DNA from: Burkholderiales bacterium
Lineage (GTDB): Bacteria > Pseudomonadota > Gammaproteobacteria > Burkholderiales > Burkholderiaceae_C
Assembly (NCBI GenBank): GCA_026932425.1
Contig: JAIXKN010000075.1
Span: 1-46,312, forward strand
DNA: 46,312 nucleotides
Direction: 5' to 3'
The first letter of the stretch is position 1, and every line of letters starts with the position of its first letter. The position numbers and the translations under genes were made by a program. Below the pieces are notes generated by a model that saw only the letters and a program-made list of their open reading frames with translations, was not told the DNA's origin and did not search any database. Below, one piece after another: positions 1-46,312 of this stretch.

Positions 1-984
1 CAGAAAGCCCTGCAGCACCTCGCGGTAGCGCTCCGGGTTCTCCGACCAGGACTCCACATGCGGCGCGTGCGTGCGCAGATAGGTCATGTCGGGCCGCAGC
101 CGGGCGAGCTCGTCGCTGACCGACATCGGCACGCGCCCGTCGGCGCTGCCGTGCGAGTCGAAGAGGAAGCGCGGACGCTGCGCGAATTCGGGCAGCGTGT
201 TCGTCTCGTCCAGGTCGATGCCCACCCGCCAGGGCGCGAGCGCGCTTGCCACCGCAGTCACCGCATCGGTGAGCGGCAGCTTCTTCTGCTCGAGGAAGAA
301 GCGCAGCACCGCGCGCATGTCCAGCGCCGGGGCGTCGAGCACCGCGGCGATCGCCGCATCGGCCTCGGGCGCGCGACGCAGGAACTGGCCGGTGATCGCC
401 CCGCCCATCGAGTCGGCCGCGAGGATGATGCGTCTGGCGCCGCGGCTGCGCGCGAACTGGACGGCGGACTGCAGGTCGCGCCACTCCTGCAAGCCGAAGG
501 TGTAGTAGCCGCCGGGCGCCAGCGGCGCCCCGGCATCGTTGCGGTACGCGTAGAGCAGCGTCGTGATCCCGACAGGTCGCGCGACACTCAGGAAGCGGTA
601 ACCGTTCTCGCGCCGGCCGCCGATGCCGTGCGTGTAGACCATCCAGGTGTCGCTGCTGCCGGCTTCGGGCGGGACGACCCAGGCCGGCAGCGGCCCGAGC
701 TCCGAGCGGATCGAGACCGTCTCGAACTCCCAGCCGAAGGCCTTGCGCGGGTCGCCGTCGTAGTCCAGCACCAGCGGGTCGCGCGCCTGCAGCGTCACGT
801 GGGTGAACGGGCCGCCGACGCTGACCATCTCCTTGACGCCGCTCGAGAGCATCCAGCCCGCGCCCAGGCAATAGAGAACGACCGCCAGCGCAGCGAGCGC
901 CGCGCCCCAGCCGACGACCCGCCTACTGCGCACGCGCGCGGCCCGACGCCCTGGAGAGCGAAAGCCTGGCGGCGCCAGGCTCAC
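1..984 (-). CDS. Alpha/beta hydrolase with N-terminal membrane anchor, 3' end cut by window edge
   Basis: This is a serine hydrolase of the alpha/beta fold; the substrate is unknown. From the GTG at 984 the protein has a basic N-terminus, one hydrophobic segment (about residues 26-44, ending CLGAGWML), then the hydrolase domain. An oxyanion-type THGIGG lies near residue 118. The nucleophile is Ser192 in ADSMGG (the first Gly of GxSxG is Ala). The likely acid is Asp282 in SADGRVP, and the likely base is His309 in APHVESW. The triad is therefore complete, and only the last few residues lie beyond position 1. The start is uncertain: GTG 984 follows the phaR stop by 30 bp, and GTG 933 is an in-frame alternative. 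It is probably co-transcribed with phaR, but nothing links it to polymer metabolism. The family is clear; the function is not. Confidence 0.75.
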   Translation of the reverse strand, partial: MSLAPPGFRSPGRRAARVRSRRVVGWGAALAALAVVLYCLGAGWMLSSGVKEMVSVGGPFTHVTLQARDPLVLDYDGDPRKAFGWEFETVSIRSELGPLPAWVVPPEAGSSDTWMVYTHGIGGRRENGYRFLSVARPVGITTLLYAYRNDAGAPLAPGGYYTFGLQEWRDLQSAVQFARSRGARRIILAADSMGGAITGQFLRRAPEADAAIAAVLDAPALDMRAVLRFFLEQKKLPLTDAVTAVASALAPWRVGIDLDETNTLPEFAQRPRFLFDSHGSADGRVPMSVSDELARLRPDMTYLRTHAPHVESWSENPERYREVLQGFL

Positions 985-1014
985 GCCCCCGCCGGAAGCC
1001 GCCCCATCCCATCA

Positions 1015-1596
1015 TCATTCGTTTTTCGACGACGGCGGGAAGCCCGGCATGCCCGGGAACAGCGCGCCCTTCTGCAGCTGCTCCTGCATCTTGTCGAAGA
1101 GCGCGCGCGACTGCTCGAAATACGGCGTCATCAGTCCCTGCATCAGCGGCGCCTGTGCGCCGAAGAACTGCGCCCAGAGTTCCGGCGTGAAGGCCTTGGG
1201 GTCGACCAGGCCCTTGCCCTGCGCCGCCAGGCGCTGCTGCAGTTCGGCGAACGCGCGCAGGTTGTGCTCGAAGAAGCCGCCCATCATCCCCTGCATCGCG
1301 TGCCCGTAGAAGCGGATGATCTGCGCCAGCGTTTCCTTGCTGAACATCGGCAGGCCGCCGGACTCCTCCTCGAGGATGATCTGCAGCAGGATGCTGCGCG
1401 TGATGTCCTCGCCGGTCTTCGCGTCGCGGACCTCGAAGTCCTCGGCGCCCATCACCATCTTCTTCACGTCGGCCAGCGTGATGTAGCTGCTGGTTCGCGT
1501 GTCGTAGAGCCGGCGGTTCGGGTACTTCTTCAGGACGCGCACGTCGCTCGCGCTGGCCTCCGGGGCGGGTTCGGGCTTGCGGCGGGACGTCGGCAT
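1015..1596 (-). CDS. phaR: PhaR, polyhydroxyalkanoate synthesis regulator
   Basis: A 193-residue cytoplasmic DNA-binding regulator of poly-3-hydroxybutyrate metabolism. In this family it represses the phasin gene and its own gene, and is released when it binds nascent polymer. The N-terminal PHB/PHA accumulation regulator domain is recognisable from KKYPNRRLYDT (residues 23-33), followed by ITLADVKKMV. The second half carries the repeated hydrophobic, Met-rich segments (FYGHAMQGMMGGFFEHNL) typical of the C-terminal polymer-binding region. Length is normal for the family. The ATG at 1596 is the only sensible start. The nearest genes are a hydrolase downstream and, beyond a terminator-like hairpin, the exopolysaccharide operon. 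bdhA at about 9.8 kb is a second PHB-cycle gene in the window. No phaC or phaAB is present here. Confidence 0.93.
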   Translation of the reverse strand: MPTSRRKPEPAPEASASDVRVLKKYPNRRLYDTRTSSYITLADVKKMVMGAEDFEVRDAKTGEDITRSILLQIILEEESGGLPMFSKETLAQIIRFYGHAMQGMMGGFFEHNLRAFAELQQRLAAQGKGLVDPKAFTPELWAQFFGAQAPLMQGLMTPYFEQSRALFDKMQEQLQKGALFPGMPGFPPSSKNE

Positions 1597-1683
1597 GCAC
1601 TGGGTCTCCTGCGGATGGCGTGCGGGGCGATTCTAGGAGCGCCCCATGCTGCGCCAGCCCGGGCACGTCCGGGACAGACAAGG

Positions 1684-1717
1684 TCAAGTGTGCCGCAGTG
1701 CCGCGGCACAGGCTTGA
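1684..1717 (-). terminator. Candidate hairpin terminator of the exopolysaccharide operon
   Basis: Directly after the stop codon of the PgaA-like gene, positions 1689-1696 (TGTGCCGC) pair perfectly with 1703-1710 (GCGGCACA) around a 6-nt loop. An outer arm, TCAAG (1684-1688), pairs with CTTGA (1713-1717) with a GG bulge. Read on the minus strand it is followed by a mildly T-rich stretch but no real T run, so an intrinsic terminator is only possible. The position between operon end and phaR start fits termination. Confidence 0.45.
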
Positions 1718-3544
1718 TCAGAACCAGACCCGGGCCGTGAGGCTCGCGTAGCGCCGCCAGTAGCCGGCGCCGCTGCTGCTGCCCGACGCCAGGCCCATGC
1801 CCTGCCCCGAGCCGCCGGCCGAAAGCTCGAGGCGAACGTCCGGCGCGAGGTCCAGGCCCACGCCCAGCTCCCACAGGTGCGGCCGGCCATGGCTGCGCTG
1901 ACCCCAGGCATCGGTCTCGCGCGCGCTGCCTGCGCCAACGCGCAGCCGGAAGTCCAGCGGCCGGATCTCGTGGATCATCACCGCGTAGATCCGGCCCTCG
2001 CGGTAGCGCTGCGGATTCCAGTAGCCGCGATCGACGGGCCCGCCACCGTCGCTGCGCTCGAAGGCGTTGAACTCCGCGCCCACCGCGACATGCGGTCGCG
2101 CCCAGATGCGGCGCTCGACGCGCCCGCCTGCCCGCACGCGGGTGCTGCCGTCGTCGAAACGCAGCGTCGCAAGCGAACCGGCAAGGACCCACTGCGGATC
2201 GGGACGGCGCTCGATCCCGGCCGAGAGCACGTCGACGTGCACGCGGTGGGCCACCGCGCGCGGCACCTCGACGAATTCGCGTCCGGCCTCGGCGTCGACG
2301 CGCCAGCCGTCGTCCGGCAGCCAGCGCAGTCGTGCGCTCGCCGCCACCGGATTCCAGCCCGGGAAATGCGCCGCCCTCACGGCCACCGTCGGCCACCAGC
2401 TGCCGTGGCGACCGCCGGGCTCGCCCAGCCGCCAGCCGTAGGCGGCCTGGAACTGCGTGCTGCGCGGACGCCCGTGGGGATCGTCCATGCGCAATCGCCG
2501 CGCCTGCAGCTCGACCGTCGAACCCGCGTCCGGGTGCCAGCCGGCGCCGACGACGAGGGCGTCGGTGACGAGTTCGTCCCGGTCCTCGGCGTGTTCGGCG
2601 GTGGCGTAGCCGAACGGGCGCAGCTCCCGCCGCACGCGATAGTCGCGCAGCCACGCCGACTCGACATCGGTCGGATCGGCCAGCAGCGGCCAGGCGCGAT
2701 CCTCGTAACCCGCCCAGCGCCACGCGCGCGCGAGATCGGCGCGCTCGCCCGGATGGGTCGGTGCCGCCTGGGCGAGGAAGCCCCGCAGCGCCGCGCGGTG
2801 CTGGCCGTTGAAGTTGCGCGCGTTGGCCAGCGCCCAGGCGAGGTCGCGGTCGCCGGGCACGCGCGCGACGAGCGCCTCCAGCTCGCCGATCGCGCCCGCC
2901 TCGTCGCCGTTCCAGAGCAGCGACATCGCGTAGCGACGGTGCAGCCGCAGGTCGCCGGGTGCAAGGGCATGCGCCTCGCGAAAGACCTGCAGGGCAAGCG
3001 CCTGCCTTCCCTGGGCCTGCAGCGCCTGCGCCAAGCCGTCGAGCGCCTCGACGCGCGCGCGCCCGGTGCGGGCATCGGCCAGCTCGGCGAAGAGCACTTC
3101 GGCTTGCGCCGGCGCCCCGCCCCAGAGGCTCTGCCAGGCCAGCGACGGCGCCAGATCGGCGCGCCGCTCGGGTGACAGCGCCAGGGCACGGCGATAGAGC
3201 GCGGCGGCCTCGGCGTTGCGGTCGGCATAACCATGCACCCGCGCGGATTCGATCAGCAGCTCGACGTCGTCGCCGTGACGCCGGACGAGCCATTCGAAGC
3301 GCGCAAGGGCTTCCGCCCAGTCGCGACGCTCGGCCGCGGCGCGCGCCTCGGCGCGCAGGACGGTGCTTGGCGCGTTGAGATCGAACGAAGCTCGCGGGGC
3401 CTCGGTCGAGGCCAGCTTCGGGGCCTGCGCCTGCGTATGCGCAGGCGCGCTTGTCCGCTCCAGCGGCTGCGCAAACGCGGCAGGCGGCGCCAGCGCGAGG
3501 AGCGCCAGCACCACCGCGCTCGCGAGCCTGGACGGCCGGTTCAA
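1718..3544 (-). CDS. PgaA-like TPR/beta-barrel exopolysaccharide export porin
   Basis: A predicted outer-membrane export protein for the polymer made by the neighbouring synthase. From TTG 3544 (608 aa) it has a signal peptide ending near AFA (residue 25). A helical region of TPR-like repeats spans about residues 45-320, with pairs such as ALARFEWLVRRHGD and AALYRRALALSPE. The C-terminal half (about 330-608) is rich in aromatic, alternating beta-strand patterns and ends in ARVWF, with the terminal Phe typical of barrel proteins. This is the PgaA plan, but shorter than E. coli PgaA (807 aa). The TTG start is chosen because it overlaps the PgaC stop as TTGA, repeating the overlap pattern of the operon, and has GGGAG 8 nt upstream. 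The family is inferred from architecture and context; sequence-level homology to PgaA was not tested. Confidence 0.75.
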   Translation of the reverse strand: MNRPSRLASAVVLALLALAPPAAFAQPLERTSAPAHTQAQAPKLASTEAPRASFDLNAPSTVLRAEARAAAERRDWAEALARFEWLVRRHGDDVELLIESARVHGYADRNAEAAALYRRALALSPERRADLAPSLAWQSLWGGAPAQAEVLFAELADARTGRARVEALDGLAQALQAQGRQALALQVFREAHALAPGDLRLHRRYAMSLLWNGDEAGAIGELEALVARVPGDRDLAWALANARNFNGQHRAALRGFLAQAAPTHPGERADLARAWRWAGYEDRAWPLLADPTDVESAWLRDYRVRRELRPFGYATAEHAEDRDELVTDALVVGAGWHPDAGSTVELQARRLRMDDPHGRPRSTQFQAAYGWRLGEPGGRHGSWWPTVAVRAAHFPGWNPVAASARLRWLPDDGWRVDAEAGREFVEVPRAVAHRVHVDVLSAGIERRPDPQWVLAGSLATLRFDDGSTRVRAGGRVERRIWARPHVAVGAEFNAFERSDGGGPVDRGYWNPQRYREGRIYAVMIHEIRPLDFRLRVGAGSARETDAWGQRSHGRPHLWELGVGLDLAPDVRLELSAGGSGQGMGLASGSSSGAGYWRRYASLTARVWF

Positions 3545-4809
3545 GCTGCGCTCCCGGTCCGCGCCGTGTTCCAGCGTACCGCTTCCCTGGCCGGCGCCCT
3601 GAAAAGATAGGGCAGCGCGCGCACCGTCGTCAGCGCGAGGAACGCCCAATACACCATCGGATACCAGACCGCGTACGGGAGGAAGCGCGCGATTCCGCGG
3701 TCGTAGCGGCGATCGATCAGCACGCCGGTCAGCAGCTGCAGCAGGCACAGCGTCGCGATCGACATGCCCCAGAGGTTCGGGATCGGCGAGGCGCCCACCG
3801 GCGGCAATCCCACTGCGTACGACAGTCCCCACAGCGAGACGAGGAAGACGAAGCACACCGACCACAGGATCGAGAGCGAGGACTCGATGAACACCGGCCA
3901 CAGGCGGCGGCTCTTCCAGGTCACCATCACGTCGGCGTGCTTGCGCAGCACCTGGGCCAGCCCGCGCGCCCAGCGCAGGCGCTGCTGCCACAGCCCGCGC
4001 CAGGACAGCGGCACCGTCATCCAGCAGATCGCGCGCGGTTCGTAGCGCACGTCGTAGTGGCGCTTCTGCAGCTTCCAGGTCAGTTCGATGTCCTCGGTCG
4101 GCATGTTCGGGCTGTAGCCGCCGACGTCGAACACCGCGCTGCGCCGCACCGCCGCGACCACACCCGAGACCGTGACGATCCGCCCCCAGACGCGCTGCGC
4201 ACGGCGCAGCAGGCTGATGATCGACGAGAACTCGACCGCCTGCAGCCGCGCGAGGAAGTTACCGGTGTTGCGCACGCGCGGGTTGCCGGTGACGGCGGCC
4301 ACGCGCGGCGAATCGAAGTGCGGCACGATGTAGCGCAGCATCTGCGGGTCAGGCTCGGCGTCGGCGTCCAGGCCCATCAGGATCTCGCCGCGCGCCAGCG
4401 GCAGCGCGTCGTTGAGCGCCATCGCCTTGCCTTCGTTGACGGTCTTGTGCACCACGCGCAGCCGCGCGTCACGCATCAGTGGCTGCAGAGCCGCCAGCGT
4501 GCCGTCGGTGGATCCGTCGTCGACGACGATGACCTCGAAGGACGGATAGTCCATGCGCAGCATCGCCAGCACCGAACGCGCGATCACCGCTTCCTCATTG
4601 TGGGCCGGAACGAGCACGCTCACGAGCGGCCAGTCGCGCTCGCTGCGCCGCCGCTCGTCCGGGCCGCCGGCGTTTTCCCAGCGTACGCGGAACACCAGCG
4701 CGGTCAGGATCCACATGATGCTGGTGACGATCGGGTAGGCGGCGAAGAAGCCGAGCACGATCACGTAGGGCCAGCTGTGCTGCAGCTGGTAGAGGGATTC
4801 CTCGATCAC
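3541..4809 (-). CDS. pgaC: PgaC-like processive GT2 glycosyltransferase (poly-GlcNAc-type synthase)
   Basis: A 422-residue inner-membrane family 2 glycosyltransferase that would polymerise a beta-linked sugar, probably N-acetylglucosamine, from its UDP form and push the chain across the membrane. An N-terminal membrane segment (about 13-40) is followed by the GT2 core: VDDGSTDGT (96-104), the DAD metal site (148-150), TED with the catalytic base (238-240) and QQRLRW (275-280), the product-binding motif of processive synthases. Three more hydrophobic segments lie at about 308-335, 350-368 and 377-397. It overlaps the PgaD-like gene upstream by 4 bp (ATGA) and the porin gene downstream by 4 bp (TTGA), so the three are translationally coupled. 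Motifs alone do not separate a GlcNAc polymer from another beta-glycan; the PgaD-like partner favours poly-GlcNAc. Confidence 0.87.
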   Translation of the reverse strand: MIEESLYQLQHSWPYVIVLGFFAAYPIVTSIMWILTALVFRVRWENAGGPDERRRSERDWPLVSVLVPAHNEEAVIARSVLAMLRMDYPSFEVIVVDDGSTDGTLAALQPLMRDARLRVVHKTVNEGKAMALNDALPLARGEILMGLDADAEPDPQMLRYIVPHFDSPRVAAVTGNPRVRNTGNFLARLQAVEFSSIISLLRRAQRVWGRIVTVSGVVAAVRRSAVFDVGGYSPNMPTEDIELTWKLQKRHYDVRYEPRAICWMTVPLSWRGLWQQRLRWARGLAQVLRKHADVMVTWKSRRLWPVFIESSLSILWSVCFVFLVSLWGLSYAVGLPPVGASPIPNLWGMSIATLCLLQLLTGVLIDRRYDRGIARFLPYAVWYPMVYWAFLALTTVRALPYLFRAPAREAVRWNTARTGSAA

Positions 4810-5288
4810 ACGGTCTCCTCGGTCGACTCGCGCACCGGTTGCGCCTTGGCATCGACCGCGACGAAGCGCTTCTCGGACCCGTCGACGAGGATGTCCACGC
4901 GAGAAGCGCCCGCGAGCTGCGCCCAGTCGGCGGCGATGCGCCTGCCATTGAAGTCGGCGTCGTAGCGCTCCTCGGCGACCGGCACGCTACGGCGCGGTCC
5001 CTTGCGTCGGTGGATGCCGACGTTGTGCACGACCCAGCTCAGCGTCACGATCGGCACCGCGATGAGCACGCCGATCACCAGCACGCGCAGCTCGCCGAGC
5101 TCGGGGCGCCCCGCGGTCACGCGCTGCCAGCCCCAGACGAAGAGCACCCAGCCGAGCGCGATCAGAAAGGCGTGCAGCAGCCGGCGCCGCCAGGGAAGCG
5201 GCGCCTGCGCCTGACGCGACACGCGGGCGCCGGCCCAGGCACCCGGGGCTGCAGGCGTCGCAGCCCTCGACGCGTCGCGCGGGTTCAC
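4806..5288 (-). CDS. pgaD: PgaD-like small membrane partner of the synthase
   Basis: A 160-residue protein with two transmembrane segments, LLHAFLIALGWVLFVWGWQRV (about 37-57) and LRVLVIGVLIAVPIVTLSWV (about 68-87), followed by a basic GIHRRKGPRR stretch and a soluble C-terminus. This matches the PgaD/HmsS family, which binds PgaC and is needed for polymerisation. In E. coli the PgaC-PgaD pair responds to cyclic di-GMP; whether this one does is not visible. The start is GTG 5288, whose bases overlap the stop of the PEP-CTERM gene as GTGA. The end overlaps the PgaC start as ATGA. The reading frame is open further upstream, but that part lies antisense-free inside the PEP-CTERM coding sequence and is not a plausible start. 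The gene order D-C-A differs from E. coli A-B-C-D. Confidence 0.8.
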   Translation of the reverse strand: MNPRDASRAATPAAPGAWAGARVSRQAQAPLPWRRRLLHAFLIALGWVLFVWGWQRVTAGRPELGELRVLVIGVLIAVPIVTLSWVVHNVGIHRRKGPRRSVPVAEERYDADFNGRRIAADWAQLAGASRVDILVDGSEKRFVAVDAKAQPVRESTEETV

Positions 5289-6181
5289 TGCGCGGCCGGG
5301 CGACGCGAGCGCCACGCCGCCGCACCGAAGGCCAGCGCCAGCAGCGCCAGCGCCGGCGGCTCCGGAACCTGGTGCGCGAAGTTGTCGACCGGCACCAGTT
5401 CCCACTTCCCACCGTCGCGCGACCAGCGCAGATCGACGACTCCGGCACCCAGGCGGTTCCAGCTGCCGAGTTCGAAGCCGTAGAGACCAGCCGAAAGCAG
5501 CAGGTCTTGGTCGAAACCCAGGCGCTCGCGCGGGTTCAGGAAGTCGCGGCCGATCTCGAGCGTCTCGTTGTCCTTCCCGATCAGGCGGAAGAAGAAGCCA
5601 TCGTCGAAGAGGACGCTGAAGTTGTAGAGCCCCGCCTCGGTGATGCGGATGAGGCCGTTGAATTGCGTCGCCCAGTTCATCTGGTCGGCCGCCCCGGCTT
5701 CCTTGTCGCTGCAGGGGGCGCCCGTGACCGTGTTGCTGAAGAAGGGCGCGAGGTTGGCCGCGCCCCAGGTGCCGGCGTAGCACTCGTTGTAGCGGGCATT
5801 GCCGAAGTTGATCTGGTCGACGATGCCGCCCCACTGCTGCACCGGCGTAACGCCGCCGCTCATCACCTGCTGCCAGTCGGCTCGGCCCCAAAGGCCCGTT
5901 CCCCAGTCGAAGCCGCCGATGGCGCTGCCGTTGCCGTACTCATGTGTGCCTTCGTTCCACAGCACCTGGCTGCCGTGCCAGGCGTTGTCGATGCGACGGA
6001 AGTCAACCTGAGCGCCCGGGGCGGTGGCCACCGAGCCGCTGTAGAGGGGGTCGAAGACGAGGGGATCGGCCAGCACCGGCGCGGCGACAAGCGCGCTGCA
6101 GGCCAGGGCGAGCAAGGCCGGACGCAGCTTGGCACGCGGCGCGCGCCCTTGCGATGGAGAGCGGCAGTCTTGTTTCAACAT
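5285..6181 (-). CDS. PEP-CTERM protein with PA14-like domain
   Basis: A 298-residue exported protein. It has a signal peptide ending near VLA (residue 39), a central region of unknown fold with two Cys (about 134 and 157), and a PA14-like domain (about 166-258). That domain is recognised from FNGLIRITEAGLYNF, FDDGFFFRL and the closing VVDLRWSRDGG. The C-terminus is a classical PEP-CTERM signal: VPEP (272-275), a hydrophobic helix (ALALLALAFGAAAW) and an Arg cluster (RSRRP). PEP-CTERM proteins are cleaved and sorted by an exosortase, and PA14 domains often bind glycans. It is the first gene of the pga-like operon and overlaps the next by 4 bp, so a role in holding or shaping the polymer at the surface is inferred. 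The ATG at 6181 has AGG about 10 nt upstream. No exosortase gene lies in the window. Confidence 0.85.
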   Translation of the reverse strand: MLKQDCRSPSQGRAPRAKLRPALLALACSALVAAPVLADPLVFDPLYSGSVATAPGAQVDFRRIDNAWHGSQVLWNEGTHEYGNGSAIGGFDWGTGLWGRADWQQVMSGGVTPVQQWGGIVDQINFGNARYNECYAGTWGAANLAPFFSNTVTGAPCSDKEAGAADQMNWATQFNGLIRITEAGLYNFSVLFDDGFFFRLIGKDNETLEIGRDFLNPRERLGFDQDLLLSAGLYGFELGSWNRLGAGVVDLRWSRDGGKWELVPVDNFAHQVPEPPALALLALAFGAAAWRSRRPAAQ

Positions 6182-6542
6182 GGCTGTACCTGTAAACGAA
6201 TGCAACGATACTCGTGACCCTAAATCAGCCGCGCCTACTTGATCGAACGCAAGGCCCCCCGGGTTGAGGGGCAGGACGCGATGCACCGGCACAGGCCGTG
6301 AGGAAAGCACGCTCTTCGCTCGCCTCGACGCAGCCGGCACCCGACAACGGGACGTTCGCGAGGCCTTCGGCGTGCGAGGAGTCGTGGACCGGGTTGCCAA
6401 GCGGTGAAGAAGCTGCGAGCTCATGGCGCCAAGTTAGCGGGCGCCCGCAGCACAGACTCTCAGGGAATGGATGAATCGAGCGCTGCCACGGCCACGCAGG
6501 CCGACGTCGACCGCGCCGGCGTGCGATCGTGCACAGCGCGCG
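6182..6542. other. Gene-free 361-bp region upstream of the exopolysaccharide operon
   Basis: The longest stretch without a convincing gene. It lies downstream of relA (minus strand) and upstream of the PEP-CTERM gene (minus strand), so it must hold the operon promoter. It is less GC-rich near 6185-6235 than its surroundings, which fits a promoter, but I cannot place -35/-10 or sigma-54 boxes with confidence. A CCCC/GGGG arm pair near 6256-6273 could form a short hairpin. A GTAGGCG motif (read on the minus strand near 6230-6236) also occurs in the tandem repeats at 32.2 and 44.6 kb. Short reading frames here have no recognisable product. Confidence 0.5.
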
Positions 6543-8813
6543 TCAGCGCCGCCTTGCCTTCCAGACCCCGGGCACGCGCGCCACCGCGCGCAGCGCCTGC
6601 GCGATGCGGCCGGCGTCCTCGGCCTCGACGGTGAAGACCATGTGCGCCGTCGCCCCGCGGTGCCCGCGCTGCGACTGCGTGTTCACCGCGATCACGTTCA
6701 GCCGCTCCTTGGTGAACACCTCGGAGATGTCGCGCAGCAGGCCTTGGCGGTCCTCGGCTTCGATCTGCACGTCGACCGGGTAGACCGGACGCTTGTCGCC
6801 TCCCGCCGCGGCTCCCCACTGGACCTCGATCTCGCGCCCGGGGAAGCGTTCGACCATGTGGCGCAAGTTGCTGCAGTCGCGTCGATGAATCGCCACGCCC
6901 TTGCCACGGGTCACGAAGCCGCGGATCGGGTCCGGCGGTGCCGGCCGGCAGCAGCGCGCGAGCGTCGTCATCAACGAGCCCATGCCGACGACGAGAACGC
7001 CGCCGCCGGCCTTGTCGCTGCGCGAACGGCGCAGCAGCGGCGCGTCGGCCTCCGCCGCGGCAGGTGCCGCCGGACGCAGCAGGTTCTCGATGTTGCGCAG
7101 CGAATACTCGTCTTTACCGACGACCTCGAACAGATCGTCGGCCGACTTGAAGCCGAGCTGCTCGGCCAGGTGCTCGAGCTTGAGCGCCGTGCGCCCTTCC
7201 CGCTGGAGCAGCTTCTCGACCAGCTCGCGACCGCGCGCCAGCGTCGCCGACAAGGCCTGGGCGTTGAACCAGGCCCTGACCTTGGCGCGCGCACGCGCGC
7301 TCTGCAGGTAGTGCAGCTCCGGGTTGAGCCAGTCCATCGACGGCCCGCCCTCCTTCGCGGCAACGATCTCGACCGTCTGCCCATGCGTGAGCGGCGTGTT
7401 CAGCGGCACCATCGCGCCGTCGACGCGTGCGCCGCGGCAGCGGTGCCCGAGCTCGGTGTGCAGCGCGTAGGCGAAGTCCACCGGTGTTGCGCCCGCGGGC
7501 AGGTCGATCAGCGTCGCCTGCGGCGTGAAGACGTAGATGCGGTCGTCGAGCCCGGCACCGACCGCAGCGCCGGGCCCCTGCGCCGCACCCGTGCCGGCCT
7601 TGCGCTGCGTGCTGCTGAAGTCGCGCTCCCAGGCGAGCAGCTCGCGCAGCACGGCCTTGCGCGCGTCGGCCAGCCGCTGCTCGTACGCGCCCGTCGCCGC
7701 AACGCCCGCGTAGCCGCGCGTGCCGGCCTCCTTGTAGAGCCAGTGCGCGGCCACGCCGTACTCGGCATGCTCGTGCATCGCCTGGGTGCGGATCTGCACC
7801 TCGATCGGACGCCCGTCCTCTGCCAGCACGACCGTGTGCAGCGAACGGTAGCCGTTGGCCTTGGGCCGCGCGATGTAGTCGTCGAACTCGCCCTCGACCG
7901 GGGTGTAGGCCTCGTGCACGCGTGCCAGCGCCGCGTAGCACGCGGCTTCGTCGTCGACGATCACGCGCAGCGCGCGCACGTCGAAGACGCGCTCGATCGA
8001 CAGGCCCTTGCCCTGCATCTTCTTCCAGATGCTGTAGAGATGCTTGGGCCGGCCCACGACCTCGGCGCGGATGCGCGCCTCCTGCAGCAGCGCGGCGAGC
8101 CGCTGCCGCGCCTGCTCGACGCCCTGCTCGCGCTCGGTGCGCTTCTCGTCGACGAGCCGGGCCACGCGGTGGTAGGCCTGCGGATCCAGGAAGCGGAAGG
8201 ACAGGTCCTCGAGCTCCCACTTGATCTGCCAGATGCCCAGCCGGTTGGCCAGCGGCGCGAACACCTGCTGCGACTCGAGCGCGAGCTCGCGCGGACACTC
8301 GCGCTTGCTCGCGGCGTACCAGCGCAGGGTCTGCAGCCGTGAGGCCAGGCGCAGCAGCACGACGCGCAGATCCCGCCCGAAGGCCAGCAGCATCTTCCGT
8401 ACGCGCTCGGTCTGCTGCACGCCCGCGGCCTCGCCGGCCGCACCGCCGATCGCCGCGCCGAGCGCGGCGCGCTGGATCTGCACGAGCTGGCGCGTGAGCA
8501 TCACCAGGCTCGCGTACGACGGTCCGAACGCGCGCTTGATGACCTCCTCGGGATGCTGCAGGTAGTCGCTGGCGTAGACGAGGTAGGCCGATGCCTGCAT
8601 CGACGGCGCGGCACCGATCGCGGCCAGGATCCCGGCAACGCCATCGGCATGCGCAAGCGCCCCCTCGCCCGACCCGCGCGTCTGGCCCGAGAGCAGGGGT
8701 TCGGCGAAGGCACGTGCGCGCTGCAGGCTTGCTGCGCCCTCTGCCGCTGCGGCGTCGCTGAGCTGAACGATGGGCGCGGCCAGCCGCGCCGCCTCGGCGC
8801 CGAAGGTCTTCAT
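6543..8813 (-). CDS. relA: RelA, GTP pyrophosphokinase ((p)ppGpp synthetase)
   Basis: A 756-residue cytoplasmic stringent-response enzyme making (p)ppGpp from ATP and GDP/GTP on stalled ribosomes. Domains in order: a degenerate HD region (about 45-190), in which the His-Asp metal pair of the hydrolase is not seen (VYASDYL in its place); the synthetase domain (about 245-360), with GRPKHLYSIWKKM and the RelA-type acidic EFDD motif (309-312); a TGS domain (about 424-485, from DRIYVFTPQ); a helical part; a Cys/His element, ARCCRPAPPDPIRGF (about 619-633), with HRRDC; and a C-terminal ACT domain (about 677-756). EFDD and the loss of HD residues mark it as the monofunctional RelA rather than SpoT/Rel. 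Length fits E. coli RelA (744 aa). The start is ATG 8813. Confidence 0.95.
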   Translation of the reverse strand: MKTFGAEAARLAAPIVQLSDAAAAEGAASLQRARAFAEPLLSGQTRGSGEGALAHADGVAGILAAIGAAPSMQASAYLVYASDYLQHPEEVIKRAFGPSYASLVMLTRQLVQIQRAALGAAIGGAAGEAAGVQQTERVRKMLLAFGRDLRVVLLRLASRLQTLRWYAASKRECPRELALESQQVFAPLANRLGIWQIKWELEDLSFRFLDPQAYHRVARLVDEKRTEREQGVEQARQRLAALLQEARIRAEVVGRPKHLYSIWKKMQGKGLSIERVFDVRALRVIVDDEAACYAALARVHEAYTPVEGEFDDYIARPKANGYRSLHTVVLAEDGRPIEVQIRTQAMHEHAEYGVAAHWLYKEAGTRGYAGVAATGAYEQRLADARKAVLRELLAWERDFSSTQRKAGTGAAQGPGAAVGAGLDDRIYVFTPQATLIDLPAGATPVDFAYALHTELGHRCRGARVDGAMVPLNTPLTHGQTVEIVAAKEGGPSMDWLNPELHYLQSARARAKVRAWFNAQALSATLARGRELVEKLLQREGRTALKLEHLAEQLGFKSADDLFEVVGKDEYSLRNIENLLRPAAPAAAEADAPLLRRSRSDKAGGGVLVVGMGSLMTTLARCCRPAPPDPIRGFVTRGKGVAIHRRDCSNLRHMVERFPGREIEVQWGAAAGGDKRPVYPVDVQIEAEDRQGLLRDISEVFTKERLNVIAVNTQSQRGHRGATAHMVFTVEAEDAGRIAQALRAVARVPGVWKARRR

Positions 8814-8886
8814 CGCACGGCCCCCATCGCGTCACCCTCTTCGCCTTGCCTTCAACGCAGCGCTGCCAGCTCAGGCCGGCGGCGCG

Positions 8887-9762
8887 TCAGGGCGAGAGCA
8901 GAAACTCCCGCACCACCTGCCGCTGCTCCGGCTGCACGAGCGTGGGCGCGTGGCCCACGCCGTCGAACTCGACCAGCCTTGCCTTCGGTCCGCGTTCGGT
9001 CATCGCCTGTGCCGTCGCCGTCGAGAGCAGGTCCGACTCGCGCCCGCGCAGCAGCAGCACCGGCAGCTTCAGCGCATCCCAGGCGGCCCAGAGCGCAGCC
9101 TCGCCGGCGCGCGCGAGCTCGGGCGTGATCGCGCGAAACGGAACCGCGATCGCCGGGTCGTAGTGCGGCTTGTAGCCCTCACCGTCGGCCACCAGCTGCG
9201 GGCGCGTGAGCGCAAGCCACTGCTCGCGCGTGTGCGGGCCGAAGCTCTGGCTGATGGTCCACAGCGCGTCCGCCGCCTCGTCCACGGTCTTCCAGTGCAT
9301 CGGCGCGCCGAGATAGGTGCCGATGCGTGTCAGCGACGACGGCTCGATCGTCGGTCCGACATCGTTGAGCACCAGCCGGCGCAGCGGCGAACCCGACAGC
9401 GCCGCGACGCCGAGGCCGATCAGCCCGCCCATCGAGGTGCCGACCCAGTCGAGCTCGCGCGCATCGAGCCGCGCGAGCAGCGTCACCATGTCGGCCACGT
9501 AGGTCGGGATCGCGTAGCCCATCGGATCCGCGAGCCAGTCGCTGCGGCCGCGGCCGACGACGTCCGGGCAGACGACGCGGTACTCGGCGCACAGGTCGGC
9601 AGCCAGGGTATCGAAGTCGCGCCCCTGGCGCGAGAGCCCGTGCACGCAGACGAGCACGCGGTCGTTGTCGGCGTCGCCCCATTCCCAGTAGGCCATGCGG
9701 TGCAGGCCGCGCGTGTCAAAGCACTGGACGTGGCGCAGACGGGGTTCGGCAGCGGAGTTCAT
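8887..9762 (-). CDS. Alpha/beta hydrolase (esterase/lipase-like)
   Basis: A 291-residue cytoplasmic hydrolase of the classical alpha/beta fold. Visible features are the oxyanion motif CVHGLSRQGRDF (about 39-50), the nucleophile elbow GTSMGG with Ser110, an acid candidate in RGRESDLLS, and the C-terminal His in GVGHAPTL. The cap region is short. The start is ATG 9762; nearby bases give only a weak ribosome site. It lies 73 bp upstream of relA on the same strand and diverges from bdhA with 60 bp between the starts, so the two may share a promoter region. The substrate cannot be named from sequence. With bdhA beside it, an ester of the hydroxybutyrate pathway is conceivable, but this is only context. 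Confidence 0.85.
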   Translation of the reverse strand: MNSAAEPRLRHVQCFDTRGLHRMAYWEWGDADNDRVLVCVHGLSRQGRDFDTLAADLCAEYRVVCPDVVGRGRSDWLADPMGYAIPTYVADMVTLLARLDARELDWVGTSMGGLIGLGVAALSGSPLRRLVLNDVGPTIEPSSLTRIGTYLGAPMHWKTVDEAADALWTISQSFGPHTREQWLALTRPQLVADGEGYKPHYDPAIAVPFRAITPELARAGEAALWAAWDALKLPVLLLRGRESDLLSTATAQAMTERGPKARLVEFDGVGHAPTLVQPEQRQVVREFLLSP

Positions 9763-9822
9763 GGCGCGCTCGGGTGGCAATTCGATAATGCGGCCATCGT
9801 AACCACAGCAGGAGCGCATCGC

Positions 9823-10593
9823 ATGCTCAGCGGAAAGACCGCCCTCGTCACGGGCTCCACCAGCGGCATCGGCCTGGGCATCGCCACGGCCCTGGCCCAG
9901 AACGGCGCGCGCCTGATGCTCAACGGCTTCGGCGACGTCGAGGCGGCGCTGGCGCACATCCGCCGCCACGACCCGAAGGCGATCCACGACGGCGCCGACA
10001 TGAGCAAGCCCGAGCAGATCGAGGCGATGATCCAGCGCTGCGAGCGCGAGCTCGGCAGCTGCGACATCCTCGTCAACAACGCCGGCATCCAGCACGTCGC
10101 GCCGATCCACGAGTTTCCGGTCGAGCGCTGGGACGCGATCATCGCGATCAACCTGAGCTCGGCCTTCCACGGCATGCGGGCGGCGCTGCCGGGCATGCAC
10201 AAGCGCAACTGGGGCCGCGTCATCAACATCGCCTCGGTGCACGGGCTGGTCGCGTCGACGAACAAGAGTGCCTATGTCGCGGCCAAGCACGGGATCATCG
10301 GCCTGACCAAGGTCGCGGCGCTCGAGAACGCGACGACCGGCGTCACGGTCAACGCGATCTGCCCCGGCTGGGTGCTGACGCCGCTGGTGCAGAAGCAGGT
10401 CGATGCGCGCGCCATGGCCGACGGCGTGGACATCGAGGAGGCCAAGCGCCGGCTGCTGGCCGAGAAGCAGCCTTCGCTGCAGTTCACGACGCCCGAACAG
10501 CTCGCCGCGCTGGCCGTGTTCCTCTGCTCGCCGGCGGCCGACAACATCCGCGGCGCGGCGATCAACGTCGACGGCGGCTGGGTCGCGCAGTAG
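9823..10593 (+). CDS. bdhA: 3-hydroxybutyrate dehydrogenase
   Basis: A 256-residue short-chain dehydrogenase that interconverts D-3-hydroxybutyrate and acetoacetate with NAD, the step that feeds depolymerised PHB back to central metabolism. The NAD-binding TGSTSGIGLG is at about 10-19 and NNAG at about 86-89. The catalytic set is Ser138, Tyr151 and Lys155 (SAYVAAKHG). The closing INVDGGW is typical. The substrate assignment rests on family-specific stretches: NIASVHGLVAS, CPGWVLTPLV with the following QVDARA region, and EKQPS. The ATG at 9823 has AGGAG about 10 nt upstream. PhaR at 1 kb is the other PHB-related gene here. It ends convergent to the SIMPL gene, with a strong palindrome between. 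Confidence 0.92.
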   Translation: MLSGKTALVTGSTSGIGLGIATALAQNGARLMLNGFGDVEAALAHIRRHDPKAIHDGADMSKPEQIEAMIQRCERELGSCDILVNNAGIQHVAPIHEFPVERWDAIIAINLSSAFHGMRAALPGMHKRNWGRVINIASVHGLVASTNKSAYVAAKHGIIGLTKVAALENATTGVTVNAICPGWVLTPLVQKQVDARAMADGVDIEEAKRRLLAEKQPSLQFTTPEQLAALAVFLCSPAADNIRGAAINVDGGWVAQ

Positions 10594-10622
10594 GTGGCAA
10601 CAGGCGGCAACAGGCCGCACCA

Positions 10623-10668
10623 GGCGCGCTCGACGCTGGCGCCGGCGCCGGCGCCAGTTCAGCGCGCC
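10623..10668. terminator. Nested palindrome between convergent bdhA and SIMPL gene
   Basis: Positions 10636-10657 form a perfect 22-nt palindrome; its left half is CTGGCGCCGGC. Outer arms GGCGCGCT (10623-10630) and AGCGCGCC (10661-10668) extend the pairing; the right arm lies at the end of the SIMPL coding sequence. There is no T run on either side, so a bidirectional terminator or a transcript-end stabiliser is inferred from position and symmetry only. Confidence 0.45.
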
Positions 10669-11375
10669 GAGAGCTGCACGCTGCCGCTGACGGTCGCGCT
10701 CACCGTCGCCTTGCCGGCCTCGATCGGCAGCGCGGAATCGGCCGCCGGCGCTGCCGCGGCCATCGCGATGCGCGGCATCGGCTGCATGGGCGGCATGTCG
10801 ACGCCGCTGACCGTGACCTCGCGCAGGGCCCAGCCGGCGAAGCCGAATTGCCGCGCCAGCTCGCCCGCCCGCGCCTTGAACGCGGCCACCGCCTGTGCCG
10901 TGAGTTCGGCGTCGACCCGCTCGCGCTGCGTCCGCGACAGGCCGAAGCTGCTGCGGGCCACGGTCATCGTCTGGATGCGTCCGGCCAGCTGCGACACCGC
11001 AAGCATGTCGCTGCCGTGCACGATCAGTTCGGCCGTGCCGCCCCAGCCCGACGGCCCCTTGACGTTGTAGCGCGGATAGATCGAGAAGTTGCCGGTCTGC
11101 ACCTCGAGCCGGCCCGGCTGCGCGGCCTTGCGCGCCTCCGCCAGCGCTGCATCGAGCGCCTCCTTGAGCTGCGCCTGCACCTGCGCCGCGTCCTGACCCT
11201 CGCGGCTGGTCGAGAAGGCGATCGTGAGCTGGTCCTTCTGCACCTCCATCGTCGCGGTGGCGCTCAGGTTGACGACGTTCTGCGGCGGGCTTGTCGTCGC
11301 GACGACCGACTGGGCCGCCGCGGGCAGGATCGCGGCGAACAGGACCGCAGGAAGGGCAAGACGCTGGACGATCAT
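10659..11375 (-). CDS. SIMPL (DUF541) domain protein, exported
   Basis: A 238-residue protein with a signal peptide (hydrophobic to about residue 21, ending PAAAQ) followed by one SIMPL/DUF541 domain. The domain is recognised from VNLSATATMEVQKDQLTIAF, the helical EALDAALAEARKAA stretch, TGNFSIYPRY and the C-terminal KATVSATVSGSVQL. Proteins of this family sit in the periplasm or outer membrane; E. coli YggE is linked to oxidative-stress relief, but no enzymatic activity is established. An Ala/Pro/Met-rich insert (DMPPMQPMPRIAMAAAA) precedes the last strand. The start is ATG 11375. It diverges from ompR with 182 bp between the starts, so sites in that gap could control both. Confidence 0.85.
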   Translation of the reverse strand: MIVQRLALPAVLFAAILPAAAQSVVATTSPPQNVVNLSATATMEVQKDQLTIAFSTSREGQDAAQVQAQLKEALDAALAEARKAAQPGRLEVQTGNFSIYPRYNVKGPSGWGGTAELIVHGSDMLAVSQLAGRIQTMTVARSSFGLSRTQRERVDAELTAQAVAAFKARAGELARQFGFAGWALREVTVSGVDMPPMQPMPRIAMAAAAPAADSALPIEAGKATVSATVSGSVQLSAR

Positions 11376-11468
11376 GGCTGTCCTCGGGGTACCGGAAGCG
11401 AAAGCAGGAGCGATTGAAGCATGGACGCGTAACGCGCCCGCAGCCTCTGCGGCCGACAGCGCAAGTTG

Positions 11469-11542
11469 TGTAACAAGGGGTCAGTTCCAGAGTCGGGACC
11501 GGGGAACAGCGGACGAATGTCACCCAAAATGCCCTTGTTACA
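11469..11542. promoter_or_regulatory. Inverted repeat with OmpR-like cores in the ompR promoter region
   Basis: TGTAACAAGGG at 11469-11479 is repeated in exact inverted orientation as CCCTTGTTACA at 11532-11542, 52 nt apart. Each arm contains TGTAACA/TGTTACA, which resembles the GTTAC/GTAAC core of enterobacterial OmpR sites. The pair lies between the divergent SIMPL gene and ompR, ending 15 nt before the ompR ATG. Binding by OmpR and autoregulation are inferred; the symmetry itself is directly visible. Confidence 0.55.
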
Positions 11543-11557
11543 ATTTGGGAGTTGCCG

Positions 11558-12292
11558 ATGAACACCCCCGCCAGCACCCGCCCGGACCGCATCGTCATCG
11601 TCGACGACGATGCGCGCATCCGCGACCTGCTGCGCCGCTATCTCTCGCAGGAAGGCTTCGATGTCCTGCTGGCCGAGGACTCCAAGGCGCTGGCACGCGT
11701 GATGACGCGCGAGAGCATCGATCTGATCGTGCTCGACCTGATGCTTCCCGGCGAGGACGGCCTGTCGATATGCCGGCGACTGCGCGCGGGCAACGACCTG
11801 ACGCCGATCATCATGCTCACCGCCAAGGTCGAGGACGTCGACCGCATCGTCGGACTCGAGGTCGGTGCGGACGACTACCTGCCCAAGCCCTTCAACCCGC
11901 GCGAGCTGCTGGCGCGGATCCACGCCGTGCTGCGCCGGCGCCCGGCGCCCGAGGCGCCCGGCGCGCCGTCCAGGGATGCGCAGATCGTGACCTTCGGCCC
12001 CTTCGAGTTCGACCTTTCGCTGCGCCGGCTGTTCAAGGACGGCGAACCGATCGCGCTCACCACCGGCGAGTTCAGCATGCTCAAGGCGCTCGTGCGTCAC
12101 CCGCGCCAGCCGCTGTCGCGCGACAAGCTGGCCCAGCTCGCGCGCGGGCGCGAGTTCGAACCCTTCGACCGCAGCCTGGACGTGCAGATCTCGCGCCTGC
12201 GCAAGATGATCGAGCCCGACCCGACGCAGCCGCGCTACATCCAGACCGTCTGGGGAGTGGGCTATGTCTTCGTACCCGATGGCGCGAGCTGA
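11558..12292 (+). CDS. ompR: OmpR, two-component response regulator
   Basis: A 244-residue response regulator with a receiver domain (about 10-125) and a C-terminal winged-helix DNA-binding domain (about 145-240). The acidic pocket is VDDD (15-18), the phosphorylated residue is Asp60 in LDLMLPGEDG, and the conserved Lys lies in DDYLPKPFNP. The DNA-binding half shows LTTGEFSMLKALVRHP, RSLDVQISRLRKMIE and VWGVGYVF, which match OmpR closely. It is paired with the EnvZ-like kinase 45 bp downstream, and would control outer-membrane and osmotic or envelope genes. ATG 11558 is preferred over in-frame TTG 11552 because GGGAG lies 6 nt upstream of it. The inverted repeat upstream suggests autoregulation. 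Confidence 0.93.
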   Translation: MNTPASTRPDRIVIVDDDARIRDLLRRYLSQEGFDVLLAEDSKALARVMTRESIDLIVLDLMLPGEDGLSICRRLRAGNDLTPIIMLTAKVEDVDRIVGLEVGADDYLPKPFNPRELLARIHAVLRRRPAPEAPGAPSRDAQIVTFGPFEFDLSLRRLFKDGEPIALTTGEFSMLKALVRHPRQPLSRDKLAQLARGREFEPFDRSLDVQISRLRKMIEPDPTQPRYIQTVWGVGYVFVPDGAS

Positions 12293-12337
12293 GTTGTTGC
12301 GGACGGGTTCGCGCCCCGGCGCGCCCCGGTGCGCGCC

Positions 12338-13654
12338 ATGTTCCCCTTGAGCCTGTTCTGGCGCACCTTCTTCCTGCTCGCGCTGCTGCTGGCCGGCGGC
12401 ATCTTCGCGTGGGTGCAGACGCTGCGCGCGCTCGAGTTCGAGCCGCGCGCGGTCGAGGCGGCGCAGCAGACGGCGAGTCTCGTAAATCTTGCGCGCGCCG
12501 CGCTGCGCCGGGCCGACGGCATCAATCGTGTCGCGATCCTCAAGGGCATGGGCGCGCAGCAGGCGGTCCAGGTCACGGTGCGGGAACCCGGCGACCGTTG
12601 GGAGCCCTACGAGCTCGATCGCTTCACCCGCCGGGTCAGCCGCGAACTGCGTGCCGCGCTCGGCCCTGACGCGATCGTCGCCCGCAGCGTCAACGGCGGC
12701 CCAGGCATGTGGGTAGGCTTTTCGATCGAGCGCGACCAATACTGGCTGCACACCGCGCAGATCCACACCAGGCCGCTGCAGGGCCGCACCTGGTTCGTCT
12801 GGATCGGGATCGCGGTGGCGGCAACGCTGATCGGCTCGGCCGCGTTCGCCGGGCTCATCAACCGGCCGCTCAGGGACCTCTCGTTTGCCGCCAGCCGCAT
12901 CCGCGACGGCGACCTCGATTCCCGCCTCGACGAAAACACCCTCACCAGCGAGATCCGCGAGGTCAATCGCGGTTTCAACCGCATGGCGCGCGAGCTGGCG
13001 CGCGTCGAGGAGGATCGCGCGGTGATGCTCGCGGGCATCAGCCACGACCTGCGCACGCCGCTGGCGCGGCTGCGCCTGGAGGCCGAGATGAGCGTCGACG
13101 ACGCGGAGGCCAAGCGCAACATGGCTGCGGACATCGATCAGCTCGACGCCATCATCGACAAGTTCATGGACTACGCGCGCCCCGGCGAGGCGCAGGTGGG
13201 GCCGGTCGCGGTGGCCGAGCTGATCCAGCGCGAGGCCTCGTCGTTTCGGGATGCGGAGCAGATCCGCATCAGCGTACGCGTGCCGCCCGACCTCATCGTG
13301 CTTGCCGACGAGACCGAGCTTGCACGCGTCTTCCTCAACCTGTTCGAGAACGCGCGCCGCTACGGCCGCGGCACCTACACCGGCGTCGCCGAGGTCGAGG
13401 TCACGCATGTCCGCGCCGGACCCTGGGCGATCCTGACGGTGCGCGACCGCGGACCCGGCGTCGCACCGGAAAAGCTGCACCAGCTCACCACGCCCTTCTT
13501 CCGCGGCGACGCCGCGCGCACCGCCGCCACCGGGGCGGGCCTGGGTCTCGCGATCGTCGAGAAATCGCTGCAGCGCATGGGCGGAAGCCTCGAACTCAAC
13601 AACGCCCCCGGCGGCGGGCTGATGGCGCACGTGCGGCTCAAGCGCGCCGGTTGA
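12338..13654 (+). CDS. envZ: EnvZ-like sensor histidine kinase
   Basis: A 438-residue inner-membrane kinase that would phosphorylate and dephosphorylate OmpR. TM1 is at about 8-26, followed by a periplasmic region of about 125 residues and TM2 at about 153-174. A HAMP domain follows (about 175-227), then the phosphoacceptor helix GISHDLRTPLARLRLE with His236, which matches EnvZ closely. The ATPase domain has the N box (FLNLFENARRYG), G1 (DRGPGVAP) and G2 (GAGLGLAIVEKS). Start: ATG 12338; the GTG at 12329 would add three residues and neither has a clear ribosome site. It follows ompR by 45 bp and is almost certainly co-transcribed. It ends convergent to ispF, with a 20-bp gap between the two stop codons. 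Confidence 0.93.
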   Translation: MFPLSLFWRTFFLLALLLAGGIFAWVQTLRALEFEPRAVEAAQQTASLVNLARAALRRADGINRVAILKGMGAQQAVQVTVREPGDRWEPYELDRFTRRVSRELRAALGPDAIVARSVNGGPGMWVGFSIERDQYWLHTAQIHTRPLQGRTWFVWIGIAVAATLIGSAAFAGLINRPLRDLSFAASRIRDGDLDSRLDENTLTSEIREVNRGFNRMARELARVEEDRAVMLAGISHDLRTPLARLRLEAEMSVDDAEAKRNMAADIDQLDAIIDKFMDYARPGEAQVGPVAVAELIQREASSFRDAEQIRISVRVPPDLIVLADETELARVFLNLFENARRYGRGTYTGVAEVEVTHVRAGPWAILTVRDRGPGVAPEKLHQLTTPFFRGDAARTAATGAGLGLAIVEKSLQRMGGSLELNNAPGGGLMAHVRLKRAG

Positions 13655-13677
13655 GCCGTGGCGCAGGGTGCGGCTCA
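13652..13677. terminator. Hairpin built from the stop codons of envZ and ispF
   Basis: TGAGCCG (13652-13658) pairs perfectly with CGGCTCA (13671-13677) around a 12-nt loop. The left arm begins with the envZ stop TGA; the right arm ends with the complement of the ispF stop. Its symmetry would serve both converging transcripts, but there is no T run and the stem is only 7 bp, so termination is a guess from position. Confidence 0.35.
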
Positions 13678-14169
13678 GCGCTCGACGCGCTGCAGCAGGC
13701 ACACCGCCCGCGCCTCGATCGCCCGACCTTCGCCGACCGGGCCCATCTTCTCGGCGGTCTTGGCCTTGACGTTGACGGCATCCGCGCGCAGCGCGAGCGC
13801 CGCGGCGATGCGCGCGACCATCTCCGGGATATGCGGCGCCATCTTCGGCGCCTGCGCGACGATCGTCGAGTCGACGTTCAGGATCTCGTAGCCCGCGGCC
13901 CGGACACGCCGTGCCGCCTCGGTGAGCAGCGCCAGCGAATCGGCCCCCTTGAACGCCGCATCGGTGTCGGGAAAGTGGCGGCCGATGTCGCCCAGCGCCG
14001 CGGCACCGAGGATCGCATCGGTGATCGCGTGCAGCAGCGCGTCGGCGTCGCTGTGGCCGAGCAGGCCGTGGCTGTGCGGGATCGTGACCCCGCCGAGCAC
14101 CAGCGGCCGGCCCGGCACGAGCGCGTGCACGTCCCAGCCCTCGCCGATGCGCAGTGCCGCCGGGTTCAT
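13675..14169 (-). CDS. ispF: IspF, 2-C-methyl-D-erythritol 2,4-cyclodiphosphate synthase
   Basis: A 164-residue cytoplasmic enzyme of the non-mevalonate isoprenoid pathway. It cyclises CDP-methylerythritol 2-phosphate to the 2,4-cyclodiphosphate with release of CMP. The N-terminal metal site GWDVHAL (Asp13, His15) and [15 protein letters not shown] with the third metal His are clear, as are [24 protein letters not shown] and the C-terminal [16 protein letters not shown]. Length is standard (E. coli 159 aa). Its ATG overlaps the ispD stop by 4 bp (ATGA), so the two are translationally coupled. IspD and IspF carry out two of three successive steps around IspE, which is not in the window. Confidence 0.97.
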
Positions 14170-14885
14170 CGCGTCGCCAGCAGCCGCTCGGCCAGCGCGA
14201 AGTCCGCCGGCCAAGTGATCTTCAGGTTCTCCCAGTCGCCCAGCACCAGCCGCGGCCGGTGACCTAGCGCCTCGACGGCGCTGGCCTCGTCGGTCACTGT
14301 CGTGCCCGCCCGCGACAGCGCTTCCTGCAGCAGTCCGAGCCGGAACATCTGCGGCGTCTGCGCCGCCCAGAGCTGCTGGCGCGGCACCGTCTCGCGCACC
14401 TGCGCCTGCCCGTCGTCGCGCTTGACCGTGTCCGACAGCGGCAGCGCCAGCAGCCCGCCGACGGCATCGTCGGCGACCGTGTCGATCAGGCGCTGCACCC
14501 ACTGCGGCTGCAGCAGGCAGCGCGCGGCGTCGTGCACCAGCACCCAGTCCTCGTCCTCTGCGCCGCGCTCGCGCAGCGCGAGCAAGCCCGCGGCGACCGT
14601 GGCCGCGCGCGTCGCTCCACCGACGCGCGCGAGCCAGCGGCGGTCGAACTCGGTCTCCGGCACCGCCTGCTCGAAATGCGCGTCGTCGCGGCCGATCACC
14701 ACCAGCGTCGCGCTCAAAGCCTGCAGCGCCTGCAGTCGCTGCAGGGATTGCAGCGTGTGGCGCACCAGCGCCTGCCCGGCCAGCGGTGCGTATTGCTTGG
14801 GCACGCTCGTCCCCGCGCGCTCGCCGACACCGGCGCAGGGCACGAGCGCGAAGCGACGCGCGGGGCGCACGGGCGATGGGTTCAT
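14166..14885 (-). CDS. ispD: IspD, 2-C-methyl-D-erythritol 4-phosphate cytidylyltransferase
   Basis: A 239-residue nucleotidyltransferase that joins CTP and methylerythritol 4-phosphate, upstream of IspF in the isoprenoid pathway. The nucleotide-binding motif is [16 protein letters not shown] (about 18-33), with Cys where many members have Ala. Further family signatures are [46 protein letters not shown] and [13 protein letters not shown] Leu/Gln-rich stretch ([14 protein letters not shown]) replaces the usual variable loop. The start is ATG 14885. It diverges from mfd, whose start is 124 bp away; that gap must hold both promoters. Overlap with ispF is 4 bp. Confidence 0.96.
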
Positions 14886-15009
14886 GGCTCGGATTCTAGA
14901 ATTCGATGCTTCGCGCCGATGCGTCGCGGACCTGGCCTACGGCCGCCGATCCGACGCCGGTCGTCCTTCGCCGGATGGACCGGGCCCTCACGGCGCAGCA
15001 CGCCCCCAC

Positions 15010-18000
15010 ATGCAACTCCCTTCGATCGCGCCCGGCAAGCGCTACACCCGTCCCCTGCCGCCGGGCTCGGCCGACGCCCTGCTCCTGGCCCGCCAAGCCG
15101 CCGCCGCGAAGGCAGCCGGACGGATGCTCGCGGTGATCACCGCCGATGCCGCCGACGCCGCGCGGCTCGTCGACGAGATCGTCTTCTTCGACCCGGCGCT
15201 GCGCACCGCGCTCTTCCCGGACTGGGAGACCCTGCCCTACGACAGCTTCAGCCCGCACCAGGATCTGGTGAGCGAACGGCTGGCCACGCTCTGGCGTGTG
15301 GGCCATGCCGAGGTCGACGTGCTGCTGCTGCCGGCGAGCACGGCGCTCACGCGCCTGGCGCCGCCCTCGTTCTTGGCGGCGACCACCTTCATGTTCCGGC
15401 AGAAGGCGCGCCTGGACGAGGCCGCGTTGAAGGCGCAGCTGACGCTGGCGGGTTACCAGCACGTGAGCCAGGTGGTCTCACCCGGCGAATACGCGGTGCG
15501 GGGCGGCCTGATCGACCTCTTCCCGATGGGCAGCCCGGTGCCCTACCGCCTGGACCTCTTCGACGACGAGATCGACTCGATCCGCAGCTTCGACCCGGAC
15601 ACGCAGCGCAGTCTCTATCCGGTGCCCGAAGTGCGCCTGCTGCCCGGGCGCGAATTCCCGATGGACGAGGCCGCGCGCACCGCCTTCAGGGCGCGCTGGC
15701 GCGAGCAGCTGGAAGGTGACCCCACGCGCAGCCGCATCTACAAGGACATCCAGCAGGGCGTGGCCAGCGGCGGCATCGAGTACTACCTGCCGCTGTTCTT
15801 CGACGAGACCGCGACGATCTTCGAGCACCTGCCCGCAGGCGCGAACCTGACGCTGCACGGCGAGGTCGACGGCGCGCTGCAGCGCTTCTGGAGCGACACC
15901 CGCGAGCGGCATCGCTTCCTGCAGCACGACCCGGAGCGGCCGATTCTGCCGCCCGAGGCGATCTTCCTGCGGCCCGAGGAGTTCTTCGCGCGCACGCAGC
16001 CGCTGGCCACACTCGTGCTGCGCCCAACCGCGCCAGCGGCGGATGCGACGGATACGACAGAAGCCGATCCGGCCAGCGCCTGGACCCGGCCGCTGCCGCC
16101 GCTGGCAATCGACCGCGGCGCGACCGAACCGCTCGCGGCACTGGCGCGACACCTGGAGACGACGACGCACCGCGTGCTGCTCGTTGCCGAGAGCGAGGGG
16201 CGGCGCGAGAGCGTGCTCGAGCTGCTGCGCGAGCACCGCATCCAGCTCCCGAGCGTGGCCACGCTCGCGGACTTCCTCGCCGGCAACGAGAAGGTCGCGA
16301 TCGTCGCCGCGCCGCTGGCCGCCGGCTTTCACTGGATCGAGACGCAGGGGCCGCAGGCCGGCGTCTCGGTGCAGTTCGTCACCGAGACCGAGCTCTTCGC
16401 GGCGACGCCGCAGGCGCGCCGCCGCCGCCGGCAGGAGCAGGTCAGCGACCTCGACGCGCTCGTGCGCGACCTCTCCGAGCTCAAGATCGGCGACCCCGTC
16501 GTGCACGTCAACCACGGCATCGGACGCTATCGCGGCCTCGTCAACATCGACGTCTCGGGCGGGCAGGACGGCGGCGCGAGCGAGTTCCTGCACCTGCAGT
16601 ACGCCGATGATGCGACGCTGTACGTGCCGGTTTCGCAGCTGCACCTGATCGGCCGCTACACCGGCGTCTCGCCCGAGGAGGCGCCGCTGCACAAGCTCGG
16701 CAGCGGGCAGTGGGAGCGCGCGCGGCGCAAGGCCGCCGAGCAGGTGCGCGACACCGCGGCCGAGCTGCTCAACCTCTACGCGCAGCGGGCGGCGCGCGAA
16801 GGCCGGCCGCACCGCTTCAGCGCCTCCGACTACGAGGCCTTCGCCGCCAGCTTCGGCTTCGAGGAGACGGCCGACCAGCGCGCGGCGATCCACGCGGTGA
16901 TCCAGGACCTCGTGAGCCCGCGCCCGATGGACCGGCTCGTCTGCGGCGACGTCGGTTTCGGCAAGACCGAGGTCGCGCTGCGCGCGGCCTTCGTCGCGGT
17001 GCACGGCGGCAGCCAGGTCGCGATCCTCGCGCCGACGACGCTGCTGGCCGAGCAGCACTACCAGACGCTCTGCGACCGCTTCGGCAAGTGGCCGGTGAAG
17101 ATCGCCGAGCTCTCGCGCTTTCGCAGCAGCAAGGAGGTCAAGGCGGCACTCGAAGGCATCGCCGACGGCAGCGTCGACATCGTCGTCGGCACGCACAAGC
17201 TGCTCTCGCCCGAGGTGAAGTTCAAGCGCCTGGGCCTGCTCGTGATCGACGAGGAGCACCGCTTCGGCGTGCGCCACAAGGAGGCGATCAAGGCGCTGCG
17301 CGCCGAGGTCGACGTGCTGACGCTCACCGCCACGCCGATCCCGCGGACGCTCGGCATGGCGCTCGAGGGCCTGCGCGACCTCTCGGTGATCGCCACCGCG
17401 CCCGAGCGGCGCCTGGCGATCAAGACCTTCGTGCGCAACGAGGGCAGCGGCGTCATCCGCGAGGCGGTGCTGCGCGAGTTGAAGCGCGGCGGGCAGGTCT
17501 ACTTCCTGCACAACGAGGTCGAGACCATCGAGCAGCGCGCGCAGCGGCTCTACGAACTGCTGCCCGAGGCGCGCATCGCGATCGCGCACGGCCAGATGCC
17601 CGAGCGCCAGCTCGAGGCGGTGATGCGCGATTTCGTCGCCCAGCGCTTCAACGTCCTCGTCTGCTCGACGATCATCGAGACCGGCATCGACGTTCCCAGC
17701 GCCAACACCATCGTCATCACCCGTGCCGACAAGTTCGGCCTCGCGCAGCTGCACCAGCTGCGCGGGCGCGTCGGCCGCAGCCACCACCAGGCCTACGCCT
17801 ACCTGCTCGTCCCCGACGTGCAGAGCCTGACCAAGCAGGCCGGCCAGCGCCTGCAGGCGATCCAGGAGATGGAGGAGCTGGGCAGCGGCTTCTACCTCGC
17901 GATGCACGACCTCGAGATCCGCGGCGCGGGCGAGGTGCTCGGCGAGAGCCAGAGCGGCAACATGATGGAGGTCGGCTTCCAGCTCTACAACGACATGCTG

Positions 18001-18522
18001 GCCGAGGCGGTGCGCAGCCTCAAGGCCGGGCGCGAACCCGACCTGCTCTCGCCGATGGGCTCGCTCTTCGGGGCGACCACCGAGGTCAACCTGCACACGC
18101 CGGCGCTGCTGCCCGACGCGTACTGCGACGACGTCCACGCCCGGCTGAGCCTTTACAAGCGCCTGGCCAGCGCCGACAGCGCCGAGGCGCTCGACCGGCT
18201 GCTCGAGGAGGTCACCGACCGCTTCGGCAAGCTCCCGCCCCAGGGCCAGGCGCTCTTCGACACGCATCGCCTGCGCGTGCTCGCGAGGCCCTACGGCGTG
18301 CAGAAGATCGAGGCGGGCCCGAAGCTGATGAGCATCGCCTTCCGGCCCAACCCGCCGGTCGACGCGCAGCGCATCATCGCGCTGGTGCAGAAGAACCGCT
18401 CGGTCAAGCTCGCCGGCAACGACAAGCTGCGCATCGAGCGCGAGTTCGCCGCGGTCTCGGACCGCGTGCAGTACGTGCGCGACGTGCTGCGTGCGCTCGG
18501 TCCGCCGCTGGTCGAGGCCTGA
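15010..18522 (+). CDS. mfd: Mfd, transcription-repair coupling factor
   Basis: A 1170-residue ATP-dependent translocase that removes RNA polymerase stalled at DNA damage and recruits the UvrABC excision system. The N-terminus is UvrB-like ([35 protein letters not shown]-type region). The RNA polymerase interaction domain carries [14 protein letters not shown]. The helicase core has Walker [19 protein letters not shown] ([10 protein letters not shown]), [28 protein letters not shown] and QLRGRVGRS. The C-terminal regulatory domain ([10 protein letters not shown]) is present. Length is close to E. coli Mfd (1148 aa), so the gene is intact. ATG 15010 is chosen because upstream in-frame starts overlap the ispD start region and add residues unlike the family N-terminus. 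Only a weak ribosome site is visible. Confidence 0.96.
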
Positions 18523-18587
18523 GCCCGGAGCGGACACGCCGGCACGACCGGAGGCGACCGCAGGACGAGAAAGGAGAAGAGGAGACC

Positions 18588-20384
18588 ATGCGTACTTCGA
18601 TCCTCGGCGGCGGGCTCGCCCTGCTCCTGGCGCTGGGCAGCGCGATCGCCGCCGCGCCCACCGACGACGAACGACTGCTCGGCGGCGATCCGGGCGGGGC
18701 CAACTGGCTCAGCTACGGCCGCGACTACGGCAACCAGCGCTTCTCGCCGCTCACGCAGATCAGCGCCGGCAACGTCGAACGGCTTGCACCGGCGTGGATC
18801 TACCAGAGCGGCGTCGCGGCGACCTTCCAGGCCACGCCCATCGTGGTCGACGGCGTCATCTACCTCTCGCTGCCCTTCAGCGACGTCGTTGCGCTGGACG
18901 GGCGCAGCGGCCGCGAGCTGTGGCGCTATCGCCACCAGCGCCGCACGCAGGCGCTGTGCTGCGGCCCGGCCAACCGCGGCGTCGCGGTCGCCTACGGCAA
19001 GGTCTTCATCGGCACCGTCGACGCGCGACTGGTCGCGCTCGACCAAGAGAGCGGGAAGCCCGTCTGGGACATCCCGCTGGTCGACGAACTGCCCACCCGC
19101 ACCGAACGCACGGATCAGCTCGCATCCGACGATCCGCTGCGCGGGCAGAAAACGACCGGCGCCACCGGCGTCGGCGCGAACATGGCCCCGCTCGTGCATC
19201 GCGGCAAGGTCATCATCGGCATCACCGGCGTCGGCTACGGCCTGCATCTGGAGGGGCGTCGGCCGGATGCGCCGCTCGGGGCCGTCGTCGGGATCGCCGG
19301 GCAGAGCCAGCGTGCGGGCTTCTACGCCGCCTTCGACGCCGTAAGCGGCAGGCGCCTGTGGCAGTTCGACACCACCGCGAGCCAGGGCTGGGAGGGCGAG
19401 TTCCGCACGCACACGCCCGACGGCGCCCCGCTCGAGCGCGACATCGCGCGCGAGCGCGCCGACCTGGCGAAGGCGGGCGACGCCTGGAAGCGCGGCGGCG
19501 GCTCGGCGTGGACGACGCCGGCGCTCGACGCGGAGCGCGGCCTGCTCTTCGTCGGCGTGGGCAACCCCTCGCCGCAGATGGACGACACGAGCCGCCCGGG
19601 GGACAACCTCTACACCGTCTCGATCGTCGCGCTCGAGCTCGAGACCGGCGCCGTGCGCTGGCACTTCCAGGAGGTGCCGCACGACATGTGGGGTTACGAC
19701 GTCGCAAGCCCCGCGATGCTCTTCGACCTGCCCTGGCAGGGCCGGACGCTGCCGGCGCTGGCGCAGGCCGGCAAGACCGGCTGGCTCTACGTGCTCGACC
19801 GGCGCGACGGCCGGCTGCTCTATCGATCAGAGGCCTTCGTCCCGCAGTCCAACCTCTTCCGCCGGCCGACACCCGAAGGCATCGTGATCGCTCCGGGCGG
19901 AGGCGGCGGCGCGAACTGGTCGCCCGCCGCGCTGGACCCGCGCACCGGTCTGGCCTATGTGGCCGCGATGCACCTGCCGATGCGCTACACGGTGAAGGAG
20001 GTCGCCGCCCAGGGCGACGCGCCGGCCGTGCGCTACACGGCGATGGAACCGGTGAGAGGACCGACCTGGGGGACGCTGACGGCGATCGACACGCGCAACC
20101 AAGGCCGCATCCGCTGGCAGGCGCGAACCGCCACGCCCCTGATCGGCGGCGTGCTCGCCACCGCGGGCAATCTCGTCTTCACCGGCGAAGGCGACGGCCA
20201 TCTCGCGGCCTACGACGCGGCGAGCGGCGAGCGCCTGTGGCAGTTCAACTGCGGCGCCGGCGTCAACGCGCCGCCGATCAGCTACGAGATCGACGGTCAG
20301 CAGTACATCGCGGTGGCCGCCGGCGGCAACGCGCTCTTCGGCTACCGACAGGGTGATGCGCTGATGGTCTTCCGCCTGCGCTGA
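18588..20384 (+). CDS. PQQ-type quinoprotein dehydrogenase homologue with altered active site
   Basis: A 598-residue exported beta-propeller of the quinoprotein alcohol dehydrogenase family. A signal peptide ends near IAAA (about residue 21). Repeated propeller motifs such as VVALDGRSGRELW and LVALDQESGKPVW are clear. The vicinal disulfide pair (ALCCGPANRG) that caps PQQ in these enzymes is present, and the ligand Asn appears in VGNPSP. Two residues expected in methanol/ethanol dehydrogenases are changed: the metal-binding Glu motif (GAE) reads GVG in ITGVGYG, and the catalytic W-D-x-D/A reads WGYD in HDMWGYD. It may therefore have an unusual substrate or chemistry, or be inactive. There is no fused heme domain; a cytochrome c gene lies 1.6 kb downstream. 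ATG 18588 has AGGAGA upstream. Confidence 0.85.
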   Translation: MRTSILGGGLALLLALGSAIAAAPTDDERLLGGDPGGANWLSYGRDYGNQRFSPLTQISAGNVERLAPAWIYQSGVAATFQATPIVVDGVIYLSLPFSDVVALDGRSGRELWRYRHQRRTQALCCGPANRGVAVAYGKVFIGTVDARLVALDQESGKPVWDIPLVDELPTRTERTDQLASDDPLRGQKTTGATGVGANMAPLVHRGKVIIGITGVGYGLHLEGRRPDAPLGAVVGIAGQSQRAGFYAAFDAVSGRRLWQFDTTASQGWEGEFRTHTPDGAPLERDIARERADLAKAGDAWKRGGGSAWTTPALDAERGLLFVGVGNPSPQMDDTSRPGDNLYTVSIVALELETGAVRWHFQEVPHDMWGYDVASPAMLFDLPWQGRTLPALAQAGKTGWLYVLDRRDGRLLYRSEAFVPQSNLFRRPTPEGIVIAPGGGGGANWSPAALDPRTGLAYVAAMHLPMRYTVKEVAAQGDAPAVRYTAMEPVRGPTWGTLTAIDTRNQGRIRWQARTATPLIGGVLATAGNLVFTGEGDGHLAAYDAASGERLWQFNCGAGVNAPPISYEIDGQQYIAVAAGGNALFGYRQGDALMVFRLR

Positions 20385-20389
20385 GCCGG

Positions 20390-20404
20390 GCCCCGTACCG
20401 GGGC
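20390..20404 (+). terminator. Short GC hairpin after the quinoprotein gene
   Basis: GCCCCG (20390-20395) and CGGGGC (20399-20404) form a perfect stem around TAC, 5 bp after the quinoprotein stop. It has no T run, so it is at best a weak terminator or a 3'-end stabiliser between this gene and the nitrilase. Confidence 0.3.
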
Positions 20405-20528
20405 GGGCGATCGACGCTGCTCGCACGCGATCCGGACCCGCATGGGCGCGGCGTGCGGGAGGGGCCCGCCCTGCCGCAGAATCGAGCGGCATCGGCCTCG
20501 CGGCGAGGCCGCGGCGAAAGGAACGGAG

Positions 20529-21509
20529 ATGAGCGCGACAACAAGCGGCGCGCGGACGCTGCGTGCGGCGGTGGTGCAGGCCGGAGCGGTGCAGTTCGAC
20601 CGCGACGCCGGCACCGAGAAGGCGGTGCGGCTGATCGGCGAAGCGGCAGCCACCGGGGCCAGACTGGTGGTGTTTCCCGAGGCCTTCATCGGCGGCTACC
20701 CGAAGGGGCTGGACTTCGGCCTCGTCGTCGGCGCGCGCGACCCGCAGGGTCGCGAGGAGTTCCGCCTCTACCACGAGGCGGCGATCGAGGTTCCCGGGCC
20801 GCACGTGACGCGGCTGGCCGAAGCGGCCGGCGAACACCGCGTTCACGTCGTCATCGGCGTGATCGAACGCGAAGGCGGCACCTGCTACTGCACGGTGCTC
20901 TTCCTCGGTCCCGACGGCACGCTGCAGGGCAAGCACCGCAAGCTGATGCCCACCGCGCTCGAGCGCATGATCTGGGGCTTCGGCGACGGCTCCACGCTCA
21001 CCGTCGTCGACAGCCCTTACGGCCGCATCGGCTCGGTGATCTGCTGGGAGAACTACATGCCGATGATGCGCATGGCGATGTATGCCAAGGGTGTCGCGCT
21101 CTACTGCGCGCCGACGGCGGACGACCGCGACACCTGGCTGCCGTCGATGCAACACGTGGCGCTCGAAGGCCGCTGCTTCGTGCTCAGCGCCTGCCAGTTC
21201 GTGCGCCGGCGCGACTTCCCCGAGCCGCTGCGCGTGCGCCTGCAGCACCTGGGCGAGGATCCGGACGCGGTGCTGATGCGCGGCGGCAGCACGATCGTCA
21301 GCCCGCTCGGGCAGGTGCTCGCCGGCCCGCACTTCGGCAGCGAGACCATCCTCACCGCCGACCTGGACCTGGACGAGATCGCGCGCGGCAAGTTCGATTT
21401 CGACGCCGTCGGCCACTATTCGCGGCCCGACGTCTTCCAGCTTCAGGTGAACGAGGCGCCGACCGCGGCGGTCGTGCGCCGCGGTCGCACCGGCAGCGAC
21501 GCCGGCTAG
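20529..21509 (+). CDS. Nitrilase (carbon-nitrogen hydrolase superfamily)
   Basis: A 326-residue cytoplasmic enzyme that hydrolyses a nitrile to the carboxylic acid and ammonia. The catalytic triad is visible: Glu51 in [10 protein letters not shown], Lys138 in GKHRKLMPT, and the nucleophile Cys172 in [20 protein letters not shown] and [11 protein letters not shown] place it in the true nitrilase branch rather than with amidases or ureidopropionases. The exact substrate (aliphatic, aryl-acetonitrile or cyanohydrin type) cannot be read from sequence. ATG 20529 has GGAACGGAG immediately upstream. It follows the quinoprotein gene by 144 bp on the same strand and may be co-transcribed. Its stop overlaps that of the convergent cytochrome gene in the 4-bp sequence CTAG. 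Confidence 0.92.
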
Positions 21510-22030
21510 GGCTGCCGCCTCGCAGGCGGCAGCAGCCCGGGCCTGCCCGGACCGAGCCCGCCATCGGCGCGTGCGTTCAGGTAGGCATAGAGATCCAGCA
21601 CGTGCGGCGTCACCGCCCCGTCGCCGTCCCAGGCCGGCATCAGCGGCTGGCCGCGCGCGCTGCGCTCGCGCTTCATCACCTCCTCGAGCAGCGCAGTGCG
21701 CTCGGTGTCACTGTCCGGCGGCGGGTCGTCGGGGGCCAGGCGCGCAATGCGGTAGCTGCTGAGCACCTTGGTCGCGAAGCCCCGCGGCGTGTAGTTGCGG
21801 ATGCGCTCGACCAAGTTGGGCGCGACCGCCGTGCCCACGCCGCCGATCCCGTGACAGGACTGGCAGTGCGTCTGGAAAAGACGCCAGCCGGCGAAGGTGC
21901 CGGCATCGACGCGGCCGTCGACCACGGTGAAGTCGCCGGGCATCGGGTCGCCCGGGGGCGGTGCGGACTGAGCCGTCGCGGCAGCGGCCGCCAGCACGAG
22001 CGGCGCGAACGATCGGAACGGGTGGTGCAT
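21506..22030 (-). CDS. Mono-heme cytochrome c, exported
   Basis: A 174-residue periplasmic c-type cytochrome. It has a short signal peptide ([12 protein letters not shown], then Ala-rich, cleavage near AQSA). One heme site is CQSCH (Cys56, Cys59, His60), and a likely axial Met lies in QPLMPAWDG. It is a class I type domain with a Pro/Gly-rich, basic C-terminal tail. An in-frame ATG at 22051 would add seven residues; 22030 gives the cleaner signal peptide. It lies convergent to the nitrilase and close to the quinoprotein, so it could accept electrons from it, though it is on the other strand. Similar cytochromes serve PQQ dehydrogenases, but also sulfite or sulfur enzymes. Confidence 0.83.
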
Positions 22031-22241
22031 GAATTCGTCTCGGGAAGGCATCGGACGCGATTCTGAAGGCTCTCCTGAGCGCCATCACTGCATCCGCCGC
22101 GCCTCGGGCGCCGGGCAAGCCCGTTCCCCGGTTGCGACAGCGGCCGCGCCGAGGCGGCGCGAGGCTGGGGCAGACCCGGTATTCGGCGCGCCCGGCGAGC
22201 CGTACGATCCGCGGCTGGTTCCCTCAAGCCGTGGAGTCAAG

Positions 22242-23606
22242 ATGAGCACCCAAACCAAGTTCCTGCTCGACGAGAGCAAGCTGCCGCGCCGCTGGTACAA
22301 CATCGCGGCGGATCTGCCGGTGCCGCTGGCGCCGCCGCTGCATCCCGGCACCTTGCAGCCCCTGGGCCCCGATGACCTGGCGCCGCTGTTCCCGATGGAA
22401 CTGATCCTGCAGGAGGTCAGCACCGAGCGCGAGATCGAGATCCCCGAACCGATACGCGAGGTCTTCCGGCTCTGGCGGCCGAGCCCGCTGGTGCGCGCCC
22501 ACCGCCTGGAGAAGGCGCTGGGAACGCCGGCGAAGATCTACTACAAGTACGAGGGTGTCTCGCCGGCGGGCAGCCACAAGCCCAACACCGCGATCCCGCA
22601 GGCCTGGTACAACGCACAGGCCGGCATCAGGAAGCTGACGACCGAGACCGGTGCCGGACAATGGGGTTCGTCGCTGGCGTTTGCCGGAGCCTTGTTCGGG
22701 ATCGATGTCACGGTCTTCCAGGTCCGCGTCTCCTACGACCAGAAGCCCTACCGCCGCGCGCTGATGGAGACCTATGGCGCCAAGTGCATCGCCAGTCCCA
22801 GCAACCTCACCGCCAGCGGCCGCGCGATCCTCGAGAAGGATCCGAACCACCCCGGCTCGCTCGGCATCGCGATCAGCGAGGCGGTCGAGGTCGCGGCGAC
22901 CAACGACGACACCAAGTACTCGCTCGGCTCGGTGCTCAACCACGTGCTGATGCACCAGAGCATCATCGGCCTGGAGGCGATGCTGCAGTTCGAGATGGCC
23001 GGCGACGACCCGGACGTGATCATCGGCTGCACCGGCGGCGGCAGCAACTTCGCCGGACTCGCCTTCCCCTTCATCGGCCAGCAGCTGCGCGGCGGGCGCA
23101 AGCGCCGCATCGTCGCGGTCGAGCCCTCGGCCTGCCCGTCGCTGACCCGCGGCAAGTTCGCCTACGACTTCGGCGACACCGCGCACCTGACGCCGTTGAC
23201 CAAGATGCACACGCTGGGCAGCACCTTCACGCCACCGGGCTTCCACGCCGGTGGCCTGCGCTATCACGGCATGGCGCCGATGGTCTCGCACCTGAAGGAG
23301 CTCGGCCTGATCGAGGCCACTGCCTACCCGCAGACAGCCTGCTTCGAGGCCGGCGTCCTGTTCGCGCGCAGCGAGGGCATCGTTCCTGCGCCCGAGGCCA
23401 ACCACGCCGTGAAGAGCGCGATCGTCGAGGCCCTGCGCTGCAAGGCCGAAGGCCGCTCGGAGGTGATCGTCTTCAACCTCAGCGGCCACGGGCACTTCGA
23501 CATGAGTGCCTACAGCAGCTACTTCGGCGGCCAGCTCGTCGACCAGGGCTACGACGAGAAGGAGCTGGCGATGGCGCTGGCCGGCCTGCCGAGCGTGCCG
23601 GCCTGA
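22242..23606 (+). CDS. TrpB2, tryptophan synthase beta-like PLP enzyme
   Basis: A 454-residue pyridoxal-phosphate enzyme of the TrpB2 branch of tryptophan synthase beta chains. TrpB2 proteins are longer than canonical TrpB (about 400 aa), often lack a TrpA partner and can condense indole with serine or phosphoserine. Seen here: the PLP Lys113 in GSHKPNTA, the substrate loop [13 protein letters not shown], the phosphate-binding [10 protein letters not shown], the catalytic-region EGVSPAGSH, and a C-terminal NLSGHGHFD. No trpA or other trp gene is near, so it is an orphan copy. ATG 22242 has GGAG about 6 nt upstream. The gene diverges from the cytochrome c gene, with 211 bp between starts. The physiological substrate is open. 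Confidence 0.9.
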
Positions 23607-23633
23607 CAGCAGCGTCGCGACGCGCAACCGCGC

Positions 23634-25706
23634 TCAGGCCGGTTGCGCGTCGACATCCGCCAGGCCGCGCTTGCGCAGCAGCGGCGCGACGCTGGCCGCC
23701 CGGCCGCGGAAGGCGGCATAGGCCGCTCCCGGCTCGACGCTGTTGCCGCTGGCGTAGATCCAGCGCCGCAGCCGCTGCGCGAGCTGCGGATCGAAAGGGT
23801 CGCCGGCTTCGCGGAAGGCCTCGAAGCCGTCGGCATCCAGCACCTCGGCCCAAAGATAGACGTAATAGCCCGCGGCGTAGCTCGAACCCGAGAACAGGTG
23901 CTGGAAGTGCACGAGACGGTGGTTCATGCCGACCTCCGGCGGCACGCCCTGCGCGGCCAGCAGTGAGGCCTCGAAGGCACAGAGATCGGCCGGCGGCTCG
24001 GCCTCGCTGCGTGAATGCACGGCCATGTCGACGATCGCGCTGGCGGTGTAACGCAGCGTCTCGTAGCCCTGACCGAAGCGCTGCGCGGCCTGCAGACGCT
24101 CGATCAGCGCCTGCGGGATCGGCTCGCCGGTCCGCACGTGGCGCGCGTGCCGGCGCAGGACCTCGGGCTCCGCGAGCCAGTGCTCGAAGAGCTGCGAAGG
24201 CAGCTCGACGAAGTCGCGCAGCACCTGGGTGCCCGACAGGCGCGCGAAGCGCACCTGCGAGAGCAGTCCGTGCAGGCCGTGGCCGAACTCGTGGAAGAGC
24301 GTGCGCGCCTCGTCGATCGACAGCAGCACCGGCTGCCCCGGCGCCGAGCGCGCGAAGTTGTTGTTGTTGAGGATCAGCGGCAGCTCGGCCCCGCCTTGCG
24401 GCGCGTTGCGGTTCTGCCAGCGCAGCGCGCTCATCCAGGCGCCGCTGCGCTTGCCCTCGCGCGCGAAGTTGTCCTGCATGAAGAGGCCGACGAGCGTGTC
24501 GTCGGCGTCGCGCACCTCGTAGGCCTTGACGTCCGGGTGGTAGACCGGGACATCCTCCCGCGGCACGAAGCGCAGCCCGAAGAGCCGCGCCGCGCAGTCG
24601 AAGGCCGCCTGCACCATCGCGTCGAGCGCAAAGTAGGGCTTGAGCTCGGCGTCGTCGAGCGCGTACTGCGCCTGCCGCAGCTTCTCGGCCCAGTAGCGCC
24701 AGTCCCAGGCCTCGATCGGCGTGCTCACGCCCTCGGCCAGCATCTGCGCCCGCAGCGCCTCGCGCTCGCGCTGCACCGCCGCGAGCGCGCGCGGCCAGAC
24801 CTCGTCGAAAAGCGCCTGCACCGCCGCGCGGCTGCGGGCCATCGTGTCGGCCAGCGCGTAGTCGGCGTAGCAGGCATGGTCGTGCAGCCGCGCCTGCTCC
24901 CGGCGCAGGCGCAGGATCGCGCGTGCGAGCTCGCGGTTGTCGCTCTCCCCGGCATGCTCGCCGCGGCTCACCCAGCCGCGCCAGACCAGCTCGCGCAGGT
25001 CGCGTCGCTGCGAATAGGTCAGAAAAGGGATCACATGTCCGCGCGCGAGCGTGAAGACGTGGCCGTCGAGTCCCCGTTCGGTCGCCGCCTGGCGCGCCGC
25101 GTCGCGAACGAAGCCCGGCAGCCCGGCGAGGTCGGCCTCGCTCTCCAGCTCGAGCCTCCAGCTCGATTCGTCGTGCAGCACGTTCTGCGCGAAACGCGTC
25201 GCCAGCTCGGCGAGCTGTTCCATGACCTGCGCGTAGCGGGCGCGATCCGCGCCCTGCAGCCGCGCTCCGGCGCGCACGAAATCGAGGTGGACGCGCTCGA
25301 GCAGCCGCAGCGCCTCGGGCGCGAGCCCGAGCTGTTCACGGCGGCGATGCAGCGCGTCGATGCGGGCGAAGAGCGCCTCGTCCAGATAGATGGTGTTGCG
25401 GTGCGCGGCCAGCGGCGCGGCCATGCGGCGCTGCACCGCCTGCAGCTCCGGGCTGGTTGCCGACGCCGCGAGGTTCTCGTAGACCGCGACGATGCGGCCC
25501 AGCATCCGTCCGCTGCGGTCGAAGGCCGCCAGCGTGTTCTCGAAGTCGGGCGCCCGCGCGTCCTTTGCGATGCGTTGCAGTTCCTCGCGATGCGAAGCCA
25601 TCGCAGCCCGCAGCGCCGGTTCGAAGTGCTCGGGATGAATGCGCTCGAACGGCGGCAGGCCGAAGGCTGCGGACCATTGTTCCAGCAGCGGATTGAGCTC
25701 AGACAT
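23634..25706 (-). CDS. M3 family zinc peptidase (Dcp/oligopeptidase A-like)
   Basis: A 690-residue cytoplasmic zinc peptidase that would degrade short peptides. The zinc motif is HEFGH (472-476), with GHGLHGLLSQ following. The flanking RDFVELPSQLFEHW, AAGYYVYLWAEVLDADGF and ASGNSVEPGAAY match the Dcp side of the family (peptidyl-dipeptidase) rather than strict PrlC, but the two are close and the assignment is not secure. Length agrees with both (about 680 aa). ATG 25706 is preferred because GGAG lies 10 nt upstream; ATG 25721 in frame is less likely. The start lies inside the 3' end of the upstream subtilase gene (8-bp overlap), so the two are probably co-translated. Confidence 0.9.
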   Translation of the reverse strand: MSELNPLLEQWSAAFGLPPFERIHPEHFEPALRAAMASHREELQRIAKDARAPDFENTLAAFDRSGRMLGRIVAVYENLAASATSPELQAVQRRMAAPLAAHRNTIYLDEALFARIDALHRRREQLGLAPEALRLLERVHLDFVRAGARLQGADRARYAQVMEQLAELATRFAQNVLHDESSWRLELESEADLAGLPGFVRDAARQAATERGLDGHVFTLARGHVIPFLTYSQRRDLRELVWRGWVSRGEHAGESDNRELARAILRLRREQARLHDHACYADYALADTMARSRAAVQALFDEVWPRALAAVQREREALRAQMLAEGVSTPIEAWDWRYWAEKLRQAQYALDDAELKPYFALDAMVQAAFDCAARLFGLRFVPREDVPVYHPDVKAYEVRDADDTLVGLFMQDNFAREGKRSGAWMSALRWQNRNAPQGGAELPLILNNNNFARSAPGQPVLLSIDEARTLFHEFGHGLHGLLSQVRFARLSGTQVLRDFVELPSQLFEHWLAEPEVLRRHARHVRTGEPIPQALIERLQAAQRFGQGYETLRYTASAIVDMAVHSRSEAEPPADLCAFEASLLAAQGVPPEVGMNHRLVHFQHLFSGSSYAAGYYVYLWAEVLDADGFEAFREAGDPFDPQLAQRLRRWIYASGNSVEPGAAYAAFRGRAASVAPLLRKRGLADVDAQPA

Positions 25707-27483
25707 CGTGGGCAGCTCCATCGGGCTTGCGGTCGAGCGCAGTCCACTCATGCGGGTGCGGCTGAGGCCCTCGGGTGCGAGCATCGCGAGGCCGCCACCC
25801 AGCACCAGGGGTTGCCGCTCCCGATGCAAGCAGCGCAGCGAGCACGGCCGCCAGCACGATCAGCCAGGTCGGCTCGAGCGCGCCCCCGCCGCCGCCGCCC
25901 GTGTCCGGATCCGTGCTGTCCTGCCCGCCCACGGCCGCCGCAGCCAAACGCACCGCCCCTTCGGCGTCGAGCATTCCCGCGCCGCAGGTCGAGGTCGTGC
26001 ACGCACATTCGTCCTGGGTCAGCTCGTCCGGTAAGCGGCACAGCGGCACTTCCGGGCTTGCCGCAGCGACGAAGGGGCGCGCGCTCGCCTGCAGATGTTC
26101 GCGCACCTGGGACGGGCCGAGCGTCGGATTGGCCGAGAGCATCAGCGCCACCGCGCCGCTCACCAGCGCCGTCGCGTAGCTCGTGCCCACCGAGTAGTCG
26201 CGCGAGTCGGTGTAGACATTTTCCGCAGGCCCGCGCCTGCCGGTGTTCGTCGTCGTCAGGATCGGGTAGAGGCAGTCACCGATCAGGTTGACGCAGTTGC
26301 CTCCCGGTGCGGCGATCGTCACCTGCGGCCCGAGGCTCGAGAAACCCACCTTGGTTCCGATGTGCCGCAGACCCGTCACGGCGATCACGCCCGGACAGTT
26401 GCCCGGTGTCCCCACCGCGAGTCCCTCCTCGTTGCCTGCCGCGGCGACGATCACCACACCCGCAGCCGTTAGCCTGCCGATCGTGTCGCGATACGCCGAT
26501 GAGCAGACACCGGCCGATCCCAGGCTCAGGTTGATCACGCGCGCCGGCGTCGCGTTTCGGACCGGATTGCTGCCGAGCCCACCGGCCCAGAGCATCGCGG
26601 CGAGGATGTCGGAATCGTAGCCGCCGCAAGGCCCGAGCACGCGCACCGGCTGCACCCGGGCCCCGTAGCCGACCGAGGCCATGCCGAGGCGGTTGCCGGT
26701 CTGCGCGCCGATCAGGCCGGCCATCTTCGTGCCGTGCCAGCTGCTGTCGGCCGCCGGCTCGCCCGCATCGCACTGGCCCGCAGCCGACCAGTCGCCCGGG
26801 TCCGACGGGTCGGGGTCGCGGCCGTCGCCGTCGCGCGCCTCGTCGGCGTCGGCGATGAAGTCGTAGCCGGCGACGAGCTGGGCCGCAAGGTCCGGGTGAT
26901 CCGGACGCACGCCCGTGTCGAGGACGGCGACGACCAGATCCGGCGCGCCGGTGCTGATCGCCCAGGCGCCGACCGCGTTGATCGCGGAAACATGCGTCGT
27001 GTCCGGTGCACGCAGATACCACTGCCCGGATGCCGGCGAGACGCCGGGCCCGCCGGCAAAGAGCGGATCGTTGGGCAGCGCGAGCGCACGACGACGCTCG
27101 TCGGGCACGGCATACTCGATCTCGCTGTCGGCGGCCAGACGCTGTGCAAGCTGATGCGAAGACAGCCCGCGCGCGTGCAGCACCTGCGTGCGCTCGTCGA
27201 TCGCGCGACCATCCATCAAGGCAAGGCCCAGGCGCTGCGCGAGCGCCGCGGCCTGCCTCGGCTCCTGCGTCCCGCCACGCGCCTGCAGCGCCTGTCGCAT
27301 CAGGCTGCTGCCGGCCCGGTACTTGACGATCACGCGCGCGGAATCGGCGCCCGGCACGAGTGCCGGCGACTGCGACTGCGCAGCCGTCGCCGCCAGGGTC
27401 AGCGCGCAGGCGGCCAGCAGCGTCGCACCGCGCCTGCGCAGGCGGCGATCGAACCGCATACGCGGGAAGGCTTGGGCGTCCAT
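25699..27483 (-). CDS. Secreted subtilisin-like S8 protease with GlyGly-CTERM-like tail
   Basis: A 594-residue secreted serine protease. It has a signal peptide (basic start, hydrophobic stretch, cleavage near AAQSQ, residue 38), an I9-like propeptide (about 48-135, ARVIVKYRAGSS) and an S8 catalytic domain (about 155-515). The triad is Asp189 (VLDTGVRPDHPDL), His250 (SSWHGTKMAG) and Ser435 (VGTSYATALVSGA), with the oxyanion Asn in AAGNEEG. Several Cys pairs are present. The C-terminus has six consecutive Gly (529-534), a hydrophobic segment ([18 protein letters not shown]) and then WRPRDARTR, the plan of a GlyGly-CTERM sorting signal. A tail of about 35 residues follows the helix, longer than usual. 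The gene upstream encodes a rhombosortase-like protease, the enzyme type that cuts such signals. Start ATG 27483. Confidence 0.9.
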   Translation of the reverse strand: MDAQAFPRMRFDRRLRRRGATLLAACALTLAATAAQSQSPALVPGADSARVIVKYRAGSSLMRQALQARGGTQEPRQAAALAQRLGLALMDGRAIDERTQVLHARGLSSHQLAQRLAADSEIEYAVPDERRRALALPNDPLFAGGPGVSPASGQWYLRAPDTTHVSAINAVGAWAISTGAPDLVVAVLDTGVRPDHPDLAAQLVAGYDFIADADEARDGDGRDPDPSDPGDWSAAGQCDAGEPAADSSWHGTKMAGLIGAQTGNRLGMASVGYGARVQPVRVLGPCGGYDSDILAAMLWAGGLGSNPVRNATPARVINLSLGSAGVCSSAYRDTIGRLTAAGVVIVAAAGNEEGLAVGTPGNCPGVIAVTGLRHIGTKVGFSSLGPQVTIAAPGGNCVNLIGDCLYPILTTTNTGRRGPAENVYTDSRDYSVGTSYATALVSGAVALMLSANPTLGPSQVREHLQASARPFVAAASPEVPLCRLPDELTQDECACTTSTCGAGMLDAEGAVRLAAAAVGGQDSTDPDTGGGGGGALEPTWLIVLAAVLAALLASGAATPGAGWRPRDARTRGPQPHPHEWTALDRKPDGAAHDV

Positions 27484-27575
27484 GATGTTCGGTGTGCTCC
27501 TGTCCGCTACGGGCTGTGCGTGCGCGCGAAGCGGCGTAGTGTGCCCTTCCGCGAAACGGCCCATGCGTCGGGCTT

Positions 27576-28253
27576 TCACGGGCTTCTCACGCGCGCGGTG
27601 CTGGCTGTGGCGCGCACCCGACGCCGGCGCGGACCCTCGAGAACGCGCACGAGCAGCGCGCTGCCGAGCCCGGCGACGGCGCCGCAGAAGTGCGACCAGG
27701 GGGCGACCGCAATGCCAAGCGCCGGTGATTCGCGCAGCACCGGCCCGAATGGCTGCTCGAGCGCGAGCTTCAGCGCCAACCCCAGCAGCAGTCCTGCGCC
27801 GATCCAGCGCCCCACCCCCTTCGCGCCGCAGACGAGGTGAACGGCCAGTACCGCGACCCCGGCGTGCAGCACTCCCGAGAGCCCGAAGAAGTGCGCCAGC
27901 GGCGGCCCGAGCAGCCAGCCCAGCTGGGTGAGCGGCCACGCGAGCGCCCAGGCCAACGCCGAGTGAAGCGGCACGCGCCCGGCCCAGCCGAGTGCGCCGA
28001 CCAGCACCGCGCCGCCGACATTGAGCATCAGGTGCGCACGGCTGCCGTGGACGCAGGCTGCCGTCCACCAGCGCCAGGGTTCGGCTGCGGCAAGCTTCGG
28101 TTGCCAGTCGAGCGCCGCGGCCGGCCAGGCCTGCGCGATCACGCTGGCGAGCGCAAGCAGCCCCGCCAATGCAAGCCAGGCCCTGCCGGGCCGGTCGAAC
28201 ACATGGAGCGAGGCGTCGGACATCGCGTCCATGATGCCAGCGCGGTCGCCCAT
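27576..28253 (-). CDS. rrtA: Rhombosortase-like rhomboid intramembrane protease
   Basis: A 225-residue polytopic membrane protein of the rhomboid family, with about six hydrophobic segments. Rhomboid signatures are His69, His74 and Asn78 in HGSRAHLMLN, the catalytic Ser126 in GLSGVLHAG, and the catalytic His188 in APWSHFCGAVAGL. The small size and these motif variants resemble rhombosortase, the branch that cleaves GlyGly-CTERM signals. The next gene in the operon, 92 bp downstream, is a subtilase with such a signal, which strongly supports the pairing. In-frame starts at 28253, 28232 and 28223 cannot be separated, since none has a clear ribosome site. It diverges from the S9 peptidase gene. 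The assignment to rhombosortase rather than a general rhomboid rests on size and context. Confidence 0.82.
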   Translation of the reverse strand: MGDRAGIMDAMSDASLHVFDRPGRAWLALAGLLALASVIAQAWPAAALDWQPKLAAAEPWRWWTAACVHGSRAHLMLNVGGAVLVGALGWAGRVPLHSALAWALAWPLTQLGWLLGPPLAHFFGLSGVLHAGVAVLAVHLVCGAKGVGRWIGAGLLLGLALKLALEQPFGPVLRESPALGIAVAPWSHFCGAVAGLGSALLVRVLEGPRRRRVRATASTARVRSP

Positions 28254-28387
28254 CGCCGTGTGGCACAGTCGCGGCCGTCGACGACCCGCCGCACGGCCAG
28301 CAATCGATGATCGAAGATCCCGCGACCCCGTGCAGCGGCGCCCGAACCGGCCGACGAGGGCAAGGGCACATCGGTAGCACGCCCGCG

Positions 28388-30640
28388 ATGGACCTCACCC
28401 GCGCAACGCGCCGCGGCGTCCTGTCGATCCTGTGTTCCGGCCTTTGCCCCAGCTTCTCGACCATGTTCCACAGCCAGCCCGCATGGGCGGCGGCCCCTGC
28501 GATGAATCCGAGTCCCGAACCCGCCAGCGACGCAGATTCGATGCCACTATCCACTTCGCAGAACGAAGACCCCTATCTCTGGCTCGAGGAGGTGCAGGGC
28601 GAGCGGGCCCTCGCCTGGGTGCGGGAACGCAACGCGATCAGCGAGCGCGAGCTGCAGGCGGTTCCGGGCCACGCCGAGCGCGAGCGCGCGACCCTCGAGG
28701 TGCTGGACTCGCAGGCGCGCATCCCGGTCGTGCAGCGCGTCGGCCCCTGGCTCTATAACCTCTGGCAGGACGCGGCCAACCCGCGCGGGCTGTGGCGGCG
28801 CACGACGCTCGCCGAATACCGCAAGGCGAACCCCGACTGGGAGACCGTGCTCGACCTCGACGCGCTGGGCCGTGCCGAGGGCGAGAACTGGGTCTGGGGC
28901 GGCGCGCGACTGCTCGGCCCCGAATACCGGCTCGCGCTCGTGTCGCTGTCGCGCGGCGGTGCCGATGCGCATGTGGTGCGCGAATTCGACCTCGCCCTGC
29001 GACGCTTCGTCGCCGGCGGCTTCTTCGTTCCCGAAGCCAAGACCGACATCGACTGGATCGACGCCGACAGCGTCTACATCGGCAGCGACTTCGGCCCCGG
29101 AACGTTGACCGATTCGGGCTACCCGCGCGTGATCCGGCGCTGGACGCGCGGCCAGCCGCTGGCCGACGCAAGGACGGTGTTCGAGGGGCAGGCCGCGGAC
29201 GTCGCGGCATCGGCCTTCGTCGACCGCACACCCGGCTTCGAACGCAGCGGCTTCGTGCGCGCGACGAGCTTCTACGAATCGCGGCTGTGGCTGCTGCAGG
29301 ACGACGGCACGACGGTCGAGGTCGACAAGCCGCTGGATGCCTCCCTCGCGTTCTGGCGCGAACACCTGCTGCTGCAGCTGCGCAGCGACTGGACCGTCGC
29401 TGGCCGCACCTGGCGCGGCGGCAGCCTGCTGCTGGCGCGCGCCGATGCTTATCTGCGCGGGCAGCGCGAGTTCACGCTGCTGTTCGAGCCGACGCCGACA
29501 CGCTCGCTCGAGCACTGGGTGACGACGCGCACGCAGATCGTGCTCGTGATCCTGGACACCGTGAGCAGCCGCCTCGAAGCCTGGCGCCCGAACGAGGCGG
29601 CAGACTCCGGCCCGGTCGCGTGGCACCGGCGCGAACTGCCGGTGCCGCCGCTGTCCAGCGTCGCGATCGCGGCGCTGCACGACCCGCTGTTACCTGAGGA
29701 CGAGTTCGCCGAACACCTGTGGCTGCGCACGAGCAGCTTCCTTCGGCCCGACACACTCTCGCTTGCGCGCACCGACGGCGACCAGGTCGAGCCGCTGAAG
29801 TCGCTGCCGGCCTTCTTCGACGCCGAAGGCATGCGCGTCGAGCAGCGCTTCGCGCGCTCCGCCGACGGCACTCGGGTGCCCTACTTCGTCGTCTGGCCGC
29901 GCCAGCCGCGCAACGACGGCCACAACCCGACGCTGCTCTACGGCTACGGCGGCTTCGAAGTCGCGCTCACGCCCTCATACCTTGCGGTGATCGGGCGCAC
30001 CTGGCTCGCGCAGGGCGGCGTCTACGTGCTGGCCAACATCCGCGGCGGCGGCGAATTCGGCCCCGCCTGGCACCAGGCGGCGATCCTCGAGCACAAGCAG
30101 CGCAGCTACGACGACTTCGCCGCGGTGGCCACCGATCTAATCGAGCGCGGCGTCACGCAGCCGGCCCACCTGGGCATCCAGGGCGGCAGCAACGGCGGTC
30201 TGCTGGTCGGCGCGGTGATGCTGCAGCGCCCCGAGCTCTTCGCTGCCGTCGTCTGCCAGGTGCCGCTGCTGGACATGCGACGCTATCACCGGCTGCTTGC
30301 CGGCGCCTCGTGGATGGCCGAGTACGGCGACCCCGACGACCCGCGGCAGTGGGCCTGGATCGGCCGCTACAGCCCATACCAGAAGCTGCAGAGCCTGCAG
30401 TCGGGGCAGAAGCTGCCCGCGGCGCTGTTCACGACGAGCACGCGCGACGACCGCGTGCACCCCGGCCACGCACGCAAGATGGCGGCGCGCATGCTTGCGC
30501 TCGGTCAGATGCCGCTCTACTGGGAGAACACCGAAGGCGGACACGGCGGCGCGGCCGACAACGCGCAGCGCGCCCGCATGCGCGCGCTCGAGCTGAGCTT
30601 CCTCTGGCGCACCCTGTCGCCCAGTCCAGCAACACGATAG
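28388..30640 (+). CDS. Prolyl oligopeptidase family S9 peptidase, probably exported
   Basis: A 750-residue serine peptidase of the prolyl oligopeptidase family, cutting short peptides, usually after Pro or basic residues. A beta-propeller region spans about 80-480. The C-terminal alpha/beta domain carries Ser601 in GGSNGGLLVG, an Asp pair at 687-688 (TRDDRVHP) and His719 (EGGHGG). YGYGGFEVALTP and NIRGGGEFGPAWH are family landmarks. From ATG 28388 the N-terminus has paired Arg (ATRRGVLSI) and a hydrophobic stretch ending AWAAAPA, a possible Tat-type signal peptide, so the enzyme may act in the periplasm. ATG 28502 or 28541 would give a cytoplasmic form. It is the divergent neighbour of the rhombosortase gene and is followed 36 bp later by aat. 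Confidence 0.9.
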   Translation: MDLTRATRRGVLSILCSGLCPSFSTMFHSQPAWAAAPAMNPSPEPASDADSMPLSTSQNEDPYLWLEEVQGERALAWVRERNAISERELQAVPGHAERERATLEVLDSQARIPVVQRVGPWLYNLWQDAANPRGLWRRTTLAEYRKANPDWETVLDLDALGRAEGENWVWGGARLLGPEYRLALVSLSRGGADAHVVREFDLALRRFVAGGFFVPEAKTDIDWIDADSVYIGSDFGPGTLTDSGYPRVIRRWTRGQPLADARTVFEGQAADVAASAFVDRTPGFERSGFVRATSFYESRLWLLQDDGTTVEVDKPLDASLAFWREHLLLQLRSDWTVAGRTWRGGSLLLARADAYLRGQREFTLLFEPTPTRSLEHWVTTRTQIVLVILDTVSSRLEAWRPNEAADSGPVAWHRRELPVPPLSSVAIAALHDPLLPEDEFAEHLWLRTSSFLRPDTLSLARTDGDQVEPLKSLPAFFDAEGMRVEQRFARSADGTRVPYFVVWPRQPRNDGHNPTLLYGYGGFEVALTPSYLAVIGRTWLAQGGVYVLANIRGGGEFGPAWHQAAILEHKQRSYDDFAAVATDLIERGVTQPAHLGIQGGSNGGLLVGAVMLQRPELFAAVVCQVPLLDMRRYHRLLAGASWMAEYGDPDDPRQWAWIGRYSPYQKLQSLQSGQKLPAALFTTSTRDDRVHPGHARKMAARMLALGQMPLYWENTEGGHGGAADNAQRARMRALELSFLWRTLSPSPATR

Positions 30641-30676
30641 GGTTCGCCTGGGAGCGAAGGATTCGGAATCGCGCGC

Positions 30677-31447
30677 ATGCCACGCTGGATCGAGGACACC
30701 GACCCGCTGCCGCCCGGGCGCAGCGCGCTCGGCGCGGACAGCGAGGCGCCGGGGCTCGTCGCGGTCGGCGGCACGCTGACGACCGCGCGGCTGGAAGAGG
30801 CCTACCGCAAGGGCATCTTCCCCTGGTTCAGCCAGGGTCAGCCGGTGCTGTGGTGGAGCACCAACCCGCGCATGGTGCTGCCGGTGGCCGAGTTCCGCGT
30901 CAGCCATTCGCTGCGCAAGACGCTGCGCCGCTTTGCCGGCCGCGCCGGCTGCGAGATCCGCGTCGACCATGCCTGCGAAGCGGTGATCCGCGCCTGTGCG
31001 CAGGCGCCGCGCGAGGGCCAGGACGGGACCTGGATCGTCCCGGCGATGATCGAGGCCTACGCGCAGTGGCACCGCGAAGGCCGGGTGCACAGCTTCGAGA
31101 CCTGGATCGACGGCGAGCTGGTCGGCGGACTCTACGGCGTCGCGATCGGACGCATGTTCTTCGGCGAATCGATGTTCGCGCGCCGCAGCGACGCGTCGAA
31201 GATCGCGCTCGCGGCGCTCGTGGCCTGGTGCCGCGCGCACGACGTGCCGCTGATCGACTGCCAGCAGGAGACGCTGCACCTGGCGAGCATGGGTGCGCGG
31301 CCCGTCTCGCGCGCGGTCTTCGAGGCCCACCTCGAACAGGTGCTGCAGGCCGCGGATCGCACCGATTGGACCTATGATCCTTCGCTGTGGGACGAGCTGC
31401 TGCGGGCCGGGCACGGCGGCGGCAGCGAGCCCAGGGACGATCCGTGA
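30677..31447 (+). CDS. aat: Aat, leucyl/phenylalanyl-tRNA--protein transferase
   Basis: A 256-residue cytoplasmic enzyme that moves Leu or Phe from charged tRNA to the N-terminal Arg or Lys of a protein, creating a signal for ClpS/ClpAP degradation. Family motifs: [84 protein letters not shown] and [19 protein letters not shown]. Length is typical. ATG 30677 lies 36 bp after the S9 peptidase stop on the same strand. The stop overlaps the start of bpt as GTGA, so the two N-degron transferases are coupled. Confidence 0.96.
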
Positions 31448-32181
31448 CGCACCCGAAAGAACTTCCGCTCGATTCGCTGCAGTTCTACGCCACTGCACCG
31501 TATCCGTGCAGCTACCTGCCCGGCCGCATGGCGCGCTCGCAGGTCGCGACACCCAGCCACCTGATTCACGCGGATGCCTATTCCGCGCTCGTCAGCGCGG
31601 GCTTCCGGCGCAGCGGCATGTTCACCTACCGGCCATACTGCGAAGGCTGTCGCGCGTGCATTCCGCTGCGCATCCCCGTTGCGCGCTTCGCCCCGACACG
31701 CAGCCAGCGTCGCGCCTGGGCACAGCACCGCACGCTGCGCGCGCGCGTGCTGCGGCTGTGCTTCATGCCGGAGCACTACCGGCTCTACCTGCGCTACCAG
31801 TCCGGCCGCCACAGCGGCGGCGGGATGGACAACGACAGCGTCGACCAGTACACGCAGTTCCTGCTGCAGAGCCGCGTCAACTCGCGTCTGGTCGAGTTCC
31901 GCGAACCCGGCGACGACGGCGAGCCCGGTGCGCTGCGCATCGTCTCGATCCTCGACGTACTCAGCGACGGCATCTCGGCCGTCTACACCTTCTACGACCC
32001 CGACCCGCAGGCCAGCTACGGCACCTACAGCGTGCTCTGGCAGATCGACCAGACGCGCCAGCTCGGCCTGCCGCACGTCTACCTCGGCTACTGGATCGAG
32101 CACAGCCCGAAGATGGCGTACAAGTCGCGCTTCGTGCCGCACCAGCTGCTGATCGACGGGCGCTGGCAGGACGCGGCCTGA
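31444..32181 (+). CDS. bpt: Bpt, aspartate/glutamate leucyltransferase (arginyltransferase family)
   Basis: A 245-residue cytoplasmic transferase of the Ate1/Bpt family, which adds Leu to N-terminal Asp or Glu and feeds the same ClpS/ClpAP route as Aat. Recognised by [25 protein letters not shown]-type [21 protein letters not shown] with its Cys cluster, [31 protein letters not shown] and [21 protein letters not shown] 31444 is the start because it overlaps the aat stop by 4 bp. A complete gene of normal length. The pairing aat-bpt is common in this bacterial class. It ends convergent to the Nudix/MBL gene with 48 bp between. Confidence 0.95.
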
Positions 32182-32204
32182 ACCCTGGCCGACCGCCCGC
32201 CCTC

Positions 32205-32234
32205 GGCCTCCGCCTACCCGCCTACGGGCCTACG
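32205..32234. repeat. Short GCCTAC tandem repeat between convergent genes
   Basis: Three copies of an 8-bp unit beginning GCCTAC (starting near 32212, 32220 and 32228) follow a CCTCGGCCTCC lead-in. The last copy contains the stop codon of the Nudix/MBL gene (TAG on the minus strand). A closely similar CCGCCTAC-type repeat occurs at 44606-44650, also over the stop of a minus-strand gene. Confidence 0.5.
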
Positions 32235-33903
32235 CGCCGAGCCAGCGCCAGCGGTCCTCGCCCAGATCCTCGGCGCGCCCTTCGTCGCGCAGCTTCAGCA
32301 GATGCGCCAGCAGCGAGCGCCGCGCCACCGGGTGGATGCGCGGCGGCGCATCGGCGTAGACCTCGGGCAGCATCTCGTCGAGACTCGCCTCCCCGCGCGC
32401 GCGCAGCGCCTCGACGACCTTGGCCTCGCGCCGCAGCCGGTGCTCGATCAGCGCGCGCAGCACCGCGTGCGGCTCGGCGACGAGGAAGCCGTGCCCCGGC
32501 GCGAGCCACTGCAGGTCCTCGTCCAGCAGCGCCTGCAGGCTGCGCAGGTAGGCCGCCATGTCGCCGTCGGGCGGGTCGATCACGACGGTCGAGCCCTGCA
32601 TCACGTGGTCGCCGGTGAAGAGCAGCCGCTCCTGCTCGAGCAGCCAGCACAGATGATTGGACGCGTGGCCCGGCGTGTGGATCGCGCGCAGGCTCGTGCG
32701 TGCACTCAGTAGCAGCCGCTCGCCGTGCACCGGCTCGCGCGTCGGCGCGAACTCGGTGTCCTGGCCTCGCTCGTGCGCCGGTCGCCGCCCGAGCACGATC
32801 GCGCCGAAAGCCTGCGCCGCCGCCGCCGCGCCGGGACTGTGGTCGCGGTGCGTGTGCGTCGCCAGCACCCAGCGCACGCGGCCGGGGGCCGCCGCGCGCA
32901 GCGCCTGCAGGTGCACCGGATCGGCCGGCCCCGGGTCGATCAGCGCCCAGGAATCGGCGTCGGGGTCGCCGACGAAATAGCTGTTCGTCCCCGGTCCAGT
33001 CATCACCCCCGGATTGGGCGCGGTCACGCGCAGCACGCGCGGCGACAGCCGAACCGGCTGCCCGGCGACGAGTTCGGTCAGCGCATCGTGCGCAAGCCCG
33101 TCCGGGTCGAGCTTGCAGACCTCGGCATAAGCGAGGTGGTCAGGGAGGATGATCGTCGGCCCCTGGCGCGTGCGCGCATGCCGGGGCATCACGCGCGGGA
33201 TCGGCGCGGCCAGCCGCGTCGCGGCGGCGAGCGCCTCCTCGACCGAGCCATAGGCCGAGAGCTGCCGCAGGGTGCGTCGGGTCACCGGGAAGAGCTTGAA
33301 GCCGCGCTGCGGATCGAGCGCCGCGTCGGGCGGCAGCCACATCAGCTCGACGGCCTCGCCCTGATCGGCCTGTGCGACCTGCGAGGCCGGCGCCGCGGTG
33401 ACGAAGAAGCGCGTGTCGAAGCGCCGCGAAGTGCCCGGCGGCGTCAGCCAGTGGCTCCAGGCGAAGAAGCGGCGCAGGTCCAGCCGAAGCCCGAGCGCCT
33501 GGCAGGCCTCGGCCAAGGTCGCCTCGCGCCGCTGCAGGCGCTGCCGCCATTCGTCCCAGGCCGGTGTCGGCGCCGCGCTGCAGCCGGACTCGTCGCAGGC
33601 CAGCAGCAGGCCGATTTCCTCGAAGCTCTCGCGCACCGCGGCCAGCGCCAGCTCGAGGATGCCCCCGGGCAGCCCGTAGCGGGCGCTGAGCGCCGCATCG
33701 GTGGCGCCCAGGACGTAGCGCTCGGCTTCACGATCGTCGGCCTCGAGCACGCCGCCGGGAAAGACGGTGGCACCGCTGAGCCAGTCGCGTTCGCGCTCGG
33801 CGCGACGCAGCAGCAGCACCTCGAGTCCCGCCCGGCCATCGCGCAGCAGGAGCAGCGACGCCGAAAGCCGCGCGTCCGGTGGCGCCGTATAGCCCTGGTT
33901 CAT
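32230..33903 (-). CDS. Nudix hydrolase fused to metallo-beta-lactamase-fold hydrolase
   Basis: A 557-residue cytoplasmic two-domain protein. The N-terminal half (about 10-240) is a Nudix domain of the NUDT19/NUDT7-like type: TVFPGGVLEADD, then after an insert the Nudix core RESFEEIGL (91-99). Such enzymes cleave nucleoside diphosphate-linked compounds, often CoA derivatives. The C-terminal half (about 270-557) is a metallo-beta-lactamase fold of the LACTB2/RNase Z-like branch, with HTHRDH (350-355), TPGHASNHLCW and FTGDHVM as metal sites. Start: ATG 33903, with GGAGG 8 nt upstream. It lies one reading-frame step after the racemase stop (33906), so both genes are probably translated together. 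A link to acyl-CoA turnover is inferred from that neighbour. The substrate is unknown. Confidence 0.87.
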   Translation of the reverse strand: MNQGYTAPPDARLSASLLLLRDGRAGLEVLLLRRAERERDWLSGATVFPGGVLEADDREAERYVLGATDAALSARYGLPGGILELALAAVRESFEEIGLLLACDESGCSAAPTPAWDEWRQRLQRREATLAEACQALGLRLDLRRFFAWSHWLTPPGTSRRFDTRFFVTAAPASQVAQADQGEAVELMWLPPDAALDPQRGFKLFPVTRRTLRQLSAYGSVEEALAAATRLAAPIPRVMPRHARTRQGPTIILPDHLAYAEVCKLDPDGLAHDALTELVAGQPVRLSPRVLRVTAPNPGVMTGPGTNSYFVGDPDADSWALIDPGPADPVHLQALRAAAPGRVRWVLATHTHRDHSPGAAAAAQAFGAIVLGRRPAHERGQDTEFAPTREPVHGERLLLSARTSLRAIHTPGHASNHLCWLLEQERLLFTGDHVMQGSTVVIDPPDGDMAAYLRSLQALLDEDLQWLAPGHGFLVAEPHAVLRALIEHRLRREAKVVEALRARGEASLDEMLPEVYADAPPRIHPVARRSLLAHLLKLRDEGRAEDLGEDRWRWLGA

Positions 33904-33905
33904 GC

Positions 33906-35069
33906 TCAAGCCTCCTCCCCCTTGGCTTGGCGCGCCGCGCCGCTGGCAAGCAGCGCGTCGATCGCGGCCGCGTCGAACCCCGCCTCGGCCAGCACGCTGC
34001 GCGTGTGCTCGCCGATCCGGGGCGCCGGGCGTGGCGGCTCGCCAACGCTGCGGTCGAAACGCGGCGCAGGTGCCGGCTGGATGCCGCCCTCGACCTCGAC
34101 GAAGGCCGCGCGCGCCTGCGCGTGGCGATGCCGCGGCGCCTCATCGAAGTCCAGTACCGGCGCGAAGCAGGCGTCGCTGCCTTCGAGCCGTTCACACCAT
34201 TCGTCGCGCGTGCGCGTGCGCATCAGCGCCGCGATCGCCTGGCGCATCGCCGGCCACTCGCGCCGGTCGTACTGCCGCTCGGCAAAGCGCGGATCGAGCC
34301 CGGTCAGGCGGACGAACTCGGCGAAGAACTTCGGTTCGAGCGGTGCCAGCGCGACCCAGCGGCCATCGGCGGTCTCGTAGCTGTCGTAGAACGGCGCGCC
34401 GCCGTCGAGCAGGTTTTCTCCCCGCGACCCGTCCCACAGGCCTGCGGCGCGCATGCCGTAGAAGAAGCCCGCAAGGGAGGCCGCGCCGTCGACCATCGCC
34501 GCATCGACGACCTGGCCCTTACCCGAGCGCTGCCGCTCGTAGATCGCTGCCATCACGCCCAGCGCGAGGTAGAGCGCGCCGCCGCCGTAGTCCCCGACCA
34601 GGTTCAGCGGTGCCACCGGAGGCCCGCCGCGCGGCCCGATCGCGTGCAGCGCGCCGCTGAGCGCGATGTAGTTGATGTCGTGCCCCGCCGCAGCGGCCAG
34701 CGGCCCGCTCTGCCCGAAGCCCGTCATCCGCCCGTAGACGAGGCGCGGGTTGCGCCCCATGCAGTCCGCAGGACCGAGGCCCAGCTTCTCGGTCACTCCT
34801 GGGCGCAGGCCCTCGATCAGCACGTCCGCGCGTTCGACGAGGCTCAGCACCGCCTCGCGCGCCGCCGGCGCCTTCAGATCCAACGCGAGCGAGCGGCGGC
34901 TGCGTCCATGCACGTCGTTGCGGCGCGGGAACTGCACGCCCAGGCCGCTGGCCTCGGTGCGATCGACCCGCACGACGTCGGCGCCCAGATCGGCCAGCAG
35001 CGTCGCGCACATCGGCACCGGGCCGATGCTGGCCAGCTCGATCACCTTCAGTCCGTGCAGGGGTCCCAT
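33906..35069 (-). CDS. Alpha-methylacyl-CoA racemase (CaiB/BaiF family)
   Basis: A 387-residue enzyme of the class III CoA-transferase fold. The racemase rather than transferase reading rests on the catalytic pair of alpha-methylacyl-CoA racemases: His130 in [12 protein letters not shown] and Asp160 in [13 protein letters not shown]. Other signs are [32 protein letters not shown] and [17 protein letters not shown]. It would interconvert 2-methylacyl-CoA epimers so that branched fatty acids can enter beta-oxidation. Start: ATG 35069, with a GAGAGGA stretch rather far upstream. The Nudix/MBL gene starts 2 bp after its stop and may hydrolyse a related CoA compound. The gene diverges from the DMT exporter. 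Confidence 0.9.
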
Positions 35070-35130
35070 CGCGTGTGCATTCCTCTCGTGGCCCAGCGGC
35101 GAAGTGTGCCGTACGCGAGAATCGCCGCCC

Positions 35131-36027
35131 GTGAGCTCTGCCTGGATGATGGTGCTCTCGTCGCTGCTGTTCGCGACGATGAGCGTGTGCGTCAAGCTCG
35201 CCTCGGCCAGCTACGGCACCGGGGAGATCGTGTTCTACCGCGGTCTCGTCGGTGCGCTGGCGGTCGGAATCCTCTACCGCGCACGCGGCGGCTCGCTTCG
35301 TACGCCCGTGCCCGGGATGCACGTCGGGCGCAGCGCCGCCGGGGTTGCAGCCATGAGCCTCTGGTTCTTCGCCCTCGGCGGCCTGCCGCTGGCCACCGCG
35401 TCGACGCTGAACTACATGTCCTCGGTCTGGATGGCCTTGTTCCTGGTCGGCGGCGCGATCATGCTCGGTGGGCGGCGCGTCGAAGGCCTGCTGGTGACCG
35501 CGGTGCTGCTGGGTTTCGTCGGCGTGGCGCTGGTGCTGCAGCCGTCGATGGATGCCACACAGATCTGGCCGGCGCTGGCCGGCGTGTTCTCGGGCGTGCT
35601 GTCGGCGCTGGCCTACCTGCAGCTGACGGCGCTCGGCCGCGTCGGCGAACCCGAGGAGCGCACCGTCTTCTATTTCAACATCGGCAGCATGGTGCTCGGC
35701 GGCGCGATCGCCGTCGCGCAGGGCCTGGGCCGGCACAGCGTGCGCGGTGTGCTGCTGCTGCTGACGATCGGCGTGCTCGCCGCAGCCGCTCAGATGCTAC
35801 TGACGCGCGCCTACACGGTCGGGCGGCCGCTGGCCAACGCGGTGCTGAACTACCTGGGCATCCTCTTCGCGTTCATCTACGGCGTGCTGCTCTTCGACGA
35901 GGGGATCTCCGCGGCGGCGATCGCCGGCGTCGTGCTCATCATCAGCGCCGGGCTGCTCAGCACGCGCGTGCGCTCACGGGCCCAGGAGCCCGAAGACACG
36001 CGCGGACGCCCTGCCGCCGGCGGCTGA
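35131..36027 (+). CDS. DMT superfamily (EamA-type) transporter
   Basis: A 298-residue inner-membrane protein with about ten hydrophobic segments in two EamA-like halves, for example [19 protein letters not shown], then [20 protein letters not shown], and in the second half [19 protein letters not shown]. Members export small metabolites such as amino acids; the cargo here cannot be named. The start is GTG 35131; ATG 35146 in frame is an alternative. The gene is divergent from the racemase, with a 61-bp gap for both promoters. A charged tail ([14 protein letters not shown]) ends the protein. The small YdhR-like gene follows 70 bp later. Confidence 0.87.
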
Positions 36028-36097
36028 AGGCGCGCGGCGGTGGGGCCTGCGCGGCGATTGCACAATGGCGCATTCCCCGCGCATCCGGAGGCCGGCG

Positions 36098-36445
36098 ATG
36101 TTCACCGAATACGTGCTCTTCGATCTTCCCGCGGGCATGCCGCGCGAGACGGTGATCGCCGGCATGCACGAGGTCGCGCCGCGCTGGCGCCAGGAACCCC
36201 AACTCGTGCGCAAGACCTTCATCTACGACGAACGGGCGGGCGTGGCGGGCGCTTTCTACCTCTGGCTGGACCGCGCCGCGGCCGAGGCCGCTCACGACGA
36301 GGCCTGGCGCGCACGCATCCGCGCGCATTACGGAAGCGAGCCGCGCATCCGATACTTCGAAACGCCGCTGGTCGTCGACAACGCGCTCGGCCGCGTGATC
36401 GAGGCCGGCGATGCGCGTACCGCTGCGCCAACGCCGGACCGATAG
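36098..36445 (+). CDS. Small YdhR-like dimeric alpha/beta-barrel protein
   Basis: A 115-residue cytoplasmic protein. The pattern of strand ([11 protein letters not shown]), helix ([17 protein letters not shown]), [26 protein letters not shown] and a late strand ([11 protein letters not shown]) resembles the YdhR group of putative monooxygenases with a ferredoxin-like fold. The similarity is by pattern only. ATG 36098 has GGAGG 8 nt upstream, a strong site that fixes the start. It follows the DMT transporter by 70 bp and precedes fabA by 157 bp on the same strand. Biological role unknown. Confidence 0.7.
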
Positions 36446-36602
36446 TGATCTCCTGCGGCATCCCGTGAAGGAGGGTTCGGGTCGGCGGCAGGTGCTGGCA
36501 GAATGGCGGTGCGCGACACCGAGACGCCGTGCCGATCGTCACGGCCGGCGCACGACATCCGCCCGACTCGTCCCGACTCTTCCCGAGAGACCGCACCGCC
36601 TC

Positions 36603-37150
36603 ATGACCACCTCTTCGCCGCGCCCGAGTCAACGTGAGCTCGGTCGCCATGCCTACAGCCGCGAAGACCTGCTGGCCTGCGGTCATGGCGAGCTCTTCGG
36701 GCCCGGCAATGCGAGGTTGCCGCTGCCGAACATGCTGATGTTCGACCGCATCGTGCACATCGACGACCAGGGCGGCACACATGGCAAGGGCCGCATCGAA
36801 GCCGAGCTCGACGTGCATCCCGACCTCTGGTTCTTCGATTGCCACTTCGAGACCGATCCGGTGATGCCGGGCTGCCTCGGGCTCGACGCGCTCTGGCAGC
36901 TCGTGGGCTTCTGGCTCGGCTGGCGCGGCAATCCCGGCCGCGGCCGGGCACTCGGCGCCGGCGAGATCAAGTTCTTCGGCCAGGTGCTGCCAACCGTGTC
37001 CAGGGTGACTTACCGCCTCGACCTCAAGCGCGTCATCGAGCGCAAGCTGGTGATGGGGATCGCCGACGGCCACGTGCTCGCCGACGGACGCGAGATCTAC
37101 AGCGCGTCCGACCTCAAGGTCGGGCTCTTCACCTCGACCGAGGATTTCTG

Positions 37151-37151
<1 letters not shown>
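36603..37151 (+). CDS. fabA: FabA, 3-hydroxydecanoyl-ACP dehydratase/isomerase
   Basis: A 182-residue cytoplasmic enzyme of fatty acid synthesis. It dehydrates 3-hydroxydecanoyl-ACP and isomerises the double bond, the entry point to unsaturated fatty acids. The catalytic pair is His81 ([14 protein letters not shown]) and Asp95 (LGLDALWQL). [23 protein letters not shown] and SDLKVGLF are family landmarks. It is about ten residues longer than E. coli FabA at the N-terminus. ATG 36603 is the start. The stop shares one base with the fabB start (TGATG), so the two are translated together. This is the standard fabAB arrangement. Confidence 0.95.
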
Positions 37152-38365
<1,214 letters not shown>

Positions 38366-38491
38366 CCCGGCGCTCCGCGCTGGTCTCATCGCACCAGTAG
38401 CACGGCACCGGCCGTTCGCGCCCCGGGCGCAGTTCGTGCATCATGCTCGGTGTCGTGGCCATGGGCCAAGCCTTGCAGCAAAGGAGACCCT

Positions 38492-38926
38492 ATGTACAAG
38501 CGCATCCTCGTCCCCACCGACGGCTCCGAAATCACCGCGAAGGCCGTGCAGACGGCGGTCTCGATGGCCAAGCTCTGCGGCGCCGAACTCTCGGTGATCG
38601 CGGTCAAGGAGCCTTTCCCCTACAGCGCGATCTCGGAAATGCAGCCGGTGCCGCCGCAGGAGTTCTTCGACGCGCAGGAGCGCATCGCCTCCGCCAACGT
38701 GCAGACCGTACTCACGGCCGCCGCTGCGGCCGGAGTCAAGGCCGACGGCCACACGGTCGAAGCCTTGCACGCCTGGGAGGCGATCCTCGACCATGCCAAG
38801 ACCCAGGCTTGCGACCTGATCGTGATGGCCTCGCACGGGCGCCGCGGCGTCTCGGCGCTGCTGCTGGGCAGCGAGACGCAGAAGGTGCTGACGCACGGCA
38901 CGCTGCCGGTGCTGGTCGTGCGCTGA
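38492..38926 (+). CDS. Universal stress protein, UspA family
   Basis: A 144-residue cytoplasmic single-domain Usp protein. The N-terminal KRILVPTDGSE strand and the C-terminal ATP-binding pattern, MASHGRRGVSALLLGSETQ (a G-2x-G-9x-G-S/T type) followed by LPVLVVR, are both present. So it is of the nucleotide-binding subclass. ATG 38492 has AAAGGAGA upstream, a strong ribosome site. Such proteins help survival under starvation or oxidative stress; no partner is indicated. It ends 18 bp from the convergent ZIP transporter gene. Confidence 0.93.
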   Translation: MYKRILVPTDGSEITAKAVQTAVSMAKLCGAELSVIAVKEPFPYSAISEMQPVPPQEFFDAQERIASANVQTVLTAAAAAGVKADGHTVEALHAWEAILDHAKTQACDLIVMASHGRRGVSALLLGSETQKVLTHGTLPVLVVR

Positions 38927-38944
38927 GCCGGCGCGCGCCCGGGC

Positions 38945-39727
38945 TCAGTGTGCGTGCCGCAGCTGGCCGATGAGTGCCGCCGCGCCCAGGCCGGCGGCGA
39001 TCCAGACGATCTGGCTCAGGGTCTCGCGCCACGGCAGGCGGCGCTGCAGCTGCGGCATCAGGTCGGCAACGGCGACGTAGACGAAGCTGCTCGACGCGAT
39101 CACGAGCAGGAAGGGAAAGGCCTCTTCCCAGGGGCCGACGACGAAATAGCCGACCACGCCGCCAAGTACGGCGGCCAGGCCCGAGAGCGCGTTGTAGGCC
39201 AGCGCACGCGCACGCGACAGCCCCGCGTTCAGCAGCACGATGTAGTCGCCGACCTCCTGCGGGATCTCGTGCGCGACGATCGCGATCGCGGTCGCCAGGC
39301 CCAGGTGCCGGTCGACGAGAAAGGCCGCGGCGATGATCACGCCGTCGCTGAAGTTGTGGATGCTGTCGCCCACCAGCACCGCCAGCCCGCCGCGGCCGGC
39401 CTGCTCCGCGTCGAAGCCGTGGTGGTGCCCATGGTGCGGATGGTCGCCCTCGTGATGGTGGCCGTGCCGATAGAGCTCGGCCTTCTCGAGCAGGAAGAAG
39501 GCAAGCAGCCCCGCCAGCAGCGTGCCAAAGAGCGCCTGCGGGCGGGCGTGCCCTTCGAAGGCCTCCGGCAGCACCTGCAGCAGCGCCGTGCCGAGCAGGA
39601 TGCCGGTGGACAGGCTCACGAGGCTGCGCACGAGCCGTGCGAGCACGCCGACGCTGACCGCGGCGGCGATGAGAACCGACAGCAGGCCGCCGGCCAGGGT
39701 CGCGATGATGATGTAGACGAGGGTCAT
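38945..39727 (-). CDS. ZIP family divalent metal transporter
   Basis: A 260-residue inner-membrane protein with about eight hydrophobic segments, taking up zinc or another divalent metal. The metal path is seen in GDSIHNFSDGVIIAA (HNxxDG) and VAHEIPQEVGDY (HEIPQE), the paired ZIP signatures. Between segments 3 and 4 lies a His-rich loop (HGHHHEGDHPHHGHHHG, about 88-104) that would bind metal in the cytoplasm. Start ATG 39727. Its neighbours give no hint of regulation; no Zur-like site was recognised by eye. Confidence 0.92.
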   Translation of the reverse strand: MTLVYIIIATLAGGLLSVLIAAAVSVGVLARLVRSLVSLSTGILLGTALLQVLPEAFEGHARPQALFGTLLAGLLAFFLLEKAELYRHGHHHEGDHPHHGHHHGFDAEQAGRGGLAVLVGDSIHNFSDGVIIAAAFLVDRHLGLATAIAIVAHEIPQEVGDYIVLLNAGLSRARALAYNALSGLAAVLGGVVGYFVVGPWEEAFPFLLVIASSSFVYVAVADLMPQLQRRLPWRETLSQIVWIAAGLGAAALIGQLRHAH

Positions 39728-39816
39728 GCCGATGGCGCACTCCCGGCGCGGCGCAGCGCGCTGCGCGCCTGCGGGCAGGATTCAGGCTGCTGCGCTGCCG
39801 CTTGCGTTCCTTGCAC

Positions 39817-40683
39817 TCAGGCCAGGTAGCGCGCGAACCACGCCTGCAGCCGCTTCCAGCCGTCCTCGGCCGCAGCCTGGCGGTAGCTCGGCCGGTAGTC
39901 GGCGTGGAAGGCGTGCGGCGCGTCGGGGTAGAGGACGATCTCGCTGGCCGTGTTCCCGGCTTCGCGCAGCGCCTTCCTCATCTGCTCGACGCTCTCGACC
40001 GGAATGCCGGCATCGGCGCCGCCGTAGAGACCGAGGATCGGCGCCTTGATCGCGCCAACGAGGTCGATCGGGTTCTTCGGTGCCAGCGCGCTGCCCTGCC
40101 CGCTCAGCCGCCCGTACCACGCGACGCCGGCCTTCAGCGCCGGGTTGTGTGCCGCGTAGAGCCAGGTGACGCGCCCGCCCCAGCAGAAGCCGGTGATGCC
40201 CAGCCGCGCCGCGTCCGCACCCTGTGCGCGCGCCCAGGCGACACAGGCGTCCAGGTCCTGCATCACCTGCGCGTCGGGAACCTTGGCGATCACCTCGCTC
40301 ATCAACCGCGCGATCTCGCGGTAGGACTTGGCATCCCCCTGGCGGACGAAGAGTTCGGGCGCGACCGCGAAGCAGCCCGCGTGTGCCAGCCGGCGCGCGA
40401 CGTCGCCGATGTACTCGTGCACGCCGAAGATCTCGCTGACCACGAGCACCAGCGGCGCATCGGCCTTGGCAGCCGGCGCGGCGCGGTACGCCGGCATCCG
40501 GAAATCGCCCACGGGGATCGTCACCTCGCCCGCGACCAGACCGTCGGCCGAGGTGCGGACCTGCGTCTGCGCGACCACCGGCAGCACCGCCGCGGCAAAG
40601 CCGCTGCCCACCGAAGTGCGCATGAAGCCGCGGCGCGAGAAGTCGCGCGCAGGGACGAGGCTGTCGAGGTCCTGCTGGATCAT
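39817..40683 (-). CDS. Dienelactone hydrolase family protein with Tat signal
   Basis: A 288-residue alpha/beta hydrolase of the dienelactone hydrolase family, which uses Cys rather than Ser. The N-terminus has a twin-arginine motif, SRRGFMRTS (Arg17-Arg18), and a hydrophobic stretch ending PVVAQ, so the enzyme is probably exported folded. The triad is Cys167 in GFCWGGRVT, Asp in YGGADAGIP, and His in APHAFHADYRPSY. SEIFGVHEYIGDVARRLA is a family landmark. The periplasmic placing is unusual for the chlorocatechol enzymes and suggests another ester or lactone substrate. Start ATG 40683. The next gene, on the plus strand, begins 140 bp away. Confidence 0.9.
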   Translation of the reverse strand: MIQQDLDSLVPARDFSRRGFMRTSVGSGFAAAVLPVVAQTQVRTSADGLVAGEVTIPVGDFRMPAYRAAPAAKADAPLVLVVSEIFGVHEYIGDVARRLAHAGCFAVAPELFVRQGDAKSYREIARLMSEVIAKVPDAQVMQDLDACVAWARAQGADAARLGITGFCWGGRVTWLYAAHNPALKAGVAWYGRLSGQGSALAPKNPIDLVGAIKAPILGLYGGADAGIPVESVEQMRKALREAGNTASEIVLYPDAPHAFHADYRPSYRQAAAEDGWKRLQAWFARYLA

Positions 40684-40823
40684 GCGGGGGCTCCGGGCTG
40701 GCGCGATGGCTTGGGCGGTGATGGCGGCCGATTGTAGGAATCAGCCCGCATCCCTGCGCTCGACGCCGAGAGAGGCACGGGGCGCAAGCCTCGGAGCGCA
40801 GCGACTGGGGCATCATCGCCGTC

Positions 40824-41951
40824 GTGAAAGCGCAGAACGCGTCCGATTCCGACGCCGTGCACTGGGTGCACGATGCCGGGCGCTGGCAGCTCCTGCTGCA
40901 GGGCGACTGGCGCGGCCGCACGCTGCCGCTGCCGGCGCCGCCCGTTCCCGGGCCGGCACCGGGCGAGCACATCGTCGTCAGCGGCCAGGCGCTCAGCGGC
41001 TGGGACCACGACGCGGCGCCGCGCTTGTGGGGCCTGCTCGCGCCGCTGCGGCGCGCGGGCGCCGTGGTCGACCTCGGCGCACTGCCCGACGCCCTGCGCG
41101 CACCGCTGGAGCTGGCGCTGCCCGCGCCGGACAGCCCCCAGGAGCAGGTGCCCGAGCATGTCGACGAAGGCGGCATCCTCGCCAGGCTGCGCGCGGGCTG
41201 GGAGGACGCGCTGCAGACCGCGGCCTTCGTCGGCGAAGTCACGCTCTCGCTCGGACGCCTCGTGCGCGGCAAGGCGATGATGCGCGCGTCGGACTATTTC
41301 CGGCAGCTCGACCTCGTCGGCCCGATGTCGCTGCCGATCGTCTCGCTGACCTGCTTCCTGATCGGGCTGATGCTGGCCTACATGGGCGGCGCGCAGCTCG
41401 AGCGCATCGGCGCGCAGAGCTTCATCGCCGACGTCGTCACCGTGGGCATGGTGCGTGAACTCGCCGGGCTGATGACCGGGGTGATCCTCGCCGGCCGCGT
41501 CGGCGCCGCCTTCGCGGCACAGCTCGGCACGATGCGCGCCAACGAGGAGATCGATGCGCTCAGGGCGCTGGGCGTCGACCCCTTCGACTACCTCGTGCTG
41601 CCCCGCCTGCTGGCGATGCTGACGGTCGCGCCGCTGCTGATCGCGTACGCGGCGCTGGTCGGCGTGCTCGCCGGACTGCCGCCGGTGGTCGGCATCTACG
41701 GCGTGCCGGCCTGGGAATACCTGCACAAGAGCCGCGAGGCGCTGACCTGGACGCATTTGTGGATCGGGCTCTTCAAGGGCACGATGTACATCGGGCTCGT
41801 CGCGCTGGCGGGCTGCCGCGAAGGCCTGCACGCCGGTCGCGACGCGCAATCCGTCGGCACGGCGACGACGACCGCCGTCGTCAAGGGGCTGCTGTGGATC
41901 GTGATCGCGGCCTCGGCGAGCACCGTGCTCTTCCAGAGCCTGGGCTTCTGA
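40824..41951 (+). CDS. MlaE-type ABC permease with N-terminal STAS-like region
   Basis: A 375-residue inner-membrane permease of the lipid-transport Mla/Mce class. The first 115 residues are hydrophilic and look like a STAS-type domain found in many proteobacterial members. The MlaE domain follows (about 135-375), with LVGPMSLPIVSLTCFLIG, QLERIGAQSFIADVVTVGMVRE-type region, VILAGRVGAAFAAQLGTM and NEEIDALRALGVDP. It would move phospholipids between the inner and outer membranes with the ATPase, MCE protein and lipoprotein that follow. The start is GTG 40824; there is no strong ribosome site. The gap to the ATPase gene is 19 bp. Confidence 0.9.
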   Translation: MKAQNASDSDAVHWVHDAGRWQLLLQGDWRGRTLPLPAPPVPGPAPGEHIVVSGQALSGWDHDAAPRLWGLLAPLRRAGAVVDLGALPDALRAPLELALPAPDSPQEQVPEHVDEGGILARLRAGWEDALQTAAFVGEVTLSLGRLVRGKAMMRASDYFRQLDLVGPMSLPIVSLTCFLIGLMLAYMGGAQLERIGAQSFIADVVTVGMVRELAGLMTGVILAGRVGAAFAAQLGTMRANEEIDALRALGVDPFDYLVLPRLLAMLTVAPLLIAYAALVGVLAGLPPVVGIYGVPAWEYLHKSREALTWTHLWIGLFKGTMYIGLVALAGCREGLHAGRDAQSVGTATTTAVVKGLLWIVIAASASTVLFQSLGF

Positions 41952-41970
41952 GCACGGAGACCCGCGGATC

Positions 41971-42783
41971 ATGAACGCCGCTTCGACTGCCGCTCCAACT
42001 GCCGCTTCGACCGCCGCGGCCAGCATCCCGGCTCCGGCCGCCCCGCTGGTGCGCGTCGTCGGGCTGACGATGGCTTTCGGCGACGAGGTCGTGCAGCGCA
42101 ACCTCGATTTCGACATCCGCCGCGATGAGGTGCTGGCGATCGTCGGTGCCAGCGGCTGCGGCAAGAGCACGCTGCTGCGGCACCTGATCGGGCTGCAGGA
42201 GCCGGCGGCCGGACAGGTGCTCTACGGCGATCAGGATCTGCACCGGGCCGACGACGAGACGCTCGCCAGCTTGCGCCGCAGCTTCGGCGTGATGTTCCAG
42301 GCCGGGGCGCTGTGGAGCTCGATGACGGTCGGCGAGAACGTCATGCTCCCGCTGCGCCTGTTCAGCCACAAACCCGCGGCAGAACGCGCTCGGATCGCGC
42401 GCTGGAAGCTCGCGCTCGTCGGTCTCGAAGGCGCCTTCGAGCTCGAGCCCGCGGAGCTCAGCGGCGGCATGCGCAAGCGCGCGGCGATCGCGCGGGCGCT
42501 GGCGCTGGACCCGCAGCTGCTGTACCTCGACGAACCCTCATCGGGGCTCGACCCGTTCAGTGCCGCGCGGCTCGACGGCCTCATACTCAACCTGCGCCGC
42601 AACCTGGGCACGACGGTGGTGATGGTCAGCCACTCGATCGAGAGCGTGTTCGCGGTCGCCGACCGGTTGCTCTACCTGGACCACATGGAAAAGACGATGA
42701 CTGCGCTCGACGCGCCGCGCGTGCTCGCCGAGACCGGCCCCGAACGCGTGCGCGCCTTCCTGCACCGCCGGAGCCAGCCGTGA
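41971..42783 (+). CDS. MlaF-type ABC transporter ATPase
   Basis: A 270-residue ATPase that drives the MlaE-type permease. It has Walker A GASGCGKST (59-67), the Q loop in MFQAGALWSSMTVGENV, the signature LSGGMRKR, Walker B LLYLDEP and the switch His in VMVSHSIE. GALWSSMTVGENVMLPL is typical of the Mla branch. The first 25 residues are an Ala/Thr/Ser-rich extension of low complexity. ATG 41971 is the start, and the stop overlaps the MCE gene start by 4 bp (GTGA), so the two are coupled. Confidence 0.94.
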   Translation: MNAASTAAPTAASTAAASIPAPAAPLVRVVGLTMAFGDEVVQRNLDFDIRRDEVLAIVGASGCGKSTLLRHLIGLQEPAAGQVLYGDQDLHRADDETLASLRRSFGVMFQAGALWSSMTVGENVMLPLRLFSHKPAAERARIARWKLALVGLEGAFELEPAELSGGMRKRAAIARALALDPQLLYLDEPSSGLDPFSAARLDGLILNLRRNLGTTVVMVSHSIESVFAVADRLLYLDHMEKTMTALDAPRVLAETGPERVRAFLHRRSQP

Positions 42784-43862
42784 AGCGCCGCGCCAGTCCG
42801 ACGCGGATCGGCCTGTTCATGCTCGGCGCGATCGCCGTGCTGGTCGCCGCGGTCGTGATGATCAGCCGCGGCGGCCTGCTCGCCGACCGACAGCGCGCGC
42901 TCGCCTATTTCGAGGGCTCGGTCTACGGCCTGCAGCTCGGTGCGCCGGTCGTGCTGCGCGGGGTGCGCCTGGGCAGCGTCGTCGGCGTCGGCGTCGTCTA
43001 CGAAGGGCAGCCGGGCAGGTATGCGGTGCCGGTGGAGATCGAGATCGACCGCGGCCTCATCGGCAGCATCACCGGCAGCCCCGGCCAGGTCACGGTCGAA
43101 GCGCTCGTGCAGCAAGGCATGACGGCGCAGCTGAGCACGCAGAGCCTGCTGACCGGGCTGCTCTACGTCGACCTCGATCTCGGGCGCGGGGCGCCCGGCA
43201 ACGCTTCCGGCGCGGCCTCCGCCTCGGCACCGAAGTCCGTCGCACCACGCGCCGGCGCGGCACCGTTGCCGCTGATCCCGACCCGGCCGACCCCGCTGCA
43301 GGCGCTGCAGCGCAGGCTGCAGGACGTCGACGTCGACGCGCTGCTGGCCGACATCACCGGCGCCGCGGCCGGCGCACGCGCGCTGGTGACGAACCCGCGG
43401 CTGCAGCAGACGATCGACGAACTCGCGCAGGCCGGCAGCGACCTGCGCCAGCTGCTCGCGCGGCTGGACCGTCGCGTCGACCCCTTGGCCGATGCGGTGC
43501 ACGGCACGCTGCAGGCCTCGCACAAGGCGGCAACATCGATTTCCACGGGCCTGGCCCATTCCGCCGATGCGGTGGACCGGGTCGGCCGTGCGGCCGATCG
43601 CGTCAGTGCGACGATGGAACGCTTCGATCGCCTGGCCGACAACGCGACGCCGTTGCTGGAGAGCGCGCGCAAGACCGCCGACGAGCTGACGCGCACCGCG
43701 CAGGCGCTGCGTCAGGCAACGATCGACGACGACGGCACGCTGCCGCGCATCGAGGAGGCGGCACACGAGCTCTCGCGTGCGGCGCGCGCGGTGCGCGAAC
43801 TGGCCGACCTGCTCGAACGCCAGCCCGAGGCGCTGCTGCGCGGCCGCGTCGCAGGGCCGTGA
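42780..43862 (+). CDS. MCE-domain (MlaD/PqiB-like) lipid transport protein
   Basis: A 360-residue protein anchored by one N-terminal helix (about 10-30, IGLFMLGAIAVLVAAVVM), with an MCE domain in the periplasm (about 38-135: ALAYFEGSVYGLQLGAPV, VLRGVRLGSVVGVGV). MCE proteins form rings that pass phospholipids. The long C-terminal half (about 175-345) is helical and coiled-coil-like, with repeated pseudo-heptads, as in longer Mce/Pqi proteins. The linker is Ala/Ser/Pro rich. The start is GTG 42780, overlapping the ATPase stop. It is longer than E. coli MlaD (183 aa), so naming it MlaD would be loose. Confidence 0.9.
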   Translation: MKRRASPTRIGLFMLGAIAVLVAAVVMISRGGLLADRQRALAYFEGSVYGLQLGAPVVLRGVRLGSVVGVGVVYEGQPGRYAVPVEIEIDRGLIGSITGSPGQVTVEALVQQGMTAQLSTQSLLTGLLYVDLDLGRGAPGNASGAASASAPKSVAPRAGAAPLPLIPTRPTPLQALQRRLQDVDVDALLADITGAAAGARALVTNPRLQQTIDELAQAGSDLRQLLARLDRRVDPLADAVHGTLQASHKAATSISTGLAHSADAVDRVGRAADRVSATMERFDRLADNATPLLESARKTADELTRTAQALRQATIDDDGTLPRIEEAAHELSRAARAVRELADLLERQPEALLRGRVAGP

Positions 43863-43963
43863 GTCCGGCGATCGGTCGATCCGCCCGCCGCCATCGACCC
43901 CCACGTTGTGCTCCGAACGCCCACTGTCCGAACGTCGACCCCGATCACGAAGCCCGCAGCACC

Positions 43964-44599
43964 ATGAGCGCCAAGCCCTCTTCCGCGTCACCTCGTCCTG
44001 CCTCGCCGACCATCATCGGTGCCCGGCGGCGTGCGCTCGCGATGCTGCTGCCGGCCAGCCTGCTGGCCGGATGCGGCAGCTCGCCGCCGGTGCAGCTCTA
44101 CCGGCTGCCGAGCGCAGCGCCGGTGTCCGCGCCAGGCACAGCGGCGACGAACGAGACCTGGCAGCTGCTGCTCCCGGTTCGCATCCCCGACTACCTCGAC
44201 CGCGACGCGCTGCTGATGCCGCAGGGCGAGGCCGGGCTCCTTGCCCTGTCCGGCCACCGCTGGGCCGAATCGCTGCGCGAGGCGGTACCGCGCGTGCTGC
44301 GCGAGGATCTCATCGCGCTGCTGGGCGAAGGCCGCGTCTGGGTCTCGCCCCTGCCCGCGGGACTCACGATCACGCGGCGGCTTCGCGTCGAGCTCCAGGC
44401 CTTCGACGTCGGCGCCGACCGCCGCAGCGTGCGGCTGCAGGCACGATGGAGCCTGGTCGATCCAGCGGGGGCACAGCCTCCGCGCAGCGCTGCGGCCGAC
44501 CTCGTCGAGGCCGCTGCCAGCGAGCGCATCGACGACCTCGTCGCCGCGCACCGCCTCGCGCTCTGGCACCTGGCCAAGCGCATCGTCGCCTCGCGCTGA
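43964..44599 (+). CDS. PqiC-like ABC-transport auxiliary lipoprotein
   Basis: A 211-residue lipoprotein. The lipobox LLAGC (Cys37) follows a basic and hydrophobic leader; the domain that follows fits the ABC_trans_aux/PqiC family, which sits in the outer membrane and works with MCE proteins. Landmarks: VQLYRLPSA right after the lipobox, LLLPVRIPDYLDRDALL, HRWAESLREAVPRVLREDL, ITRRLRVELQAFDV and ARWSLVDPAG. The ATG at 43964 is chosen; a GTG at 43859 overlapping the MCE stop gives a poorer leader. It completes the four-gene lipid-transport operon. The 101-bp gap before it is the largest in the operon. Confidence 0.85.
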   Translation: MSAKPSSASPRPASPTIIGARRRALAMLLPASLLAGCGSSPPVQLYRLPSAAPVSAPGTAATNETWQLLLPVRIPDYLDRDALLMPQGEAGLLALSGHRWAESLREAVPRVLREDLIALLGEGRVWVSPLPAGLTITRRLRVELQAFDVGADRRSVRLQARWSLVDPAGAQPPRSAAADLVEAAASERIDDLVAAHRLALWHLAKRIVASR

Positions 44600-44605
44600 A
44601 CGGCT

Positions 44606-44650
44606 TCGCGCCTCCCGCCTCCCGCCTACTTCCGCCTACTTCCTACTTCC
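44606..44650. repeat. Degenerate CCGCCTAC(TT) tandem repeat at convergent gene ends
   Basis: Between the PqiC-like lipoprotein stop and the YHS gene stop runs a degenerate repeat of GCCTCCC, GCCTCCC, GCCTACTTCC, GCCTACTTCC and CTACTTCCC. The YHS gene stop (TAG on the minus strand) lies inside a CCTAC unit, just as at 32.2 kb. Slippage, or spread of a small intergenic element, could explain both. Confidence 0.5.
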
Positions 44651-45263
44651 CGCGCGCCTTCGCTTCGGACACCAGGCGCGCGATCTCCTCGCTGCTCTTG
44701 TAGTGCGGCACGCGCCAGGTCAGCCGGTACGCGCGCTGCAGCACGCTGTTGCGCCCCGCCGCCTCGGTGTCCCAGTAGTGGTGCGCAAGCTTCAGGGTGC
44801 CGGGCAGGTCGAGCTCGAACGCGTCCTTCGATCCCTGGCCGCCGAAGACGTAGAGCTTGCCGTCGATGAGGCTCCAGGTGCGCGGATCGCCGCCGGAGGG
44901 GATCGCGTACACCATCCCGTTGGCACAGAAGCCGCCGAACTGCGGCAGGTACCGGGTCGGGTCGCGATCGAACATCGCCTTGTGCTCGGCGCTCGCGAAG
45001 CGGAAGTCGACCCCCTCGTAAGTGCTCTGATGCGCGGCCAGTCCCGGCGTGGCGCGGCCATCGACGAAGTAGGCGACGAGGTCGTAACCCTGCAGCAGCA
45101 GGCGTCCGGCGCCGGGCGCCTCGGCGGCATTGACCGGCTTGAGCGGCGAATCCGGGTTCTGGACGATGAAGCCGGCGCAGCCCTGCAGCCCGAGTGCGAA
45201 GGCCAGCAGCATCGCGGTAAGTGCCGCACGCGCAAGGCGTCCAAGGTGAAGAGAAGAACGCAT
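44643..45263 (-). CDS. YHS-domain lipoprotein
   Basis: A 206-residue predicted lipoprotein: hydrophobic leader and lipobox LQGC (Cys29). The YHS domain, about 58-130, is recognised from LLLQGYDLVAYFVDGRATPG, FRFASAEHKAMFDRDP and TRYLPQFGGFCANGM, followed by a second part (RTWSLIDGKLYVFGGQGSK) found in the seleno/heavy-metal-associated YHS proteins of this type. YHS domains often bind metal, but a role for this group is not established. ATG 45263 has GGAGG upstream, a strong site. It is convergent to the lipid-transport operon, so it is not a member of it. Confidence 0.85.
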   Translation of the reverse strand: MRSSLHLGRLARAALTAMLLAFALGLQGCAGFIVQNPDSPLKPVNAAEAPGAGRLLLQGYDLVAYFVDGRATPGLAAHQSTYEGVDFRFASAEHKAMFDRDPTRYLPQFGGFCANGMVYAIPSGGDPRTWSLIDGKLYVFGGQGSKDAFELDLPGTLKLAHHYWDTEAAGRNSVLQRAYRLTWRVPHYKSSEEIARLVSEAKARGK

Positions 45264-45546
45264 CGAAAGCCTCCCTGGCTGTGGCGGATCGGAGTCCGCG
45301 ACCCTGATTCGAGCCTGCCCGGCCGTATCCATCAAAGGCACGACCAGACCGGCGGCAAGCTCGTTGGATTGTCGTCGAGCCGCCCGACGCAAAGACCACG
45401 GCGACGGCGACGTGTTCGACCGGCACGCTGGCCTGCGCGCAAGCCTGGGCGCAAAGTCGGACCCACGATGTCCAACAGTGGACACCGGCCCGAGCGGCGC
45501 GGGGCTGCGGGCTGCAGGCCCGCCGCGGCGAACGAAGGAGCACGCG

Positions 45547-46248
45547 ATGAGCACACTATTCCTGCACAAGGGTGGCCGACTGGAACTGACGCGCTGGGAG
45601 ACGCCCAAGGGCAGCACGCCGCCGGGCCAGCGCGTGGAAGTAGACGTCAGCACGCAGGCGGCACGCTTCCTCTTCGAGCCGCTCGAGATCGCGCCCGAGG
45701 TCACGCTTCGCGACGCCTTCCTCGTGATCCGCGCCAACCCCTCGATCCAGCCCGTTCTCGGTGCGGAGATCGCAGCGAACCTGACCGCCGAAGCGCTCAG
45801 CTCGGACCCGGGCGCGCCTGTGGAGCCCGATGCCGACATCGAGTACCTCGAGATCTATCGTCTGTGGGAGCGCAACACCCGCGCCGGCCGCACGCGCGGC
45901 AGCGAGCGCGCCCGCCTGCACGGCGTCAGCCCGCAGCTGCCCGAGAAGATCGACGACGAGGCCTGGACCTCGCTGCACGGCGGCACGCGGCGCCACGTGC
46001 CGATCGCGTTCAGCTCACCGATGGTCCTCGTCGACCTGCCGCTGCGCATCAATCCGCTCGTGATCGTCGCCGAAGCCGACCCGTCGGCAAGCCGCTGCGG
46101 CCACGTGCTCGAGGAGGTGCTCGCCCCCGACGTGACGCTGGGCCAGGTGCTGCACGCGATCGTCTCCGACCTCACGACGCATGGGCGACCCGCGCTGCGC
46201 GAGGCCGCCCAAGCGGATCCGGTGGATGCCGCGCTCGCGAGAACATGA
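45547..46248 (+). CDS. Conserved-looking protein of unknown function
   Basis: A 233-residue soluble protein that I do not recognise. ATG 45547 has AAGGAG about 7 nt upstream, a good ribosome site, and codon use matches the neighbours, so it is likely a real gene. Parts have regular acidic/hydrophobic alternation (RFLFEPLEIAPEVTLRDAFL, then VLEEVLAPDVTLGQVLHAI), two similar segments about 140 residues apart: each has an EVTL/DVTL motif followed by a helix (RDAFLVI, GQVLHAI). The middle carries a basic, charged stretch (ERNTRAGRTRGSERAR) between strand-like pieces. No signal peptide or membrane segment is seen. Upstream lies a 283-bp gap shared with the divergent YHS gene. Confidence 0.72.
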   Translation: MSTLFLHKGGRLELTRWETPKGSTPPGQRVEVDVSTQAARFLFEPLEIAPEVTLRDAFLVIRANPSIQPVLGAEIAANLTAEALSSDPGAPVEPDADIEYLEIYRLWERNTRAGRTRGSERARLHGVSPQLPEKIDDEAWTSLHGGTRRHVPIAFSSPMVLVDLPLRINPLVIVAEADPSASRCGHVLEEVLAPDVTLGQVLHAIVSDLTTHGRPALREAAQADPVDAALART

Positions 46249-46287
46249 GGTTGCTGCTGGACTTGCCCCCATCCCGCGGACGGTTAG

Positions 46288-46306
46288 CGGCTTGGTTCTC
46301 AAGCCG
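46288..46306. other. Perfect hairpin at the right edge
   Basis: CGGCTTG (46288-46294) pairs perfectly with CAAGCCG (46300-46306) around GTTCT, 40 bp after the last gene. It is followed by GTTCGA at the edge, so it could be a terminator or part of a structured RNA that runs out of the window. There is not enough sequence to decide. Confidence 0.3.
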
Positions 46307-46312
46307 GTTCGA

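Follow-up and report, generated by a model that had tools for sequence, protein, structure and literature searches.

A Pga-like operon led by a PEP-CTERM gene where pgaB is expected, and a possible role of its product as a polymer-retaining lectin

The operon described here raises the question of how a polymer of the poly-GlcNAc type might be kept on the cell when the gene set for it is without pgaB and is led by the gene for an exosortase substrate. The operon lies in a stretch of 46,312 nucleotides from a Burkholderiales bacterium that was analysed as a whole and is called the window. The pgaABCD (PNAG) operon of E. coli and its relatives and the operon in the window share homologues of PgaC, PgaD, and PgaA in one operon. 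The order in E. coli K-12, however, is pgaA-B-C-D, whereas the branch to which the window belongs has the order D-C-A, is led by an exosortase substrate, and is without pgaB, and the PgaA and PgaD of the window are divergent. In E. coli and Bordetella the polymer is deacetylated by PgaB. Exosortase substrates are numerous and are associated with exopolysaccharide. The missing pgaB, which the preliminary description of this DNA had passed over, is the most informative feature of the operon. The PEP-CTERM/exosortase and pga systems are each already known and what is new is a Pga-like operon with an exosortase substrate where PgaB is expected. In the full text of the open-licence literature, no paper was found that pairs PEP-CTERM or exosortase with Pga or PNAG terms, phrases for a missing pgaB retrieved only work on the PgaB hydrolase, and a PA14 domain together with PEP-CTERM retrieved only the myxobacterial TraAB work.

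The operon consists of four consecutive open reading frames on the minus strand, from 6181 to 1718, and neighbouring genes overlap by 4 bp (Table 1). The preliminary description of this DNA had given the start/stop overlaps as GTGA, ATGA, and TTGA. The four overlapping genes and the GTGA and TTGA overlaps stand but ATGA is wrong for the window, where the overlaps in gene order are GTGA, GTGA, and TTGA. The relative L050 has ATG starts at the overlap site where the window has GTG. The flanks of the operon are ordinary among the genes tested, namely, PhaR (1015-1596) and a RelA/SpoT-family protein (6543-8813).

Table 1. Coordinates of the operon genes and of the features predicted in the first gene product
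Feature	Position	Strand	Basis
PEP-CTERM protein with PA14-like body, first gene (P0001, 298 aa), secreted-looking	5285..6181	-	Pfam, NCBIfam, family profile
PgaD-like membrane protein (P0002, 160 aa)	4806..5288	-	Weak Pfam PgaD match; same position in D-C-A relatives
PgaC-like GT2 synthase (P0003, 422 aa)	3541..4809	-	TIGR03937 score; identity to E. coli PgaC
PgaA-like TPR/outer-membrane barrel protein (P0004, 608 aa)	1718..3544	-	Pfam PgaA_barrel, TPR_14
PA14-like region, about residues 158-265 of the PEP protein	5387..5710	-	Family profile against solved PA14 chains; Pfam PA14
D193-D194-G195 codons, candidate Ca2+/sugar site	5597..5605	-	DDG conservation among family copies
VPEP-helix-Arg sorting tail, residues 272-298 of the PEP protein	5288..5368	-	Pfam PEP-CTERM

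Whether the gene pair is conserved in relatives was a point on which the preliminary description had made its proposal depend, and it is conserved. With distinct loci counted, the PEP gene leads 21 readable pga clusters, which come from several genera and families and show two gene orders, and thus the coupling is not a local oddity. Seventeen of the clusters have the order PEP-D-C-A (11 in the genus, together with KLAP148 (L062), G059, G107, G451, G464, and G571) and four the order PEP-A-C-D (G162, G175, G111, and G039). In G107 the PEP gene is cut by the contig end, and in G094 the contig stops inside pgaC or directly behind it, so that pgaA is outside the view. The A-C-D cluster of G039 is split over two contigs and its pgaC has an in-frame stop. 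Within the genus, PgaC (E<=1e-60) was found in 12 of 60 genomes; 11 of these 12 have the full-length PEP protein, which is absent from the remaining 48. The twelfth PgaC genome, G207, has pgaD-C-A on a short contig without a PEP gene just upstream, and a PEP fragment lies at the end of a different contig; it is the one genome that cannot be placed clearly under the rule, given below, that a cluster carries PgaB or the PEP gene. Matches of any kind to the PEP profile were obtained in 16 of the 60 genomes, namely, the 12 with PgaC and G225, G235, G237, and G251, in which the matches are partial and weak (E 5e-17 to 2.5e-6) and PgaC is absent. Among 200 genomes of the family, the PEP protein of the window was matched in nine, PgaC in 14, and both in eight; the ninth PEP match, in G143, is weak and there is no Pga gene within its 20-kb neighbourhood. 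When 369 genomes sampled from the class were scored with at most six candidates per genome, at least five, the window's included, matched the PEP protein. Of the other four, G451, G464, and G571 have a cluster whose genes are ordered as in the window, and G508 does not.

The pairwise distances of the PEP protein and of PgaC agree with each other (r=0.87 for 20 loci and r=0.92 for the 16 D-C-A loci, with none of 2000 permutations reaching such a value in either set), as would be expected of genes that are inherited together. Neutral linkage of the PEP gene to pga was considered and judged unlikely because the same four genes are kept in two gene orders. Spread on plasmids is not supported since the PEP protein had no match among 72,556 plasmid records.

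Each readable cluster has either PgaB or the PEP gene and never both. Using a relative's PgaB in tblastn, PgaB was found in all eight PEP-less pga clusters (G020, G022, G085, G086, G122, G188, G279, and G284), whereas the readable part of the 21 PEP clusters gave no match; the scan went to the end of the contig or fetched stretch in 20 of the 21, those of G094, G107, and KLAP148 being cut at one side, and of G039 it covered just the pga contig. The PgaB hydrolase domain (GHL13) was absent genome-wide from all 18 PEP-cluster genomes tested, G207 counted, of which 12 reach a completeness of 90% or more and the window's genome one of 84%, and it was also absent from G143. Of the PEP-less genomes, G279 and G284 were tested and both have it; this genome-wide test covered genomes other than G451, G464, G571, KLAP148, and the six PEP-less genomes of the family. 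The PEP protein, in turn, was sought genome-wide in those six and not found, and in G279 and G284 it was sought at the locus only. Fisher values for the split (3.3e-4 in the family and 3.5e-11 in the genus) ignore shared descent and are not counted as evidence. The PgaB/PEP split suggests that there are two different means by which cells retain such a polymer. The reading that we prefer, at a probability of about one half, is that this is a Pga-type operon without PgaB in which an exosortase-sorted, PA14-like lectin would retain a poly-GlcNAc-type polymer at the surface.

The reading of the three downstream genes as PgaD-, PgaC-, and PgaA-like, made in the preliminary description, holds, although the match is weak for PgaD. 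The window PgaC scores 413.7 bits against TIGR03937, a near miss of the equivalog cut-off of 422.3 bits, and is 38% identical to E. coli PgaC across 423 positions. The full-length PgaA misses the cut-off of TIGR03939 (49.2 against 366.65 bits) but passes those of Pfam PgaA_barrel (35.8 against 27) and TPR_14 (37 against 23.5). PgaD is below both cut-offs (17 against 27 bits in Pfam and 11.8 against 31.45 for TIGR03940) and has the position and size expected of a PgaD. Among the relatives with the order A-C-D, PgaA and PgaC of L029 (594.8 bits for PgaC) and PgaD of L030 are above the NCBIfam cut-offs, which makes PNAG the likely polymer of the A-C-D clusters; for the divergent Pga set of the window PNAG is predicted with less assurance. 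One alternative is that the D-C-A clusters, among them that of the window, produce another polymer, for which deacetylation was never needed, in which case the absence of PgaB would reflect the polymer and not a replacement. Such a polymer would fit with the window PgaA and PgaD being under their family cut-offs and with the D-C-A PgaC being a deep branch, with a mean identity of 37.5% to the ABCD synthases compared to 52.4% for the A-C-D synthases. However, the window PgaC falls less than 9 bits short of the PgaC_IcaA cut-off and scores far higher there than against any other family in the NCBIfam scan, and the A-C-D members that pass the PgaA, PgaC, and PgaD cut-offs nevertheless have the PEP gene and are without PgaB. 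We regard a different polymer as improbable.

If the first gene codes for an exosortase substrate then it should have a sorting tail and its genome an exosortase, and both were found; the exosortase was a second point on which the preliminary description had staked its proposal. The VPEP-helix-Arg tail that had been noticed in the sequence shows a C-terminal PEP motif, a hydrophobic helix, and a basic end and passes the Pfam PEP-CTERM cut-off (PF07589, 21.6 against 20.7 bits), but it is below the cut-off of TIGR02595 (14.8 against 16); a signal peptide is apparently present, as judged by eye. The genome of the window has one exosortase (E=6.4e-69), which is XrtA by NCBIfam (337.3 against 208 bits) and sits in a locus with other XrtA-system genes. 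A strong exosortase (best E<=5.0e-67) is present in 21 of 21 PEP-cluster genomes tested, KLAP148 being outside the sample, whereas among the eight PEP-less genomes it is strong in one (G284), weaker in four (E 1.2e-9 to 7.1e-24), and not found in three. Thus the PgaB/PEP exchange goes with a strong exosortase, but since G284 has a strong exosortase with a PgaB cluster, such an exosortase does not force the exchange. In the five PEP-cluster genomes in which the subtype was checked (the window's own, G451, G240, G206, and G059) XrtA is present, and G451 also has XrtD, the VPLPA-specific exosortase (568 against 400 bits).

The tail motif is VPEP in 17 of the 21 copies, VPAP in G059, VDAPP in G240, VDVPP in G206, and VPLP in G451. 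The G451 protein has a VPLPA tail that passes the VPLPA-CTERM cut-off (31.7 against 25.35 bits), and such a fit between the tail and a second kind of exosortase argues for the importance of sorting. On the other hand, G240 and G206 have lost the PEP motif while keeping the hydrophobic helix, with XrtA present in the genome and no NCBIfam model matching either protein, and these degenerate tails argue that sorting can be lost. The two helices that are retained would also fit a protein that its C-terminal helix anchors in the inner membrane and that, like PgaB, escorts the polymer to the TPR domain of PgaA, with sorting being secondary. The PEP protein does stand in PgaB's place in the gene set, and E. 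coli PgaB is reported to bind the PgaA TPR domain (PMC9384988). It is, however, without detectable similarity to PgaB, as BLAST against the E. coli Pga proteins gave chance-level matches, and the retention of VPEP in most copies along with the one switch to VPLPA in a genome with XrtD suggests that processing matters. An escort of this kind is rather unlikely.

The XrtA locus of the window's genome also holds a polysaccharide deacetylase (TIGR03006, 446 against 276.2 bits). It is conceivable that this or another deacetylase does PgaB's work and that the PEP protein is an extra matrix protein placed in the operon for regulation, as no fewer than 14 further PEP-CTERM matches at E<=1 occur in the same genome, of which 12 exceed the cut-off, in a list that is incomplete because it misses the window's own tail. 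That explanation does not account for one PEP protein staying with pga in two orders and in several families, and when exosortase and cluster genes are compared G284 may also speak against it because it combines a strong exosortase with a PgaB cluster without a PEP gene. We consider it quite unlikely.

Retention of the polymer by the PEP protein calls for a sugar-binding body, and sequence profiles favour PA14. The PA14-like domain that had been proposed from the sequence is favoured at the level of the family; the window protein taken by itself is far under the Pfam PA14 cut-off (12 against 24 bits). Pfam PA14 was matched at E<=0.1 in 13 of 17 family members (best 3.3e-5), and the profile of these 17 members gave 6qdi as its best match among solved PA14-type chains (E=7.2e-10). 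It also matched chains named 'Antifreeze protein' (E 1.4e-4 to 2e-4), which we take to be the PA14 lectin of M. primoryensis. All 17 rows of the family alignment have D193-D194-G195, which aligns by profile onto the DDG of the antifreeze-protein chain; among the 21 copies the motif is DDG in 19 and DEG in two (G464 and G571). No NCBIfam family reached its cut-off for the body in the seven members scanned, where the domain models that passed covered the tail, and an AlphaFold model built from only three sequences, the window's and those of two related loci, had a mean pLDDT of 32.7, too low for a fold to be read from it. By its family profile the body is PA14-like and probably a Ca2+-dependent sugar-binding domain. 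In MpPA14 (PMC8092209), GlcNAc is bound through its 3,4-diol by a Ca2+ that an Asp-Asp pair holds, with a further contact to the acetyl group. With MpPA14 and MhPA14 (PMC6650083), the PEP protein shares the PA14-like profile match and the aligned Asp-Asp-Gly loop, but those lectins are parts of giant RTX adhesins, whereas the window protein is small and of the exosortase type, and the second sugar-binding loop of the known PA14 lectin looks different in it when the alignment is judged by eye.

Taken together in the preferred reading, the PgaC- and PgaD-like proteins would make the polymer and pass it into the periplasm, from which it would be exported through the PgaA-like TPR barrel. After secretion, the product of the first gene would be processed by XrtA at the VPEP tail and would end up at the surface or in the matrix, where the acetylated polymer would be bound by its PA14-like domain. 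A lectin would thus provide the retention and cohesion that in the pgaABCD systems depend on deacetylation by PgaB. In a beta-1,6 chain O3 and O4 of every residue are free, and because the 3,4-diols are left free by this linkage a lectin that reads them could bind every residue. It is a more tentative proposal that, in the Pga-type systems of bacteria with an exosortase, PgaB has been replaced by just such a lectin, namely, an exosortase-sorted Ca2+-dependent PA14 protein that reads the free 3,4-diols of beta-1,6-poly-GlcNAc, and that the acetylated polymer is held by protein and not by charge. In B. bronchiseptica deacetylation appears to be needed for robust biofilm and not for export (PMC5933820). 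Over-expression of the PEP-CTERM protein PepA in an rpoN1 mutant of Aquincola tertiaricarbonis is described as lowering the soluble and raising the bound exopolysaccharide (PMC9850573). From the role of PgaB in deacetylation, the effect of PepA, and the free 3,4-diols we infer that the PEP protein retains an acetylated polymer. The points that stand against this retention model are the DEG copies, the different second loop, the loss of the PEP motif in G240 and G206, the pgaD-C-A of G207 without a PEP gene just upstream, the low PA14 score of the window protein taken singly, the shared descent of the clusters, and the scores of the window's PgaD and full-length PgaA under their family cut-offs.

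The PepA system shares with the window the PEP-CTERM tail, XrtA, and a proposed retention of exopolysaccharide, but pepA is linked to prsT, whereas the PEP gene of the window is linked to a synthase-dependent pga operon. The window protein also differs in that its body belongs to no NCBIfam family at the cut-offs used and in that an upstream sigma-54 site, as at pepA, was not found. With a home-made consensus, the best scores of the 19 upstream regions were within or near the shuffled range (mean 15.2, 95% 17.0, and 99% 18.0), the window scoring 14.5 and the highest, L029, 17.5. Since the four-gene unit brings a single substrate together with a single synthase and a single exporter, the relation of substrate to polymer is directly testable in it, and if a lectin does replace the enzyme then an exosortase substrate would have a polymer partner that can be assigned.

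As to how often the exchange occurred, a PgaC tree rooted on a distant GT2 was set aside because the outgroup branch is too long to trust. Two independent origins of the PEP association were also considered, and the PgaC trees, which place the ABCD group on one side with a support of 64/34, or 49/19 when E. coli is added, do not decide between once and twice. Only two changes are needed among the three groups in the PgaC tree and, since the clusters are related by descent, the PgaB/PEP split counts as few events.

The PEP-type protein of the pga cluster in G451, a relative's genome, has a VPLPA-CTERM tail instead of the typical VPEP-helix-Arg tail, and this genome encodes both XrtA and the VPLPA-specific exosortase XrtD (L096/L097). 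The G451 protein shares its body with the other PEP proteins, and its tail fits a different exosortase. The same genome has an orphan second copy of the PEP/PA14 protein, and no Pga matches were found within the 20-kb neighbourhood of this copy.

In two genus members the PEP motif is degraded, being replaced by VDAPP in G240 and by VDVPP in G206, and the hydrophobic helix is kept in both. Despite this degradation, both genomes encode XrtA, at a distance of about 25 kb on the contig that carries the PEP gene. Four genus members (G206, G209, G236, and G240) have the exosortase gene and the pga cluster on one contig, about 25-27 kb apart.

In another genus member, G207 (L054, L075), pgaD-C-A lacks an upstream PEP gene and another contig ends in a PEP fragment, reflecting either a rearrangement or an assembly break. 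The single in-frame stop in pgaC of G039, whose A-C-D cluster is on two contigs, is due either to gene decay or to a sequencing error. Since the PgaD queries matched just three of the eight PEP-less clusters (L060, L061, and L088-L093), which also carry pgaB, PgaD is poorly conserved in sequence.

Coordinates of the variant genes in the relatives
Gene	Genome	Locus	Position	Feature
PEP-type protein gene of pga cluster	G451	L071	9112-9942	VPLPA-CTERM tail
PEP/PA14 protein, second copy	G451	L070	about 9094-9807	orphan
PEP protein gene	G240	L056	6448-7461	degraded motif
PEP protein gene	G206	L058	6480-7454	degraded motif
pgaC	G039	L094	1369-2628	single in-frame stop
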